Assembly: GCF_030534335.1 (NCBI RefSeq)
Contig: NZ_CP130565.1
Coordinates: forward strand, 1,385,501 to 1,449,500
Reading direction: 5' to 3'
DNA length: 64,000 nucleotides
Origin: Marivirga harenae
GTDB lineage: Bacteria > Bacteroidota > Bacteroidia > Cytophagales > Cyclobacteriaceae
Each line of letters starts with the position of its first letter. Positions within the stretch are counted from its first letter, which is position 1. The notes below the pieces were generated by a model. That model did no database searches and was not told the origin of the DNA. It worked only from the letters and a program-made list of their open reading frames with translations. Shown here piece by piece: positions 1 through 64,000 of the stretch. Position numbers and translations under genes: made by a program.

Positions 1-839
1 TCAATGTCATCATTACAGCTTCTCAAATAGTTGGAGGAATTGTAGGAAACTCTATGGCATTGATTTCCGATGCTATGCACAATTTCAGTGATGTGGCAGC
101 TCTTGCTTTAAGTTTAGTAGCAATTATTCTGGCAAAAAAGGAAGCCACATATAGCAAATCTTTCGGATATAAAAGAGCAGAGGTCTTAGCTGCATTTGTA
201 AATTCTGCCGTCATTATTGCCGTTGCAATTTACATCATAATAGAAAGTATTAAGCGCTTACAAATTACACAATCATTAGAAATTGATAACGATATTGTGA
301 TTTGGTTGGCAGGAGTAGCCATTATTGCAAACGGCTTAAGCGTTTGGTTTTTAGCCGCAGATGCAAAGCACAGCATGAACATGAAATCTGCCTTTTTACA
401 TTTGCTTTCAGATACTTTATTCTCTGCGGCAGTTTTGGGTGGTGGATTAGCCATGAAGTATTATGGAGTCACTTGGGTGGATGGCGTATTGTCTATTTTA
501 ATTGGGATCTATTTACTAGCTACCTCATGGCAATTACTTTGGGGTAGTACAAAAATATTGTTGCAATTTGTTCCCGAAGGTATCAACATCCCACAATTGG
601 TAAAAGAAGTAGAAGAGCTGGAAGAAGTGAAGAACATTCATCATATTCATGTTTGGCAATTGGATGAATACACGATTCATTTGGAGGCTCACGTAGATTT
701 ACGAGAAGACTTGAATGTGAGCCAGACACATGAAATTCAACAGAATATTGAGGACTTATTGCATACTAATTTTTCAATTGGGCATATTACCCTCCAATTT
801 GAACATGGTTTAGAAGAGAACAAAAAACTGATTCAATAA
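1..839 (+). CDS. CDF-family cation (zinc) efflux transporter, 5' end outside window
   Basis: Exports divalent cations, most likely Zn2+, across the inner membrane in exchange for protons. The frame is open from base 3, 17 codons before the first ATG at 54, so the gene enters from the left and lacks its first membrane segment. The visible part has the TM2 metal site (SDAMHNFSD, an HxxxD pattern), several hydrophobic segments, the matching TM5 site (HLLSD) and a cytoplasmic C-terminal domain with a His-rich stretch (HHIHVW). Two HxxxD sites are typical of CzcD/ZnT-type zinc exporters. A zinc role fits the nearby receptor and lipoprotein at 3.3-6.2 kb, though an M1-type peptidase lies between. 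Metal specificity is inferred. Confidence 0.93.
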   Translation, partial: NVIITASQIVGGIVGNSMALISDAMHNFSDVAALALSLVAIILAKKEATYSKSFGYKRAEVLAAFVNSAVIIAVAIYIIIESIKRLQITQSLEIDNDIVIWLAGVAIIANGLSVWFLAADAKHSMNMKSAFLHLLSDTLFSAAVLGGGLAMKYYGVTWVDGVLSILIGIYLLATSWQLLWGSTKILLQFVPEGINIPQLVKEVEELEEVKNIHHIHVWQLDEYTIHLEAHVDLREDLNVSQTHEIQQNIEDLLHTNFSIGHITLQFEHGLEENKKLIQ

Positions 840-877
840 AAAAACCATCCCATAGCTATTTACCAAAGGATGGTTTT
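838..877. terminator. Bidirectional terminator
   Basis: AAAACCATCC at 841-850 pairs with GGATGGTTTT at 868-877, and the stem is flanked by A and T runs on the two sides. It lies between the convergent transporter gene (stop at 839) and the peptidase gene (stop at 901), so it can serve both. Confidence 0.75.
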
Positions 878-900
878 CAGTATTTACTTAAGAGTGGTTT

Positions 901-3132
901 TTACTCTCCTTTTTCTTTAAACTCGTCTAATTTTGTTTTGCTTTCTGTTTTAGGGAAAACATTGTTGGCATTATCAGTATCGGCTAATCCTCCTTCAGGA
1001 TCAAAAACAAGTTTTGAAACTTCTTTATCTAAAATTAGCATTTTACGAGTTTTACCCTCATTTTTTCTCCAAATCTCAGCAGGTATGTATTTTTCTTCTG
1101 TTGTTCCGTCTTTGTATTCAATCTTGAACAGAAGAGGAGTTACCAAACCGCCTTTATTGCTTAGCGTCACTTCATAGAAGTGCTTATCAGCATATCTAGC
1201 CTTAATGGCCTCATCATCCACTTTGTTGCGGTATTCACCGTACCAAAACTCTGGAGTTTCAGAAACTGAAATATAAGCAGGCCCATCACTGAAATCTGTT
1301 TTCATTTCTTTTTCTTCTTTTTCACCCAAGTCCCCTGCTGGTGCACTGGTATTTTTCTCCATATCAGATTCATCCTGAGCGATACGGAAATACTTCACTT
1401 CATCCACACTTACATCTACATGATCGGTAGTATAGAACCAACCTCTCCAAAACCAATCCAAATCAACTGCTGATGCGTCTTCCATAGTTCGGAAGAAATC
1501 GGCTGGAGTTGGGTGTTTAAACATCCATCTTTGCGCATAGGCTTTGAAAGATTCATCAAAGAGCTCAGGCCCCATAATTGTATTTCTCAATAGATTTAAG
1601 GCAGCGGCCGGTTTTGAATAAGCATTAGGCCCTAATCGCAATACTTGCTCAGGATTGGTCATAATTGCTCTTTGCTGGTCTTTGCTACTTTTCATATAGC
1701 CTGTAACTGCTTGTGGGATATTATCAGAATAAGGTAAGTCCGGATAATATTCGAACATCACGTTTGATTCCAAAAAGGAATTAAGCCCTTCATCCATCCA
1801 GGCCCACTGACGCTCATCTGAATTCACAATCATTGGGAAATAGTTGTGTCCAATTTCGTGAACGATTACATAAGTCATGCCTAATTGAGTTCTCACTGAA
1901 TACTCACCATTTTTATCAGGCCTTCCGAAGTTGAAACAAATCATGGGATACTCCATTCCAATGGAAGCAGCATGTACTGATGTTGCTTGCGGGTAAGGAT
2001 AATCAAATGTTCTTTCAGAATATAATACTAAGGTATTTTTAACTGCTTTGGTAGATTCTTTTTCCCATAGTGGGTTTCCTTCTTTCGGGTAGAATGATTG
2101 CGCAAATGGTTTAGTAGATTCTAATTCTACCATTTGACCGTCCCAAATGAATTTCCTTGAGGCAGCAAAACCAAAATCTCTTACGTTTTCTGCTTTAAAC
2201 TTCCAAGTCTCATATTTTGAAGACTTTTCTTTTTCATTTTTAATGGCTTCTTCTTCCGTTACAATGAAAGTTTGTTCTGTTGATTTTAAAGCTTTTTCAT
2301 ACCTTTTCGCCTGATCTTTTGTTAAAACTTCTTTCGGGTTTTGAACCATTCCTGTAGCCCCAACAATAAAATCATCTGGCACCGTGATTTCTACATCATA
2401 ATCTCCAAAAGTAAGGGCAAACTCACCAGAACCTAAGAATTGTTTGTTTTGCCATCCTTCAACATCATTGTAAACCGCCATACGTGGGAAGAATTGTGCG
2501 ATGGTATAAAGAGCATTTCCGTCTTCTTCGAAATACTCATATCCACTTCTCCCGCCACCTTTCATTCTGTCATTTACATAATAATTCCAGTCAACGGAAA
2601 AGCTAATGTTTTCACCTGCTTTTAATGTTTGAGGTAAACGGATTTTCATCATGGTTTTTTGTACCAGATAGTCCATTTTGTCACCATCAGCATTTTTAAC
2701 TGATTCAATATTGAATCCACCAGGGAAATCGTAAGAATTACCTCCATTGGCAACATATTGCTCTAAATATTTTCCGGGAATAGTATCGTTAAAAAAAGTA
2801 GCTGTTCCAACTAATTCACTATCTGATCCTTCAGCTCTCATATTTTGGTCTAATTGCAACCATAAATAGTTTAAAGGATGTGGAGATTGGTTATAGTAAG
2901 TGATGGTTTCAGAACCCGTAATCTTGTTGGCCGACTCATCCAATTTCACCTTGATCGTGTAATCGGCTTTTTGTTGCCAATAATTTTCTCCTGGAGCACC
3001 TGAGGCAGTTCTGTACGAATTAGGGGTTGGCAACATACTACCCAATTGTTCAAAACGCTCTTTGTATTCTTGCTCTTGTGCCACTGTAAAAAATGGTGCA
3101 CAAATCAGCATCATGATTAATAATTTCTTCAT
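901..3132 (-). CDS. Secreted M1-family zinc aminopeptidase-like protein
   Basis: Predicted periplasmic or surface zinc metallopeptidase of 743 residues. It has a cleavable signal peptide (MKKLLIMMLICAPFFTVAQ), a beta-rich N-terminal domain and the gluzincin motif HEIGH at about residues 425-429, followed about 20 residues later by WMDEGLNSF, whose Glu is the third zinc ligand. An acidic low-complexity stretch (GDLGEKEEKEMK) precedes a C-terminal beta domain. The usual M1 GAMEN substrate motif appears here as SIGMEYPMI, so the residues that read the substrate N terminus may differ from classical aminopeptidases. No operon partner; it converges on the transporter gene. Family placement is firm, substrate unknown. 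Confidence 0.93.
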   Translation of the reverse strand: MKKLLIMMLICAPFFTVAQEQEYKERFEQLGSMLPTPNSYRTASGAPGENYWQQKADYTIKVKLDESANKITGSETITYYNQSPHPLNYLWLQLDQNMRAEGSDSELVGTATFFNDTIPGKYLEQYVANGGNSYDFPGGFNIESVKNADGDKMDYLVQKTMMKIRLPQTLKAGENISFSVDWNYYVNDRMKGGGRSGYEYFEEDGNALYTIAQFFPRMAVYNDVEGWQNKQFLGSGEFALTFGDYDVEITVPDDFIVGATGMVQNPKEVLTKDQAKRYEKALKSTEQTFIVTEEEAIKNEKEKSSKYETWKFKAENVRDFGFAASRKFIWDGQMVELESTKPFAQSFYPKEGNPLWEKESTKAVKNTLVLYSERTFDYPYPQATSVHAASIGMEYPMICFNFGRPDKNGEYSVRTQLGMTYVIVHEIGHNYFPMIVNSDERQWAWMDEGLNSFLESNVMFEYYPDLPYSDNIPQAVTGYMKSSKDQQRAIMTNPEQVLRLGPNAYSKPAAALNLLRNTIMGPELFDESFKAYAQRWMFKHPTPADFFRTMEDASAVDLDWFWRGWFYTTDHVDVSVDEVKYFRIAQDESDMEKNTSAPAGDLGEKEEKEMKTDFSDGPAYISVSETPEFWYGEYRNKVDDEAIKARYADKHFYEVTLSNKGGLVTPLLFKIEYKDGTTEEKYIPAEIWRKNEGKTRKMLILDKEVSKLVFDPEGGLADTDNANNVFPKTESKTKLDEFKEKGE

Positions 3133-3252
3133 AATTCTCTAAATGTTAGCTAAAAATATACCCAATACTACTAAAAAATTGCGTGTCATCCATTTTTGCC
3201 ATTTCAAAATTACACCAAAGGGCGAAAGAATTTTTCAAAGGGGCTTTTTATT

Positions 3253-3288
3253 AACGCAACTTTTATATATTTGCAACAATGTTGCGTT
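3253..3288 (+). promoter_or_regulatory. Operator-like inverted repeat over the TonB receptor promoter
   Basis: AACGCAAC at 3253-3260 and GTTGCGTT at 3281-3288 form a perfect 8-bp inverted repeat. Nested at its right side is the palindrome GCAACAATGTTGC (3273-3285). A Bacteroidota -7 element, TATATTTG, lies between the arms at 3266-3273, so a bound repressor would cover the promoter. No clear -33 TTTG is present at the right distance. A Zur-like zinc repressor is a reasonable guess from the downstream genes, but the motif itself does not identify the protein. Confidence 0.5.
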
Positions 3289-3290
3289 TA

Positions 3291-5627
3291 ATGAAATTAT
3301 TACTTTACATTTATTTAGTTGCCTTCTCAACGGTAGGCTTTGCTCAAGAAAACTGTATGGTTTCCTTTTCTGGACAAGTACTATCTGAAGTGGAACATGT
3401 TCCTGTGCCTTTTGCCAGTATTTACATCTCTGAACTGAACGAAGGAGTTCAAACCAACGAAGAAGGGTTCTTCACAATTCAGCTTCCGTGTCATGATAAG
3501 TACGAGCTTATTATCAGCCAAGTTGAATATCAAAAAGCAAGTACGTATATATCAGTTGAAATTGAAGATTTAAAGCAAACCTTTTATCTAGAATCAAAAA
3601 ACAATATCCTCTCAGCGGTCAGCGTTCACTCGCATAAAAGAGAAGAAGTACTCTTAAGTAATGTAGAAAGTGTGCTTTCTGCAAGAGAATTAAAGAAATT
3701 AAAGGGGAAATCGCTCTCCGAATCAGTAAGTACTTTACCTGGGGTATACAATATTAAAACAGGACCAGGCATAAATAAACCGATGATTCATGGTTTATAT
3801 GGAAGTAGGATCCAGGTAGTCAATAATGAGGTTTCTCAAATGGGTCAGCAATGGGGGGTAGATCATGCACCAGAAATTGATCCTTTTGTAGCATCTAGAA
3901 TAACAGTTGTAAAAGGAGCTTCCTCCGTAAAATATGGGCCTAGAGCGATAGGCGGAGCTTTGTTGTTGGAACCGGAGCCACTGGTGCCAGATTCCGTGTT
4001 GCATGGAAGTTTAGATTTAGTAGGGTTTACAAACGGAAGAGGAGGCATTGGTTCTGCAATGCTATCGGGAAGTTTTCTATTAAACGAGGAAGAATCCATC
4101 AATTGGAGATTACAATCCTCGGCAAAAAAATCAGGAGATCAACATGCGGCCAATTATAATTTAACTAATACGGGTAGCGAGGAATTAAATTTTTCAGCTG
4201 CTGCTAATTATATCAAGAATGATTTACAAGCAGACCTCTTTTATAGCAGGTTCTCAACTGAAATAGGGATATTAAGAGGAGCACACATTGGCAATGTTGA
4301 TAATTTCTTTGAAGCCTTAGATAAACGGCCACCATTCTTTACAGAAGATTTTTCCTATGAAATCAACAATCCTAAGCAAAATGTTGTCCACCAATTATTG
4401 AAAGCAAAAATCCATTTAGACCGCTCAGATTATGGAGACTTCGATTTTATTTATGCTTTTCAACAAAATGCCAGACAAGAATTTGATATTCGAAGGGGCG
4501 GAAGGAGCGATAAGGCATCTGTTGATCTACAACTAGACAGCCATGTTGCCAAGCTTCTTTTCCATCATGAACCTATTTGGGAAAACTTAAGCGGTGAGAT
4601 TGGATTAGATTACGAATATCAAAATAATAAAAACGTGCCAGGGACAGGTACGACTCCATTAATTCCTAATTACTCCAGTTTTCAGACTGGAGCGTTTCTC
4701 AATGAATCTTGGGCAAAGGAAAATTGGAATATGGAAGCAGGTTTGCGTTTTGATGCCATTGCAATTGATGTGTTAAAATTTAATACCGAAGATGAATTAA
4801 TCAACCCACAACATAAGTATAATATGTTTTCGGGCATAATTGGAGGAGGTTTTGATATTAATAGAAGCATTAAATATAAATCCAACTTAAGTTGGAGCCA
4901 GAGGGCACCAAGCATAAATGAATTGTACAGTCAAGGCTTGCACCATAGCGTGGCAGCAATAGAGGAGGGAGATGATCGACTTTCACCAGAAACTTCTATT
5001 AAATGGTTACATAGTGTGCAATTAAGCTTTAATGAAAAACTTAGGCTAAATATAGATGCTTATGCAAGCAGAATACAGAACTATATCTATTTACAACCGG
5101 AAGAGCCCAGATTAACAATTAGGGGAGCATTTCCAGTTTATCAATATAAACAGACATTAGCGGATATTTATGGAACCGATATTATAGGTAGCTATGAATT
5201 CTTCCACCATTTCACCTTAAATACAAAAGCTTCTATCATCAGGGGAAATGATATTTCAAACGAACTACCACTGATTTTTATGCCTGCAGATCGTTGGGAA
5301 AACACCCTAAACTGGAGGTTGAGTAATAAGTTGGGATTTAAAGAAATAGATCTCAGTTTAAGTGGCTTAAAAGTATTTGAGCAGTTTAGGGCACCGGTTA
5401 CCGAAACAGAGGCTTACGAACAAGCGACTGTTCCTGTACCGGAGGGTTATTTCATTACGAATTTCTCTTTGGATACTACTCGAAAATTAGAGAATGCACA
5501 ATTAAATATTGGCTTCAGTATTTACAATTTAATGAATACAGATTATACCGATTACCTGAACAGGCTACGGTTTTATGCAGCGGAAACCGGTAGAAATTTT
5601 GAATTACGAATCAATTACATCTTTTAA
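3291..5627 (+). CDS. TonB-dependent outer-membrane receptor, probable zinc uptake (ZnuD-like)
   Basis: Outer-membrane receptor of about 778 residues. It has a signal peptide (MKLLLYIYLVAFSTVGFAQ), a carboxypeptidase-like regulatory domain at about 25-110, a plug domain with KPMIHGLYGSRIQVVNN and QWGVDHAPEIDP, and a C-terminal barrel ending in aromatic Phe (LRINYIF). The plug wording and the His-containing strand VHSHKREE resemble ZnuD-type zinc receptors. An upstream in-frame ATG at 3279 sits inside the operator palindrome and only a few bases after the -7 box, so the ATG at 3291 is preferred. A lipoprotein gene follows 18 bases after the stop. Receptor identity is certain; zinc is inferred from plug similarity and neighbours. 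Confidence 0.92.
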   Translation: MKLLLYIYLVAFSTVGFAQENCMVSFSGQVLSEVEHVPVPFASIYISELNEGVQTNEEGFFTIQLPCHDKYELIISQVEYQKASTYISVEIEDLKQTFYLESKNNILSAVSVHSHKREEVLLSNVESVLSARELKKLKGKSLSESVSTLPGVYNIKTGPGINKPMIHGLYGSRIQVVNNEVSQMGQQWGVDHAPEIDPFVASRITVVKGASSVKYGPRAIGGALLLEPEPLVPDSVLHGSLDLVGFTNGRGGIGSAMLSGSFLLNEEESINWRLQSSAKKSGDQHAANYNLTNTGSEELNFSAAANYIKNDLQADLFYSRFSTEIGILRGAHIGNVDNFFEALDKRPPFFTEDFSYEINNPKQNVVHQLLKAKIHLDRSDYGDFDFIYAFQQNARQEFDIRRGGRSDKASVDLQLDSHVAKLLFHHEPIWENLSGEIGLDYEYQNNKNVPGTGTTPLIPNYSSFQTGAFLNESWAKENWNMEAGLRFDAIAIDVLKFNTEDELINPQHKYNMFSGIIGGGFDINRSIKYKSNLSWSQRAPSINELYSQGLHHSVAAIEEGDDRLSPETSIKWLHSVQLSFNEKLRLNIDAYASRIQNYIYLQPEEPRLTIRGAFPVYQYKQTLADIYGTDIIGSYEFFHHFTLNTKASIIRGNDISNELPLIFMPADRWENTLNWRLSNKLGFKEIDLSLSGLKVFEQFRAPVTETEAYEQATVPVPEGYFITNFSLDTTRKLENAQLNIGFSIYNLMNTDYTDYLNRLRFYAAETGRNFELRINYIF

Positions 5628-5645
5628 CAATAAATTATATCAACA

Positions 5646-6212
5646 ATGAAAACCCAAACACTGAGTATTTTAAGAAGTATGTTACTGCTCGTAGCCGTAT
5701 TGCTATTTTCACGATGTAACACTGAAGATCCGGAACCAGAAAATGAGGAGGAGTTAATTACGACTTTGGAAATGACCTTCACCCCAGTAGCCGGAGGCAG
5801 TGATGTAGTATTTTCAGTTTTTGATGAAGATGGCGATGGCCCAATAGAGCCCGTTTATACCAATGGCACATTAGCTGCAGACACTGACTACAACGTATCT
5901 ATTGAAGTTAGAAATGATGAAGAAAACGAAGACATCACAGCAGAGATCATAGAAGAGGATGAAGAGCACCAATTCTTCTTCCAAAAAAGTAATGGCTTAA
6001 ACATTGAGTTTGCATATGATGATGCAGATGGAAATGGAGACCCCATTGGTTTAGCTACTATTTTTTCAACTGGTGAGGCTAGCGATGGTCAACTAGTTGT
6101 GATTTTACGACATGAGCCGGACAAATCAGCAGCTGGAGTTACAAATGGTGATCCGAGCAATGCAGGCGGAGAGACAGACATTCAAGCTACTTTTGATGTG
6201 GTAATTGAATAG
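5646..6212 (+). CDS. Small acidic lipoprotein paired with the TonB receptor
   Basis: A 188-residue protein with a hydrophobic leader ending in a lipobox-like FSRC and then a very acidic segment (NTEDPEPENEEEL). The body is beta-rich with a DEDGDG loop, and carries the distinctive strand EEDEEHQFFFQ. Bacteroidota genomes often have this family directly after a ZnuD-like receptor, sometimes annotated as type 1 periplasmic binding fold protein, although the sequence is far too short for such a fold. The acidic and His residues could bind metal. It probably shares a transcript with the receptor and is followed by a terminator. Function is inferred from position only. Confidence 0.85.
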   Translation: MKTQTLSILRSMLLLVAVLLFSRCNTEDPEPENEEELITTLEMTFTPVAGGSDVVFSVFDEDGDGPIEPVYTNGTLAADTDYNVSIEVRNDEENEDITAEIIEEDEEHQFFFQKSNGLNIEFAYDDADGNGDPIGLATIFSTGEASDGQLVVILRHEPDKSAAGVTNGDPSNAGGETDIQATFDVVIE

Positions 6213-6236
6213 GCGTAACTATATTTTGGTTAGACT

Positions 6237-6269
6237 AGCAGTGATTCTAAAGGGTTGCTGCTTTTTTTT
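6237..6269 (+). terminator. Terminator of the receptor-lipoprotein unit
   Basis: AGCAG at 6237-6241 pairs with CTGCT at 6258-6262, followed by an eight-T run. It lies 25 bases after the lipoprotein stop. Confidence 0.65.
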
Positions 6270-6331
6270 GACTTTAATTTTTAAATATTACTATTCCGTG
6301 TGGTTCTGAAAGTATTTTTGTTCTACTTTTA

Positions 6332-7201
6332 ATGAATCGTAAATTTAAGAACTTGAAAACCTATAAATCTTTTATCAGTGCCTTTTTCTGCTCACTATTA
6401 TTCACCCTCAGTTTTTCCACACCCGCAGTAAGCCAAAATATATATTCTGGGATCATAAAAGATAAAACTACTGAAGAGCCTCTTCCTTATGTAAATATCG
6501 GTATCGTGAAAAAGGGAGTTGGAACTGTTTCTACTTTTGAAGGAAAGTTTAGTCTCGAGCTCAACGAGTCTTATGCTACAGATACGCTACGAATTTCAAG
6601 TATAGGTTACGAAGCCAAAAACATTGTGGTAAAGGACTTCAAAAAAATACTGCAAGGCAAGTCGATCCTGTATTTGTCTCCTGAAATCACGGAACTTGAC
6701 GAGGTCGTTGTGACCAATAGAAGATTGAAAAAGAAGGTCCTGGGAAATAAAACCACTTCAAAAAGTATAGTTGCGGGCTTTAGTTCCAACAAGCTAGGTA
6801 ACGAGGTCGGAATATTAGTAAAGATAAAGCGAAGTCCTACATTTATTAGAAAGTTTAGCGTATCCATTGCAAATAACAATTTTGATCACCTGAAATTCAG
6901 ACTTAATATGTACGATTTAGAAGATGGATTACCTGGTAAATCGCTCCTAAAAGAAAACATCATTATTGAAAGCGATGCCCAAGAGGGTGTTTTGGAAATT
7001 GACTTGGAAGACTACAATATCATAGCCCGAGACAACTTTGTAATTTCCTTGGAGTGGATAGAGGATCTGGGCGGAAAGGATGGATTGACATTCTCTGCCT
7101 CATTCTTTGGCAATGATCTGTTTGTCCGGTCAGTCAGTCAAGACTCCTGGGAAAAGATCGGAATTGTTAGCCCAGGAATGACTGTTACAGTTGAATATTA
7201 G
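6332..7201 (+). CDS. Exported carboxypeptidase-like regulatory-domain protein
   Basis: A 289-residue exported protein. After a long signal peptide ending near AVSQ comes a CarboxypepD_reg-like beta domain (IYSGIIKDKTTEEPLPYVNIGI, about residues 36-120) of the kind found at the N terminus of Bacteroidota TonB receptors and also in stand-alone proteins. The rest is a beta-rich C-terminal domain of unknown fold containing FRLNMYDLEDGLPGKSLL. There is no plug or barrel, so this is not a receptor. It lies alone between the zinc locus terminator and a convergent methyltransferase gene. A role at the cell surface is likely; the ligand is unknown. Confidence 0.85.
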   Translation: MNRKFKNLKTYKSFISAFFCSLLFTLSFSTPAVSQNIYSGIIKDKTTEEPLPYVNIGIVKKGVGTVSTFEGKFSLELNESYATDTLRISSIGYEAKNIVVKDFKKILQGKSILYLSPEITELDEVVVTNRRLKKKVLGNKTTSKSIVAGFSSNKLGNEVGILVKIKRSPTFIRKFSVSIANNNFDHLKFRLNMYDLEDGLPGKSLLKENIIIESDAQEGVLEIDLEDYNIIARDNFVISLEWIEDLGGKDGLTFSASFFGNDLFVRSVSQDSWEKIGIVSPGMTVTVEY

Positions 7202-7210
7202 ATCACAAAG

Positions 7211-7783
7211 TCACTTTTCCACTGCTATCATACGATACTTTGTTTCAGATTCATGTCCGCTTTCCCGGTCCTTAAAAGTATAGACAAATTTCTGATCTGC
7301 TAACCTCCTTAACTTAGCTTGAAAATCAATCGCTTTATTTAGAATGCTAACTTTTTCCCCACTGTCTTGGATGCAGAATATGATCAAGCTTTCTGTTCGG
7401 ATCTGAGAAACGATTTTCTGAACTAATGCAATCTCTTTTGCCTTGTCCTTCTTAGCAAAATGAAACATGCTGTCGAGTAAAATAATATCATAGTTTTGAT
7501 ACTCATCATAAGAAAAGATATCTCCTACTTTTCCTCTCAAGGGTAGGTTTTTGACTTTGGCAATTTGGTTCATTTGATCAATTCCAACCTTGGAATGATC
7601 TATTCCAGTTACATCATAACCCATTCGAGCAATGGCTATTGCATCCCTTCCTTGCCCGCAACCTAAATCCAGTACTTTCCCCTTTTTCGGATAATGAGAC
7701 AAAAATTCTAGCAGTTCAGGATATGGATCTCCGAACAGGTTTTCAGTTTGATAATATTCATCGTAGGCGACCATAGATTTCAT
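7211..7783 (-). CDS. Class I SAM-dependent methyltransferase (TehB-like)
   Basis: A 190-residue cytoplasmic protein with a Rossmann-type SAM-binding core. Motif I is VLDLGCGQGRDA (about residues 36-47), followed by the acidic strand end VTGIDHS and the motif-IV-like strand YDIILLDSMFHF. Length and motifs fit the TehB/UbiE-like small methyltransferases, many of which act on tellurite, thiopurines or other small nucleophiles. The substrate cannot be read from sequence. The gene is divergent from nothing obvious and starts 185 bases after the end of the frameshifted BNR gene. Confidence 0.88.
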   Translation of the reverse strand: MKSMVAYDEYYQTENLFGDPYPELLEFLSHYPKKGKVLDLGCGQGRDAIAIARMGYDVTGIDHSKVGIDQMNQIAKVKNLPLRGKVGDIFSYDEYQNYDIILLDSMFHFAKKDKAKEIALVQKIVSQIRTESLIIFCIQDSGEKVSILNKAIDFQAKLRRLADQKFVYTFKDRESGHESETKYRMIAVEK

Positions 7784-7912
7784 AATTTAAACTTAGCATA
7801 TGACAGGCTTTATGTCCACCTACCGCCTAAAAAATTATAATGAGTTTTAAGGTGTGACTGTATAGGAACTGCTATCATAAATGTAGTAAAATAATTTCAA
7901 ATCGTAAGGCAC

Positions 7913-7945
7913 AAAAAAAACCTGCAGCGTCTCCACCACAGGCTT
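7913..7945 (-). terminator. Terminator after the BNR-repeat gene
   Basis: Read on the minus strand, a GCCTGTGG...CTGCAGG stem-loop ends in eight T residues, 23 bases beyond the stop codon of the gene at 7968. A classic intrinsic terminator shape. Confidence 0.65.
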
Positions 7946-7967
7946 TCCCATCATACTAAAATGTAAT

Positions 7968-10900
7968 TTATTCTTTTACTTCGATAGCCTGATATTCCTT
8001 AAAAAGGGAAAGGTCTAATTCGCCAATGCTTTCCTGATAGGCTTTCCAATCCTCAGCAAAGAATTTATTAAGTGCATCAATAGCAGGTTTAAGGGCTTCT
8101 TCAGCTTGTTGCTTCAATCGCTTTTGGGTATCACCTGGTCGGTCAAAGCTATCAGCTGCATAAGCGAAAGCTTGTCCGATTCTGTCATCTATAGCTGGAA
8201 TTGGTGTTCTGATGATCCCTTGCTTTTCGCTAAAGTCTTCCCCTACAAATGGCTCAAATAATACTTCCAATGAATCTTTAATGGCATTACTTGCTTTTAT
8301 CTGTTCCTTGAAAGCATCCTTGTCCTTCTGTTTCATCCAGTTAATGTAATGATCTACCGTTTCCTTTGCTTCCAGTACTCTTTGGCTGGCATCATAGGCT
8401 ACAGCTTGCATTTGGTCAATCGATTTTAGGAAATCATAACGCGCTTGCAAATCAGATTCAGAAACTTCTAATCTCGGATCAAACTCGACCTCTAATTCAG
8501 TTGAGTCCTTCTGTTCTCCGAGATGCAAAACTAGTTTATAGGTACCCGGTAATACATCAATTCGACCTACTTCTTCAGCATCCTCTTTAGTTAACCTCCT
8601 GCTAGCAGGTCGACTGGAAGCTTCATTCATTCTCCAGTACATGCGATGTAGGCCATTTTCCTTTGGCGCTTTCTCTCTTAAAGTACGGATTACCTCACCT
8701 TCCATATTATAGATTTTAAGATGAAGAGAATCGTATTTTACTTTATCTTTGTCATCTTCCTCCTCTTGTTCTTTCTTATCTTTTTCTCCTTCTTTTTGCT
8801 CCGGTTTGTTGATCAAGTAAGTAATCATTGCATTAGAATTTCTGTTTTCGCCATTGAATAGCGCATTCGCACCAAAGCGAGATCCGCTGGGTTGCTGATT
8901 AACCGCTTGATAGGCAGTTGGCGGAGTAAACAATTTTAAAGACTGATCTAAGATGCCTTTTCCTTCTGTCGCTAATGCTCTTAATGGCCTGATATCGTCC
9001 ATTACATAAATAGCTCTTCCGAAAGTACCAATGACTAAATCATGCTCACGTGGATGAATCACCATATCCCGAGTTGGAACATTCGGATAATCATTGGTCC
9101 ATTTTTGCCAGTTTTGTCCTTTATTGACACTGAAATATAAACCGCCATCTGTCCCTAAGAACATCAAATTGGGTTCTTCAGGATCTTGTACTACACTCAA
9201 AGTATAAGTCCAAACATCATCTCCAGAGGTTAAATTAGTCCAACTCTTACCATAATTAGTGGTGTGAAATAAATACGGCTTGAAGTCGAAATTTCTGTAA
9301 TTATTCACTACCACAAATGCCTCTCCAGCACTGTAGGTTGAAGCTTGAATTTGCGCGACCCATGATTCCGCAGGAAAGTCTTTGATTTTGGAGCTTACTT
9401 TTGTCCAGCTTTCTCCGCCATCTTGGGTCAATTGAATATTGCCGTCATCTGTTCCTACCCAAATTACTTCTTCTTTTAGAGATGATGGTGCAATAGCGGT
9501 AATCGTTGTATTATTTTCGGCACCTGTAGCATCATACGTTAAACCACCACTTTCAAATTGTTTTTGTTTTTCAGGATCATCAGTGGTCAAATCCGGTGAA
9601 ATGATTTCCCATGTTTGTCCTTTATCTGTGGTTTTATGTAAAAACTGACTACCAAAATAAACAGAACTATTATCAAATGGATTTTGGGCTATGGCCGCAT
9701 TCCAATTGAATCTTAACAATACATCTTTATCAGGATGTGTGGGTCTTACAATTTGATTGTTACCTGTTTCTCTATCATAGCGAACTACAAAACCTTGTTG
9801 CGATTGAGCAAATCCATATCTCGAATTGTCAGGGTCTGGCATTACATCGAAACCATCTCCAAATGCTAGTTCCTGGAAGTATGAGTTTCGAATACCCTGA
9901 GATTTCCAAACGTAAGCCGGGCCGATCCAACTACCATTATCTTGCATTCCGCCATACACATTGTACGGATAATCATTATCTACATTAATGTGGTAGAACT
10001 GACCAACAGGTAAATTTTGCACAAATCTCCAGGTTTTCCCTCCATCATAGGTGATGTTTAATCCCCCATCATTTCCATCAAGCATCATATCCGGCTTATT
10101 TGGATGTATATACCATGCGTGGTGATCAGGGTGTACACCAACTTCAGTACCGTATGCAGGCATTAATTCTTTAAATGACTTCCCGCCATCCTCACTTACA
10201 TTTACATAAGTGAAGATTGTATAAACTCTGTTTTCATTGGAGGGATCAGTATACAATTCGGCATAATAGAAAGGACGATTTCCGATTTCTCCCATGTCGG
10301 AATTGATCATTTTCCATTTGTAACCGCCATCCGTTGATTTGTAAAGGGCATTCTTTTTAGATTCCACTAAGGCATAAACAGTTTTAGAATCAGCAGCTGA
10401 AATGGCTAAACCTATTCTTCCTAAGTCACCTTTTGGTAAACCATCTTCCTCCGTTAATTCCTTCCAATTTTCTCCGCCATCTACGGTCATATATAATCCA
10501 GATCCAGGCCCACCGGATGTGAAAGTCCAAGGCTTTCTTCTATGTTCCCACATAGCCGCGAATAGCTTATTCGGATTATTTGGATCCATAATCAATTCCG
10601 CAACTCCGGTTTTATTATCAACAAAAAGACTTTTGTTCCACTTTTGCCTCCATCGGTAGTTTTATAAACGCCTCTTTCAGGATGCTCACCCCAAGGCGAA
10701 CCTATCGCCCCTACAAACACTGTGTTAGGATTTTTAGGATCAATTCTAATTCTGTGGATATTACGGGTTTTCTCCAAGCCCATCAACTTCCAGCTTTTTC
10801 CGCCATCAAGTGATTTATATAATCCATAACCTCCGTTTGAACTGTTTCTAGGATTTCCTTCTCCGGTTCCAACCCAAATCACATCGGGATTATCTTGTTG

Positions 10901-11194
10901 GATAGCTACAGCTCCAATAGAGAGGATTTGTTGGTCATCAAATATCGGTTTCCAGTCAACCCCACCACTTTCTGATTTCCATAGTCCACCAGAAGCGGAT
11001 CCTACATACATCACTTGTGGATTATCATGCACCACATCTATAGCCGTTATACGCCCACTCATTCCGGCAGGTCCGATGCTGCGGACATCAATGCCTTTCA
11101 ATTTTTTTAAATCTAATTCTTGTGCTGAGGCTGTAAAATAACAACCCAAAGCAAGCAAAGTAAAAATCCATTGTTTTATAAATGATTTCCTCAT
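7968..11194 (-). pseudogene. Sortilin/VPS10-type BNR-repeat exoprotein, split by a frameshift
   Basis: One gene of about 1075 codons read in two frames. The upstream part (11194-10592) has a signal peptide and Asp-box repeats such as GLWKSESGGVDW and GLYKSLDGGKSW; it runs out of frame after VYKTTDGGKS and stops 12 residues later. The downstream part (10595-7968) resumes with IMDPNNPNKLFAAMWEHRRK and contains many more GGxxW blades, then a C-terminal helical region. Restoring one base between 10640 and 10641 gives TTDGGKSWNKSLFVDNKTG and a continuous product of the usual length for this Bacteroidota family (WD40/YVTN/BNR-like, sortilin N-terminal). A sequencing or assembly error is as likely as a real mutation because the rest of both parts is intact. 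Confidence 0.85.
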
Positions 11195-11477
11195 ATCGCG
11201 AATGTTTAATTTCCATTAATCTCGCAATAGGAAGTTTTAAATGCAAGTAGCTTTTACTTTAAGGGTTGATTTGTGATTTGAAATAATGCCAAAATTTACT
11301 TGAGGGATTGAGAATGGTTTGAATATGTTTAATGGTGCAAGTTGACGCTTGAACTAGAAATTGAAAGCTTTAGCCAGAAATAGTTACGTTTTAATTATAA
11401 GATAAATAGTGATCGATTGACAATTTCTGTATCAGGAAACAGTTAACTTAAAGTAAATAAGATTAAAACTTGAACCT

Positions 11478-12113
11478 ATGAAAACCAGCTTAGTATTTAT
11501 TTTTTTCTTGTGCTTCCCGATTATCATTAATGCACAAGCGGAACCAGAGACAAAAAAGCCTTATCAATTCGAAGGTAAGATCGGGGTAGGACTAACTGCA
11601 TTTAATGTGACGGGTTATCACACGGAGAATTACCCCGCTACCGCCATTCGCTTAGGTGGTATGATCACTAGGCCTATCATCAATGATAGAATTAGGATAG
11701 GATTAGGGCTTAATTTGTTTTACCGTGATAAAAGCGAGTCACTGCTTGATGGAATTTATTATTATGGAAGAGGTTATCCTTTGCACAGATTAGATGAAAC
11801 GGCTATTCAAAGACATCTCGCATTTGAATTTCCTATTAATTTTCAATATTTATTAAGTTCCAGTAGCTCCATTGCGGCTGGCTTTATGGTAAGACAGTGG
11901 GCAACGAATAAAAACGTAGATTTATTATCGTCACAAATGGAATATGGTATTATAGCAGGATTTAAGCAAAATCTTGTCATGGGAATGAGTATAGGCCTTG
12001 ACGTATTTACGGGTTTTGATTTTTACAACGCTTTACTTGTAACGCCAAGTAGAGATGGTAGAATAGGGATTAACAACCATTCAATATTATTAATCGCTGG
12101 CTATGATTTTTAA
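11478..12113 (+). CDS. Predicted outer-membrane beta-barrel protein
   Basis: A 211-residue protein with a signal peptide (MKTSLVFIFFLCFPIIINAQ) and alternating hydrophobic beta strands (KIGVGLTAF, RIGLGLNLFYR, IAAGFMVRQW, GMSIGLDVFTGFDFY), ending in the aromatic terminal strand SILLIAGYDF typical of small porin-like barrels. Length suits an eight-stranded barrel. No known relative is recognised and no ligand can be named. It stands alone, preceded by a 283-base gene-free stretch in which no feature was identified, and converges on the SnoaL-like gene. Confidence 0.8.
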   Translation: MKTSLVFIFFLCFPIIINAQAEPETKKPYQFEGKIGVGLTAFNVTGYHTENYPATAIRLGGMITRPIINDRIRIGLGLNLFYRDKSESLLDGIYYYGRGYPLHRLDETAIQRHLAFEFPINFQYLLSSSSSIAAGFMVRQWATNKNVDLLSSQMEYGIIAGFKQNLVMGMSIGLDVFTGFDFYNALLVTPSRDGRIGINNHSILLIAGYDF

Positions 12114-12128
12114 GTCAGAATATTTACT

Positions 12129-12608
12129 TCAAGTAGATGCCTGATAATCAACTGCCTCCATATTCCCACCTTCATCAATGAAATGCGTTTCCTTGCCAGG
12201 AACGATATCAGTATTTTGAGCTGAGGCACAGCTCCATTTGCCATCCTCGCTTTGGTGTAACACAAATGTAAAAATGGTATTTCTAGCTTTTGCTTTTTTA
12301 TCTTCAATATCTGTTTGGCCTTCTAAATGAATCCGGGCATTTACTACTGCTATTTTATCAGATAGATATTTGACTTTCAGCTTTCTTAAAGATAATGCTG
12401 AACCTTTAAAAATGACTATCAAGCCGTAATCATGAGCTTTAAATATAAATTCTCTATCGTGCCACCATAATCCGGTCACATTGATAAACTCTGCATCTTC
12501 ATCAAAAATGGAAGCTAGCATTTTGGCATCTTTTAGATTCCAGGCTTTGACGAATGTTTTGGGGATTTCTTCGGGTTCAAATATTCTTATTTTAGATGAA
12601 TTGGCCAT
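12129..12608 (-). CDS. SnoaL-like / SgcJ-EcaC family protein (DUF4440 type)
   Basis: A 159-residue cytoplasmic protein of the NTF2-like fold. It opens with a helix (PEEIPKTFVKAWNLKDAKMLASIFDEDAEFINV), the signature layout of SnoaL/DUF4440 proteins, followed by curved beta strands (WHDREFIFKAH, SADKIAVVNARIHLEGQTD-like and NTIFTFVLHQSEDGKWSCAS regions). Members are small-molecule-binding proteins or isomerases, and the SgcJ/EcaC oxidoreductase label is inherited from antibiotic clusters without evidence here. No partner gene is visible. Confidence 0.82.
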   Translation of the reverse strand: MANSSKIRIFEPEEIPKTFVKAWNLKDAKMLASIFDEDAEFINVTGLWWHDREFIFKAHDYGLIVIFKGSALSLRKLKVKYLSDKIAVVNARIHLEGQTDIEDKKAKARNTIFTFVLHQSEDGKWSCASAQNTDIVPGKETHFIDEGGNMEAVDYQAST

Positions 12609-12655
12609 GTAGGTTAGCGAGCCTTCTCTTTAATAGAACTAAACCGGCAGGAAAC

Positions 12656-12685
12656 AAAAATAGCCACTCGAGGAATGGCTATTTT
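12656..12685 (-). terminator. Terminator after the SH3 lipoprotein gene
   Basis: AAAATAGCCA and TGGCTATTTT form a 10-bp stem around an eight-to-nine-base loop; on the minus strand the stem is followed by a T run. It begins 22 bases past the stop at 12708. Confidence 0.72.
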
Positions 12686-12707
12686 AATTAATTTCTACTT
12701 TTTCTAA

Positions 12708-13493
12708 TTACTCACTAATTGCTTCTTCAGGATTTTCCACCTCTTCATCTACTTCAACGCTGTCGACCTCTTCTATGGGTTCATCTATTAATTCATCACC
12801 CTGAGTTTGAAGCTTATTAAGTTCGTTTTTTAAATCCACCATAAACTGAGAGGAAATAAATGACTCATTTTCTATAATTTCTTGAATGGCATTACTTCTT
12901 TTCTCTTCATCTTCTATTTCAAAAGCTTTTTGAGCATAGACTGCCACTGCAATGTCTACTTCATTGTCTGATAAATCAGTCCGTTTTACCCAACCGGACC
13001 AAAACCAGGTTTCACCTTGGCTTTTGCCTTTTACCTCAACCCACTCATCACGTGTGTCAATTAAAGCCATCACATCCATTGGTTTGAAACTATTATCAGT
13101 TTTAGTCAATAGATCTGGACGTTTGTATACTTGAACATCTTTTAAAGCAGTAACAGCAGTTCCTTCCTCAACAAAATCACTCACAACCCAGCCTTGCTTA
13201 TCATCACCTAATCTTATTTCGACATATTCTCTGTTCTTCTCAGAGGAGTCTACAGCAGTATGTCCAGTGAGCTTTATTTTTTCTCCCAGACTGATGGAAG
13301 ATACCCATTTACCTTCTGAATTAGGTTCCTCACGAACAGAAATCCCATCCCAAATGCTGACTGCATCGACCATCTCTACTGGTTTTTCTTCTTGAACTGT
13401 AGTTTCTTCTGTGTTTTTTGTTTCATTTCCTGAGCAAGACATCAATCCCATTGTTAATATTGCGCAAGCAAAAACATAGTAGTGGTTTTTCAT
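12708..13493 (-). CDS. SH3-domain lipoprotein
   Basis: A 261-residue exported lipoprotein: the leader ends in LMSCSGN, with Cys20 as the lipidation site. Two SH3-like barrels follow (VSIWDGISVREEPNSEGKW at about 46-105 and VYKRPDLLTKTDNSFKPMDVMALI at about 120-175), the second with the WFWSGWVKRTDL end of a bacterial SH3b domain. The C terminus is very acidic (IDEPIEEVDSVEVDEEVE). SH3b domains in exported proteins usually bind peptidoglycan or sugars. No enzyme domain is attached, so a binding or scaffolding role in the envelope is the safest reading. Monocistronic, with its own terminator. Confidence 0.85.
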   Translation of the reverse strand: MKNHYYVFACAILTMGLMSCSGNETKNTEETTVQEEKPVEMVDAVSIWDGISVREEPNSEGKWVSSISLGEKIKLTGHTAVDSSEKNREYVEIRLGDDKQGWVVSDFVEEGTAVTALKDVQVYKRPDLLTKTDNSFKPMDVMALIDTRDEWVEVKGKSQGETWFWSGWVKRTDLSDNEVDIAVAVYAQKAFEIEDEEKRSNAIQEIIENESFISSQFMVDLKNELNKLQTQGDELIDEPIEEVDSVEVDEEVENPEEAISE

Positions 13494-13632
13494 TTTTTTG
13501 TAATATTTTGGTTTTTAAAAATTAGAACTAATGTAATTGATTTTTAAAGGCTATGAAAAAAAACGAATGAATAATTTTGAGCGGATTTGATTGCTAGGAA
13601 GTAGACACAGGTCTAGATTATAGTTACTAAAT

Positions 13633-13662
13633 TAAGCCTGCGAAGAAGGGCTCACAGGCTTA
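13633..13662 (-). terminator. Terminator after the small lipoprotein gene
   Basis: TAAGCCTG at 13633-13640 pairs with CAGGCTTA at 13655-13662. On the minus strand it follows the stop at 13721 by about 60 bases. The T run is weak, so confidence is moderate. Confidence 0.5.
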
Positions 13663-13720
13663 ATAAATTAGATTTTGCTTTCCGCAAGTGGATAAACTAA
13701 CTCAACAAATGCCAGACCCT

Positions 13721-14179
13721 TTATAAAGCCTGACCATTATCCTCACAAAAAGGGGAGTTTGGATATTGATCACAGAAATTGTTACATCCACCATAGCTAC
13801 CGTTTGCAGTACCACTTAAAGTATAGCTATTGTTGCAATTATCAGTAACAGTGAAGGATAAATAAGTTTGACCAGAAAAGGAACTTGTTTTGATGTAAAT
13901 ATACTCTCCGGCCTGTCTGGTTATAGTAGCACCACTAATTTGCCAGCTATAGGGTGCATTTCCACCACTAACCTGTAATTCAAGATTTGTAGCTGGGCAA
14001 GTTCTGTTATTAGAATCCCAGTTTGGACTTAATACAGTAATATCAGGATTACTTTGGCAGCTTGGTGAAAAATTGAAATCGGATTTGCTCGTTTTGTCAA
14101 ATTCATTTCCCAAATCGCAAGAAGCAAAAGTGACGGTTAGAAAAAAAGCAAATGCAAAATTTTTGAATAGGGACTTCAT
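13721..14179 (-). CDS. Small Cys-containing lipoprotein, function unknown
   Basis: A 152-residue protein not recognised as any named family. The leader ends in a lipobox (VTFASCDLG), so the mature protein is anchored by Cys20. The rest is polar and beta-rich with six further Cys residues and an Ig/PKD-like segment (LELQVSGGNAPYSWQISGA) as seen in Bacteroidota surface proteins. The last 30 residues are Cys- and Asn-rich (GGCNNFCDQYPNSPFC), suggesting disulfides. It has its own terminator and no partner. The leader and composition make a real gene likely. Confidence 0.78.
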   Translation of the reverse strand: MKSLFKNFAFAFFLTVTFASCDLGNEFDKTSKSDFNFSPSCQSNPDITVLSPNWDSNNRTCPATNLELQVSGGNAPYSWQISGATITRQAGEYIYIKTSSFSGQTYLSFTVTDNCNNSYTLSGTANGSYGGCNNFCDQYPNSPFCEDNGQAL

Positions 14180-14307
14180 AAGGTTTTAAATTTTGGTTAA
14201 ACATAAAATAAACTTAATTAAATTTATTAAAGATAACAACTAATAAATTAAGAATAATAAGTTCTTTGGAGAATTTAAGGGCTCTTGGAGATGGTAAGTA
14301 TTCAACA

Positions 14308-14342
14308 AAAAAGCCGATTAAATTTTCATCTAATCGGCTTTA
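14308..14342 (-). terminator. Terminator of the rimP-nusA-infB operon
   Basis: An 11-bp stem (AAAGCCGATTA with TAATCGGCTTT) with a ten-base loop lies 24 bases after the infB stop and ends in six T residues on the minus strand. Strong intrinsic terminator. Confidence 0.85.
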
Positions 14343-14365
14343 AATTTTATGGTTTAACTTTGAGT

Positions 14366-17362
14366 TTACTTCAAAGTCCTTTTTACTTCTCTTTCTTCGA
14401 AACCTTCAATTACATCTCCTTCTTTAATATCATTATAACCTTTGATGCTGATACCACATTCATATCCTTTCTTCACTTCCTGAACATCATCTTTGAAACG
14501 TTTTAATTGATCAATCTCACCTTCGTATTTCACGATACCTTCACGGATCAATCTGATTTTATTATTACGTTTAACATAGCCGTCAGTTACCATACAACCA
14601 GCAACAGTACCTATTTTGGATATTTTGAATATTTCTCTAACTTCAATATTACCGGTGATGATTTCTTCAGTAGTTGGTGCCAACATACCTTCCATCGCAT
14701 CTTTTAACTCATTAATAGCATCATAGATAATAGAGTATAATCTGATTTCTATTTCTTCATTATCAGCTAATCTTCGCGCATTTTGTGAAGGCCTCACTTG
14801 GAAACCTAAAATAATAGCATCAGAAGCTGAAGCGAGCAATACATCCGATTCTGAAATTGGACCCACTGCTTTATGGATTATGTTCACCTGAATTTCCTCA
14901 GTAGATAGCTTCAGTAGGGAATCGGATAAGGCTTCAATAGAACCATCCACATCACCTTTGATGATTACATTTAATTCCTTAAATGAACCAATTGCCAATC
15001 TACGACCAATCTCATCAAGCGTAATATGCTTCTTAGTTCGCATACTTTGCTCTCTCTGGATTTGCTCTCTTTTGTTAGCAATATCTCTTGCTTCACGATC
15101 GCTGTCCATTACATTAAAACGATCTCCTGCTTGCGGTGCTCCATCCAAACCTAGCATAAGCACAGGAGTAGAAGGACCTGCCTCACTAACTTTCTGTCCT
15201 TTGTGGTCAAACATGGCTTTCACTTTACCATAATGAGCACCAGCCAACAATACATCACCAACTTTCAATGTACCTGCCTGCACCATAATAGTGGTAACAT
15301 ACCCTCTACCTTTATCAAGTTCAGCTTCAACAACTGTACCTACAGCAGATTTTTTAGCATTTGCTTTTAGCTCCAATACTTCTGCTTCTAATAATACTTT
15401 TTCAAGTAAGTCTTCCACACCTGCACCAGTTTTTGCCGATACTTCTTGGCACTGATATTTACCACCCCAGTCTTCTACTAGAATGTTTATGGCCGATAAT
15501 TGTTCTTTAATCTTATCAGGATTGGAATTCGGCTTATCCACTTTATTGATGGCAATCACCATTGGAACTCCTGCAACCTGTGCGTGATTGATTGCTTCTT
15601 TTGTTTGAGGCATCACGGCATCGTCTGCTGCAATTACAATAATTGCAACATCAGTGATTTTAGCACCTCTTGCCCGCATCGCTGTAAATGCCTCGTGACC
15701 TGGCGTATCCAAGAAGGCTACTTTTTTGCCAGACTCAGTCATCACATCATAAGCACCAATATGCTGAGTTATTCCACCAGCCTCACCAGCAGTTACTTTT
15801 GATTCACGAATAAAATCCAATAGTGAAGTTTTACCGTGGTCAACGTGACCCATAATCGTAACAATAGGGGCTCTATCTTTTAAATCTTCAGGAGCATCTT
15901 GTTCTTCAATTACCTCAGTTTCATCATCTGCTTCAGTGAATTTCACATCAAAGCCAAACTCATCTGCAATAATGGTAATTGTTTCAGCATCTAACCGTTG
16001 GTTAATGGATGCGAAAATTCCCAGATTCATACATTTAGCAATCACATCATTTACGCTTACATCCATTAAAGATGCTAAGTCATTAGCTGAAATAAATTCA
16101 GTTGTTTTTAACAACTTGGAATCTTGTTCTTGCTGTTGCAAGTCATCTTCTCTTTTATCAGCCTGAGTTTGACGCTTTTCTTTTCTATATTTTGAGCGAT
16201 TACCACTAGCACCTGGCGTTTTGCCGCTCAAGCGGGCCATGGTTTGTTTGATTTGCTCTTGAATTTCCTTTTCAGTAGGCTCGGCTTTTTCTACTCTTCC
16301 TTTTCTACCTCTGTTTCTATCATTTCCTCCACCTCTATTTGGTCCTTGCTGACCTGGTCCTCTACTTTGACCCGGTGTACCTCCAGGCTTTGAATCTTGA
16401 GGTTTGCCTGCAATCCTTTTTCTTGGTCGTTTTCCTCTTCTTGCTTCTTTTTTATCATCAGATGAAGCAACCGGTTTAACACCTTTCTTTCCTTTTCTTT
16501 CCTTTTCTTTAGGTAAATCAATCTTACCTAAAACGGTCAATCCTTTCAAAGAATCTGCTCTTGCAGCAATAGTAGAATCTGCTGGTTTTTCTTCTTTTAA
16601 AGGAAGTTTCTCAGCTTTCTTCTCCTCATCTGATTTTTCAGCTTTCGGTGCTTCCTCTTTCTTCGGTTCAGCTTTAGCTTTTTCCTCCGTCTTCTCTTCT
16701 TCTTTTGGTTTTTCAGCCTTAGGAGCTTCCTCTTTTTTGGCTTCTACATTGCCTTCTTTAGGCTTGGCAGCCTCGTCTTTTTTCTCTTCTTTCTCCTCAA
16801 CTTTCCCCTTTGGCGCTTCTTCAGCTTTTTTCTTTTCCGCTACAGGTTCTTCTTCTTTTTTAGATTGATCTGCGGGTTTTGGAGAATCTTGCTTCTTCCC
16901 TTTCTTGTGTTCGTCTAAATCAATTTTTCCTAAAACTTTAGGTCCAGATAATTTGGCGCTTTCAGACTTATAGACGTCATCCTTTGTTTCTTCTTTTTTG
17001 CTAGAAGTATCTTCCTCTGTTTTCTTCTGTTCAGAAGAGGGTTTTTCTTTAGACTCACCTGCATTTTTAATCAGGACTTTATCTTCATCGTCATTTCTGT
17101 CATCAGCATTGTCAGCATCAGAATCGATGACTACATTGCTATTATGCTTTTTACCAATAGACAGGCTGGATGCTTCCTCCTTCTCTTGAGCAGAGGAGGC
17201 AAACTCTTTAGCGAGCATTCCAAATTGCTCTTCTGAAATTTTTGAGTTTGGTTTACTATCAACCTCATAACCTTTTTTACCCAAGAATTCCGTGATTGTA
17301 GATAAACCTACATTCAATTTTCTTGCCGCAAGGCTGAGTCGCATCATTTTTTCTTCTGACAT
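14366..17362 (-). CDS. infB: Translation initiation factor IF-2
   Basis: GTPase that brings initiator tRNA to the 30S subunit and promotes subunit joining. The 998-residue protein has an N-terminal IF2_N helix domain ([18 protein letters not shown]), a roughly 330-residue Lys/Glu/Pro-rich disordered linker, a second IF2_N motif ([20 protein letters not shown]), then the G domain with G1 GHVDHGKTS (about residue 505), DTPGHEAF and NKVDKP, and the C-terminal beta-barrel and initiator-tRNA domains. The long charged linker is typical of Bacteroidota IF-2. Last gene of the operon, 51 bases after nusA, and closed by a strong terminator. Confidence 0.98.
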
Positions 17363-17413
17363 AAATGCTTTGTATTCTCCTAAAAAATTATTGAACCTGA
17401 GTAATAAAAATGA

Positions 17414-18655
17414 TTACTCAAATTCCTGACTGAATATTTTAAATATTTCGTCAATTGTTTCTTCTTCTAAGTCAGTCATTCTAACCAACTCTTCTCTTCC
17501 TAATTCCAACACTCTTTTGGCAGTGTCAAGACCTACTTTCTTCAATTCTTCAATAACCCAATCTTCCAGTACGTCATTGAATTCATCAATCAACACATCT
17601 TCCTCTTCAGCATCAGTTAATTCACGGAATACATCTATTTCCATGCCTACTAATTTACTTGCCAATTTGATGTTTTGACCTCCCTTACCAATTGCTAAAG
17701 AGACCTGATCAGGCTTCAAATATACAGAAACTCGTTTATTCTCTTCATCAATTTTCATAGAACTTAATTTTGCAGGGCTCAAAGCACGCTGAATATAAAG
17801 CTCCATGTTTTCAGTAAAATTAATTACGTCAATATTTTCGTTTTGCAATTCACGAACTATACTGTGAATTCTGGATCCTTTCATTCCCACACAAGCACCA
17901 ACGGGATCAATTCTATCATCATAAGATTCAACTGCAACTTTCGCCCGTTCTCCCGGCTCCCTTACAATTTTCTTAATATTGATGATTTCATCATAAATTT
18001 CAGGTACTTCTTGCTCAAACAAACGCTCTAAGAAGACAGGTGATGTTCTCGAAAGTACAATTTTTGGATTGCCATTCTGCATCTCTACCCTATGAACTAC
18101 AGCGCGAACTGAATCACCTTTTCTAAATCTATCTTTAGGAATTTGCTCTGACTTCAGCAATACAAGCTCATTTCCTTCTGCATCCGTCAGTAATATCTCG
18201 CGACTGAGAATTTGGTAGACTTCACCTGTGATTATTTCACCAACAAGCTCACTGTATTTATTGAATAAAATATCCTTCTCAAGGTCTTTTACCTTTTGAA
18301 TTAAAGTTTGACGAGCAGTAGTCACCGCTCTTCTGCCGAAATGCTCTAATTCTACCTCTTCGGCAACTTCTTCACCGATTTCGAAATCAGGCTCAATTTT
18401 CCTAGCTTCAGTCAAACTGATCTTATCATGATCCCAAATATCCTCTGAATTATCATCCACAATTTCGCGGAAACGCCAGATCTCAAGGTCACCCTTGTCT
18501 GCGTTTATAATAATATCAAAGTTATCGTCCGTTTCGTATTTTTTACGAATCATGGTTTTAAACACATCCTCCAGGATGCGAATCATGGTTGGACGGTCGA
18601 TATTTTTTTGCCTTGCAAAATCGGCAAACGATTCTATTAGATTTAATGTGTCCAT
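17414..18655 (-). CDS. nusA: Transcription termination/antitermination protein NusA
   Basis: Binds RNA polymerase and nascent RNA and modulates pausing, termination and antitermination. The 413 residues hold an N-terminal polymerase-binding domain (about 1-125), an S1 domain (about 130-200), and two KH domains, visible from GACVGMKGSRIHSI and SLAIGKGGQNIKLASKL. A short acidic helical tail ends in EETIDEIFKIFSQEFE, standing in for the longer acidic repeats of E. coli NusA. It starts one base after the rimP stop, so translation of the two is probably coupled, and infB follows. Confidence 0.97.
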   Translation of the reverse strand: MDTLNLIESFADFARQKNIDRPTMIRILEDVFKTMIRKKYETDDNFDIIINADKGDLEIWRFREIVDDNSEDIWDHDKISLTEARKIEPDFEIGEEVAEEVELEHFGRRAVTTARQTLIQKVKDLEKDILFNKYSELVGEIITGEVYQILSREILLTDAEGNELVLLKSEQIPKDRFRKGDSVRAVVHRVEMQNGNPKIVLSRTSPVFLERLFEQEVPEIYDEIINIKKIVREPGERAKVAVESYDDRIDPVGACVGMKGSRIHSIVRELQNENIDVINFTENMELYIQRALSPAKLSSMKIDEENKRVSVYLKPDQVSLAIGKGGQNIKLASKLVGMEIDVFRELTDAEEEDVLIDEFNDVLEDWVIEELKKVGLDTAKRVLELGREELVRMTDLEEETIDEIFKIFSQEFE

Positions 18656-18656
18656 G

Positions 18657-19130
18657 TTACTTAAATGAAACCAAGACTTTTGTTTTGTCTATATTTTCGA
18701 AGGAAACTTTCGTTTCTTCCAACTTTATTTTCTTTTTACCTTTTTCCTTTATTTCCTGATTTACAAGAATAAAGTCATCTTTTGCTTCCAAAAGTTCTCC
18801 TCGAATGGATTTTCCATCTGTAGTATCCACCTTAACTTTCCGACCAATATTTTTTAAATATTGCCTTTGATTAGCTAAGGGATGATCCAATCCCGGTGAA
18901 GAAACCTCCAATACATAAGCTTTCTCCAACAGCTCGTCTTCCTCCATTCGATGTGCCAATTGACGGCTTACACTAGCGCAGTAGTCAATTGAAATACCAT
19001 TATCTCCGTCAAGTAGTACAACAATTTTCAATTTATCGTTTCCACTAATCACAATATCCACAATAAAATATTCTGGCTCTGCAATTATTTCTTCTAAATA
19101 AGCTCTTACTTTATCCTCTAAACCTATCAT
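18657..19130 (-). CDS. rimP: Ribosome maturation factor RimP
   Basis: Cytoplasmic 30S assembly factor. The start chosen is the ATG at 19130 (MIGLEDKVRAYLEEI), giving 157 residues, the usual family size; a longer open frame to 19268 would pass through the leader hairpin and promoter and adds nonconserved residues. Typical landmarks are VDIVISGNDKLKIVVLLDGDNGISIDYCASVSRQL, VLEVSSPGLDHPL and the C-terminal SH3-like barrel. First gene of rimP-nusA-infB, as in most bacteria. Confidence 0.93.
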   Translation of the reverse strand: MIGLEDKVRAYLEEIIAEPEYFIVDIVISGNDKLKIVVLLDGDNGISIDYCASVSRQLAHRMEEDELLEKAYVLEVSSPGLDHPLANQRQYLKNIGRKVKVDTTDGKSIRGELLEAKDDFILVNQEIKEKGKKKIKLEETKVSFENIDKTKVLVSFK

Positions 19131-19144
19131 CCTACGATAAAAAA

Positions 19145-19166
19145 GAGGGGACTTAAAAGCCCCCTC
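19145..19166 (-). promoter_or_regulatory. Attenuator-like hairpin in the rimP leader
   Basis: On the minus strand GAGGGG (19166-19161) pairs with CCCCTC (19150-19145), extended by two or three pairs after a mismatch, and is followed at once by six T residues (19144-19139). The rimP ATG is at 19130. No gene ends here: the neighbours are divergent. An intrinsic-terminator shape between promoter and first codon suggests transcription attenuation of the operon, or a structured leader that controls initiation. Confidence 0.5.
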
Positions 19167-19192
19167 GTCACCTTGTTTTACTAACTTTGTTG

Positions 19193-19224
19193 CAAATTTA
19201 GAGTAAATAATTGAGCAAAACAAA
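19193..19224 (-). promoter_or_regulatory. Promoter of rimP-nusA-infB
   Basis: On the minus strand a -33 TTTG (19224-19221) and a -7 TAAATTTG (19200-19193) are 20 bases apart, matching the Bacteroidota housekeeping consensus TTTG-N19-21-TAnnTTTG. Predicted start near 19186, giving a leader of roughly 55 bases that contains the hairpin at 19145-19166. Confidence 0.62.
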
Positions 19225-19322
19225 TACTCTTGCTGAACAGATTTACATATTATTAGTATGTAACACAAAATTCAATCATGTTTTTGTGCCTAAAAAGAGA
19301 ATCTTATTTATAATTTTGCCTT

Positions 19323-20810
19323 ATGGACAAGGAATTAAAGATACAAAACTCGCTGACTAGACAGAAGGAAATCTTCAAACCCATCAATCCTCCCTTTGTA
19401 GGGATGTACGTTTGTGGCCCTACGGTTTATAGTGATGCCCATATGGGAAATGTAAGAACATTTATGAGTTTTGATGTCATGAATCGTTATTTACGTCATT
19501 TAGGGTATAAGGTGCGCTATGTTAGAAACATCACTGATGTAGGGCATTTAGTAGATGATGCGGATGATGGTGAGGATAAAATCGGTAAAAAAGCCAAGCT
19601 CGAGAATGTAGAACCTATGGAAATTGTCCAAAGATATGCCAATGGGTTTCACAGGGTGATGGATTTATTTAACATTTTGGAACCAGATATTGAACCCACA
19701 GCTACAGGACACATAGTTGAACAGATCGAAATCAATAAAAAGCTATTGGAAAATGGCTGGGCATATGAAAAAAATGGCTCAATCTATTTTGATGTGTCCA
19801 AGTACAATGAGGCCCACGAATATGGAGTGTTAAGTGGAAGAAAAATTGAAGACTTACAAAGCAACACTAGAACGCTGGATGGACAGGATGACAAAAAGAA
19901 TCCACTTGACTTTGCTTTATGGAAAAAAGCTTCGGATGATCATATCATGCGATGGCCTTCACCCTGGAGTGATGGTTTTCCAGGTTGGCATTTAGAATGT
20001 ACGGTGATGAGTACCAAATATTTAGGAGAAACCTTCGACATCCACGGAGGCGGAATGGATTTGAAATTCCCTCATCATGAATGTGAAATTGCACAATCTG
20101 TGGGTGCAAATGGCAAAAAGCCAGTAAACTACTGGATTCACACCAATATGCTGACGGTCAACGGTCAAAAAATGAGTAAATCTTTAGGGAACTCATTCTT
20201 GCCTACTCAATTGGTAACGGGAGATCATAAAATGCTCGAGCAGGGGTATACACCTATGACGGTTCGGTTTTTCATGATGCAGACCCACTACTCTAGCACT
20301 TTGGATTTTAGTAATGAGGCCTTGAAAGCAGCGCAAAAAGGTTATAGAAGGCTGGCAAATGGTTTAAAGATCGTTAAAAGCCTTAGCTTTCAAAATGATG
20401 AGGGTAAGAAAAACGATCAAGTAATCAGTCAGATAGACCAAGCTTGTGAAGGTTGCTATAAATCAATGAATGATGATTTTAACACTGCAAAAACTATTGC
20501 ACAGCTTTTTGAATTGTTGAAAAAAATTAATTCTCTGCACACTGGTCAGTTGAAATATGGTGAAGTAGGACAAGATGCATTTGAAAAATTATCCGAGACT
20601 TATCAAACATTTATGGAGGAGATCTTGGGCTTAAAGGAAGAGACGCCAACTGCTGTTGATCCAATTATTGATGCATTATTGGAAGTTTACAAAAAAGCCA
20701 AAGCAGAAAAGAATTATAAGCAGGTTGATGAGATTAGAGCAATTCTCAAGTCTAATAAATTGATCATAAAGGATTTGAAAACTGGAGTAGATTGGGGATA
20801 TGAAGAATAA
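19323..20810 (+). CDS. cysS: Cysteinyl-tRNA synthetase
   Basis: Charges tRNA-Cys with cysteine. The 495-residue class I synthetase shows the zinc/ATP-binding start [13 protein letters not shown] (HIGH variant HMGN at 40-43), the zinc-binding WHLECTVMS segment, [18 protein letters not shown], and KMSKSLGNS at about 283-291, then the anticodon-binding helical domain. Length is normal. A -7 like TAATTTTG at 19311-19318 lies only five bases before the ATG, so the message may be leaderless or nearly so. Divergent from the rimP operon. Confidence 0.97.
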
Positions 20811-20822
20811 TTTCATGAAAAC

Positions 20823-20858
20823 AGAAAAGGCAGCCACTAGCTAGGGGATGCCTTTTCT
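20823..20858. terminator. Terminator between cysS and the peroxiredoxin gene
   Basis: AGAAAAGGCA at 20823-20832 and TGCCTTTTCT at 20849-20858 are perfect inverted repeats of 10 bp with a 16-base loop, between two convergent genes. The trailing T run is short on both strands. Confidence 0.65.
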
Positions 20859-20879
20859 ACTTTTAAACCAAATTGATTT

Positions 20880-21511
20880 CTATTCAGGTTGAGGGGTAGT
20901 TCTTAAGTAAGGCTTTATAATTTTGTGTCCTTTAGGAAATTTAGCCTCAATCTCTTCATCTTTAACTCCCAAACCAATAATTACATCATTTCCAGGGTCC
21001 AGTCCGCAGGAGTTGCCACAGGGTATTTTGCTGATAATTGTAAAGAGTCAATTACCCTCAAAATCTCAGCGAAATTCCTACCCGTGCTTGCTGGATATAC
21101 AATGCTGGCTTTAATTTTTTTATCCGGTCCGATAAAAAACACAGAGCGAACAGTCGCTGTTTCTGATGCGTTTTCGTGAATCATGTCATAAAGATTAGCG
21201 ACTACTCTATTTTCGTCCCCAATAATTGGAAATTCTACCGATGTATTTTGCGTTTCATTTACATCTTTTTTCCATTCATTGTGTGATTTTACATCATCTA
21301 CACTTACTACTGCTACCTTGGTGTTTCGCTTTGCAAATTCCTCTTTTAACTGAGCTGTTCTACCTATCTCAGTTGTACATACCGGTGTGAAGTCGGCCGG
21401 GTGAGAATATAATATTCCCCAGCTGTCACCTAACCAATTGTGAAAATCTATTTTACCTTCTGTTGTATCCGCTTGAAAGTTGGGTGCGGTATCTCCTATT
21501 CTAAGTCCCAT
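20880..21511 (-). pseudogene. 1-Cys peroxiredoxin (Prx6/AhpC-TSA type), frameshifted near its C terminus
   Basis: Thiol peroxidase that reduces H2O2 and organic hydroperoxides. The N-terminal 170 residues are intact: GDTAPNFQAD, then SHPADFTPVCTTE with peroxidatic Cys45, and VRSVFFIGPDKKI. After TPADW the frame breaks and stops after LEMM (stop at 20981). One base restored near 20998 gives PGNDVIIGLGVKDEEI...KFPKGHKIIKPYLRTTPQPE, the conserved tail that packs against the dimer partner, ending at 20880 for about 210 residues, the normal family length. Sequencing error or a real recent mutation; if real, the truncated protein keeps its catalytic Cys but loses the arm. Confidence 0.88.
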
Positions 21512-21618
21512 ATTTTTAAATTTTTAGATTTATATATCATATTTAACGCTGGACTGAAAAATCGGTTTGAGGAAAAGAATTATTAAGTGACTAATGTTAC
21601 TTAACTCACTGAAAAAAG

Positions 21619-22542
21619 CTAAAAAAACCCTTTTTCCTGTGCATGATTCAATGCTTCTTCAGTATTCTCCAGCATTAATAAGGGGACACCTTTATCTTCG
21701 AATTCTTGCGCGGTTTCGCGATCAAATTCATCTTTCTTCCCAATTTTTCTAATGTAAACAGCCAAAATCCTGGTTGGAAATTCATGCAACGCCTGTCTGT
21801 AAATTTCAGTATCCCTTTGACCACTGTCACCAATCAAAATGAATTTCAGATCTGGAAACAGCAACATAAGTCTTTTAATTTTTTCTTGTTTATGTTGATG
21901 ACTTCCACCCCCAGTAAAAAGCAGGTCTCGCAAGCCCGACTTATATTCTTGCAATAGAAATGGGCCTTTGGGAATACTTCTGACTTTGAAAAAATCCTGA
22001 AGAAAATCATATAAATTCCATTCGCTACTGCTGACATAAAAGAAAGGATTGTCATTTCCCTTTAACTTTTTATAAAACTCAGCCACCCCATCAAAGGGCA
22101 AACGGGTTTTAGCATTTTTGGTCATGATGAGCCTGAATTTCTTGAATAGTTGAGTGGCATGTGAAACCAAAATGGTATCGTCTATATCCGAAATGGTACC
22201 AAATTGGGCTTCTTTCGCTACTATCAAAAACTCTCCTTCTGCCTTACAAATTTCTCCCCCTTGATTGTTGATCACGTAGGTAACAGGGTGCCAACCTGGT
22301 TCAAAATCTCTTTTGGGCTCAACCCAAGCACTGAAATAGCCATAATCATCTGTTTGAGTTGTGAAGCTCTCGTCCTCCAATATGATTTGAACTTTCATTT
22401 CGGGAATAGGAGAACTCAGATAGCGAGAAAGCATGATCCTGAAATTCTTCCTCCTTTTATCCGTTGCCTTAGCGTCAAATTCTGGGCGATTTTCCACAAC
22501 GCCTCCTTTTAGGTAAATCAACTTATGATTTCCATAGCCCAT
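21619..22542 (-). CDS. App1-type phosphatidate phosphatase domain protein (DUF2183)
   Basis: HAD-like phosphatase related to the catalytic domain of yeast App1. A beta-sandwich N-terminal domain (about 1-110) precedes the catalytic DxDxT motif (DIDDT at 119-123); other HAD motifs are FYVSSSEWNLYDFL and FILIGDSGQRDTEIY. Family members act on phosphatidic acid or similar phosphomonoesters. The first ATG gives MGYGNHKL, but family proteins normally have residues before this; the frame is open upstream for 32 codons and reads LLGIISPPKIVPF just before the ATG, with no ATG, GTG or TTG. The true start may be a rare codon or may have been lost. Divergent from the lipid kinase gene. Confidence 0.85.
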   Translation of the reverse strand: MGYGNHKLIYLKGGVVENRPEFDAKATDKRRKNFRIMLSRYLSSPIPEMKVQIILEDESFTTQTDDYGYFSAWVEPKRDFEPGWHPVTYVINNQGGEICKAEGEFLIVAKEAQFGTISDIDDTILVSHATQLFKKFRLIMTKNAKTRLPFDGVAEFYKKLKGNDNPFFYVSSSEWNLYDFLQDFFKVRSIPKGPFLLQEYKSGLRDLLFTGGGSHQHKQEKIKRLMLLFPDLKFILIGDSGQRDTEIYRQALHEFPTRILAVYIRKIGKKDEFDRETAQEFEDKGVPLLMLENTEEALNHAQEKGFF

Positions 22543-22647
22543 AAATGGGACAATTTTAGGAGGAGAAATAATACCTAAAAGTCGTTTTAAGTAAAGTGCA
22601 AATCGTATATTTAGCGAGCGTAGGATAATTTCTAATTTTTAGTTTAA

Positions 22648-23526
22648 ATGCAGCCAAAAAAATTACTTTTTATTATCAATCCCAAATCAGGGGACAATGA
22701 TAAATCATATTTGGAACGTCAAATCAAAAGCTTCTGTGCTAAAAATAATAAGGATTATGCGGTTTTCTATACAACGGGTCAAAATGATCTAGAAAAAATA
22801 AAAGAAAGGCAATCTGAATATAAAGCCGACACATTGGTGGCTTGTGGTGGCGATGGTACTGTGAATTTAATTGCTCAGATTGTTATAAATTCAGAAATTC
22901 AATTAGGAATTATTCCACTAGGATCTGCCAATGGCTTAGCTTATGAACTAGAAATTGAAGAAGGGGTAGTAGAAAGTTTAGAGCTAATCTTAAGAGGGAA
23001 AACAATTTCTATGGATGCAATCCGGATCAATGAAGAGTTCATTTGTCTTCATTTGAGTGATTTAGGTTTTAATGCCAAAATGATCAGAGAATTCGAAGAA
23101 AGCGGGGAAAGGGGTATGTTGGCCTATGCAAAAGCATTTTTTAGCTCGCTTGTCGATAAGAAAACCAATGAATTCAGAATTGATTTTAATGGCACTCAAC
23201 AAACCATTAAAGCAGAAATGATTGTTCTTGCCAATGCTTCCAGCTATGGTTCAGGTGCTGTTATTAATCCAGGCAGCAAGTTGGATGATGGCACTTTTGA
23301 ATTGGTTGTTTTTAAGCCAATTCCTTTAAGAGATTTGCTCTCCTTGACCCTAGAGTCTTTCCTTGGGGATATTAAAAACTCTCCTTATGTAGAAATTTAT
23401 AGAGTAGAAGAGGCTAGAATTTATTGTCACGAGGCAGAGCTGCTGCAGGTGGATGGTGAATTGAAAGGTGACAATAAAGAGGTCAAGGCCGAGGTATTGA
23501 AAGGTGCTATCAAAGTCATTTCATAA
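22648..23526 (+). CDS. YegS/DAGK-family lipid kinase
   Basis: Phosphorylates a lipid such as diacylglycerol or a sphingoid-like base, using ATP. The 292 residues show the family layout: NPKSGDNDKS at the N terminus, the nucleotide-binding motif CGGDGTVNLIAQ (about residues 70-81), IPLGSANGLAYEL, and a C-terminal beta-sandwich with NPGSKLDDGTFELVVF and the typical VDGE turn. Many Bacteroidota make sphingolipids, so a sphingoid substrate is possible but unproven. A 44-codon membrane ORF starts two bases after its stop and may be coupled. Confidence 0.93.
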   Translation: MQPKKLLFIINPKSGDNDKSYLERQIKSFCAKNNKDYAVFYTTGQNDLEKIKERQSEYKADTLVACGGDGTVNLIAQIVINSEIQLGIIPLGSANGLAYELEIEEGVVESLELILRGKTISMDAIRINEEFICLHLSDLGFNAKMIREFEESGERGMLAYAKAFFSSLVDKKTNEFRIDFNGTQQTIKAEMIVLANASSYGSGAVINPGSKLDDGTFELVVFKPIPLRDLLSLTLESFLGDIKNSPYVEIYRVEEARIYCHEAELLQVDGELKGDNKEVKAEVLKGAIKVIS

Positions 23527-23528
23527 TA

Positions 23529-23663
23529 ATGGAAAGTGAAAAATCTGGTAACCAAAAAACCCCTTTCAGAAAGGGGTTCATAGCAGTGATTTTAATTTCA
23601 ATTGCTATTTTCGGTATTTATAATCTAGCAATTGACTTCTTAAAATATTTAGGAATTATTTAA
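23529..23663 (+). CDS. Possible 44-residue single-span membrane protein
   Basis: ATG two bases after the lipid-kinase stop, reading MESEKSGNQKTPFRKG and then a clear hydrophobic span (FIAVILISIAIFGIYNLAI) and a short tail. The tight spacing suggests translational coupling to the kinase. Its last codons overlap the stop of the convergent gene at 23660, and its 5' part contains that gene's terminator hairpin, which limits confidence: the sequence has to serve both purposes. No named family recognised. Confidence 0.5.
   Translation: MESEKSGNQKTPFRKGFIAVILISIAIFGIYNLAIDFLKYLGII
23551..23578 (-). terminator. Terminator of the thioredoxin-fold gene
   Basis: AACCCCTTT and AAAGGGGTT form a 9-bp stem with a three-base loop (23558-23578); on the minus strand it runs into a T stretch, 80 bases past the stop at 23660. 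It lies inside the small + strand ORF. Confidence 0.65.
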
Positions 23664-24211
23664 TAATCTGTAACCATTCCTTCCACTTCATTTAATTTTT
23701 TTATTGAAGACCTACCTGCAGTTGAATAAATTATTTGACCTTCTTTATTGACAACATAAAAGTAGGGCTGGTCTTTCTCTGTCATATTCAGTTGGTCTTC
23801 ATAGTCCCCCATTTTTCCGCTATAAACTATCACATGGGGGTGTAATTTCTTATCTACGTCTTTCTGCATTTTCTTTATAGCGGAACCCGAAGCACCTCTT
23901 TTTAAACCAGTAAACATTGGAATAAAGACCACGTTTACATCCGGTTTCATTTCTGGAATTAAAGCATTCGGATCAGCCTCTCTAATAAATCTTTCCCAAA
24001 TAGGCTGAAACCATGTTTTTAGATCATCTTCCGCTTTTTTGCTAAAAGCAATGCCAATTAGAGTCATTTTGTCTTGAGTTGCGGATGGGACGGTTATTTC
24101 TTCATCAGTTAGACTAGTTCCAGTCATCTCAGGAAAACTATCTCCCACTTGGGCGTTTGCAAACTGGATTGCTATAAATATAGTGGCGATTGTCAAGCTT
24201 AATTTTTTCAT
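23660..24211 (-). CDS. Exported thioredoxin-fold protein lacking CxxC
   Basis: A 183-residue exported protein: signal peptide MKKLSLTIATIFIAIQFANAQ, then VGDSFPEMTGTSLTDEEITVP, the usual opening of TlpA/AhpC-like thioredoxin folds. Strands MTLIGIAFS and VVFIPMF, and the C-terminal FYVVNKEGQIIYSTAGR pattern, fit that fold. The position after the first strand, where CxxC normally lies, reads SKKAED, and the whole mature protein has no Cys. It is therefore unlikely to be a redox enzyme; a binding or chaperone role (as in ATP10-like proteins) is possible. Converges on the lipid-kinase unit. Confidence 0.8.
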   Translation of the reverse strand: MKKLSLTIATIFIAIQFANAQVGDSFPEMTGTSLTDEEITVPSATQDKMTLIGIAFSKKAEDDLKTWFQPIWERFIREADPNALIPEMKPDVNVVFIPMFTGLKRGASGSAIKKMQKDVDKKLHPHVIVYSGKMGDYEDQLNMTEKDQPYFYVVNKEGQIIYSTAGRSSIKKLNEVEGMVTDY

Positions 24212-24279
24212 ATCATTCGAAACGTTGATTATTTAATTCTGTTATAATTCTACTTTGGTAAAAATTTGGAACTTAGCCA

Positions 24280-24362
24280 AAACCTGTCAGGTTTACTAAA
24301 ATCACAAAACTAAACTTTTGGTGTCTTATCGCATTAATTTTATGTGAAAACCTGACAGGTTT
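24280..24362. repeat. Paired 15-bp palindromes, short interspersed repeat
   Basis: AAACCTGTCAGGTTT (24280-24294) and its reverse complement AAACCTGACAGGTTT (24348-24362) bound a 53-base AT-rich core. Each end is itself a palindrome. This palindrome type is common between genes in Bacteroidota genomes. No transposase is nearby. It lies in the gap before the CPXCG gene. Confidence 0.65.
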
Positions 24363-24410
24363 CCGTTCTATTGGGATTTAAAGAAGTAACTATAATCAAA
24401 AATAAAAAAT

Positions 24411-24590
24411 ATGCTAGAACATTTCTTTCAGTGCCCACATTGTTTTCAGGAAATCAGTATGTTGGTTGACATAAGTATTTCTAATCAGTCTTATGTGGAA
24501 GATTGCGAGGTTTGTTGCAACCCTTTGCAAATCAATTTGGAAATAGAGGAGGGGGAGATTATTTACTTTGAGGCGAACGCTGCTCAATGA
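24411..24590 (+). CDS. CPXCG-motif cysteine-rich protein
   Basis: A 59-residue cytoplasmic mini-protein. FFQCPHCFQEI (Cys8 and Cys11) and DCEVCCNPLQI (Cys32, Cys35) form a zinc-ribbon pair of knuckles, followed by an acidic strand (LEIEEGEIIYFEA). This is the layout of the CPxCG-related zinc-ribbon family (PF14255), whose function is unknown. The gene is shorter than common ORF cut-offs and easily missed. It sits 72 bases before the SDR gene, possibly on the same transcript. Confidence 0.85.
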   Translation: MLEHFFQCPHCFQEISMLVDISISNQSYVEDCEVCCNPLQINLEIEEGEIIYFEANAAQ

Positions 24591-24662
24591 TTATATTTTG
24601 ACACTTCAATACATTAGATTTTTTACTAAATTGACTTAAGAAAACTCAACCTACTTGTAATT

Positions 24663-25427
24663 ATGAAAATTGACTGTTCAAATCAGCATATATTGGTCAC
24701 GGGTGGCACCAGAGGGATTGGAGCTGCAATAACCAGAGCCTTAGTGGAATGTGGGGCTTATGTAGTCGCCCATTATAACCGTAATGAGGAATCTGCTCAA
24801 AAACTTAAAGCAGAATTGGGTTCGAGCATTCATTTGATTAAAGCAGATCTATCTGGGGCGATGGAAGTAGCACGACTATTTAGTGAGACTTTAGAATATT
24901 TTGATGGTAGATTAGATGGCATTGTCAATAATGCAGGAATTGCTTTATCGTCCGATATCCATAAAAATGCAGTAGAATGGACAGATGATTGGCTCAAAAC
25001 CATGGATGTGAATGTAAATGCAGTAGGCTTGCTATGTAAAAGAAGCGTAGTACAATTCCAAAAACAGGAAGCGGGGGGCAGAATAGTCAATATCTCTTCT
25101 CGTGCTGCCTTTAGAGGCGATACGGCTGATTATTTGGCTTATGCTACTTCTAAGGGAGCTGTAGTTTCTTTAACTAAATCCATTGCCAGAGCTTTTGGAA
25201 AACAAAATATTAAAGCCTTTACGGTTGCTCCGGGTTTTGTAAGAACGGATATGGCGCAACAGTTTATTAACCAATATGGTGAAGATTATGCATTGAATGA
25301 TATTGCGCTTACAAAACTTACGGAACCTAAAGATGTTGCCCCTACCATTGCTCTAATGATGAGTGGAATGATGGACCATGCTACTGGGACGACAATTGAT
25401 ATAAATGCAGGAAGCTATGTCCACTAG
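24663..25427 (+). CDS. Short-chain dehydrogenase/reductase (SDR)
   Basis: NAD(P)-dependent oxidoreductase of the classical SDR type, 254 residues. It has the cofactor-binding TGGTRGIG (about 13-20), NNAG (89-92), the catalytic Ser in VNISSR (145 or 146) and YATSK with Tyr160 and Lys164, then the VAPGFVRTDM loop. The sequence is closest in style to FabG-like 3-oxoacyl reductases, but a substrate cannot be assigned. Its last 11 bases overlap the start of the tag gene, indicating a two-gene unit. Confidence 0.92.
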   Translation: MKIDCSNQHILVTGGTRGIGAAITRALVECGAYVVAHYNRNEESAQKLKAELGSSIHLIKADLSGAMEVARLFSETLEYFDGRLDGIVNNAGIALSSDIHKNAVEWTDDWLKTMDVNVNAVGLLCKRSVVQFQKQEAGGRIVNISSRAAFRGDTADYLAYATSKGAVVSLTKSIARAFGKQNIKAFTVAPGFVRTDMAQQFINQYGEDYALNDIALTKLTEPKDVAPTIALMMSGMMDHATGTTIDINAGSYVH

Positions 25428-26010
25428 TAATTCTAAACAGAAGGAAAGGTGCCCCTGGTGTTTAGGTTTTGACCAATATGTTCAATACCATGATGAAGAG
25501 TGGGGCGTGCCAGTTCATGATGATCGAAAGCATTTTGAATTTTTAATCTTGGAAGGAGCTCAAGCGGGCTTGAGTTGGGCAACAGTTTTAAAGAAAAGAG
25601 AAAATTATAGAAAGCTTTTTGAGGATTTTGACCCCAAAAAAGTAGCAGAGTTTGATCAATCTAAAATTGAAGAGTTATTACAGAATGCTGGGATCATCCG
25701 CAATAAATTGAAAGTTAATGGAGCGGTCATCAATGCTCAAAAATTCCTTGAAGTACAGAAAGAGTTTGGAAGCTTTGATCAATATATTTGGTCTTTTGTT
25801 AATCATACGCCTATTGTCAACAAAATAAAATCAATGAAAGAAGCACCTGCTAATTCTCCTGAATCTGATGCCTTGAGCAAAGATTTAAAGAAAAGGGGTT
25901 TTAAGTTTGTAGGGAGTACCATCATGTATGCCCATATGCAAGCCTGTGGTTTGGTTAACGACCATTTGACCAGTTGTTTTCGGTATAAGGAATTATTTTT
26001 TGGTTTTTAA
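25417..26010 (+). CDS. tag: DNA-3-methyladenine glycosylase I
   Basis: Removes 3-methyladenine from alkylated DNA, the first step of base excision repair. The start used is the ATG at 25417 (MSTSNSKQKERCPWC), overlapping the SDR by 11 bases; an ATG at 25405 is an alternative. The protein of 197 residues shows CPWC, YHDEEWGVPVHDDRKHFEFLILEGAQAGLSW, the helix-hairpin-helix-like KVNGAVINAQKF, and the zinc-binding C terminus NDHLTSCFRY. Two Cys near each end with His make the known zinc snap. Confidence 0.94.
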   Translation: MSTSNSKQKERCPWCLGFDQYVQYHDEEWGVPVHDDRKHFEFLILEGAQAGLSWATVLKKRENYRKLFEDFDPKKVAEFDQSKIEELLQNAGIIRNKLKVNGAVINAQKFLEVQKEFGSFDQYIWSFVNHTPIVNKIKSMKEAPANSPESDALSKDLKKRGFKFVGSTIMYAHMQACGLVNDHLTSCFRYKELFFGF

Positions 26011-26114
26011 ACACCGTAAAAAGAGAAGGGTTGCGATAACATTACATCAATCAAGGATGGGGAGATTCATTGAATTTGGGGCTATTAAAGCAGATATGAA
26101 ATAGAAACTCATAA

Positions 26115-26131
26115 ATGTTACAATGTAACAT
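26115..26131. promoter_or_regulatory. 17-bp palindrome, possible operator
   Basis: ATGTTACAATGTAACAT is a perfect inverted repeat of 8 bp around one central A. It lies 136 bases before a small secreted-protein gene. TGTTACA/TGTAACA half sites resemble CRP/FNR-family operators, but no regulator gene is nearby. Confidence 0.4.
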
Positions 26132-26266
26132 ACAATAATTCGAAAAATTAAAACCTATTAAACTTATCACTACCACTGTTGCTATCTGTTTTATTAGAAT
26201 AGGTATATAGAGTCTTGGCGGTAAAAAAATATGTTCTTATGTTTATAGTAATTAAATAAATGTACT

Positions 26267-26665
26267 ATGAAAAAATTATTTTTTATACCAATAATTATTT
26301 TGTTGACTGTAGAGGTTTCTGCTCAGGATCAGAACATTGCCGCAATTACAGATTCACTTTTATCAATCTATAAAGATGAAGCGAAGCCTTATATCCTAAA
26401 AATGGCAGAAGGGAGGATAGACCCTAAAATTACAGATGAGAGAGTGCGAGAAATATCTCTAGAAACTATTGTAGGGTTAATTGAATCTAATCATAATCTC
26501 GTAAGACAGTACGTATTAAATGAAATAAATAATGATAGTAGCTTAAATATTGCACAAATCAATAATTTAATTCAAAATAAATACGAACGTTTCTACCCAA
26601 GTTTAGATTATATTTACTATTCTAAGGTAAATAAAAGGGTGAAAACCCTTATAATTGAACAATGA
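26267..26665 (+). CDS. Small exported protein, function unknown
   Basis: A 132-residue protein with a signal peptide (MKKLFFIPIIILLTVEVSAQ) and a helical mature part starting DQNIAAITDSLLSIYKDEAKP. No family is recognised; the helices have regular hydrophobic spacing and no Cys, so the protein is probably a compact periplasmic helix bundle. The upstream gap (26011-26266) holds only the palindrome above, and the downstream gap (26666-26918) shows no feature. The signal peptide and codon use support a real gene. Confidence 0.72.
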   Translation: MKKLFFIPIIILLTVEVSAQDQNIAAITDSLLSIYKDEAKPYILKMAEGRIDPKITDERVREISLETIVGLIESNHNLVRQYVLNEINNDSSLNIAQINNLIQNKYERFYPSLDYIYYSKVNKRVKTLIIEQ

Positions 26666-26918
26666 TCTTAGTCATTTCCCCAACTTTCTAGAAAAATTGG
26701 GGATGATTTTATCTGAGGTTCTAAATTGGATATGTAATACCCAATGACACGTTGAGTTTTTGGTTGGATTATTAAAATTCTCTTTCAACTTATTAAAGTT
26801 TGGGTTGCAGAAAAAAGATTGAATTCTGCAAGTAACACTAAACTACTGCTCACAATATTTTAGAGCAAAGAAATAATCGGAACTCAAACTTAGAAGTGAA
26901 TATTCAGTTTCTCTTATC

Positions 26919-27461
26919 ATGAAGAAATTCATTTTACTTTTTGTACTTTCCATCTTTGCATGCTCAATCAATACTTCCAAAAAAGTAGAAATAGAGAAGC
27001 TGAGATTTAATTACACTGATGATGCCTACATATTTTTTAGAAATATGCGCCAATCAAATTACGATATAGAAGTAATGGAAAAAGGCGAATGGCGAATCTA
27101 TAGGCATGAAGATAGACAAACCGATACCACGGAGTTTTACGTCAATATCTCATTAGTAGTCAATTGGAGAGTCAATAGAGTTTACCCTATAATTGAAATG
27201 ACAAAAAGCTTCAATAAACAAAATTTTCAAGTGCATTGGGAGGCTATTGACTCAGAAGAAGAAGGAAGTATTTCAATGGAGGGTGAGAAACGTAAAGATG
27301 AGATGATTTTCACTGCCAAGCTTTACAATAAGCTGTCTGACGAAGTAGAAATGTTTGTGAATCATAACAATAAAAAGTTGCCGTTATTTGCTGACACGGA
27401 TCAGAAAGAAGCTTTTCGAGTCAGTTTATATGATTTTTATAGAATGACGGGACAACTGTAA
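26919..27461 (+). CDS. Lipoprotein, function unknown
   Basis: A 180-residue protein whose leader MKKFILLFVLSIFACS ends in a lipobox with Cys15, so it is exported and lipidated. The mature part is mixed alpha/beta with YDIEVMEKGEWRIYRHEDRQ and ends in a helix (FRVSLYDFYRMTGQL). No named family recognised. It is a separate unit between the secreted-protein gene and rpsU. Confidence 0.72.
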   Translation: MKKFILLFVLSIFACSINTSKKVEIEKLRFNYTDDAYIFFRNMRQSNYDIEVMEKGEWRIYRHEDRQTDTTEFYVNISLVVNWRVNRVYPIIEMTKSFNKQNFQVHWEAIDSEEEGSISMEGEKRKDEMIFTAKLYNKLSDEVEMFVNHNNKKLPLFADTDQKEAFRVSLYDFYRMTGQL

Positions 27462-27526
27462 AAGAGTTTAAAAGTAGATAGAAATCATAAAGCACTGATG
27501 CATTAGGTTTTCCAAAAACATTCTTC

Positions 27527-27534
27527 TACCTTTG
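27527..27534 (+). promoter_or_regulatory. -7 element of the rpsU promoter
   Basis: TACCTTTG matches the Bacteroidota -7 consensus TAnnTTTG. A TTAG 20 bases upstream is a weak -33. The predicted start near 27540 gives rpsU a leader of about 78 bases. Confidence 0.4.
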
Positions 27535-27603
27535 CAGTCCTCAAAACAAAGGGCTATTTTATTAATAAACAACAGCTTAAAATTTTGAGAGAATATTCAC
27601 GAG

Positions 27604-27611
27604 AGGAGGTG
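27604..27611 (+). promoter_or_regulatory. Perfect Shine-Dalgarno sequence of rpsU
   Basis: AGGAGGTG is fully complementary to the 16S anti-SD (CACCUCCU). It ends six bases before the ATG at 27618. No comparable site was seen before the other genes inspected here, as expected in a phylum whose ribosomes mask the anti-SD. It fixes the rpsU start and suggests special control. Confidence 0.85.
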
Positions 27612-27617
27612 TAAATT

Positions 27618-27809
27618 ATGATCGTAATAAACGTAAAAGAAAACGAATCGATTGATAAAGCTTTAAAACGCTTTAAGAAGAAGTTTGAGAAGACCGGAGC
27701 TTTGAAAGAAGTACGTGCTCGTCAACACTTTGTAAAGCCTTCTGTTGCCAGAAGAAAAGAAGTTATCCGTGCCGCTTACAGGCAAAAAATGAGGGATTTA
27801 GACAGCTAA
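27618..27809 (+). CDS. rpsU: 30S ribosomal protein bS21
   Basis: Small-subunit protein near the 3' end of 16S rRNA. The 63 residues (MIVINVKENESIDKALKRFKKKFE, then RARQHFVKPSVARRKEV) match bS21 in length and basic composition. In Bacteroidota bS21, with bS18 and bS6, helps hide the anti-SD, so ribosomes lacking it can read SD-led messages; the perfect SD in front of this gene fits autoregulation. Followed by a terminator, then xerC and hpf, a common order in the phylum. Confidence 0.97.
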   Translation: MIVINVKENESIDKALKRFKKKFEKTGALKEVRARQHFVKPSVARRKEVIRAAYRQKMRDLDS

Positions 27810-27841
27810 TTTTTATTTAGCTATTCTCAAATATATTTATT

Positions 27842-27892
27842 AAGTTAGTATCCACTTGCAGTAATTGCTTGGGAAGGATACTAACTTTTTTT
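27842..27892 (+). terminator. Terminator after rpsU
   Basis: AAGTTAGTATCC (27842-27853) pairs with GGATACTAACTT (27876-27887), then a T run. It separates rpsU from xerC, although partial readthrough is possible. Confidence 0.8.
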
Positions 27893-27947
27893 ATGCTTAA
27901 AATCTTAGTATTTCTTTCCTAAAACTTATTGATAGCTTAGTTACTAT

Positions 27948-28829
27948 ATGCTCAATACTTTTTGGAAATATTTAGAATTTGAAAAACGCTACAGCCGTCA
28001 TACTTTAGCTTCCTACCAAAACGATATAAATCAATTCGTCAGGTTTCTAGAAAGTCAATATCAGGTTCATAATCTGCTGAAGGCAGAGCATCGCCATATT
28101 CGTGCCTGGATTGTTGCTCTTATGCAAGAGCAGATCAATCCCAAAAGTATCAATAGGAAAATCATTTCTTTACGAACCTTCTATAAATTCGCCATATCTA
28201 GAGAAGGGATCAAGCAAAATCCTACTCAAAAAATCAAGGCTTTAAAAACAAGTAAAGAGCTGCCGCAATTTGTGCAAGAAAAAGAGATGGATAATCTTTT
28301 GTCCATTATTGAATTTGCAGACGATTTTGAAGGAAGTAGAGATGCTTTAATAATGGAGCTATTGTATGGAACAGGCATCAGGCTCTCTGAACTCCTTGGT
28401 TTAAAATATTCAGATTTCAATATGCAAGCCAAAACCATCAGGGTTTTAGGAAAAGGAAATAAAGAGAGAATTATTCCGTTTCATAATAAAATTTTGAGCC
28501 GATTGAATTCTTATATTTCTCATAAAAATAAAACGTTTTCGGGCAACGGCAACATAGCCTTAATCGTTTCTAATAATGGAAACGAAGCATATCCGATGAT
28601 GATAAATCGAATTACAAAAAAATATCTCAATCAAGTTACTACAATAAGTAAAACAAGTCCTCATATTCTGAGGCACACATTTGCAACACATTTATTAAAT
28701 AAAGGGGCAGACCTCAACGCAGTTAAAGATTTGCTGGGTCACAGCAGTTTAGCTGCTACTCAGGTCTATACCCATAATTCGCTTGATAAACTCAAAAAGG
28801 TGTTTGATCAAGCACATCCTAAAGCGTAA
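27948..28829 (+). CDS. xerC: Tyrosine recombinase XerC
   Basis: Chromosome-dimer resolution recombinase acting at dif, normally with XerD. The 293 residues hold the SAM-like core-binding domain (about 1-90) and the catalytic domain with the complete set Arg145 (GTGIRLSELLG), Lys169, His239 and Arg242 (HILRHTFATH), His265 (LLGHSSLAATQVYTH) and nucleophile Tyr274. Length and position after rpsU fit housekeeping XerC rather than a phage integrase. No dif-like site was seen in the window. Confidence 0.94.
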   Translation: MLNTFWKYLEFEKRYSRHTLASYQNDINQFVRFLESQYQVHNLLKAEHRHIRAWIVALMQEQINPKSINRKIISLRTFYKFAISREGIKQNPTQKIKALKTSKELPQFVQEKEMDNLLSIIEFADDFEGSRDALIMELLYGTGIRLSELLGLKYSDFNMQAKTIRVLGKGNKERIIPFHNKILSRLNSYISHKNKTFSGNGNIALIVSNNGNEAYPMMINRITKKYLNQVTTISKTSPHILRHTFATHLLNKGADLNAVKDLLGHSSLAATQVYTHNSLDKLKKVFDQAHPKA

Positions 28830-28853
28830 GTTTAACCGTAAAACACAAAAATC

Positions 28854-29153
28854 ATGAAGCTACAAATGCATTCGATCCACTTTGACGCAGACGCAAAATT
28901 GCTAGACTTTATTCAAAAGAGAATTGACAAATTGGAAACCTTCTATGATCGATTTATCGATGGGGAAGTGTTTTTGAGATTGGACAAAGACTCTAATAAT
29001 GCTAATAAAATCGTAGAAGTGAAATTAAATATTCCAGGTAATCAGCTATTTGCAAAAGAGAAAAGTGATTCTTTTGAAGCAGGAGTTGATAATGCTTCTG
29101 AAGCTTTAAGGAGACAGATCAAAAAATTCAAAGAAAAACAAATGGCACATTAA
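28854..29153 (+). CDS. hpf: Ribosome hibernation factor, short HPF/RaiA type
   Basis: Binds the 30S decoding region and silences ribosomes under stress or in stationary phase. The 99 residues form a single beta-alpha-beta-beta-beta-alpha domain (MKLQMHSIHFDADAKLLDFI; VFLRLDKDSN; VEVKLNIPGNQLFAKEKSD; ALRRQIKKFKEKQ). There is no dimerising C-terminal domain, so this is the short form. It follows xerC by 24 bases and is closed by a terminator. Confidence 0.92.
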   Translation: MKLQMHSIHFDADAKLLDFIQKRIDKLETFYDRFIDGEVFLRLDKDSNNANKIVEVKLNIPGNQLFAKEKSDSFEAGVDNASEALRRQIKKFKEKQMAH

Positions 29154-29177
29154 ACAATTGACGTAAATATTAATTTT

Positions 29178-29207
29178 AAAAGAGCTCGATTTCAGTCGAG
29201 CTTTTTT
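29178..29207 (+). terminator. Terminator after hpf
   Basis: AAAAGAGCTCGA pairs with TCGAGCTTTTTT around a six-base loop, ending in six T residues 25-50 bases after the hpf stop. Confidence 0.82.
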
Positions 29208-29234
29208 AATTTTGCTTTCGTTATACTAAGATAA

Positions 29235-30404
29235 ATGATAAGAAAATTATTATTAATTACCTTTCTAATAGGGTTTGCACTTTCCCTCAAGGCTCAATAT
29301 GTAATGGAACAGGATAGCAGTATCCTATTGAATAATATGTACATCCAAATGGAAGTTAACGCTTCTGTTAATGCTATTTATAACGCAGAGCATGAAAAAG
29401 TGGAAAAAGATTTCAGGTGGTTGCGGTATCGTTTCCCAAACCACCCGCTACCCTACTTTTTGTATGGCTTAAATGAATGGTGGAAAATATTGCCCGAACC
29501 TTCCCACTATCCGAATAATGAAAAAATGATAGCATACTTGGATACCGCTCAGTTTTATGCGGAGTTCATGAAAGAAAGAGATGAAGATAATATGGAAGCC
29601 ACTTTTTTCTTGGCCGCCATTCATGGCTTTAAAGGACGCTTCTATTCTGAAAATCAAAGCTGGACAAAAGCCGCCTTTGAAGCAAGAGATGCATTGAATT
29701 ATATGGAGGAAAGTAAGGGAAATAAGAATTTAAGCCCTGAATTTCTTTTCGGTGATGCACTTTATAATTATTACGTAGAATGGGTTCCAGAGCACTACCC
29801 TATCCTGAGGCCTGTACTAAGATTTTTTGACGATGGAGATAAAGAGCTTGGCGTAGAGCAACTCACCAAAGTGGCTCAAAATGCGTTCTACACCCGTACC
29901 GAAGCCCAGTATTTTTTAATGAGAATCTGGGCATTAGATGAAGGTGAGTTACGGAAAGGCTTACAACTTTCAGAGTATCTTCATGAGACCTATCCTCAAA
30001 ATGCTTATTTTCATAGATTTTACGCACGTTTACTCTATACAGCTGGAAGAATTCAAGATTCTGAGCGAGAATGTTTAGAAATATTTGCAAATATAGACAG
30101 TGCGAGGACAGGTTATGGCGGGACATCCGGGCGCTATGCTGGCTTTTTCTTGGGACAAATTTATGAACGCCAGGCTAAGTTAGACGAGGCAAAAAAATAT
30201 TACGAAAGGGCAATGATTTCTTCAGAAAGCGTAGGAGAAGAAGAGGCCGGTTACTATCTTTTTAGTATTTATCACCTAGGGCTTATCGCAGAAAAGCAAG
30301 GTGAAGTTGAGCTGGCTGAAGAATACTACAAAAAAACTAAGAAAAAAGCAGGACGGAAGCAAGCGGTTTTCAAAAGTGCTAAAGATAAGCTGAAAGATTT
30401 GTAG
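29235..30404 (+). CDS. Exported tetratricopeptide-repeat protein
   Basis: A 389-residue protein with signal peptide (MIRKLLLITFLIGFALSLKAQ) and helical pairs throughout. Clear TPR-like units are near the C terminus (GFFLGQIYERQAKLDEAKKYYERAM and HLGLIAEKQGEVELAEEYYKKTKKKA); the N-terminal part carries more diverged helices (LRYRFPNHPLPYFLYGLNEWWKI). It probably acts as an envelope scaffold. The next gene starts ten bases after its stop, so the two are likely cotranscribed and may act together. Confidence 0.88.
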   Translation: MIRKLLLITFLIGFALSLKAQYVMEQDSSILLNNMYIQMEVNASVNAIYNAEHEKVEKDFRWLRYRFPNHPLPYFLYGLNEWWKILPEPSHYPNNEKMIAYLDTAQFYAEFMKERDEDNMEATFFLAAIHGFKGRFYSENQSWTKAAFEARDALNYMEESKGNKNLSPEFLFGDALYNYYVEWVPEHYPILRPVLRFFDDGDKELGVEQLTKVAQNAFYTRTEAQYFLMRIWALDEGELRKGLQLSEYLHETYPQNAYFHRFYARLLYTAGRIQDSERECLEIFANIDSARTGYGGTSGRYAGFFLGQIYERQAKLDEAKKYYERAMISSESVGEEEAGYYLFSIYHLGLIAEKQGEVELAEEYYKKTKKKAGRKQAVFKSAKDKLKDL

Positions 30405-30413
30405 ATTTAGGCG

Positions 30414-31742
30414 TTGAAAACTATAGATTTCATCATAGCGCCTATCACATTCTTTCTCCTAATGTTTATTGCATATGGAATAAGAGAAATTTCGGCTGAT
30501 GGCGAAACCAGAAAATATTTTTTTCCGGCTCTTCTGCTGAAGATGATTGGAGCAATTGGTGTGGGATTGATCTATCAATTTTACTACGGTGGAGGAGATA
30601 CTTTCTCGTACTATACCCATGGGGCATCGCATATTGTTGAGGCCTTTTATGATAGTTTTTCTGCTGGATGGAAACTACTCACAGCAAACGGAGAATTTGA
30701 TCCGGAAACTTATAAATATTCCTCCAAAATATGGATGTACCGTGATACCACCTCCTATTTTATTGTTAGAATAGCTTCCGTTTTTGGTGTACTTACCTAT
30801 AATTCTTATGCAGGAGTAGCTTTGTTATTTGCATTTTTCTCCTTCTGGGGCCTGTGGCTGATGTATCAATCATTTTGTCAAATCTATCCAGAACTCAAAC
30901 TTCAATTTGCCATAGCTATATTTTTTGTTCCTACTGTTCTTTTCTGGGGATCAGGTATTTTAAAAGATACGGTGACCCTAGGAGCATCAGGATTTCTTGT
31001 TTATTCATTTATCCAAATCTTTTTTGAAAGACAGAAATTGATCAGGAATATTATTTTGTTGCTTTTGTCAATCTATATTATCACTTCCATAAAACTTTAC
31101 ATATTTCTATGTTTAATGCCTGCATTAATTTTGTGGTATTTCTTCTATAGAATTGGTAGAATTCCCTCTTTTGTGCTAAGAATTATGGTGGCCCCATTTC
31201 TACTAGCAATTGGAGCGGCATTGGCATATTATGTAGCCTTAAAAGCCGGAGAAGATAATAGTAGATATGCTTTGGATCAAATAGCAGAAACTGCTCAAGT
31301 TACGGCTTATGATATTCGCTACTGGACCGGTAAGGATGCAGGCTCAGGTTATTCTTTGGGAGAATTGGATGGAACTTTCGGGAGTATGCTCAGACTAGCC
31401 CCTCAAGCCATAAATGTTTCTTTGTTTCGACCGTACCTTTGGGAAGTCAATAATCCTTTAATGTTGCTTTCTGCCTTAGAAGCACTTTTTTTATTAGCCC
31501 TCACCATAAGACTTTTTTACAGGAATAAATTCATTCATCTCACTCAAAGTGCGAAGTCTCCCATCATTTTATTTTGCTTAATTTTCGCCATTATTTTTGT
31601 ATTTGGCGTTGGAATATCTACTTATAATTTTGGAACGCTTTCCAGATATAGAATAGTGATGGTTCCATTTTACCTCATGGCAGTTTTTATGTTGGACTTT
31701 CATGCAAAAGTTAAGGCATCTCGAAACGATTTAAGAGAATAG
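30414..31742 (+). CDS. Polytopic membrane protein, function unknown
   Basis: A 442-residue inner-membrane protein with around ten hydrophobic spans. It starts with TTG at 30414, ten bases after the TPR gene stop; no nearby in-frame ATG is as good. Conserved-looking loops include YYGGGDTFSYYTHG, WMYRDTTSYFIVR and FWGSGILKDTVTLGASG, the last resembling loops of glycan polymerases and GT-C type enzymes. No motif is decisive, so an enzyme class is not assigned. Coupled with the TPR protein, it might be part of an envelope-building system. Confidence 0.82.
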   Translation: MKTIDFIIAPITFFLLMFIAYGIREISADGETRKYFFPALLLKMIGAIGVGLIYQFYYGGGDTFSYYTHGASHIVEAFYDSFSAGWKLLTANGEFDPETYKYSSKIWMYRDTTSYFIVRIASVFGVLTYNSYAGVALLFAFFSFWGLWLMYQSFCQIYPELKLQFAIAIFFVPTVLFWGSGILKDTVTLGASGFLVYSFIQIFFERQKLIRNIILLLLSIYIITSIKLYIFLCLMPALILWYFFYRIGRIPSFVLRIMVAPFLLAIGAALAYYVALKAGEDNSRYALDQIAETAQVTAYDIRYWTGKDAGSGYSLGELDGTFGSMLRLAPQAINVSLFRPYLWEVNNPLMLLSALEALFLLALTIRLFYRNKFIHLTQSAKSPIILFCLIFAIIFVFGVGISTYNFGTLSRYRIVMVPFYLMAVFMLDFHAKVKASRNDLRE

Positions 31743-31873
31743 GCATTGTCTTGTATCTACATAAAATAATAACGCATATAAAATTTATTACATATTAGCT
31801 GAGTTTTTATTATATTGCTGTTACGTGAAAGGTTCAATTTCAACACAAAATTTACCACCGCTACTAAATCCCT

Positions 31874-34800
31874 ATGAATCCTGCAGAATTTGAAAAATTA
31901 AAGCTTCTCTATGATCAAGTTGAGTCATTGACTAAATCAGGGGCATGGGAATTGGATCTCCAAAATAATGAATTGTCTTGGTCAGAGGGAGTCTTCAAAA
32001 TGCTTGGCTTTGAGCCTAATGAATTTGAGGTAACTTTTGAAAAGGGCCTATCTGTTATTCACCCTAAGGACAGGCAACGTGCCACAGCATTGATGGAAGA
32101 AGTCGTGCGAAATAAGACAGAATATAAAATAGAGAAAAGACTAATTAAAAAGTCTGGAGAAACTATTCATGTTCGTTCAAAGGCCAAGTTATTTTATGAT
32201 AATGATGGAAAACCCAGAAAGCTCATTGGGGTTTTTCAAGATATTAGTGATTTTGTCAATGCCCAAAAGCAAGTTGAAGAGCAAAACTCACTCACAAATG
32301 ACATAATTAGAAATTTACCTGCTATATTTTTTCTATTTAATCGAGATGGAAAGATCCATGTGTGGAATAAGCAATTAAAGAAAGTAACAGAATTTAGCGA
32401 TGCAGAAATTGCTTCCAAAAAAGTTGAAGATTTCTTTCAGGGAGAAGAAAGAACTAAGGTAAAACACCAAATCGGAGAAGTTTTTAGAACGGGCCATGCT
32501 GAAATAGAAACCTCGATTACTAATAACAAAGGCAGAAATATACCCCTCTATTTCACCGCTTCATTAATTCAGTACAAAGGCGAGGAGTGCGTGTTCGGAA
32601 CTGGGACTGATATTACTGAAAGAGTTTCGCTGCTGCATGAGCTCCAATTACTTGTTGACAATACTGAGGAAGCGTATACTTATTTGGATAGAGAGTGGAA
32701 AGTAGTATCATTCAATAAACAAATGAGTACTCATTCTAATTTCCTTTTGCAAAGTGCTATTGAAAAAGGAAAGTCTCTCCTAGATGCAGTAAAGTTAGAT
32801 CAACGGGAAGATTTAAAAATGTGCCTAAAATTAGTTTCTAATGGAGAGGAAGTGAACAAGATCGTTCAAGACCAGGGATCAGAGGCCAAACAATTTTACG
32901 AACTGAAGTTAAAGCCAATTTTTTCAGAAAAGGATGAAGTTGTAGGAATTTTCCTCACTTCTTTGAATGTCACTGAGGCGCTAAAAGCAAGAAAGGAGCT
33001 AGAGGCAAGCCAAGAGAAACTTCAACAAGTTTTGGATAGTTCTCTGGACACTCTGTGTACTATAGATGAAAATGGTATTTTTCAAATGGTAAGTAGTTCA
33101 TCTGAGCAGTTATGGGGCTATAAACCTGAAGAACTAGAAGGTCAGCCATTTTTGCAATTTATTATCGAGGAAGATCGAGATTTAACACTAGCTGTGGCTG
33201 AAGAAATCCAAAAAGGCAAGACATTTAGAAACTTTCGAAATCGATATAGGCACAAAGAAGGATACATAGTACCCGTTGTTTGGTCAGGCTATTGGGAATC
33301 AAGCCAAAATTTAATGAACTGCATTGCAAGAGATGCTTCGGATCAGTTGAAAGATGAAGAGGAACTCTACATGAGTGAAAGAAGATTTAAAGCTTTGGTC
33401 CAAGAGGGGGGAGATTTAATTGCGATATTAAATTTAGACGGTATTTACAAGTATGTCAGTCCAACATCAACAACAATCTTAGACCGTGATCCAGGTGAGT
33501 TTTTGGGGAAAAGTGCTTTTGATTTTATTCATCCTAACGATTTAGAGTGGGTGCGTGATGAGTTTACTAAGTTAGAAAGAGAAAGAAACATCAATTTACC
33601 TGCTTTTCGTTTCTTAAATGGTAGAGGAGAATGGCGGTGGGTTGAATCTTCTTTATCAAATCTTTTAGATGAGCCACATGTGAAAGGCATAGTCGCAAAT
33701 TCAAGAGATGTTACAGAAAAGATTGAACTGCAGCAAACAGTTGATAATGCTATAAAACTAGCGAGAGTTGGGGGTTGGGAAATAAATATGAAGACTAATG
33801 AACATTTTTGGTCTCCCACGACCAAAGAGATTCATGAGGTCCCAGATGATTTTACGCCAGATTTAGACACAGCGATAAATTTTTATCACTCGGATTACCG
33901 CGAAAAAGTTACTGAAGCAGTAGAAAAAGCTATCAGTAGTGGAGACTCGTTTGACTTTGAAGCCCTCATAATCACATTTAAAGGGCATGAAAGATGGGTC
34001 AGGGCAAAAGGAAATGCAGAATTCCTTGAGGGTCAATGTGTTCGTTTATACGGTAGTTTCCAAGATATACATGATCAAAAAATCGTGGAGCTTCGTTTAG
34101 AGAAAATTTCCAATAATGTGCCAGGCGTGATTTTTCAATATCATTTAAAATCTGACGGTACAGATTTATTAGATTTCGTTAGCAAAAGATCTGAAGAAAT
34201 CTTTGGTTTCACTCCTGAAGAATGCATGCAGACTACGGAGGTAATTTGGAGCCGAATAGAAGCAGGTGGGGATATGCCACAAATGAAAGAATCCATTCTT
34301 AAATCTGCTGATCAATTAACTCCTTGGCATTTTGTTTGGAGATATCATCATCCTAATGGGATGATTCGATACCATGAGGGTTCTGGCAATCCTCAAAAAC
34401 TTTCGAATGGAACAGTTATTTGGGACTCTATTATCACCGATATTACGGATTTTAAAGAATTGGAAATACTTGCAGAAAGAACTGCTGGTTTAGCAAAGAT
34501 CGGAAGTTGGGAATTGAATTGGCGCAATGGAAAAGAAGAAGTTTATTGGTCTCCCATGACAAAGGAAATATTGGAAGTCGATGCTGAATATAACCCCTCA
34601 TTATCAGATGGTTTATCGTTCTATTCTGACCACAGTAGGAATTTAATTGAAGAGGCTATCAATGAATTAATTGATACAGCTAAAGAATTTGATTTGGAAC
34701 TCCTAATAAAAACTCAGAACGGAAACGAGAAATGGGTGAGGTGTATTGGTCAAGCGGATAGAATAGGAGGAAAAACCAACCGAATTTTTGGGAGCTATCA

Positions 34801-36319
34801 AGATATTGATAAACAAAAGAAATCAAGGATAGCTTTGCAGGAGGCACTAAAAGACAGAAAAGATATTTTAGAGAGTATAGGGGACGCGTTTTTTGCCGTT
34901 GATAACGATTGGACAGTTACTTATTGGAATAGAGAGGCGGAAAATGTCTTGGGTAAGAAGAGACACGAAATCCTTAATAAGAATTTGTGGACAGAATATG
35001 GTGACGCTATTAATCTTAAATTCTATACGGAGTATCATAAAGCCGTAGAATTACAACAAAAAGTTCACTTTGAAGAGTATTTCCCTCCTTTAAAGAAATG
35101 GTTTGAAGTAAGTGCATATCCTTCGAAAAAAGGATTATCTGTGTATTTTAAGGACGTCACTTTGAGGAAAAGTGCTGATGAAGAGATTAAGCAATCAAAT
35201 GAAAGATTTGAAAAAGTAGCCTTAGCCACCAGCGATGCTATTTGGGATTGGGATTTGCTAACTGGAGAATCCTTACGCTTTGGGACGGGCTTTGAAAAAA
35301 GGTTTGGATACTCTAATGAGGAGGCGAATAAATCTCCTACATTTTGGAAACAAAAAGTGCACCCTGATGATCTAACTCAAGTATTAAAATCTCAAAAAGA
35401 AGCACTTCATAATAAAAGTGTAAATTTTTGGAAGGAAGAATATAGATTTAAAAAGAAATCTGGAGAATATGCATATGTCATTGATAAGGGATATATCGTT
35501 AGGAGCGACAGCGGAAGAGCTATTCGAATGATCGGGGCTACCACTGACATAAGTGATCGTAAAGCTTATGAAACATCATTAGTTGAAATAAATGAAAAAC
35601 TGGAAAAGCAAACCCATGCCCTTTCTGTTTCAAACGCGGAATTAGAACAATTTGCCTATGTGGCTTCTCATGATTTACAAGAACCCTTACGGATGGTTTC
35701 TGGATTTCTGACACAACTTGAAAAAAAATATGGAAATCAGCTTGACGATAAAGCGAATCAATATATTCATTTTGCGGTAGATGGAGCCAAACGAATGCGC
35801 CAAATCATTTTAGATTTATTGGACTTTTCAAGAATCGGTAAAGAAGAAGCAGAACAAACAGAGGTCAATTTGAATGATGTGGTACAAGAAGTTTGTTTAT
35901 TACACCGAAAGCAAATAGAAGAGCTAAATGCAGAGGTGCTATTTGATAATTTGCCAAAGATCACTGGTCACCCTTCTCCAATGATTCAATTATTTCAGAA
36001 TTTAATTTCTAATGCACTAAAGTACAGAGACTCAAAAATACCACCAAAAGTCTTAATTAAAGCGAGAAAGCTAAAAAAGGACTGGAAGTTTTCTGTTGCA
36101 GACAATGGCATTGGAATAGAAAAAAAATACTTTGATAGGATCTTCAACATTTTTCAAAGACTTCATAATAAGACAGAATATTCAGGTACAGGTATGGGAC
36201 TGGCCATAGTGAAAAAGATTATAGAAAGCCAAAACGGAAAAATTTGGGTTGACTCTGAAAAAGGAAAAGGCACAACATTCTATTTTACGATTCCTATAAA
36301 TCAATCAAGGGAAATTTAA
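31874..36319 (+). CDS. Cytoplasmic multi-PAS sensor histidine kinase
   Basis: A 1481-residue soluble sensor kinase with no signal peptide or membrane span. About ten PAS domains in series cover residues 1-1225 (starts such as GAWELDLQNNELSWS, LARVGGWEINM, LAKIGSWELNW). PAS 1, 6 and 8 share a W-E-L/I-N layout, pointing to internal duplication. Then a coiled helix, a HisKA domain with the phospho-acceptor in VASHDLQEPLRM, and an HATPase domain with NALKYRD, DNGIGIE and GTGMGLAI. It probably feeds the receiver proteins downstream. Ligands unknown. Confidence 0.95.
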   Translation: MNPAEFEKLKLLYDQVESLTKSGAWELDLQNNELSWSEGVFKMLGFEPNEFEVTFEKGLSVIHPKDRQRATALMEEVVRNKTEYKIEKRLIKKSGETIHVRSKAKLFYDNDGKPRKLIGVFQDISDFVNAQKQVEEQNSLTNDIIRNLPAIFFLFNRDGKIHVWNKQLKKVTEFSDAEIASKKVEDFFQGEERTKVKHQIGEVFRTGHAEIETSITNNKGRNIPLYFTASLIQYKGEECVFGTGTDITERVSLLHELQLLVDNTEEAYTYLDREWKVVSFNKQMSTHSNFLLQSAIEKGKSLLDAVKLDQREDLKMCLKLVSNGEEVNKIVQDQGSEAKQFYELKLKPIFSEKDEVVGIFLTSLNVTEALKARKELEASQEKLQQVLDSSLDTLCTIDENGIFQMVSSSSEQLWGYKPEELEGQPFLQFIIEEDRDLTLAVAEEIQKGKTFRNFRNRYRHKEGYIVPVVWSGYWESSQNLMNCIARDASDQLKDEEELYMSERRFKALVQEGGDLIAILNLDGIYKYVSPTSTTILDRDPGEFLGKSAFDFIHPNDLEWVRDEFTKLERERNINLPAFRFLNGRGEWRWVESSLSNLLDEPHVKGIVANSRDVTEKIELQQTVDNAIKLARVGGWEINMKTNEHFWSPTTKEIHEVPDDFTPDLDTAINFYHSDYREKVTEAVEKAISSGDSFDFEALIITFKGHERWVRAKGNAEFLEGQCVRLYGSFQDIHDQKIVELRLEKISNNVPGVIFQYHLKSDGTDLLDFVSKRSEEIFGFTPEECMQTTEVIWSRIEAGGDMPQMKESILKSADQLTPWHFVWRYHHPNGMIRYHEGSGNPQKLSNGTVIWDSIITDITDFKELEILAERTAGLAKIGSWELNWRNGKEEVYWSPMTKEILEVDAEYNPSLSDGLSFYSDHSRNLIEEAINELIDTAKEFDLELLIKTQNGNEKWVRCIGQADRIGGKTNRIFGSYQDIDKQKKSRIALQEALKDRKDILESIGDAFFAVDNDWTVTYWNREAENVLGKKRHEILNKNLWTEYGDAINLKFYTEYHKAVELQQKVHFEEYFPPLKKWFEVSAYPSKKGLSVYFKDVTLRKSADEEIKQSNERFEKVALATSDAIWDWDLLTGESLRFGTGFEKRFGYSNEEANKSPTFWKQKVHPDDLTQVLKSQKEALHNKSVNFWKEEYRFKKKSGEYAYVIDKGYIVRSDSGRAIRMIGATTDISDRKAYETSLVEINEKLEKQTHALSVSNAELEQFAYVASHDLQEPLRMVSGFLTQLEKKYGNQLDDKANQYIHFAVDGAKRMRQIILDLLDFSRIGKEEAEQTEVNLNDVVQEVCLLHRKQIEELNAEVLFDNLPKITGHPSPMIQLFQNLISNALKYRDSKIPPKVLIKARKLKKDWKFSVADNGIGIEKKYFDRIFNIFQRLHNKTEYSGTGMGLAIVKKIIESQNGKIWVDSEKGKGTTFYFTIPINQSREI

Positions 36320-36634
36320 GCTTAGGGCTCCTTTATTACTTATTAAATTAGAAATTAATAGAAGTAGTATTTTTACCTGTCACATATACTATTTTTGAAT
36401 AAAAACATGTATCTTACTAAGATTGAATTTAACATTAACAACTATAAATTCAAAAACTATGATTTTTATCATGTTTTTTGAAATACGAAGCCGGAAAAGT
36501 TTATTTTTTCAGGATGAATAAATTATTTTGTAAAAATGAAATTTTAAATAGAGATTAATATTATGTTTAATCGAAAACAATCTACAAGGTGCTGATGATT
36601 CCATGAGTAGCTTCAAATATTCAAAACCAAAAAA
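36320..36634 (+). other. Gene-free stretch between kinase and receiver gene
   Basis: 315 bases, very AT-rich. No ORF, RNA or clear hairpin was recognised. It likely contains the promoter of the three-gene receiver unit, but no convincing TTTG-N19-21-TAnnTTTG pair was found. Confidence 0.5.
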
Positions 36635-37069
36635 ATGAAACCCATACGTATCCTGTTAGTGGAAGATAATGAAGGAGATATAGTGCTAACAACAGAAGCA
36701 TTAGAAGATAGTAAATTCATCAATGAAGTTGATGTTGCTAGAAATGGAAGAGAAGCACTTGACCATCTTATGAAGAAAAGAGGATATGAAGAAGCCATTC
36801 TGCCGGATTTGATTTTATTAGATATAAACCTGCCCATTATGAGTGGCCATGAAGTTTTATTAGAAATAAAAAATGATAAGAATCTAAATAGCATACCTGT
36901 TATTATGCTCACTACTTCCTCTTCAGATACTGACATCAAAAAAGCATATCATAACCATGCTAATTGTTTTATCAGTAAGCCAGTCGAAATTGATGAATTT
37001 ATGACTGCTATTTCTGGTATTGAACAATTTTGGTTCAGTATAGTAAGTTTACCTAGAGATCAGAATTAG
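36635..37069 (+). CDS. Single-domain response regulator (Rcp1-like)
   Basis: A 144-residue receiver domain without output domain. It shows the acidic pocket VEDNEGDIVL, the phospho-acceptor Asp in LILLDINLPIMSG, MLTTSSS after the fourth strand and the Lys in FISKPVEIDEF. The EDNxGD start is typical of the Rcp1 family that pairs with PAS/phytochrome kinases. First gene of a three-gene unit (one base before the next start), 315 bases after the multi-PAS kinase gene, its likely partner. Confidence 0.93.
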   Translation: MKPIRILLVEDNEGDIVLTTEALEDSKFINEVDVARNGREALDHLMKKRGYEEAILPDLILLDINLPIMSGHEVLLEIKNDKNLNSIPVIMLTTSSSDTDIKKAYHNHANCFISKPVEIDEFMTAISGIEQFWFSIVSLPRDQN

Positions 37070-37070
37070 T

Positions 37071-38093
37071 ATGTCTAAAAATTTAAATCGATATGATATT
37101 TTAGTTGTTGAGGACAATCCTGGGGATTACCTCTTGGTTGAAGATTTTCTACTTGAAACCCGTGTGACTAAGAACATTAGATTGGCTAAAGATTTTCAAT
37201 CGGCAAGGGATATACTTAAAGATGAGTTATCTCATATTGATTTGATATTTCTCGATCTTAGTTTGCCAGATTTAGAGGGGGAGGAATTGATTTCCAGAAT
37301 TAAAGAATACTCAAAAAATGTACCCATCATTATTCTAACAGGTTACACTGATGTAGACTTTGCCATTAAAACCTTGTCCTTAGGAGCTTCTGATTATCTT
37401 TTGAAAGATGTATTAAATACAACAGTGCTGCATAAGAGCATCCTATATAACATAGAGCGAAATAAAACAATGGTCAATTTGAAGGAATCAGAACAAAGAT
37501 ATTCTGATCTCTTTCATTTTAGCCCTTTACCCATGTGGGTTTATGATAAGAAATCCTTAAAATTTTTGGATGTAAACGATGCGGCTATCGAACATTATGG
37601 ATATTCCTATGAAGAGTTTCTTGCAATGGATATTACTGACATTAGACCCCCAGAGGAAATATCTGCATTGAAGGACTCTATGATAAAGCAAAGACAACCC
37701 AATAAGAATATATATCATGGTGAATTTACTCATTTAAAGAAAAATGGGGACAGAATAAGAGTGGAGATACGTTCCAATAGCTTTCTTTTTAGAGGGCTAC
37801 AAGCTCAAATTATTTTAGTCAATGACGTAACTGAAAGGAATCTTCATATAGAAGCGGTTGAGAAACAGAATGAAATATTAAAGGATATTGCATGGACACA
37901 ATCGCATGTGGTGAGGGCCCCTCTTGCTCGCTTAATGGGCTTGGTCAATGCCATGAAGAATGAGAGAATTACAGATAGTGATAAGGAAATCTTTTATAAT
38001 CATATTTTGAAATCAGCCGAGGAATTAGATGAAATAGTAAAATCCGTGGTGAGTAAATCTCAGGAAATAAACGTAAATAGCCAAAACGAATGA
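37071..38093 (+). CDS. Receiver-PAS-DHp protein without ATPase domain
   Basis: A 340-residue protein in three parts: a receiver domain (VEDNPGDYLLVED, LIFLDLSLPDLEG, ILTGYTD; about 1-125), a PAS domain (LFHFSPLPMWVYDKKSLKFLDVN; about 145-265) and a C-terminal helical hairpin with an H-box-like segment (WTQSHVVRAPLARLMGL). The chain ends about 55 residues after that His, with no N, G1 or G2 box, so it cannot phosphorylate itself. It may act as a phosphotransfer or dimerisation hub between the multi-PAS kinase and other receivers. Its stop overlaps the next ATG by four bases. Confidence 0.9.
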   Translation: MSKNLNRYDILVVEDNPGDYLLVEDFLLETRVTKNIRLAKDFQSARDILKDELSHIDLIFLDLSLPDLEGEELISRIKEYSKNVPIIILTGYTDVDFAIKTLSLGASDYLLKDVLNTTVLHKSILYNIERNKTMVNLKESEQRYSDLFHFSPLPMWVYDKKSLKFLDVNDAAIEHYGYSYEEFLAMDITDIRPPEEISALKDSMIKQRQPNKNIYHGEFTHLKKNGDRIRVEIRSNSFLFRGLQAQIILVNDVTERNLHIEAVEKQNEILKDIAWTQSHVVRAPLARLMGLVNAMKNERITDSDKEIFYNHILKSAEELDEIVKSVVSKSQEINVNSQNE

Positions 38094-38476
38094 ACTTAAA
38101 AAACCTAATTGTTGATGATGATGAAATATCCTTGATGCTATCCGAAATGATAGTAGAAGGGGATTCTTTTTTTCAAAAGCCCCAAAAATTTTTAGATGGA
38201 ACTTACGCCTTAGAGTTTTTGCGGGAGGACTATTCACAAGACAAAACCTACGCAATTATTTTGGATATCAACATGCCGTTTATGAATGGTTGGGAGTTTT
38301 TGGAAAACATTGAGCATTTTGTATCATCTGATAACACCTATGTTTTTATGCTAAGTTCGTCTTCTGACAAAGCAGATATTCAGAAATCCGATAAGTTTAA
38401 ACTTGTAAAAGGATATTTTACCAAGCCTTTGCAAAAAGAGCATTTAGAGCAAATTCAAGAGCTTATTTCTAAATAA
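38090..38476 (+). CDS. Single-domain response regulator
   Basis: A 128-residue receiver domain with VDDDEISLMLSEMIV, the acceptor Asp in AIILDINMPFMNGWEFL, MLSSSSD and the conserved Lys in GYFTKPLQKEH. No output domain. It overlaps the receiver-PAS-DHp gene by ATGA, so the two are translated together and probably react with each other. Confidence 0.93.
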   Translation: MNLKNLIVDDDEISLMLSEMIVEGDSFFQKPQKFLDGTYALEFLREDYSQDKTYAIILDINMPFMNGWEFLENIEHFVSSDNTYVFMLSSSSDKADIQKSDKFKLVKGYFTKPLQKEHLEQIQELISK

Positions 38477-38484
38477 AAAAACTT

Positions 38485-38610
38485 CTAGCTTTTCACTCTT
38501 TTATAAACCAACTTCTTTTGTTGTTTCCTCGAATTAACAAAACCCGTAACAAAAGGAAATAAAATTGCGGATGTGATGACTATTGTCTGTATAATAAGTT
38601 CTTTATTCAT
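38485..38610 (-). CDS. Possible 41-residue single-span membrane protein
   Basis: Reads MNKELIIQTIVITSAILFPFVTGF followed by a strongly basic tail (VNSRKQQKKLVYKRVKS), the pattern of a one-span inner-membrane peptide with a cytoplasmic positive end. It lies in the gap between a receiver gene and the glycosidase-like gene. No family recognised and no promoter or ribosome site visible, so it may be chance. Confidence 0.35.
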   Translation of the reverse strand: MNKELIIQTIVITSAILFPFVTGFVNSRKQQKKLVYKRVKS

Positions 38611-38682
38611 TTGTATATTTTTATGTACTGTTGGAGATTTAACGCCAAGCTTGCATTAATGTTTTGAAATTAAACTAATAAA

Positions 38683-41031
38683 TTAAAACTCTACTTTAAG
38701 GTTATGAAGTCTGTCATATAATTCTACTTTACCGCCATTTATTTTATTTCCATCATAGATAATGCTTTTTGCTTCTGGAAATTCAAAAGCTATAGTCCAG
38801 TTATGTAATTGAGAAACTCGGATTTCCAAGATATTCCCTACTCTTTTTGCTGATATATCGAGCTTATTGTTTCCAATCCTAATATTCTGTAGACTTACAT
38901 CTTTCCAGTCTGTAGGTAAATTAGGTTTTATTATAATTTCATTTTTCCAGGCTTTTGGCCTAATACCAAAAAACTCTTCTACTACAGGTACTGCTACTGC
39001 ATAAATATTCCAAGCCTGCGTCATCATACCGAAATCAGGGCTGACTTCATACATTGAGCCAGGTAGAGCGTAACTAAATGAGTTTTGTAGCATTTTCAAA
39101 TATGCTAATGCTTTATCTGGGTTTCCGTATTTTGCTTCCGCAATGGCCTGCACTCCAGTGGGTAAAGTCATTACAGCTCCTACATAACTAAAAGATTGCC
39201 ATTTGGCGGCTTTTTCCTGCTTTTCATCACGGTCGATACCAGTAACAAATATTCCAAACCTACTTCGATATTTTTCTGCGGTTGCTAAGGCCGCAGTAGC
39301 TTTTTCTTGATCGGCAGCTCCAACTTCCATTGGGGTATTGACTATCCAATTATGGTGAACTACAAATGGAGAAGGGCCGCTTATCTCCATGGATTTAATG
39401 GTATCTAAAGTAGTCTCTAATTCAATGACCGACCAGGGCTTTTCAATGCTGTCCGCTCTTATAATAGCAGCTTCGGTCAGTTTTATTGCTTCTGATTTGG
39501 TGGCTCGAAAATCCGCATAAGAGTTAAATTCCTCTACCCACCATTCAGAATTAATTTTTGATTGTAGCTTTTTAGCTTTTTCCAAGTACTCATCAACCAA
39601 GACCTTGTCGCTTTTTACTTTCGCAAAATTGGCTGCTGCCAAGTACATTTCATATTGATAAGACACTACATCTATCATTTCACTATCAAGACCATGGATT
39701 TCCATCATGCCTGCACCATCCGGATAACCGTTTCCATTGGTATCTTGAGACTCAATCCAATCAACTGCGCTATGTACTAAGTCGTAGTACTTCAGTAATA
39801 CATCATCTCCAGTCCACGCGTAAGCCTTCCAAAGCATACTAACAAATTTTGGAGTAGTATTTAGATTCCCTGGATTAAAAACTACGCCATTTGTAGAAGC
39901 TTCGTGCATGATTCTCCCATTCTTTCCATTAATCTTTTCAGATAATTTTACAACCAAATCTATGGTTTGTAAAGCTTGTTGATGCATTCCAGATGCCAAT
40001 AAGCCCTGCACAGCATAACCATTATCAGTACCAAACCACCAGGGGTAGTCTGGGCTTCCTGCGGTTAAGCCAGTTCCAACATCTGGGACCTCTTGCATCA
40101 ACCATTCTGTATTATATTTCAACCACCTGAACATTTGATCAAAGTCTTTGTCTTGGGTTTTCAAATTATTAGTTTCACTTACTTTTTGGTAAGCATCTAT
40201 TTTCTCCCTTAATAAGGTTTCAGGGGTACTAGATAAATATCGAGATGTATTGATAACTTCTTTTTCACTTTTATAAGAGCCGCTAATTATTAAATAAATG
40301 GTTTTTCTTTCATTTCCTTTCAGATTTATCGATCGACTCAAAGCATGGTCAAAGCCGTTTCCTCTTCTTTTTATTTTACAAGAGTTCTCGGAATTAGATG
40401 GTTTGAAATCCTTTCCGCTAATAGCGGCATACCAATTATTTCCCGAGTCTTTTGCTAGAAAAGTATTATTTCTGTTCTTCCATTCTCCCTCATCATCAAA
40501 GTCTTCAATATTTAAAGAATCAGCCAACCAGGCAGGGCGAATATCAATAGCAGTGTTAAATGTAAAAGTGAATTTATTTTCTGACGCAAGAATGTTCTCT
40601 AATTGATAGGCTACAATTAATCCGTTTTCATTTCCCGGAACAAAATGGAATTGTGCTACTTTTAAGCCTAGATTCTTAGCCCTAAAAATATGTTCACTAC
40701 CAATCGGATAATTAATAAATTGGTCAGCTTGAGTTAAGCATACATGTTCATTATTTTTTTTAATGTCCGCATGATATCCATCTAGCAATTTAACGGGAGG
40801 CATCCACACGCCTCCCATTTCGCCTTCTATATGCCAACCTAAATCTGGGAAAGTACCGTTTTGGTGACCCACCACATAGAGTCTTTTACCCGCACTTAAG
40901 AAGGGACTATTTTTATATTCTGAGTTGCCTTCAATTTTTTCTAAATTGTTAACCTGAGTAAAAAAATCTAGGGATTTATCATTTTGACAGCTTAATAAAA
41001 AGATGCTTAGTATTAATGCGATATTTCTCAT
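38683..41031 (-). CDS. Lipoprotein with six-hairpin glycosidase-like domain
   Basis: A 782-residue exported lipoprotein; the leader MRNIALILSIFLLSCQND lipidates Cys15. The N-terminal third is a beta domain (GKRLYVVGHQNGTFPDLGWHIEGEMGG), and the rest looks like an (alpha/alpha)6 barrel as in glycogen-debranching C domains and GH15/63/78 enzymes: PDYPWWFGTDNGYAVQGLLASG, DTNGNGYPDGAGMMEIHG with possible acidic catalytic residues, and MYEVSPDFGMMTQAWNIYAVAVP. A beta C-terminal domain closes it. It probably hydrolyses a polysaccharide at the cell surface; the substrate and GH family are not certain. No Sus-type partners are adjacent. Confidence 0.85.
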   Translation of the reverse strand: MRNIALILSIFLLSCQNDKSLDFFTQVNNLEKIEGNSEYKNSPFLSAGKRLYVVGHQNGTFPDLGWHIEGEMGGVWMPPVKLLDGYHADIKKNNEHVCLTQADQFINYPIGSEHIFRAKNLGLKVAQFHFVPGNENGLIVAYQLENILASENKFTFTFNTAIDIRPAWLADSLNIEDFDDEGEWKNRNNTFLAKDSGNNWYAAISGKDFKPSNSENSCKIKRRGNGFDHALSRSINLKGNERKTIYLIISGSYKSEKEVINTSRYLSSTPETLLREKIDAYQKVSETNNLKTQDKDFDQMFRWLKYNTEWLMQEVPDVGTGLTAGSPDYPWWFGTDNGYAVQGLLASGMHQQALQTIDLVVKLSEKINGKNGRIMHEASTNGVVFNPGNLNTTPKFVSMLWKAYAWTGDDVLLKYYDLVHSAVDWIESQDTNGNGYPDGAGMMEIHGLDSEMIDVVSYQYEMYLAAANFAKVKSDKVLVDEYLEKAKKLQSKINSEWWVEEFNSYADFRATKSEAIKLTEAAIIRADSIEKPWSVIELETTLDTIKSMEISGPSPFVVHHNWIVNTPMEVGAADQEKATAALATAEKYRSRFGIFVTGIDRDEKQEKAAKWQSFSYVGAVMTLPTGVQAIAEAKYGNPDKALAYLKMLQNSFSYALPGSMYEVSPDFGMMTQAWNIYAVAVPVVEEFFGIRPKAWKNEIIIKPNLPTDWKDVSLQNIRIGNNKLDISAKRVGNILEIRVSQLHNWTIAFEFPEAKSIIYDGNKINGGKVELYDRLHNLKVEF

Positions 41032-41252
41032 AATATGTAAATTGACTAAATTTTATAATAAGTTAAATTTAGTTCTTTGTCACATGAAAAATGAGGTTTA
41101 TTGTAAAATTATAAGATTTAAAGTGGTTTTAAACGAAATAATTGGCCGTAGATGTAAGGTTTTTTCATAAATGTTTAACTTTTTTGTGTGATTTTCATCT
41201 AAATAATTAACTTTCCTTTGAAATGATTTAAAATCGGTGAATTAATAAGAAT

Positions 41253-42695
41253 ATGGCGAAACTTAAGAATATAATCATGCAACTTTCTGACGCGGATTAT
41301 CTTGCGATTCATGAGAGTTTATCAACAGGTGGAGCGGAAAAATCTGCTTATTTGCTAAAATCGATGCGTGAAAGTTCTTCTAGTGATCATGCCATCATGG
41401 AGGAACTTGAGGTTAATACTAATGCTTATTATACGTTAAGATCGAGATTAAATCAAAAAATCGAAGAATACCTGCTTCAACAAATGGAAAATCCGAGGAC
41501 GGATATTCTAAAGAAAGTAGCTAATATTAATGAAATCATTTTTACCAAAAAGAAGGCCATAGCCATTGCCACTTTGAAAAAATTGGAGAAAGAGCTTATA
41601 GATTATGATCTTTCGAACGAACTCACCATTGTTTATAAGGCATTAAAAAAATTACACCAAAACACGGAAGAGTATTTTGGCTACAGCCAATTGTATAATC
41701 GCCATGTTGCCTATATGTTGGCCGTTGACAAGGCAGAAGATCTGTTAAGCAGTTATTTCATTAAGTTTGGTAATTACTCTTTAACGGGTGATGAGACCAA
41801 TAAACTGGAGCTTGTTCTCCTGAATAAGGAAATGTTGAATACCTGTCAGATTTATGATTCCCACAGACTTTTCGTCTACAAAAATTGCTTAAATATATTT
41901 CATAGATTATTTGTAGAAGAAGACGAGAATAATGTTGACCTAGACCCCATTGAGGATGTGTTGGCCAAGGCAGATGGTATCTTTGAATTATATAGTTTGG
42001 ATTCCATTTATTTCCATTTAAAACTAGTTTATGAATTTTTAAAGTTAGAGTATTATAATCATTACAGATTATATAGGAAGGCAGAGAATTACTTCGAGGA
42101 GGTCAATGAATCTTGTGCAGCATTTTTATCTAATTTTAATTTATTTACTTATCCTGCTCAATTTTTAATCACAAAAATACAAAGAGCTAAGAGAATGCCA
42201 GATAAAGTGATGCTATCTGAAGAAAATGTTGCTTTATTTCAGGATTTTGAACCTGATAAGGATGATGTTCCTCAATATATAACTTATGCTACTTATCGTT
42301 CTTTGAGTTGCCATTTTGACCAAAAGCATGAAGAGGCTGCTAAATGGTTAAATAATTTATTGAATGATGTTAGTTTGAAAAAATATCAAAATGCTCAGCT
42401 AGAAATTAAAACATTACTAGCACTTGAGTATTGTTTGATGAAGGACTATGAGTTATTTAATCAGCTTATTAACAGTATTCAGAGACAAATTAGAATTATA
42501 GGAAAGGAAAATTGCATGAATATTCAAGTATTGAATAAAATCATGAAAATTTCTTTAAGTGAATCGAAAAGGAATAAGGAGGAAAAAATTAAGGAATTGG
42601 TTAAGAAGTTCAAATCTCTAGAGCCGATGCAGCACTTTGCACCTAGTTTATTACTTGAATTTGACGATAATCTAATAAAGCAACTGGTGGTTTAA
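41253..42695 (+). CDS. Conserved helical protein, function unknown
   Basis: A 480-residue soluble protein with no signal peptide or membrane span. It is rich in Leu, Lys and Glu and appears almost wholly helical, in the style of TPR-like solenoids but without the consensus (MAKLKNIIMQLSDADYLAI; LEKELIDYDLSNELTIVYKALKKL; LLALEYCLMKDYELFNQLINSI). Such proteins occur across Cytophagales, so it is probably a conserved lineage gene. The function cannot be read. The 221-base gap upstream (41032-41252) is shared with the divergent lipoprotein gene and holds no clear motif. Confidence 0.8.
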   Translation: MAKLKNIIMQLSDADYLAIHESLSTGGAEKSAYLLKSMRESSSSDHAIMEELEVNTNAYYTLRSRLNQKIEEYLLQQMENPRTDILKKVANINEIIFTKKKAIAIATLKKLEKELIDYDLSNELTIVYKALKKLHQNTEEYFGYSQLYNRHVAYMLAVDKAEDLLSSYFIKFGNYSLTGDETNKLELVLLNKEMLNTCQIYDSHRLFVYKNCLNIFHRLFVEEDENNVDLDPIEDVLAKADGIFELYSLDSIYFHLKLVYEFLKLEYYNHYRLYRKAENYFEEVNESCAAFLSNFNLFTYPAQFLITKIQRAKRMPDKVMLSEENVALFQDFEPDKDDVPQYITYATYRSLSCHFDQKHEEAAKWLNNLLNDVSLKKYQNAQLEIKTLLALEYCLMKDYELFNQLINSIQRQIRIIGKENCMNIQVLNKIMKISLSESKRNKEEKIKELVKKFKSLEPMQHFAPSLLLEFDDNLIKQLVV

Positions 42696-42717
42696 TTTTT
42701 GTTATATTATATATTGT

Positions 42718-42752
42718 AAAAGCCCATTGAACATATGTTAAATGGGCTTTTT
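42718..42752. terminator. Terminator between convergent genes
   Basis: AAAAGCCCATT and AAATGGGCTTTTT form a long stem with an eleven-base loop and T run, placed between the helical protein gene and the convergent receiver gene. Confidence 0.8.
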
Positions 42753-42784
42753 CCGTTTATACATGTGAGACAATGTAGCCTCTT

Positions 42785-43201
42785 TTAAATAGATAACTCC
42801 GTTAAGCTCTCCTGAGAAAGCGGTTTGTTGAGATACTTTTTAACAGCATCATATTTCTTTGATTTGCTCACGTCTTGTGGATTGATCGAAGAAGTCAACA
42901 TGACAATCTTGCATTTATCTTTTGTACTATCTTTCAATTTATTAAACTCCTCCAGGAATTGAAAACCATCCATTAAAGGCATATCGATGTCTAAGAAGAT
43001 AATATCTCGCAGTACACCAGAAACTATATCATTTTCTAATTGCTCAATATTTTTCAAAAACTCAATTGCACTTTTCGCACCTGTATGTGTATAGATATAC
43101 TTTGACAAGCCTGCAGCTTCAACCATTTTCTGGTTTATCAAATTATCGATTTCATTATCATCGATTAGCATGACGGATTGATACTTACTCATATTGAACA
43201 A
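42785..43201 (-). CDS. Single-domain response regulator
   Basis: A 138-residue receiver domain: LIDDNEIDNLINQKMV acidic pocket, the acceptor Asp in IIFLDIDMPLMDGFQFL, VMLTSSI and the Lys in KKYLNKPLSQES. No output domain. The IDDNEIDN start defines the same subtype of Bacteroidota receivers as the one at 38090. It could be served by the large kinase 6.5 kb upstream or by a kinase elsewhere. Confidence 0.92.
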   Translation of the reverse strand: MFNMSKYQSVMLIDDNEIDNLINQKMVEAAGLSKYIYTHTGAKSAIEFLKNIEQLENDIVSGVLRDIIFLDIDMPLMDGFQFLEEFNKLKDSTKDKCKIVMLTSSINPQDVSKSKKYDAVKKYLNKPLSQESLTELSI

Positions 43202-43259
43202 TTTTTAATTTGGGAACAAGTTAATAAAATCAATGTTGTATAAAAACAATTCAATATAG

Positions 43260-43289
43260 AAAATGCACACGAATAAACGTGTGCATTTC
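43260..43289 (-). terminator. Terminator after the aldehyde dehydrogenase gene
   Basis: AAATGCACACG (43261-43271) and CGTGTGCATTT (43278-43288) form an 11-bp stem with a six-base loop, just past the stop at 43300 on the minus strand. Confidence 0.75.
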
Positions 43290-43299
43290 ATCGAAAAAA

Positions 43300-44859
43300 T
43301 TAAATATCGAATTTAATTCCTTGAGCTAATGGCAAAGAATTTCCATAGTTCAAGGTGTTCGTTTGTCTTCTCATGTACGCTTTCCAAGCATCAGAGCCAG
43401 ATTCTCGGCCACCGCCTGTTTCTTTTTCTCCACCAAACGCACCACCAATTTCAGCACCAGATGTTCCAATGTTCACATTGGCAATACCACAATCTGATCC
43501 TCTAGACGATAAGAATCTGTGAGCCTCTTGCATATTATTGGTCATAATGGCTGAAGATAGACCTTGTTTCACTCCATTTTGGAGGGCAAGGGCATTTTCG
43601 ATATCTCCACTATATTTCATTACATATAAAATCGGTGCAAATGTCTCTTCCTGCACGATTTCAAACTCATTTTGAGCTTCAATAATGACTGGCTTTACGT
43701 AACACCCACTTTCATATCCTTCTCCTTCTAATACGCCCCCTTCAACAATTACTTTCCCGCCTTCAGCTTTAGCTTTTTCAATGGCTTTTAAATAGTTGTT
43801 GACAGAATCTTGATCAATTACAGGCCCAACATGGTTTTTCTCATCCAATGGATTCCCAATACTTAATTGCTTATAGGCATCTTTCATTTTACCGATCAAC
43901 TCATCATAAATATCCTCATGAATGATTAATCTTCTGGTTGAAGTACAACGCTGACCAGCAGTTCCAACTGCGCCAAATACTGCCCCTATTAAGGTCATTT
44001 TCAAATCAGCCTCTTTTGAGATGATCATCGCATTGTTTCCTCCTAATTCAAGAATAGATTTACCTAGTCTAGAAGCTACTTCTTGGCCTACAATTTTACC
44101 CATTCTTATAGAGCCAGTGGCAGATACTAATGAAACTCTAGCGTCTTTGGTCATCATTTCTCCTACTTTGTAATCTCCATTGATTAAGCAAGAGATACCT
44201 TCCGGCATATCATTTTCTTTCAATACTTCCGCAATAATATTTTGGCAAGCAATACCTGTTAGTGGGGCTTTTTCAGAAGGCTTCCAAACAGTAACATTAC
44301 CACAAACCCAAGCTAATGCGGTGTTCCAACTCCAAACGGCAACGGGGAAATTGAATGCAGAGATAATACCTGTAATTCCCAATGGATGCCATTGTTCTTG
44401 CATGGAATGATCTGGTCGTTCAGATTTTATGGTTAATCCATACAATTGACGTGATAATCCGACACCAAAGTCACAGATATCTATCATTTCTTGAACTTCA
44501 CCCCAGCCTTCTTGTAAGGATTTTCCCATTTCATAGGAAACTAATCGGCCCAGCGGATCTTTTAATTCTCTTAACCTATTTCCAAACTGACGAACAATTT
44601 CGCCTCTTGCTGGTGCAGGCATATTGCTCCAAGTCTTGAAAGCCTCTGAAGCAGTTTTTATGGTTTTTTCGTAATCCTCAGCAGTTGTTACTCCCACAGA
44701 GGCAATTTCTTTCCCATCTACTGGAGATACAGAGCTGATCTTCCCGTTTCCTTCCATCCAGTTACTTCCTGTTGAAGTCCCACCGTTGTGACCTTTTACT
44801 CCTAATTTGTTTAGAGCCTCTTCTAAGCCGTAAGTTTTCTTAATATCCATAGTATTCAA
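43300..44859 (-). CDS. ALDH7-type aldehyde dehydrogenase (aminoadipate semialdehyde dehydrogenase-like)
   Basis: NAD+-dependent oxidation of an aldehyde, most likely alpha-aminoadipate semialdehyde from lysine breakdown. The 519 residues show the ALDH fold with the general-base motif ELGGNNAMII, whose NN form is typical of family 7 (antiquitin), and the catalytic Cys in GTAGQRCTSTRRL near residue 303. The N terminus (LNKLGVKGHNGGTSTGSNW) also fits ALDH7. No lysine-catabolism partner is adjacent, so the substrate rests on family only. Confidence 0.93.
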   Translation of the reverse strand: MNTMDIKKTYGLEEALNKLGVKGHNGGTSTGSNWMEGNGKISSVSPVDGKEIASVGVTTAEDYEKTIKTASEAFKTWSNMPAPARGEIVRQFGNRLRELKDPLGRLVSYEMGKSLQEGWGEVQEMIDICDFGVGLSRQLYGLTIKSERPDHSMQEQWHPLGITGIISAFNFPVAVWSWNTALAWVCGNVTVWKPSEKAPLTGIACQNIIAEVLKENDMPEGISCLINGDYKVGEMMTKDARVSLVSATGSIRMGKIVGQEVASRLGKSILELGGNNAMIISKEADLKMTLIGAVFGAVGTAGQRCTSTRRLIIHEDIYDELIGKMKDAYKQLSIGNPLDEKNHVGPVIDQDSVNNYLKAIEKAKAEGGKVIVEGGVLEGEGYESGCYVKPVIIEAQNEFEIVQEETFAPILYVMKYSGDIENALALQNGVKQGLSSAIMTNNMQEAHRFLSSRGSDCGIANVNIGTSGAEIGGAFGGEKETGGGRESGSDAWKAYMRRQTNTLNYGNSLPLAQGIKFDI

Positions 44860-44991
44860 TTAATTACAAAAATTATGATTTATTAGGTTTAAATAGTTTA
44901 ATGAATGTTTTCAGCTATTATCCAATCATTTTAGCCTCTACAATTAATTTTTAATGGCACAAAATTGGCTTTTTTTGAATGATTACAAAAG

Positions 44992-45019
44992 AAAAAGGCA
45001 CCCTGATTTGAGTGCCTTT
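44992..45019 (-). terminator. Terminator after the DegP gene
   Basis: AAAGGCAC and GTGCCTTT pair around a ten-base loop, with a T run on the minus strand, 27 bases beyond the stop at 45046. Confidence 0.72.
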
Positions 45020-45045
45020 GTAAAATTATTTACTAAAGTCGTGGA

Positions 45046-46527
45046 TTATTGTACCCCCATTCCATAGTATGCCTTTGTACCGTCAGGATATGTTCCTTCT
45101 ATTAATACACCGCCTCTTTTTCCTTTTAGGGTAGCAATTAAATCTTCTGTGTTTTTAATTGCCCCTTTATCAACAGCGGTAATAATAAAGCCTTCTTTAA
45201 TTCCTATATCTTTCCATTTTCCATCTTGAAGTTCCACAACCTTAGAACCTCCAGCAATATCTAAGGCTTCCATTTCATCTTCACTTATATCCTCGAAAGT
45301 CGCTCCCCCCAACATTTTTGCTGTGCTTGCAGTTACTATTTCAGTACTGTTTTCTAAGCTTTTCAGTTCAACTTTAGTGTTGTTTTCTTTTCCACCTCTT
45401 AAATAAGTTACTTTCACTCGCTCCCCGGGACTGTATCTTGCAATTTGCTCCTGCAATTCTGCAACATTTTTAATGTCTTTATCATCAATTTTAATGATGA
45501 TATCTTCTTCTTTCATGCCAGCAGCTTCTGCCGCACTTCCAGGTGTGGTACCAGCTACCAAAACACCGGAATTTGTACCAAAATCTTGATCTTTAATACG
45601 AGGGTCATTCAAGTCCACGATACTTACACCCAATACAGCTCTTTGAACAATTCCATACTCTTTTAAATCATCCACTACTTTTTTGACCAAAATAGAAGGA
45701 ACAGCAAAAGAGTAGCCGGCATAACTTCCAGTTGGAGTTGCAATAGCAGTATTCACACCAATTAGTTTCCCTGAAAGATTGACTAATGCTCCCCCACTAT
45801 TCCCTGGGTTCACGGCAGCATCGGTTTGAATAAAAGACTCAATGCCATATCTGTTCTGTCTATTTAAAATATTTATGTTTCTTGCCTTTGCACTTACTAT
45901 ACCAGCTGTAACGGTCGAAGTTAAATTAAATGGATTTCCCACTGCCAATACCCATTCTCCAATTTTTGCATGATCTGAATTGCCAAATTCCACGAAATTC
46001 AAATCTTCCTCATCTATTTTCAACAGGGCAATGTCGGTATTGGAATCCGCGCCAATAACTTTTGCATTGTAGCTTCTATTGTCATGTAATACCACTTCTA
46101 GATTGGAGGCGTTTTCAACTACATGATTGTTCGTAACGATATAGCCGTCAGGAGAAATAATTACGCCCGAGCCCGATGATTGACCTTTTCTGGGTTGCGG
46201 ACTTTTATCACCGTAATAATCTCTGAAGAATTCTTCAAATGGAGATCTACCTCTTGGAACATCTCTTTCAACCTCTGCTTTAATATGAACCACTCCTTTT
46301 GTTACTTGCTCAGCAGCATAAATAAAATTGATTCCTTCTGGGACATTGTATTCAGTTTCATCCAAAAAGCTCGAAAATCGAGTATTATTAGATTGAATTT
46401 CATCAAAATTTTGATTGTCTGTTCCAGAAGTGCTAGGATTAAAATATATAAAACCACCTACTGAAAGCAATGCACTGAATATAGAAGCAAAAATAATTCC
46501 TATAAAAAACTGTCTTTTTTCCATCAC
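45046..46527 (-). CDS. DegP/HtrA-family periplasmic serine protease
   Basis: Protein quality control in the envelope. The 493-residue product has an N-terminal membrane anchor or signal (FFIGIIFASIFSALLSVGGFIYF), a trypsin-like domain with His135 (VTNNHVVE), Asp165 (NTDIALLK) and Ser244 (NPGNSGGALV), and two PDZ domains (one with GVLVAGTTPGSAAEAAGMKEEDII; the second with IKEGFIITAVDKG). A full catalytic triad makes it an active protease. The hsp20 gene lies directly upstream on the same strand, separated by a hairpin, an arrangement suggesting a shared stress role. Confidence 0.95.
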   Translation of the reverse strand: MMEKRQFFIGIIFASIFSALLSVGGFIYFNPSTSGTDNQNFDEIQSNNTRFSSFLDETEYNVPEGINFIYAAEQVTKGVVHIKAEVERDVPRGRSPFEEFFRDYYGDKSPQPRKGQSSGSGVIISPDGYIVTNNHVVENASNLEVVLHDNRSYNAKVIGADSNTDIALLKIDEEDLNFVEFGNSDHAKIGEWVLAVGNPFNLTSTVTAGIVSAKARNINILNRQNRYGIESFIQTDAAVNPGNSGGALVNLSGKLIGVNTAIATPTGSYAGYSFAVPSILVKKVVDDLKEYGIVQRAVLGVSIVDLNDPRIKDQDFGTNSGVLVAGTTPGSAAEAAGMKEEDIIIKIDDKDIKNVAELQEQIARYSPGERVKVTYLRGGKENNTKVELKSLENSTEIVTASTAKMLGGATFEDISEDEMEALDIAGGSKVVELQDGKWKDIGIKEGFIITAVDKGAIKNTEDLIATLKGKRGGVLIEGTYPDGTKAYYGMGVQ

Positions 46528-46600
46528 TAAATAATTTAAATTGTTCTATTCAAACGCATAATGAACGTTTCGGTTCATCCACATATTGTCAAAAATGAAA

Positions 46601-46620
46601 GAAGGGGACCTAGCCCCTTC
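46601..46620 (-). terminator. Hairpin between hsp20 and degP-like genes
   Basis: GAAGGGG and CCCCTTC form a 7-bp GC-rich stem with a six-base loop, 23 bases past the hsp20 stop on the minus strand. The T tract is interrupted, so it may be a partial terminator or an mRNA-stabilising stem. Confidence 0.55.
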
Positions 46621-46642
46621 AAAAAACAATTCCAAAGTGAGA

Positions 46643-47083
46643 TTACTTGATTTGAATTGTTCTTTTTAATTCTTTTTGTTCATCCTTAGGAATCACAATA
46701 TTTAATATTCCGTCATGATAAGTTGCTTCAATTTTGTCTTCCCTGATATTGTCGGGAAGATGAAATGTTCTTGAGAAGGAGCCGTATTGTGTCTCTACCG
46801 AATGATAATTTTTTTCATCCTTTTTTTCCTCAAACTTTCGCTCACCAGATATTGTGATAGATCCATCGCTCATATCAATGTTAAAATCTGTCTTTTTCAT
46901 TCCAGGTGCGGCTACTGATATCTCAAATGCTTTTTTGCTTTCAGCAATATCGACTTGAGGATTGAAGTGCTGCATTTCTTTTCCAATACCATTAAAGGAC
47001 TCGTCAAAAAATCTGTCTAATAAACTTGAAAATCTTTTGTTTTCAGTATTAGGTAAACTTGGGTTATACTTTATAAGTGCCAT
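46643..47083 (-). CDS. Small heat shock protein, Hsp20/alpha-crystallin family
   Basis: ATP-independent holdase that binds unfolding proteins. The 146 residues contain an N-terminal arm (SLLDRFFDESFNGIGKEMQHF), the alpha-crystallin beta-sandwich (VDIAESKKAFEISVAAPGMKKTDFNIDM through DGILNIVIPKDE, with the GxLxxxxP-type signature) and a short C-terminal tail with the IQI anchor (KRTIQIK). Length and layout are standard. It precedes the DegP-like gene on the same strand. Confidence 0.95.
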   Translation of the reverse strand: MALIKYNPSLPNTENKRFSSLLDRFFDESFNGIGKEMQHFNPQVDIAESKKAFEISVAAPGMKKTDFNIDMSDGSITISGERKFEEKKDEKNYHSVETQYGSFSRTFHLPDNIREDKIEATYHDGILNIVIPKDEQKELKRTIQIK

Positions 47084-47351
47084 AACTTTTTTGTTTTAAG
47101 GTTTAACAATTAATTTTTAATGTTAACATAGAAAAATCTATACCAATTAAATTCTTTTGGTAAAATAAGACATATTGACACTATATTGAAATTTTATCAA
47201 CTAAAAACATGACGTAATGGCTGGTTTATTGAAATTGCTGAGCGTAAAACTGACGAAATATAGCTTGAAAAATATTTTACGATTTTTTTAAAAGAAGTAT
47301 TTGGAAATAATAAAAGAGCCTTGCATATTTGCATTCCCAAACGGATAAAAT

Positions 47352-47425
47352 TCCTCTTTAGCTCAGCTGGTTAGAGCATTTGACTGTTAATCAAAGGGTC
47401 CTTGGTTCGAGTCCAAGAAGAGGAG
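47352..47425 (+). tRNA. tRNA-Asn (anticodon GTT)
   Basis: Full cloverleaf: acceptor TCCTCTT/AAGAGGA, D arm AGCTCAGCTGGTTAGAGC, anticodon stem TTTGA/TCAAA with loop CTGTTAA (GTT at 47386-47388), T arm CTTGG TTCGAGT CCAAG. Discriminator G; CCA is not encoded. A terminator follows. Confidence 0.97.
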
Positions 47426-47426
47426 C

Positions 47427-47457
47427 AAAGCCTTACAGAAATGTAAGGCTTTTTTTA
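47427..47457 (+). terminator. Terminator after tRNA-Asn
   Basis: GCCTTAC and GTAAGGC pair around a six-base loop, followed by seven or eight T residues. Confidence 0.85.
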
Positions 47458-47685
47458 TGCCTATAGATTTATAAAGTTCAATTTGCTTTCGATCTGGCAA
47501 GCAGATATCTGGAATAAGTGGATTCTTTTTGCTTGGATTGATCTCTTTTCAAAAAAAGAAAGATCTTATTAAAAATATAAACTGCTCCAACTAAGCTGAT
47601 TTGGACAAGTCTGAAGGATTATTTCGAAGGAACACGTATAAATATTCTAGAAAACAAAAAGCTTCCTATTAAAGGAAAGCTTTTA

Positions 47686-47779
47686 TGACAAGTGCGGTCT
47701 GCCTTCTCTGAAGGACTAGAATAAGCTGAAGAACGACAAGAATCCCCAGGGATCGAATGTTCACAAGATTTTAAGTCTT
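47686..47779 (-). pseudogene. Degenerate tRNA-Leu 3' part (copy R1)
   Basis: On the minus strand it begins with AAGACTTAAAATCTTG, the anticodon arm of tRNA-Leu(UAA), continues TGAACATT like the variable arm, then diverges and carries extra hairpins (for example CCTTCAGAGAAGG) where the T arm should be, and ends in a decayed acceptor strand (CACTTGTCA). It directly follows the stop of the GIY-YIG ORF at 47780. The 5' half of the tRNA is absent. A terminator-like stem (47657-47685) follows it, as after the intact tRNA. Confidence 0.7.
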
Positions 47780-48016
47780 TTATCGTAAGCTTTTTAAAAA
47801 TTCTCTTCCAGAGCTGCTCTTTAACCATTTTTCATGATCCCTTGCTTCTTTTCTGTTAGAAAATTGTTTTGTGTAAATAATCTTAAATGGAGTGTAAGGA
47901 GCTGTAGTTTTTTCTCTGCCTTCATTATGCATTTTAAACCGATCCTCAATATTTGATGTGAAGCCTTTGTATATGTAATTTTTATGAATACTCTGAAGGG
48001 CGTAGGTAGTAAACAT
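47780..48016 (-). CDS. GIY-YIG nuclease-domain protein (copy 1)
   Basis: A 78-residue single-domain GIY-YIG protein. The first motif is TYALQS, the second YIYKGFTS (YIG variant with Lys), followed by the catalytic-type Arg in IEDRFK, HNEG, the strand YTPFKIIYTKQF and the C-terminal EKWLKSSSGREFLKSL. Short stand-alone proteins of this kind (UPF0213/Uri-like) are predicted endonucleases of unproven function. The stop codon is adjacent to a duplicated tRNA-Leu anticodon arm. It differs from copy 2 by about five bases, mostly changing residues, so both copies are recent and both remain open. Confidence 0.85.
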   Translation of the reverse strand: MFTTYALQSIHKNYIYKGFTSNIEDRFKMHNEGREKTTAPYTPFKIIYTKQFSNRKEARDHEKWLKSSSGREFLKSLR

Positions 48017-48049
48017 AAATACAAATTAGTATAAATGCCATAAAATACA

Positions 48050-48077
48050 AAAAGCCTCTCATTACTGAGAAGCTTTT
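48050..48077 (-). terminator. Terminator after tRNA-Leu copy R2
   Basis: Minus strand AAAGCTTCTCAGTAATGAG then AGGCTTTTT: an imperfect stem with T run, the same structure that follows the intact tRNA-Leu, duplicated with the array unit. Confidence 0.65.
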
Positions 48078-48078
48078 G

Positions 48079-48176
48079 TGCCAGGAGCGGGCTTGCCTGC
48101 TTTGCAGGACTTGAACCTTCCTATGAAAAAGGCAGGTAAACCCGCACGAACTAATGTTCACAAGATTTTAAGTCTT
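48079..48176 (-). pseudogene. tRNA-Leu 3' part with T-arm insertions (copy R2)
   Basis: Starts on the minus strand with the anticodon arm AAGACTTAAAATCTTG and continues identically to the intact gene through the variable arm to GTGCGGG. The T stem is then interrupted: about 25 bases precede TTCAAGTCC, and about 15 more (including CCTGCAAAGCAGG as a hairpin) separate it from CCCGCTCCTGGCA. So the TTCAAGT T loop is kept between two insertions. The 5' half is absent and the piece follows the GIY-YIG ORF at 48177 directly, so it cannot make a tRNA. Confidence 0.85.
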
Positions 48177-48413
48177 TTATCGTAAGCTTTTTAAAAATTC
48201 TCTTCCAGGGCTGCTCTTTAACCATTTTTCATGATCCTTTGCTTCCTTTCTGTTAGAAAATTGTTTTGTGTAAATAATCTTAAATGGACTGTAAGGAGCT
48301 GTAGTTTTTTCTCTGCCTTCATTATGCCTTTTAAACCGATCCTCAATATTTGATGTGAAGCCTTTGTATATGTAATTTTTATGAATACTCTGAAGGGCGT
48401 AGGTAGTAAACAT
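48177..48413 (-). CDS. GIY-YIG nuclease-domain protein (copy 2)
   Basis: A 78-residue GIY-YIG domain protein: TYALQS, YIYKGFTSN, IEDRFKRHNEG and EKWLKSSPGREFLKSL. It starts 62 bases after the 3' end of the intact tRNA-Leu gene, beyond a terminator stem, and could be made from readthrough of the tRNA transcript or from its own promoter. Its TAA stop lies at the junction with tRNA copy R2. Residue differences from copy 1 are Met to Arg, Thr to Ser, Arg to Lys and Ser to Pro. Role as a homing-type nuclease for this tRNA gene is an inference from position. Confidence 0.87.
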   Translation of the reverse strand: MFTTYALQSIHKNYIYKGFTSNIEDRFKRHNEGREKTTAPYSPFKIIYTKQFSNRKEAKDHEKWLKSSPGREFLKSLR

Positions 48414-48445
48414 AAATACAAATTAGTATAAATGCCATAAAACAC

Positions 48446-48475
48446 AAAAAGCCTCTCATTACTGAGAAGCTTTTG
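48446..48475 (-). terminator. Terminator after intact tRNA-Leu
   Basis: On the minus strand AAAGCTTCTC...GAGAGGCTTTTTG forms a stem with T run starting right after the tRNA 3' end, ahead of GIY-YIG copy 2. Confidence 0.72.
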
Positions 48476-48559
48476 TGCCAGGAGCGGGACTTGAACCCGC
48501 ACGAACTAATGTTCACAAGATTTTAAGTCTTGCGTGTCTACCAATTTCACCATCCCGGC
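48476..48559 (-). tRNA. tRNA-Leu (anticodon TAA)
   Basis: Complete 84-base class II tRNA: acceptor GCCGGGA/TCCTGGC (one G-T pair), D arm GTG AAATTGGTAGA CAC, anticodon stem CAAGA/TCTTG with loop CTTAAAA (TAA), a long variable arm TGAACATTAGTTCG, and T arm GCGGG TTCAAGT CCCGC. CCA is not encoded. It decodes UUA. This is the only intact copy in the locus; pieces of it lie on both sides. Confidence 0.96.
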
Positions 48560-48640
48560 TTAATTTAATTCATGCTAAAAAGCATTGAATAAATTAATTT
48601 TTTAATTTTTTTATACCATTTTGTCCAAACTCCTTTAGCT

Positions 48641-48737
48641 GAACTAATGTTCACAATATTTTAAGTCTTGCGTGCCTGCCTGTCTTTAAACTTTCATAAT
48701 TGAAGGCAGACAGGTCTACCAATTTCACCATCCCGGC
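48641..48737 (-). pseudogene. tRNA-Leu 5' part interrupted by a 40-bp hairpin insert
   Basis: Minus strand GCCGGGATGGTGAAATTGG matches the intact gene exactly, then 40 foreign bases (48714-48675) split the D arm between GTAGA and CACGC, then the anticodon arm (with one change, AATATT for AATCTT) and the variable arm up to GAAC. The T arm and 3' acceptor strand are absent. A dead duplicate located between tRNA-Gly and the intact tRNA-Leu. Confidence 0.85.
48675..48714. repeat. 40-bp palindromic insertion
   Basis: CCTGCCTGTCTT at one end pairs with AAGGCAGACAGG at the other (12 bp, two as G-U in RNA), loop of 16 AT-rich bases. Precise insertion: removing it restores the tRNA-Leu D arm without scar or target duplication. 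Confidence 0.75.
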
Positions 48738-48756
48738 TAAGAAGGTGGTATGTGTC

Positions 48757-48787
48757 AAAAAAATAAGTGAGCCTTATGCTCACTTAT
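48757..48787 (-). terminator. Terminator after tRNA-Gly
   Basis: ATAAGTGAGC and GCTCACTTAT form a 10-bp stem with a five-base loop, followed on the minus strand by a seven-base T run. It implies that tRNA-Leu downstream has its own promoter. Confidence 0.82.
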
Positions 48788-48797
48788 CTAACTTTTG

Positions 48798-48870
48798 AGC
48801 GGGAGACGAGGTTCGAACTCGCGACCTCAACCTTGGCAAGGTTGCGCTCTACCAGCTGAGCTACTCTCGC
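48798..48870 (-). tRNA. tRNA-Gly (anticodon GCC)
   Basis: 73-base cloverleaf: D arm GCTC AGCTGGTA GAGC, anticodon stem CAACC/GGTTG with loop TTGCCAA (GCC), T arm GCGAG TTCGAAC CTCGT. The acceptor stem GCGAGAG/CTCCCGC has an A-C mismatch at the fourth pair, unusual but tolerable. CCA is not encoded. Confidence 0.93.
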
Positions 48871-48947
48871 TTTTCCCTCAATGGGATTGCAAATTTAATA
48901 GGCTGCTTTTAAAATACAATAGCAATTCACAAAAATTTAAAAAAAAT

Positions 48948-49880
48948 TTAAGCTACCTGCTTTTTATACTGCTCTTTTAACTCTTTTGCTTCCTGCTTAT
49001 TTCTTGACTTTTTTATGTGTTTGGGTACAGCTTTTAAATCCCATATTAACCCTATCATTGACATAAACTTTAGTCCATAATAGGTTAAATCTACTTCCCA
49101 CCAAAAGAATCCTTGCCTGGCGGAAGTCTCGTAATAATGATGGTTATTGTGCCAGCCTTCTCCTAATGTCAATAAAGCTAACCAAACGCTATTTCTGGAT
49201 TCATCCCCGGTTTCGTATCGTTGGTTACCGAATTTATGCATTATACTATTAATTGAAAAAGTAGCATGATATAAAATGATCGTACTCAAAAAGAATCCAA
49301 TAAATAGTGTGGAAAAGCCTGCAGCTGTAAACATGGCAAGTACACTTCCTCCATTGACCAATCCGCCTAAAGCCATTACTAGTAGAGCCAGCAGGACAGG
49401 AGGTACCAAATAATTTTTATTTAGCCATCGCAATTCCGGGTATTTGCTGTAATCGGAAATTACTTTAAAATCAGTTTTTTTAAAATCAGAACCAATAATC
49501 CAACCCACATGAGAATACCAAAAACCAAAATGCAACATGCTGTGAGGATCTTTCAGGGTATCGCTGTTTCTATGGTGGTGGCGGTGATGTGAAGCCCACC
49601 AAAGTGCACCTTTTTGGGCAGAGGTCTGTGCAAAAAAAGCAATTAAGAACTGGAACCAGCGTGAAGTATTATAACTTCTGTGGGCGAAATATCTGTGATA
49701 TCCACCTGTTACCCAAAACATTCTCCAAACATATAGGAAGGCACAGACAGTCCAATCGAACCAAGTAGCACCTGTCCAAATTGCACCTAATGGCAATAAA
49801 TGGACGATGGCAAAACTAATTTCTTTTTTCCAACTGCCTTTTTTTCGAATCTTTAGGTTTTCTTTTACTGCAACTGCCAT
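48948..49880 (-). CDS. Acyl-CoA (delta-9 type) fatty acid desaturase
   Basis: Membrane di-iron enzyme that introduces a cis double bond into saturated acyl chains. The three His boxes are HRYFAHRS, HRHHHRNSD and EGWHNNHHYYE, in the order and spacing of the stearoyl-CoA desaturase family, with four hydrophobic spans between. The start chosen is the ATG at 49880 (MAVAVKENLKIRKKG), giving 310 residues; a start at 49952 would add 24 poorly conserved residues. The C terminus is Lys-rich. Confidence 0.93.
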   Translation of the reverse strand: MAVAVKENLKIRKKGSWKKEISFAIVHLLPLGAIWTGATWFDWTVCAFLYVWRMFWVTGGYHRYFAHRSYNTSRWFQFLIAFFAQTSAQKGALWWASHHRHHHRNSDTLKDPHSMLHFGFWYSHVGWIIGSDFKKTDFKVISDYSKYPELRWLNKNYLVPPVLLALLVMALGGLVNGGSVLAMFTAAGFSTLFIGFFLSTIILYHATFSINSIMHKFGNQRYETGDESRNSVWLALLTLGEGWHNNHHYYETSARQGFFWWEVDLTYYGLKFMSMIGLIWDLKAVPKHIKKSRNKQEAKELKEQYKKQVA

Positions 49881-50497
49881 TTTAAATAGTATGTAATTTA
49901 ATAAGTAAGTACAAAGATAGGACTTATCCCTTTTTAAATCTTGAAAATTCAAAACGATTTGATCTACAAAATAGTTCTGTGACTGAAATATTTAGATAGG
50001 AATTGAACACTCTTTTATAAAAATCAATGTGCAGAGTTTTAAATCGTGTTTCCTGAGATGGTCCTTTTGCCAGTATATGGCTAATTATAGAATGATTCAG
50101 TCCTCATGCATCGGTGAAATCTATAAGTAATAATTCATTATAAAAAATATGGTCTCCCTGCCAGAACAGCTATTGACTATGTCTAGCGAAAAATTTCAAA
50201 GTGGTTCATCTCACAGATTTACTATTTCAAGCACGGGATTGCGAAACAAAGTGTAAAGAATCTGTCTTCTCTGGATTTGGTATCGCGCCCAACCAAAGGT
50301 TAAGTTAAATCCGCAGTTGAGAGTTGTTTTGCAAATTGCTCTAAAAGAAAAGAAAACACCTTTTTTTAAAACCTTCGCTACCCCAACGCTCCCGAACCGT
50401 TATTGAGCAAGTTTGGCAACTGATATGTAGTCATTTATTGATTGAAAATAATGGACGATGTGCAACACAAATAAATAAATTTTTGTTGCGGATTATT
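49881..50497. other. Gene-free stretch of unknown content
   Basis: 617 bases between the desaturase start and the PAS protein stop. No ORF of convincing composition, no RNA gene and no strong terminator were found. The middle (about 50200-50420) is less AT-rich than usual intergenic sequence and contains an AACG/CGTT inverted pair, which might be the remnant of a repeat or a decayed gene. Short + strand frames there do not resemble known proteins. Confidence 0.45.
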
Positions 50498-51517
50498 TTA
50501 AGCTGATTTAATTGAGTCTGGATAGCTAATATAAGTGCTTTCAGACACTTTCAGGATTATTTTCTCTAAATTAAAAGCAGAGCTTTTCAAGTGGTTTAGG
50601 ATGACTTTACTATCTTCATTTACTTCTTCAAAATCCAGTAAATTCAGTAGACCAAGAATAGAAGCTAAAGGAGCTCTCACTTCATGAGCATTGATAAAGG
50701 CAATATCGTCTAATTTTTTCTCGGATGCTTTAATTCTCTTTTCCAGATTTACTTCTTCAGTGATGTCAGTCGATGTCAAAATGATACCCATAATATTTCC
50801 AGCAGAATTTGAAACCGGCTTCAACTCCATATCCATAACCTTTTCATAACCGCTTAAATTTTTAAAGGATCTACAAAACTTTTGTTTATGACCATTTTTA
50901 GTTTTTTCAAAAAGTGCTTTGAAGGTATTTGAAAAACTACTTCCAAAATAATGGAAAATAAACTCATTTAGTCTCAGCTCTTTGTGAGTGTACCATGAAA
51001 AAAATTCGTAAGCCATTGCATTGAATTCAATTACATCTCCATCTAAGCCAATTAAAATATTAACTTCATCAGCATCATTGAAAATAGCTTTCATCCAACT
51101 TTCAGTTGTTTCCTTTTCAGTTATCATGCTTTGTTGAGATTTACCCACTGTTGCCAGTAAATTAAAGCCTATATAGGTCCCATTTTCATCTCTGGAAGGG
51201 ATAATGTTGGTATGGAACCAGGAGGATGGACCATTGACATTCGAAAAAGCAAAGTTTCCATTCCAAGATTTTTGTTGACGGAGTAAGTAGCTTAATTCGT
51301 CTTGAATATAATCAGGAAGTTCACTGCATAAGTGTTGGAAAAAGTTTAATCTATCTAGTGTGTTTTTATCAATTCCTGTGACTTTCAAAAATGTCTCATT
51401 GGCAGAAAGAACATCAAAATTTTCATTAAGTGATAGCAGCACAACATTATCAGATAAGTAGTCAATAGGATCCTTTTTTGCTTTTTGTGCTTGTTCAATG
51501 TTTATAACTTTTTCCAT
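50498..51517 (-). CDS. PAS-PAS-DHp protein without ATPase domain
   Basis: A 339-residue soluble protein. Two PAS domains (VVLLSLNENFDVLSANETFLKVTG at about 25-135 and VNILIGLDGDVIEFNAMAYEFFS at about 150-265) are followed by a linker and an H-box segment (FINAHEVRAPLASILGLLNLL) in a two-helix hairpin. It stops about 50 residues later, with no HATPase domain. The HEVRAPLA block is almost the same as HVVRAPLA in the protein at 37071. Such a protein can bind a signal and perhaps accept a phosphoryl group, but needs another kinase. Confidence 0.9.
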   Translation of the reverse strand: MEKVINIEQAQKAKKDPIDYLSDNVVLLSLNENFDVLSANETFLKVTGIDKNTLDRLNFFQHLCSELPDYIQDELSYLLRQQKSWNGNFAFSNVNGPSSWFHTNIIPSRDENGTYIGFNLLATVGKSQQSMITEKETTESWMKAIFNDADEVNILIGLDGDVIEFNAMAYEFFSWYTHKELRLNEFIFHYFGSSFSNTFKALFEKTKNGHKQKFCRSFKNLSGYEKVMDMELKPVSNSAGNIMGIILTSTDITEEVNLEKRIKASEKKLDDIAFINAHEVRAPLASILGLLNLLDFEEVNEDSKVILNHLKSSAFNLEKIILKVSESTYISYPDSIKSA

Positions 51518-51750
51518 AAGGATCTTTAAACAGCCTTTAGCGTTAAATGTTTAGCTTTTGCTGCTGTGATGCCTTTGAAGCACACTTCAGGGAAGAGGGT
51601 GAATCTGTATTATATGTATCTACATATAATTTAAATGAGTAAACAAGTAAATTGTAGTTGATCCTTTTGGAGAGATAAAAAATTACAGAATTAAATTTAT
51701 TTAGCTTTTTCTCAAATGAATGCTATCAACTCCCACAAAAGAAAACTGAA

Positions 51751-54354
51751 TTATTTCAGCTTACTTTTTAGTTCATTGAGTTTCAAAAGGGCCTCAACTG
51801 GTGACATGGAATTAATATCTAGTTGATCTAATAGATCTCTTATTTCAGAAAGGACTGGATCGGCCTCGAACATATTTAGTTGATAATTATTCTTAGGGAC
51901 GGCCTCTATTTTTCGATTGGCTTTATCCCTAATCTTATCCTTTTCCAAATGATGCATTATTTCATTGGCTCTCAAAACCACTGGATTTGGCATTCCTGCA
52001 AGGTGGGCGACATGAATACCAAAACTGTGTTCGCTTCCTCCCTTTTTTAGCTTTCTCAAAAAGATTATTTCACCATCGATTTCTTTCACCGATACATTGA
52101 AATTCTTGATTCGAGGAAAATCATGCGCTAACTGATTCAATTCATGATAATGAGTCGCAAATAATGTTTTAGCTTTAGATTTCGGATGATTATGTAAAAA
52201 TTCTACTATGCTCCAGGCGATGGATACCCCATCATAAGTGCTCGTTCCTCTTCCAATTTCGTCCATCAAAACCAAGCTTCTATCTGAAAGGTTATTCAAT
52301 ATGCTGGCGGTTTCCGTCATTTCTACCATAAAGGTTGATTCACCCTTGGATAGATTATCTGATGCTCCTACTCTAGTAAAAACTTTATCTACTAGGCCAA
52401 TTTCAGCTGATTTGGCCGGAACATAACACCCCATTTGTGCCATGAGAACTATTAACGCGGTCTGTCTAAGCAAAGCCGACTTACCAGCCATGTTTGGCCC
52501 CGTAATAATCATGATTTGCTGGCTTTCATTATCTAAAAACACATCGTTGGGAATGTATTCTTCACCATGTGGCAGTTGTTGTTCAATTACTGGATGTCGA
52601 CCTAATTTAATATCTAAAGCGGTACTATCTGATATAGTCGGTTTCACGTAATCATTGGCTTGAGCGATTTCTGCAAAACTCAGTAAACAATCTACTTGTG
52701 CTATAATTCTGGCATTTTGTTGAATAGGGCTGACAAAGTCCATAGCATTTTGTAATAGACTATGAAATATCCTCTGCTCTATTACCACCATTTTATCTTC
52801 TGCACCCAAAATCTTTTCCTCGTATTCTTTTAGCTCTTCGGTAATGTACCTTTCTGCGTTAACCAAAGTCTGTTTTCGAATCCACTCTTGCGGCACTTTA
52901 TCTTTATGGGAGTTGGTCACCTCCAAATAGTAACCAAAGACTTTATTGTAGGCCACTTTTAAAGAAGTTATTCCAGTCTTTTCCATTTCTCGCTTCTGCA
53001 ATTGAAGCAAATAATCTTTTCCTGAGAAAGCTATTTTCTTCAATTCATCCAAGTCATGGTCCACTCCTTCTTTAATCAAGTTTCCTTGATTGGTATGTAA
53101 TGGAGCATCCTCCATCAATTGACCATCTATCAATTCATATAAATACTCACAAAGATTAATTTGATTGGAAAGCTTTTTCAAGGCTTGCTCATCAGATTCG
53201 TCCAATGCTTTTTTTAAGGGAACCATTAAACCTAGAGCCTTTTTCAGTTGATTCAGCTCTCGTGGATTTACTCTCCCAACAGCTACTTTAGAAATCAACC
53301 TTTCCACATCGCCCATTGATCTTAATGAAGTGTTCAGTTGCTCTTTCAGATCATTTCGATTATGAAAAGCCTCAACAATTTGCAGGCGCTCCTCAATGAT
53401 CGCCTTATCTTTTACCGGTAATACCATCCACTTCTTGATTTGGCGGGAGCCCATAGGAGTGAGGGTTTTATCTAAAATTTGAATAAGTGGAATTCCTCCT
53501 TCTTGTTGCGGATAAACTAGTTCTAAATTTCTGATTGTAAATTTATCCATCCAAACATATTTTTCCTCTTCAATTCTCGAGATCGAAGCAATATGTTCAA
53601 TTTTTTTATGCTCAGTTTCTTCCAAATAATGTAGAATGGCTCCCGCAGCAATGATTCCTTCCTCAAGGTTTTCAATTCCAAATCCTTTTAATGAATTGGT
53701 CTTGAACTGCTTAGTCAGTTTTTCATAAGCAAAATCAAAAGCGTAAATCCAGTCTTCCAAATGATGGACATTATAATCATCGGGAAATTTTTGAGAGAAA
53801 TGTTCTCTAGCTGACTTGGAATAAATGATTTCCGATGGCTGGAATCCTTGCAATAATTTGTCGATATAAGGAGCATTTCCAGAAGCAGTCATAAACTCTC
53901 CTGTGGAGATATCTAAAAAAGCAATCCCCAAAGTGTTTTTGGAAAAATGAATAGAAGCCAGATAATTATTCCTGCCTGTTTCCAACACATTATCATCAAA
54001 ACTAACGCCTGGGGTTACCAATTCCGTTACGCCTCTTTTCACAATTCCCTTTACTGATTTCGGATCTTCCAATTGATCGCAAATGGCTACTCTGTGCCCA
54101 GCACGGACTAATTTAGGGAGATAGTTATCCATGGCATGATGTGGAAAACCAGCTAATTCGATATGGGAAGCAGAACCATTTGCCCTTTTAGTCAGAATAA
54201 TATTAAGAACTTTGCTTGCTTTCACGGCATCTTCCCCAAAAGTCTCATAAAAATCGCCCACACGGAATAATAGTAAAGCCCCAGGATATTTGGACTTTAT
54301 TTGATTATACTGCTTCATTAAAGGGGTTTCCTTTGCTTCTTGAGTCTTCGCCAT
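51751..54354 (-). CDS. mutS: DNA mismatch repair protein MutS
   Basis: Recognises mismatches and small loops and recruits MutL. The 867 residues show the mismatch-binding domain with the Phe-x-Glu motif ([11 protein letters not shown], residues about 32-42), connector, lever and clamp domains, the ABC-type ATPase with Walker A GPNMAGKS (about 620), the Walker [13 protein letters not shown], and THYHEL. A C-terminal helix-turn-helix dimerisation region follows. Length is standard. Divergent from the TrmH-type gene. Confidence 0.98.
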
Positions 54355-54401
54355 GCTTTTAGGGAAATGTTCTTAGTTTTGCAGTTCAAAGATGATAAAA
54401 T

Positions 54402-54938
54402 ATGAGGAAATTAGCCAATGAAGAATTGAATCGATTGGAAGTTGATGACTTCAAAAAGGTGAAGAAAAATCCAATCGTTTTGGTGTTAGATAACGTCAGG
54501 AGCATGAATAATGTAGGTTCTGCCTTTAGAACGGGAGATGCATTTTTAATTGAAAAAATTTATTTATGCGGAATAACCGCCCAACCCCCTCATAGAGAAA
54601 TTAATAAAACGGCACTCGGGGCAACCGAAACTGTAGAATGGGAGCATTTTGAAAGCACATTGGAGGCGATTGAAAAACTAAAAAAAGACGGGTATAAAAT
54701 CTTGAGTGTTGAACAAGCTGAGAATAGTTTGAGTTTAGAGAAATTCACTCCTGAACCGCATGAAAAATATGCCTATGTTTTCGGTAATGAGGTTTATGGC
54801 GTTGAGCAAGAAGTCGTGGATCAAAGTGATCATTGTTTGGAAATCCCCCAATTCGGCACTAAACATTCTTTGAATATTTCGGTGAGTATTGGGGTGGTGC
54901 TGTGGCATACTGTTTTTAAAAGCGGTATGGTAAGATAA
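54402..54938 (+). CDS. TrmH/SpoU-family RNA 2'-O-methyltransferase
   Basis: A 178-residue SPOUT enzyme that methylates ribose 2'-OH in tRNA or rRNA. The knotted-fold motifs are visible: motif 1 VRSMNNVGSAFRTGDAF, motif 2 YVFGNEVYGVEQEV, and motif 3 IPQFGTKHSLNISVSIGVVLWH. It lacks the extra N-terminal RNA-binding domain of RlmB, so the target RNA is uncertain (TrmH-like tRNA G18 or another). It is divergent from mutS with 47 bases between start codons. Confidence 0.93.
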   Translation: MRKLANEELNRLEVDDFKKVKKNPIVLVLDNVRSMNNVGSAFRTGDAFLIEKIYLCGITAQPPHREINKTALGATETVEWEHFESTLEAIEKLKKDGYKILSVEQAENSLSLEKFTPEPHEKYAYVFGNEVYGVEQEVVDQSDHCLEIPQFGTKHSLNISVSIGVVLWHTVFKSGMVR

Positions 54939-54966
54939 GTTTAAATCATTCTTTGGTATAGTAAAA

Positions 54967-55134
54967 GACACCCCTATAATCCCCTCAAGCGGATAGATCG
55001 CTCAGATTTATATCAGCAATAAATAATTAATTTTATCAATGCTTATGACTACAATTTGATAAAGTGGAAATATCAAATTAAAAGCAAAAGTAATTTCGTA
55101 CGTCTCCCCCCTTGAGGGGGGCGAAGGGGGTGTC
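54967..55134. repeat. Inverted-repeat interspersed element
   Basis: GACACCCCTATAATCCCCTC at the left and the complementary-type GAGGGGGGCGAAGGGGGTGTC at the right bound about 110 AT-rich bases. The right end also has its own stem CCCCCCTTGAGGGGGG. This GACACCCCC...CCTCAAGGGGG repeat type occurs widely between genes in Bacteroidota. No ORF inside; it fills the gap between two convergent genes and may work as a terminator. Confidence 0.65.
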
Positions 55135-55239
55135 GATTGAAAAGAATCTGCTAGATAAGGCTCTTAAGGAAGTTTTCAGCTTTTATTTAGTGCGTGGGAT
55201 CAGCAATCCTCACCAAAAAGACACTGGCGACTGTGTGAA

Positions 55240-57672
55240 TTAAAACTTCAAATCCAAAGTCACATAAAAGTTTCTCCCTGCAGAAGGGATAATTCCAGGG
55301 CCAGGATAGCCAACAGCTCTTCTAGTAAAATAATAGTTATTCGTTAAATTATTGATACCTGCTTCAAGCTGAGCAAATTTGTATTTGTATTTTGCACTCA
55401 AATCTAGGACGTGAAATGAAGGGATGACCCCATCCACTCCGGTTGCAGTTCTCTTAGCATTTGTAGCTTCAGTGAATTGTTCACTCAAATAGGTGAATTG
55501 CAAAGTGGAAGAAAAGTTTTTCCAATTGTAATTGATACCGGTCTTGATATTCAAATCCGGGACTAACTCCACTTTATTTCCAGCAATGGAGCTTTCCATA
55601 TTGTCTTCAGCATACCGTCCTCTAATAAACGCGGCATTTAAAAAAGTACTAATTTCATGAATGGGTTGCGGGTTTAAAAATTTACTCCAGTTCATTTCTG
55701 TATATGATTCAATTCCTGCGATCGCTGCATTCCCAACATTGGTTCTATATCGATAGATTCTTGGGAAACCATCGATAGCATCATCATAGCGTAAAAGCGC
55801 TCCTAATCTGTCATTGTAGGCCAAATAGAATAAGCTCCAGTCGAAATTTAAAAAGTCGCTATAATTACCTCTGAAACCCAAATCAGCATTGTAACCGCTT
55901 TCATCTTGCAAATTAGGATCAACCAAAATATTGGTGTTATTAACCCTTAGGTCATTAAAGTTTATGCCTCTATAGTTCATGGAGATATTTCCATAGACTT
56001 CTAAATCAGCTGGGGTTTTGTAACTCACGCCTAAGCCGGCCAACATAAAAGATCTATCTAAATTCTTAGATTCATAAATAGTGGTATCAAAAATGATATC
56101 TCCTGCCAGATTTTCTACCATATTTCGGTAGTAGCCAGTGCTATTGGTGCTGATATATTCCCATCTTAAACCCGGTGTAATGCTTAACCTATTATTGACA
56201 TTAATTATATTTTCAGCAAAGAGCGCCACGTTTTCCGAAGGGTAACTAAAAGATAAGTCTTCTAAATTAGCAGGATTATTATATTGGAAATCAGCATCAA
56301 AGCCTGCTGGTCCTAACCCCTGACGCTGTTGTGTATTTCCTCTAAAGTACCTTGCACCAACGGCTAATGCTTGAATTTGACCCATAAAATCGTATCGATG
56401 CAATAATCTTAATTCAGAGCCAAGGTTCTCATAATCATCCCAAAGTAGATTTCGTTCTTCTTCAGGAAAATCAGCTTGAGTTACTCTTTCCAAATTACCC
56501 AATGCTTTTCTGGAGCCAACTAAGCCAAATGTCTTCCAGTTTAGCTTAGTTCTATCATTAATTCGGTAGTCTAGAATGATAGCAGGTATATTCCATTCAA
56601 TTCCAAACCAGTTTCGCTCTCTAACTGATTGCCTTGGATCTTGCTCAAAAAGATTATCAGTTAATCCACCGGCTTGTTGAGCCAAATAATCCATATGCGT
56701 AAACTCAAAGCATAAATATAATTTATCACCTATATCGAAATTCACATCTGCAAATAATGTATTGGATTCAAATGATTCGTTATCTCTAAACCCATCGCCT
56801 TGTTTTCTCTGATAAAAAACAAAGTAATCCAATTTCTCAGTATTACCAGAAAGGCTATTGTAAGAGCTCAATAATCCAAAAGAACCCGCTGTATTTCTTG
56901 TATGAAATTGGACAGGCTTTCCTTCTGGAGCTTTCTTAAATAAGAAATTGATCATGCCTCCAAATTGAGAGCCATATTGCAAAGAGGCCGCGCCTCTCAC
57001 TACCTCAATTTTAGAAAGAGCCTCAACAGGTGGAGTATAGTAGCTTTCTGGGTAGCCTAACGGATCAGCTGAAATATCATATCCATTTTGGCGCGTATTA
57101 AAATTTGAGGTTCTGTTAGGGTTTAATCCTCTTCCGCCAATTCCCAATTGAAGACCACCACCATCACTTTCCCATATGTTTAAGCCCGGCACTTTTGCAA
57201 ATACCTGTCGAGCATTATTTGTGGCTAAATTACCGTTGATTTGATCAACAGCTATCACTTCATTTTTCTTGGCTTCATATATCAGTGTTCCTTCTACAGG
57301 ATTAAGCCTTGTAATATTAAAAACCTTTGATTTTTTACCGATGGTTTTTACTTCTTCTAAAGTTTCCAGTAAGGGTTTTAAAGTAAAGTTGATGGTTTCC
57401 CAATTGCCATGTAATTCAATCTCTTTGATTTCACTTTGTCTCCCTAAGTAAAATGCAGCTATCTTATATTTACCTTCGGGCAGATTTAGTTTATAATTTC
57501 CATTGCCATCGGTCACAGCTTTTTGATTACTATCTAAGACGAAAATTTCAGCTAATTCAATTCCTTTTTCACTCTCAGAATCTTCAACTACTCCTCTTAT
57601 ACCTTGAGCAAATAAAGAATTAGTAAATGCACTAATCAATAATATGACAATATAGATATTCGGTTTTCTCAT
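55240..57672 (-). CDS. TonB-dependent receptor of an iron-uptake operon
   Basis: An 810-residue outer-membrane receptor: signal peptide (MRKPNIYIVILLISAFTNSLFAQ), a carboxypeptidase-like regulatory domain (GIRGVVEDSESEKGIELAEIFV), a plug domain (VFAKVPGLNIWESDGGGLQLGIGGRGLNP and the KIEVVRGAASLQYGSQFGG block) and a beta barrel ending in LDLKF. The plug lines up with Fe(III) dicitrate/FecA-like receptors. Its ATG overlaps the upstream HTTM stop (ATGA). Last gene of the four-gene operon starting at 61215. The ferric substrate is not determined. Confidence 0.93.
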   Translation of the reverse strand: MRKPNIYIVILLISAFTNSLFAQGIRGVVEDSESEKGIELAEIFVLDSNQKAVTDGNGNYKLNLPEGKYKIAAFYLGRQSEIKEIELHGNWETINFTLKPLLETLEEVKTIGKKSKVFNITRLNPVEGTLIYEAKKNEVIAVDQINGNLATNNARQVFAKVPGLNIWESDGGGLQLGIGGRGLNPNRTSNFNTRQNGYDISADPLGYPESYYTPPVEALSKIEVVRGAASLQYGSQFGGMINFLFKKAPEGKPVQFHTRNTAGSFGLLSSYNSLSGNTEKLDYFVFYQRKQGDGFRDNESFESNTLFADVNFDIGDKLYLCFEFTHMDYLAQQAGGLTDNLFEQDPRQSVRERNWFGIEWNIPAIILDYRINDRTKLNWKTFGLVGSRKALGNLERVTQADFPEEERNLLWDDYENLGSELRLLHRYDFMGQIQALAVGARYFRGNTQQRQGLGPAGFDADFQYNNPANLEDLSFSYPSENVALFAENIINVNNRLSITPGLRWEYISTNSTGYYRNMVENLAGDIIFDTTIYESKNLDRSFMLAGLGVSYKTPADLEVYGNISMNYRGINFNDLRVNNTNILVDPNLQDESGYNADLGFRGNYSDFLNFDWSLFYLAYNDRLGALLRYDDAIDGFPRIYRYRTNVGNAAIAGIESYTEMNWSKFLNPQPIHEISTFLNAAFIRGRYAEDNMESSIAGNKVELVPDLNIKTGINYNWKNFSSTLQFTYLSEQFTEATNAKRTATGVDGVIPSFHVLDLSAKYKYKFAQLEAGINNLTNNYYFTRRAVGYPGPGIIPSAGRNFYVTLDLKF

Positions 57673-59006
57673 TGATTATAAGGCAATACCCAATTTTTGT
57701 GTTGATAACTATTTTTTACTGTCGCCAAATTAACCGCAGGATCAATGAAAGGGCGGCTACCCTTTCCGTTGATGGTCGCATAGCTTTCCACGAATACTTC
57801 CACTTCCGAATTATAATCAGATTGATATTGATCCCTGAGGAAATGGGCAAATTGCAGTATCATATCCGGTTGAGTATTCATCATTTTTTCCTGTACCGGA
57901 GTTAAATATTGGCTTGGAATTACTTCAAATGCCTTATTTTTTTCAGGTAGGTTTACTGTGAATTGTGTATAGCCCACCTTTTCCATTAGCATTACCCGCC
58001 AAGAAAAACGATAACCCTGCTCAGTCCAAAACAACTTCCCAGGATATAATGCATATCTGAACGGCAATAAAATTTGCAAGCCGAAGAAGATTATTAAGAA
58101 ATACTGTAAAACAATTGGTTTGTAGAAGTAAGAAGAGTGGGTTAGAAGCGGTTTTTGTATAGGCATGATTTTGTGCCAAAGTTTTTTATGGAAATCTTCC
58201 GAGAAGAATATGAGCGTACTAACCACCATGATGTAAGGAAACATTCCGATTTGGAAGAGAGCGGCTGTCATGAAATGGAAAACAATAACTGTTAGATAAG
58301 CAAAAATTCTTGTTCTTTTCCATAACAAGAAAAAAGGAATAGACAGATCATAAAAAGCGCCAAACCAGCTGAATAAGTAGGCGGTTAATTTATAATTTAG
58401 TAATGGTCCAATGATAGGGGTGTCCGCTCTTGAAGGGAGCCATATCTTTAAAGGAAGAGCCTCTAATAACCAGTCAGCTTGGAGTTTAGCCAGTCCGGCA
58501 AAGCAATAGACCAATGTTAATTGCAAAATAATAATGTGGATGCTCCAAGCTGGAACATAAAATTCTTGCTTCTTTTTGCGCCAAGCATCAAGTGAATAGG
58601 CTTTATGCGCTGGCACGAGGATCAACAAGAAAGCAATGATGCTCACAAAATAGTAATGATTGAGATAATTGGTTTTATCTATCAGCTCTACATAAGTGAA
58701 ACTTACGAAAAACAAGGTTGCGCTCCATCTGTAAAAGGCTCCTAGTGCAATTCCAATTGCAGCAATTCCCATCAGGGCAAAAAGGATATACATACCTGGC
58801 TCTCCCCATGACTGAATCCACTCGAAACCTAAATATGGAAAGTAGAAGTCAGGATCAATGTATTGCTTGGCAATCCAACCATTAGCCCAAAAGCGAATTA
58901 TGGAGGCTAGCATCATAATACCAAAAGCTACCCGAAAGGTAGCTAATGGTGCAATATGCTTTACTTGATTGAGGCGATATTTGGGAAGCCACTTAGTCAC
59001 CGTCAT
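57669..59006 (-). CDS. HTTM-domain membrane protein
   Basis: A 445-residue inner-membrane protein of the HTTM (vitamin-K-dependent gamma-carboxylase-like) family. At least eight hydrophobic spans are seen, with the start APLATFRVAFGIMMLASIIRFW, the loop WAKQYIDPDFYFPYLGFEW, and YCFAGLAKLQADWLLEALPLKIWL. A soluble periplasmic C-terminal part follows the last span. In Bacteroidota this protein is often found between imelysin and a TonB receptor, and its biochemical role there is unknown. It overlaps both neighbours (14 bases upstream, 4 downstream), so translation is coupled. Confidence 0.9.
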   Translation of the reverse strand: MTVTKWLPKYRLNQVKHIAPLATFRVAFGIMMLASIIRFWANGWIAKQYIDPDFYFPYLGFEWIQSWGEPGMYILFALMGIAAIGIALGAFYRWSATLFFVSFTYVELIDKTNYLNHYYFVSIIAFLLILVPAHKAYSLDAWRKKKQEFYVPAWSIHIIILQLTLVYCFAGLAKLQADWLLEALPLKIWLPSRADTPIIGPLLNYKLTAYLFSWFGAFYDLSIPFFLLWKRTRIFAYLTVIVFHFMTAALFQIGMFPYIMVVSTLIFFSEDFHKKLWHKIMPIQKPLLTHSSYFYKPIVLQYFLIIFFGLQILLPFRYALYPGKLFWTEQGYRFSWRVMLMEKVGYTQFTVNLPEKNKAFEVIPSQYLTPVQEKMMNTQPDMILQFAHFLRDQYQSDYNSEVEVFVESYATINGKGSRPFIDPAVNLATVKNSYQHKNWVLPYNQ

Positions 59007-60111
59007 TATCTTGGAAAGTGATAGAAACAGACATAGCTGAAGTCATATCCACCTTTATTAATGGGATTACAGCTTGTAGAGCATTGTACACCTCAACCAA
59101 TTGACTTCCCTCAGCGGAGGCTACCTCACTGTAAGGATTGGAAATTTTCTCCATTTCTTCCAGGGCCAAGGTTTTTTGATTGATAATGGCCACACTTAAA
59201 TCTTGATCATCACGTGTTTTGGCATTTAGGGCTAATAAATAGTCATCTAAACCAAGACCATCTTCATTGGCATTGAAGTGTTCTCCTTTAAAAACCTGTA
59301 TGGAGGATAGAACTGCTTTTTCTGCTAATTCACCAGACCAACCAGAGTAAAAGGCTTCCACATCCTGAGGAGAAAGCACGCCACCCGTTCTAGGATTACC
59401 CCCTGCAGGAAAACCGATTTTTGCATTTTTAATCCTTATGTCAAATTGAAAATTATATTCATTGACTAATAAGCTGGTTCCACTTCCTACGTCAGTGCCG
59501 GTGTTTCCAACAAAAGTTGATCTATAATCAGGCCAATCTTGTGAAATTATATTAGAAACTGTTTGAATATCTTCCACCAGATCAGTTAAATATTGCAAGC
59601 GATTATTTCCTAAATCAGGATTCCCAAAATATGCAATAACGTCCTCGTTAGTCTCTCCAGTACCGAATAATAGATAATCCAATGCTGGGAAGCCTTTGGC
59701 TGCCACGTTAGAAGCAGAACCCAAAACATAATCTTGTGTATTTATATTTTCTTCAATAACATCCGCTTTGGCAGGGAAGATATTGACTCTGTCCCTTAAA
59801 TTAACATTGGCAACCGGCCCAACTTGCACAAATGCCAAGTGTTGATACACTAACCAGGCTTCTTTCAGTTCAGCACGTAAAACTTCCAAGCTTTCAAGTG
59901 AAATATTTTCATTAAAAGAGTTAGTTGCAACAGAAAGCCCCTCTGCTTCTAAGGCAAAGTTTTCTATAGATGGCTGAATTACATTATCAGCCATATTAAC
60001 TAGAAAAGCCTGTCTGTCAAAATCCACTTTTTCACTGCCTGACTCATTATCACAGGCAGCGAAAAAAACAGAAACTATTAATATGAAGAAAGAAAATCTT
60101 AAATTTCTCAT
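58993..60111 (-). CDS. Imelysin-family lipoprotein
   Basis: A 372-residue lipoprotein (leader ends VFFAACDNE, Cys20). Imelysins, formerly peptidase M75, are two-bundle helical proteins linked to iron uptake rather than proteolysis. The GxHxxE site that defines the family reads GFPALDYLLFG here, so the His and Glu are replaced by Pro and Asp; other family traits, such as AWLVYQHLAFVQVGPV, are intact. It is the second gene of the operon, starting six bases after the DUF4856 gene. A periplasmic or surface iron-binding role is the best reading. Confidence 0.92.
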   Translation of the reverse strand: MRNLRFSFFILIVSVFFAACDNESGSEKVDFDRQAFLVNMADNVIQPSIENFALEAEGLSVATNSFNENISLESLEVLRAELKEAWLVYQHLAFVQVGPVANVNLRDRVNIFPAKADVIEENINTQDYVLGSASNVAAKGFPALDYLLFGTGETNEDVIAYFGNPDLGNNRLQYLTDLVEDIQTVSNIISQDWPDYRSTFVGNTGTDVGSGTSLLVNEYNFQFDIRIKNAKIGFPAGGNPRTGGVLSPQDVEAFYSGWSGELAEKAVLSSIQVFKGEHFNANEDGLGLDDYLLALNAKTRDDQDLSVAIINQKTLALEEMEKISNPYSEVASAEGSQLVEVYNALQAVIPLIKVDMTSAMSVSITFQDNDGD

Positions 60112-60117
60112 TATGTA

Positions 60118-61215
60118 TTATAGTTGGTCTTGAAAATCTTCAAATCCGTAAGCTTCAACCAAAGTCGCTTTTGCAGCATTGATATTATCGGTGGTAATCT
60201 CGTAGAAATTATCACCTAATTCTTCTAAAACCCCATCGATTTCAGCATTGCTTAATTTTTTGTTTGGATTGTATTTCAATGCATGGATGAAAGCCCAAGC
60301 TTCTGATAAAGTATGGTTCCTAATGGCGTCATCTGCAAATGCTTGATTCGCTGCATTCAAATAATGAACAGCTGTTCCAGCGGATACTTTTTCCCATTCA
60401 TTTCTGATGATTTCGATCTGCTCATCTCTAGTTTCTAAATCTTGGTTTGAAATAGCTGCTCGTCCAGTAATGAAGGCATTCATTAAAGCCTCATTTGTGC
60501 CCAGTAAACCATCTCTTCCGTTAGAATATTTACCCCAAAATCTCGCCCCGTCAGGATTTCCTGGGAAATCAGTTGCTACTCCTAAGTAACCAAAGGCCTC
60601 ATCCCAGTGATGCTCCATTGCTGTTCCTTTTCCTTCCTCTATTTCTTCATTATCTACATCCATTTTATCAGAACCCAAATAGATAGAAACTCCTTGGAAA
60701 TAAAAGCATGAGCCCATCAAACCTTTTTCGATATATTGGATATGCTCAATACCGTTAGCATCGAAGAAATATTGTTTTGAACCATCGTTGGAGGTTACAA
60801 CACCTGGTGTTCCATTGCTTCCTACACCGCCATCAGCCTCGGCCGTTGCCGCTGCAAAATCTCTGATGAATTCCTGAAACATGCTGATGTCTCCTTCAAC
60901 TGTTTTATTTTCCAATTCTTTGCTATCAGCTTCATTCAATTCTGTATTGTTAAAAGCATTGTTTTCGTTAGCATACATATCCAACATTGCCTGAGCGTCT
61001 AAAACTTCTCCGTTGTTAGCAGTTTTCATGTAAACTGTTAATTCATCTAACATATCCAATCTTTGGATTTGTCCTGTATAGCTCACATTTTCAAAATCAT
61101 AAGTCGATGGAATTTCATAGTTGCCATCATTTTCACTAACAGTGTTTTCATCGTCACAAGCAGTGAAGGCAAGAGCTGCCAATAGTGATAATCCTAGTAA
61201 TCTTAACTTGATCAT
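60118..61215 (-). CDS. DUF4856-family lipoprotein
   Basis: A 365-residue lipoprotein (leader ends ALAFTACDDE, Cys20). The beginning YDFENVSYTGQIQRLDMLDEL and the motif EHHWDEAFGYLGVATDFPG are characteristic of DUF4856, a Bacteroidota family nearly always next to imelysin and distantly similar to it (a helical protein with HxxxE-type residues). First gene of the operon DUF4856-imelysin-HTTM-TonB receptor. It probably binds iron or an iron complex in the envelope. Its promoter overlaps Fur-like boxes. Confidence 0.93.
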   Translation of the reverse strand: MIKLRLLGLSLLAALAFTACDDENTVSENDGNYEIPSTYDFENVSYTGQIQRLDMLDELTVYMKTANNGEVLDAQAMLDMYANENNAFNNTELNEADSKELENKTVEGDISMFQEFIRDFAAATAEADGGVGSNGTPGVVTSNDGSKQYFFDANGIEHIQYIEKGLMGSCFYFQGVSIYLGSDKMDVDNEEIEEGKGTAMEHHWDEAFGYLGVATDFPGNPDGARFWGKYSNGRDGLLGTNEALMNAFITGRAAISNQDLETRDEQIEIIRNEWEKVSAGTAVHYLNAANQAFADDAIRNHTLSEAWAFIHALKYNPNKKLSNAEIDGVLEELGDNFYEITTDNINAAKATLVEAYGFEDFQDQL

Positions 61216-61237
61216 TTTTTGTAAAATTAATATTTGT

Positions 61238-61317
61238 ATTTAGATTGATTCTAATGATGATGCAAAATTAATTTTATTTAGATTGCTTACAAATAAAAAA
61301 CTACTTTTATTTAGATT
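61238..61317 (-). promoter_or_regulatory. Three Fur-box-like ATTTAGATT repeats
   Basis: ATTTAGATT occurs at 61238-61246, 61276-61284 and 61309-61317, spaced 38 and 33 bp. The first is part of the palindrome-like ATTTAGATTGATTCTAAT, close to the Fur-box type TTTAGA-N-TCTAAA. They surround and overlap the promoter of the iron operon, as expected for Fur repression. A Fur-family regulator is inferred; no regulator gene is in the window. Confidence 0.6.
61263..61293 (-). promoter_or_regulatory. Promoter of the DUF4856-imelysin-HTTM-TonB operon
   Basis: On the minus strand, -33 TTTG (61293-61290) and -7 TAATTTTG (61270-61263) are 19 bases apart, an exact match to the Bacteroidota consensus. The central ATTTAGATT repeat lies in the spacer. 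Predicted start near 61256. Confidence 0.65.
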
Positions 61318-61575
61318 ACATATAAATAATTGCAAAAATGTGTCTTTAAACTATTTTTGAGACCTGTTTGGAGGTGGTTTGAATTACAAGAATAATACTT
61401 GGGTTCAATATTTATAGGGCGTCCTGAAGGGAAATTCATGAATCTGGCTATACAAATTGTAGCGACAATTCAGAATACTCATCATATATATAACTTAATT
61501 GCTATGATTATTTTGAATAATGGTTTTAATGGAATGAGATGTACTCTTACAGTAAATATTTTGAATAATCACTTT

Positions 61576-61737
61576 TTACGGGAATACCGCATAGCCAGTT
61601 GAGCCTGTCGAAATGTCTTGTAAAGAGGACATTACCTTTTTTCCTCCTTCTTTTAATTGATGACAATAGCTTACAGATAAGACGCAGACAAAGATCATAA
61701 GTAAGCTTATCATCAGCCTTCTATATAGGTTATTCAT
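61576..61737 (-). CDS. Possible 53-residue secreted or membrane peptide
   Basis: Reads MNNLYRRLMISLLMIFVCVLSVSYC, a credible signal or anchor sequence, then a short polar part (HQLKEGGKKVMSSLQDIS). The stop is at 61576. It lies in a 700-base region between the iron operon and fumC that otherwise holds only the Fur-like boxes; 61330-61575 shows nothing recognisable. No family known and no clear promoter, so it may be fortuitous. Confidence 0.35.
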   Translation of the reverse strand: MNNLYRRLMISLLMIFVCVLSVSYCHQLKEGGKKVMSSLQDISTGSTGYAVFP

Positions 61738-61923
61738 TTAAGCCTTTCATTTGATGCGGTGCAAAAATATTGGAATTTTCTATCATTTACTAAAAAACTA
61801 TGACTTATTTAATATTTGGTTTGATTATAATCATTTATTAGTATGCTGATTTTCACAGTTTATCATAGCAATTCATGTGATTAGTTGTAATTTTACGCTG
61901 TTAATCGAAAAATACATTTGGAA

Positions 61924-63324
61924 ATGGAATATAGGATTGAAAAAGACACAATGGGTGATGTGAAAGTGCCTGCTGATAAGTATTGGGGCGCCCAAACAGA
62001 AAGAAGTCGAAATAATTTCAAAATAGGTGCTGAAGCCAGTATGCCTTTGGAAATAGTGCACGGCTTTGCTTACCTCAAAAAGGCAGCGGCACATACCAAT
62101 CACGAGTTAGGTGCTTTAAGTGAAGAAAAGAGAGATTTAATCTCAAAGGTTTGTGATGAGATTTTAGATAATCAGCATAACGATCAGTTTCCTTTGGTAG
62201 TGTGGCAAACGGGCTCCGGTACACAATCCAATATGAATGTAAACGAGGTGGTTTCGAACAGAGCTCAGATCTTGGCCGGAAAAACATATGAGGATGATAA
62301 ATTAGTCCATCCTAATGATGATGTGAATAAATCCCAATCATCTAACGATACCTTTCCAACCGGAATGCATATAGCCTGCTATAAAATGGTCATAGAGACT
62401 ACTATTCCCGGGATTGAAAAGTTACGAGATACATTAAAGGATAAATCAAAAGCCTTCGAAAAAGTTGTAAAGATTGGACGGACACATTTAATGGATGCAA
62501 CTCCTTTAACCATAGGTCAGGAATTTTCCGGATATGTTTCACAGTTGGACCACGGCTTGAAAGCGCTGAGAAATACACTTGATCACCTATCGGAGATAGC
62601 GCTGGGCGGAACAGCGGTTGGAACTGGAATTAATACACCAGATGGATATTCGGAATTAGTTGCCAAAAAGATTGCAGAGTTTTCAGGATTGCCATTCCGA
62701 ACGGCTGAAAATAAATTCGAGGCTTTGGCAGCTCATGATGCAATAGTAGAATCTCACGGAGCATTGAAGCAGATTGCTGTTTCATTGAATAAGATCGGAA
62801 ATGATATTCGATTATTAGCTTCAGGACCAAGATCCGGAATTGGTGAAATCATAATTCCAGCAAATGAACCTGGTTCTTCAATCATGCCGGGTAAAGTAAA
62901 TCCTACTCAAGCAGAAGCTTTAACTATGGTTTGTGCTCAAGTAATGGGAAATGATGTTACAATAACAGTAGGGGGCACGCAAGGGCATTATGAATTGAAT
63001 GTTTTCAAACCAGTGATGGCGGCTAATTTTCTTCAGTCCGCAAGATTAATAGGAGATGCGTGTGTATCATTTAATGATAATTGTGCTATTGGAATCGAAC
63101 CCAACTACGAAAGAATTAAAGAACATTTAGATAATTCCTTGATGCTGGTAACTGCATTAAATACCAAAATTGGATATGAGAAGGCAGCCAAGATAGCTAA
63201 GACGGCTCATGAAAATGGTACTAGACTTAAAGATGAGGCTGTTAATCTAGGATTTTTGACCGCAGAGGAATTTGATCAGTGGGTAAAACCAGAGGATATG
63301 ATCGGCAGTTTGAAAAAACAATAA
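61924..63324 (+). CDS. fumC: Class II fumarate hydratase (fumarase C)
   Basis: Interconverts fumarate and L-malate in the citric acid cycle, as an iron-independent homotetramer. The start chosen is ATG at 61924 ([13 protein letters not shown]); a TTG six bases upstream is an alternative. The 466 residues hold [45 protein letters not shown] and the fumarate-lyase signature [10 protein letters not shown] (about 317-326), the last telling fumarase apart from argininosuccinate lyase. Monocistronic. Confidence 0.97.
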
Positions 63325-63398
63325 ATAGTATTATTTGTCTTTATAGTAGTTATTTACTTACTTTAGTTGTACAAAATTGAATTAACCGAATTGATGAT

Positions 63399-64000
63399 AT
63401 GAAAAGCAAGATAAGTTTAATCGCCATTTTAATGATTTTTTGCATGGCATTTTCCGTTTCCGCTCAACTTAGCAGGAAGGAAAAAAAGGAAATGAAAAAA
63501 ATGGCCAAAGAGCTCAAAAGAAATCCGGAGCAGATGAAGGCAATGGTTGAAGAGAATGAGAGTTTGAAAAGTTCAGTTGCCAGCTTAAATTCAGAAGTGG
63601 AAAATCTTAAAGGGCAGTTAAGCAATAAAAATGCTGAAATCGCTACCGCGAGACAAGAGGCGCAGGAGGCGAAAGCAATGGCTGAAGCACAACGACAAAG
63701 GGCCAACGAGATGGCAAAAAAGGTAAAAGAAGGTCAAAATAGCGAGCCAAATGCATTGGATGAAAGCGGAACTTGGTTTAAAGTGCAAGTAGGAGCTTTT
63801 GAAAATATCGATATGTCCGAATACTTCAAAAATAATCCCAATTTCAGTGGAGAAGAGACGGAAGAGGGTTTACAAAGAATTACTCTAGGACGATTTAGAG
63901 ATTATTGGGAGGCCGATCGGTTCAAAAAGACTTTAAGAAAAATGGGCGTTAAAGAGGCTTGGATCGTACCTTACAAAGACGGTGCGCGGGTTCCTCTAAA
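63399..64000 (+). CDS. Exported coiled-coil protein with SPOR-like C terminus, 3' end outside window
   Basis: The frame is open from ATG at 63399 to the end of the window (200 codons) with no stop. It begins with a signal peptide (MKSKISLIAILMIFCMAFSVSAQ), continues with a Lys/Glu-rich coiled coil (about residues 25-115), and then a segment WFKVQVGAFENIDMSEYF...GLQRITLGRFRDYWEADRFKKTLRKMG. The VQVGAF / TLGRF / A...L..MG pattern is that of SPOR domains, which bind denuded peptidoglycan glycans at division sites. The family call is by eye. It follows fumC by 74 bases. Confidence 0.85.
   Translation, partial: MKSKISLIAILMIFCMAFSVSAQLSRKEKKEMKKMAKELKRNPEQMKAMVEENESLKSSVASLNSEVENLKGQLSNKNAEIATARQEAQEAKAMAEAQRQRANEMAKKVKEGQNSEPNALDESGTWFKVQVGAFENIDMSEYFKNNPNFSGEETEEGLQRITLGRFRDYWEADRFKKTLRKMGVKEAWIVPYKDGARVPL

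Follow-up and report, generated by a model that had tools for sequence, protein, structure and literature searches.

A small GIY-YIG nuclease gene, flanked by an intact tRNA gene on one side and a duplicated part of the same tRNA gene on the other, is widespread in the Bacteroidota genomes sampled here, and the tandem array at tRNA-Leu(UAA) of Marivirga harenae is one case of this anatomy. The array lies in a stretch of 64,000 nucleotides that was analysed as a whole (the window). We read the unit as a selfish, tRNA-specialised cassette that resides in bacterial tRNA and tmRNA genes and resembles a free-standing homing endonuclease of the SegB kind. The probability of this reading is put at roughly 0.6; cutting, movement and the role of the hairpin are what we infer. 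The family is probably selfish and apparently undescribed. The latter statement is provisional: among the papers listed by full-text searches, which leave out most subscription papers and all bioRxiv preprints, none describes GIY-YIG genes associated with half-tRNAs in this phylum.

Anatomy of the array at tRNA-Leu(UAA)

All elements are read from the minus strand, in the order tRNA-Gly(GCC), 5' partial tRNA-Leu, intact tRNA-Leu(UAA), stem, ORF 1, partial copy 1, stem, ORF 2 and partial copy 2. The intact tRNA-Leu(UAA) gene (48475..48559; called by ARAGORN, Rfam tRNA score 60.3 bits) serves as host of the cassette and, presumably, as its target. On its 3' side lie a terminator-like stem, T1 (48444..48474), and the 78-codon GIY-YIG ORF 1 (48177..48413; PF01541, E 3.7e-14). 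The base after the stop codon of ORF 1 is already the first of partial copy 1 (total span 48078-48176), which by sequence comparison starts with tRNA-Leu positions 29-66 (48139..48176). In its T-arm region (48092..48138) two hairpin inserts of ~21 and ~15 nt flank a retained 11-nt piece of the T-loop and fold as two hairpins (−13.3 kcal/mol); the 3' acceptor end follows (48078..48091). A second terminator-like stem, T2 (48047..48077), identical in sequence to T1, precedes ORF 2 (47780..48016), which also has 78 codons, matches PF01541 and differs from ORF 1 at 5 nt. Its stop codon likewise abuts tRNA-Leu position 29. Partial copy 2 consists of 24 clean nt from that position (47756..47779) and a decayed remainder (47685..47755) that has no clean tRNA match and is identified from its position only. 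The terminator-like stem beyond it, T3 (47654..47684), is unlike T1 and T2.

The tandem order of tRNA-Leu, stem, 78-codon GIY-YIG ORF and tRNA-Leu 3' part had been proposed in the original prediction, and ARAGORN, the ORF list and the sequence bear it out on the minus strand. The repeat unit of 355 bp given there has to be corrected: the period is 397 bp, with the 300-nt copies identical at 292 out of 300 positions, and 355 bp is the offset between the intact tRNA and partial copy 1. The two figures differ because extra DNA lies inside that copy. The two elements described were rightly seen, but a 5' partial tRNA-Leu upstream of the intact gene (total span 48641-48738) had been overlooked. It is made up of the acceptor and D-arm part, which adjoins the native upstream flank (48715..48738), a 40-nt hairpin in the D loop (48675..48714; folding at −12.2 kcal/mol) and an anticodon/variable part (48641..48674). 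The 81 bp separating it from the intact tRNA (48560..48640) would, judging from the type II loci described below, correspond to the site of the ORF at other loci. An assembly artefact, considered from the outset, is an unlikely source of the array, since its copies are not identical and many further genomes show the same arrangement.

PF01541 matches six places in the 4.37-Mb genome of the window in a profile search. The two window ORFs and two other short ORFs sit just 3' of tRNAs: at L001 the ORF follows tRNA-Ala(GGC) and is itself followed by a degenerate second tRNA-Ala copy, and at L005 an ORF with an internal stop follows tRNA-Val. The remaining two matches are in long frames, which the profile of the short family does not match.

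A comparison of empty and filled sites in close relatives had been suggested with the original prediction and was made within the genus. The tRNA-Gly gene adjoins tRNA-Leu(UAA) in 10/10 genus genomes. When the flanks of the gene were inspected by eye (at most 260 bp on the upstream side and 615 bp on the downstream side), the Leu site proved empty, with neither ORF nor partial copy, in 6 of the 10 members (G001, G002, G004, G005, G006 and G009). The site is filled in the window's genome and in G008; the start of an ORF is reached at the contig end in G003, and G007 has a hairpin-tagged 3' part without an ORF. In nine relatives of the same genus, again by eye, the 260 bp preceding the gene contain no 5' copy with a D-loop hairpin. 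At tRNA-Asn, G005 and G009 are 97-98% identical and differ by exactly one 390-bp unit, which can be a gain or a loss by recombination.

Linkage to tRNA genes in Bacteroidota

Sampling covered Bacteroidota genomes only. The window protein served as query against 59 relatives; for a phylum sample the query was a profile built from 47 tRNA-adjacent members. The profile matched in 161 of 247 sampled genomes (E<=1e-6), some of the matches being without tRNA linkage. The analysis set of 200 loci combines both searches with the window, two loci of its own genome and two loci from one further search; the phylum-sample loci are most of the best matches listed, not all matches. One place from the relatives search (a 415-residue frame) and the loci L002, L003, L004, L006, L007 and L114 (window repeats or housekeeping genes) were left out, and identical ORFs as well as ORFs not covering profile positions 6-60 were excluded from the counts.

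The original prediction had proposed a search of this kind for GIY-YIG ORFs beside tRNAs and had held that ORFs at tRNA-free sites would count against it. A tRNA or tmRNA gene lay on the same strand within 300 bp of 145 out of 233 non-redundant near full-length ORFs, and on the opposite strand within that distance of none of them (0/233). The linked ORFs comprised 52/92 from the window and its relatives, 2/2 from the further search and 91/139 from the phylum sample, the last figure being biased by a profile built from tRNA-adjacent members. Inclusion of arrays headed by a tRNA-linked ORF raises the proportions to 62/92 in the relatives sample and 118/139 in the phylum sample, so that the objection mostly failed. 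Among the relatives the figure becomes 62/74 without one clade of longer GIY-YIG proteins (18 loci, median ~97 aa), which shows no tRNA linkage, was picked by eye on the tree and is treated as a different subfamily.

The neighbouring RNA gene can also be a tmRNA. An Rfam search of 37 loci without a nearby same-strand tRNA call returned no rRNA, tmRNA at three loci and tRNAs already known to ARAGORN at four. The tmRNA lies upstream on the same strand, ~640 bp from the ORF at L065 and ~210-220 bp from it at L066 and L083. Arrays are common: 50 out of 201 same-strand groups contain at least two ORFs, the largest eight; the median period is 366 bp and the unit measures ~0.3-0.45 kb.

The proteins are sorted by the tRNA beside which they are encoded. 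On a FastTree tree of 228 proteins, 162 rows of which were labelled with the amino-acid identity of the tRNA, this identity changes 40 times as compared with 104-122 times in 500 shuffles. In a 57-row IQ-TREE subtree 19 out of 20 Leu-linked proteins fall into one clade (SH-aLRT 95), which spans several families, both layouts and the isoacceptors UAA, CAA, CAG and GAG. Layout is not clustered among the Leu proteins (5 changes, shuffle mean 5.9). The protein alignments comprise a mere 84 columns, and in the trees many forks lack resolution; the clustering by tRNA could come partly from vertical inheritance.

Partial tRNA copies and their hairpins

Two layouts occur. In type I the intact tRNA is followed by the ORF and a 3' part of the tRNA; type II is the mirror image, with a 5' part, the ORF and then the intact tRNA. 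A cognate partial copy (score at least 20) was found across the ORF in 126/180 type I rows and 34/49 type II rows, against 1/180 and 1/49 in a control with the tRNA of another amino acid, tmRNA loci being left out of this count. In 59 out of 77 type I cases the copy begins somewhere from 20 bases before to 10 bases after the last base of the stop codon; in type II the stop codon lies within the intact tRNA in 17 out of 32. The junction in the anticodon arm that was noticed first is present in the window but is not the rule: of 89 type I junctions, 41 map to the D arm, 25 to the anticodon arm and 23 to other places, while 21 of the 32 type II junctions are in the anticodon arm. Most type I copies are without the 5' acceptor strand. 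Some of the copies classed as partial are nearly whole tRNAs (L039, L143).

The figures for host match, inserts, folding and insertion points refer to the nearest copy per locus and layout, with a chain score of at least 18 and a near full-length ORF. The partial copy is closer to the tRNA of its own host than to the same isoacceptor of other genera in 75 out of 96 cases (14 ties, 7 worse), a count biased upward by the pre-selection of copies for their match to the own tRNA. As far as sequence likeness goes, this favours an origin by duplication on the spot, or gene conversion at a later time, over simple import. The distal tRNA arm of the copy is perfect in 60/77 cases, and in 19/33 where the terminators have diverged, both being biased upward since arms were chosen by exact-match blocks. 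Likeness of the terminators themselves gave a mixed result as a proof of local duplication: at single-ORF loci, 16/47 pairs are at least 85% identical and 25/47 less than 65%. A first figure of 97% was set aside because it was driven by arrays.

In 110 out of 121 cases the partial copy carries an insert, or a replaced stretch, of 9 nt or more, while the intact tRNA is still present at filled loci. Type I inserts (n=107) are in the T arm (55) or the anticodon arm (43), and 29 out of 39 type II inserts are in the D arm. Folding z-scores below −2 were obtained for 103/146 inserts and for 11/146 control stretches; the remaining inserts need not be hairpins. T-arm inserts overlap the T-loop motif in 45 out of 57 cases, and within the Leu clade hairpins are in the T arm (type I) or the D loop (type II). 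By eye, stem ends are alike within a tRNA family and loops differ.

In some families the point of insertion recurs to the nucleotide, in counts that ignore kinship. Nine of 16 tRNA-Ser inserts share the exact point GTTC|GAAT (9 genera, 9 different hairpins), the same 8 nt are replaced in 7 of 10 tRNA-Asp inserts (7 genera, 7 hairpins), 7 of 9 tRNA-Arg inserts lie in the D loop after GATA, and one point in the D loop of tRNA-Leu recurs in 4 of 7. The same measure shows scattered points elsewhere, for instance in the Met and Val families. Exact recurrence with different hairpins is difficult to reconcile with the ORF as a passive passenger, carried along when host recombination duplicates tRNA genes, with ordinary repeats landing in the unneeded copy. 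The one-unit difference between G005 and G009 fits such an explanation, as a gain or a deletion by homologous recombination, and so does the presence of similar hairpins elsewhere. Purifying selection on the compared ORFs (see below), the tRNA-specific clades and the complete lack of opposite-strand neighbours (0/233) argue against it, and we regard it as very improbable.

Hairpin class, set by a rule of our own on 105 rows, clusters on the protein tree (32 changes, shuffle minimum 46). As a protein trait beyond tRNA identity it finds weak support (32 changes against a mean of 38.6 and a minimum of 31). That the hairpins are general genome-wide repeats proved partly true. In one BLAST set, which was not random, 12 out of 32 hairpin loci were within tRNA pieces. 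A second non-random set of 20 regions contained 5 with hairpin-tagged tRNA copies, one hairpin beside tRNA-Thr (L276) and 14 regions without a tRNA link. Tagged copies also occur without an ORF: nine of ~77 bp precede an intact tRNA-Leu(CAA) in G291 (L258), four tRNA-Arg copies lie on one side and one on the other at L262, tRNA-Val copies are on both sides at L263, and the window's own genome has two tRNA-Lys copies and one tRNA-Asp copy (L264, L271).

The ORF-less copies are what would be expected of non-autonomous derivatives if the hairpin-tagged half-tRNA were itself the mobile unit and the GIY-YIG protein its transposase, a structure-specific enzyme like SLX1 that recognises the hairpin and moves it. 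Similar Leu-clade hairpins in different arms, and SLX1 among the nearest folds, are in keeping with this. We nevertheless consider it unlikely: where similar hairpins were sampled, the regions mostly lie outside tRNA pieces, neither defined element ends nor excision products were found, and the link between hairpin and protein is weak beyond tRNA identity.

The nuclease, related systems and a possible cycle

Both window ORFs match PF01541 (E 1e-13 and 4e-14; 51.5 and 53.2 bits; curated cut-off 22.6). Residues Y5, Y16, G18, R26 and E62 are invariant across 47 sequences, and we take them to be the conserved catalytic residues of GIY-YIG nucleases. An AF2 model of the ORF 1 protein (pLDDT 96.4) matched the folds of 1zg2 (E 2e-4), SLX1 (E 9e-3) and I-TevI (E 0.13), only the first of these being below E 0.001. 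By sequence and fold, the UPF0213 proteins (1zg2, 1ywl) and SLX1 are the nearest solved relatives, with I-TevI more distant; we know of no reports of tRNA linkage or mobility for UPF0213 or SLX1. Matches to phage endonuclease and homing-endonuclease families were weak. The protein has no separate DNA-binding domain, and the window protein has no match in a phage collection (E<=0.01) or a plasmid collection (E<=1e-3). The median pairwise dN/dS was 0.12 over 15 pairs, which are not independent of one another and include two with hardly any changes and values near 0.69. This indicates that purifying selection acts on the compared ORFs.

GIY-YIG enzymes are known as DNA nucleases, which disfavours a tRNA-directed toxin or defence nuclease that would cut tRNA, or phage tRNA genes, with the arm-altered pseudo-tRNA as an uncuttable decoy RNA. 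Tagged copies do keep much of the tRNA with one arm replaced or interrupted, tRNA-cleaving toxins act in arms of the kind altered here, and the protein clades follow tRNA identity, all of which would suit a decoy. The prevailing type I copies without a 5' acceptor strand cannot fold into a complete tRNA, the Rfam tRNA matches do not include the window's partial copies even at E<=1, and PADLOC matches are weak and partial only. This explanation is therefore held to be quite unlikely.

Three known kinds of element resemble the cassette in part. Integrative elements that target tRNA genes by a tyrosine recombinase restore an intact tRNA at one end and leave a displaced piece at the other, as is seen at the ends of the cassette. 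Unlike them, the cassette is without a recombinase (the longest frame in the array, 47619-48502, has 94 aa, and this identity was rejected), has a mirror-image 5' layout, bears a hairpin in the displaced copy and measures only ~0.3-0.45 kb. Some group I introns carry GIY-YIG endonucleases, and introns are known in the anticodon region of tRNA-Leu(UAA); nuclease superfamily (for some introns), host gene and anticodon region are thus shared. The cassette, in contrast, leaves the tRNA uninterrupted and uses many tRNAs and tmRNA, and no intron family was found around the ORF (window positions 47300-48900, Rfam, E<=1), so that an intron-encoded endonuclease was rejected and the likeness to group I introns drawn originally does not generalise. 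In REP/RAYT and IS200/IS605 systems short palindromic hairpins lie beside a small HUH nuclease gene. The adjacency is similar, but the cassette protein is GIY-YIG (PF01541), not HUH, which excludes this identity for the cassette's own gene, and the hairpins lie within tRNA copies, in many cases at a set position of an arm.

The closest parallel is SegB, a free-standing GIY-YIG homing endonuclease of phages T4/T6 that is reported to cut within tRNA genes with the preferred motif RAWTSGAAC (PMC13096335). In our reading this motif would be the reverse complement of the T-loop consensus, the motif that most T-arm inserts overlap here. The nuclease activity of SegB is needed for tandem amplification of tRNA-Tyr together with segB, and the amplified 718-bp unit shows microhomology between the 5' end of tRNA-Tyr and the 3' end of segB (PMC13096335). 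A GIY-YIG nuclease gene beside tRNA genes is common to both systems. SegB, unlike the cassettes, is phage-encoded and adjoins a tRNA-rich region, and the sections of PMC13096335 considered here mention no half-tRNA duplicate, hairpin tag or tRNA-specific chromosomal clades.

The minimal element with a GIY-YIG protein alone, tied to tRNA genes, that was originally envisaged fits the strand-specific linkage, the tRNA-identity clades, the arrays and the empty and filled sites; that it spreads by way of the nuclease is a step we infer. In the cassette reading that we prefer, the nuclease would recognise its own tRNA gene and cut in the arm where the hairpin now sits, and one half of that gene would be duplicated during repair, so as to flank the ORF. 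In the spare half the hairpin would take the place of the cut site, and this half would then be uncuttable and not simply recombined back, while the regenerated intact tRNA could be cut again and again to yield tandem arrays. The ORF may be expressed from the tRNA promoter, and the host would tolerate the cassette because a functional tRNA is kept. As for a homing endonuclease gene, the ORF is free of intron or intein beside its putative target, the tRNA, and the relatives inspected by eye have empty alleles (6 of the 10 genus members).

Several observations stand against this reading. The intact tRNA retains the presumed target, for which classical homing immunity does not account. Classical homing would bring in a donor tRNA part, yet the partial copy mostly matches the host; the homing model needs a local duplication, or gene conversion at a later time, in addition. 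One cut site cannot explain Leu-clade hairpins in both the T arm and the D loop. The scattered insertion points in Met and Val, the weak link between hairpin class and clade beyond tRNA identity, the similar hairpins away from tRNAs and the lack of a separate DNA-binding domain also count against it, and no vehicle is recognised, given that the phage and plasmid collections held no match to the window protein.

More tentatively, and with some doubt on our part, the cassettes may represent a distinct class of mobile element with half-tRNA ends, whose sole protein would be a minimal structure-sensing GIY-YIG nuclease. Insertion would duplicate half of the host tRNA and restore the host tRNA, a nuclease-linked hairpin would be placed at a set nucleotide of the outer half, and each lineage would be dedicated to one tRNA or tmRNA. 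ORF-less tagged halves would then be non-autonomous, tandem-amplifying derivatives.

If the cassette reading is true, bacterial tRNA genes are home to a common family of selfish genes. Its small nucleases, naturally sorted by the tRNA that they target, would make target recognition by a GIY-YIG domain of ~80 residues readable from paired protein-tRNA data. Many pseudo-tRNAs and tandem tRNA arrays could be explained in this way. It would also become testable how a nuclease persists beside its essential intact target, and how a hairpin reaches one exact base of a tRNA copy.

GIY-YIG reading frames in series and next to tmRNA

One array in our sample of loci contained eight consecutive GIY-YIG ORFs (L162; G111:C34:5988-10413), none of which has a called same-strand tRNA within 500 bp. 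At three loci (L065, L066 and L083) a tmRNA was found upstream of the GIY-YIG ORF; the L066 and L083 proteins form a separate clade of their own in the protein tree.

At four further loci (L045, L116, L144 and L153) the distance between the tRNA 3' end and the ATG of the ORF is zero, and therefore a leaderless mRNA might arise there through tRNA 3' processing.

Partial tRNA copies and other repeats

Nine tandem tRNA-Leu(CAA) 5' halves of ~77 bp each, all with an identical D-loop hairpin, lie immediately upstream of the intact tRNA-Leu(CAA) in an array devoid of any ORF (L258; G291:C1:842200-843900). In the Marivirga harenae genome itself, C1:2975400-2976600 and C1:3533700-3534400 (L264 and L271) contain two intact tRNA-Lys genes, each adjoined by one hairpin-tagged pseudo-tRNA-Lys (identified by eye), and a tRNA-Asp adjoined by one pseudo-tRNA-Asp. 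All six PF01541 matches in the genome lie outside these two places. A dispersed repeat containing a CCTGCC..GGCAGG palindrome (L250, L253 and L256) also occurs here, its flanks showing no clear tRNA similarity.

The tRNA-Ser(UGA) partial copies of L131 and L133, from different genomes, share one identical single T-stem change, even though the variable arm of each matches its own host.

Annotation of pseudo-tRNAs

Positions 1256-1335 of locus L005 were called tRNA-Cys(ACA) by ARAGORN; the sequence reads as a tRNA-Val copy with a hairpin in place of the anticodon arm. Hairpin-altered pseudo-tRNAs of this kind can thus be misannotated.
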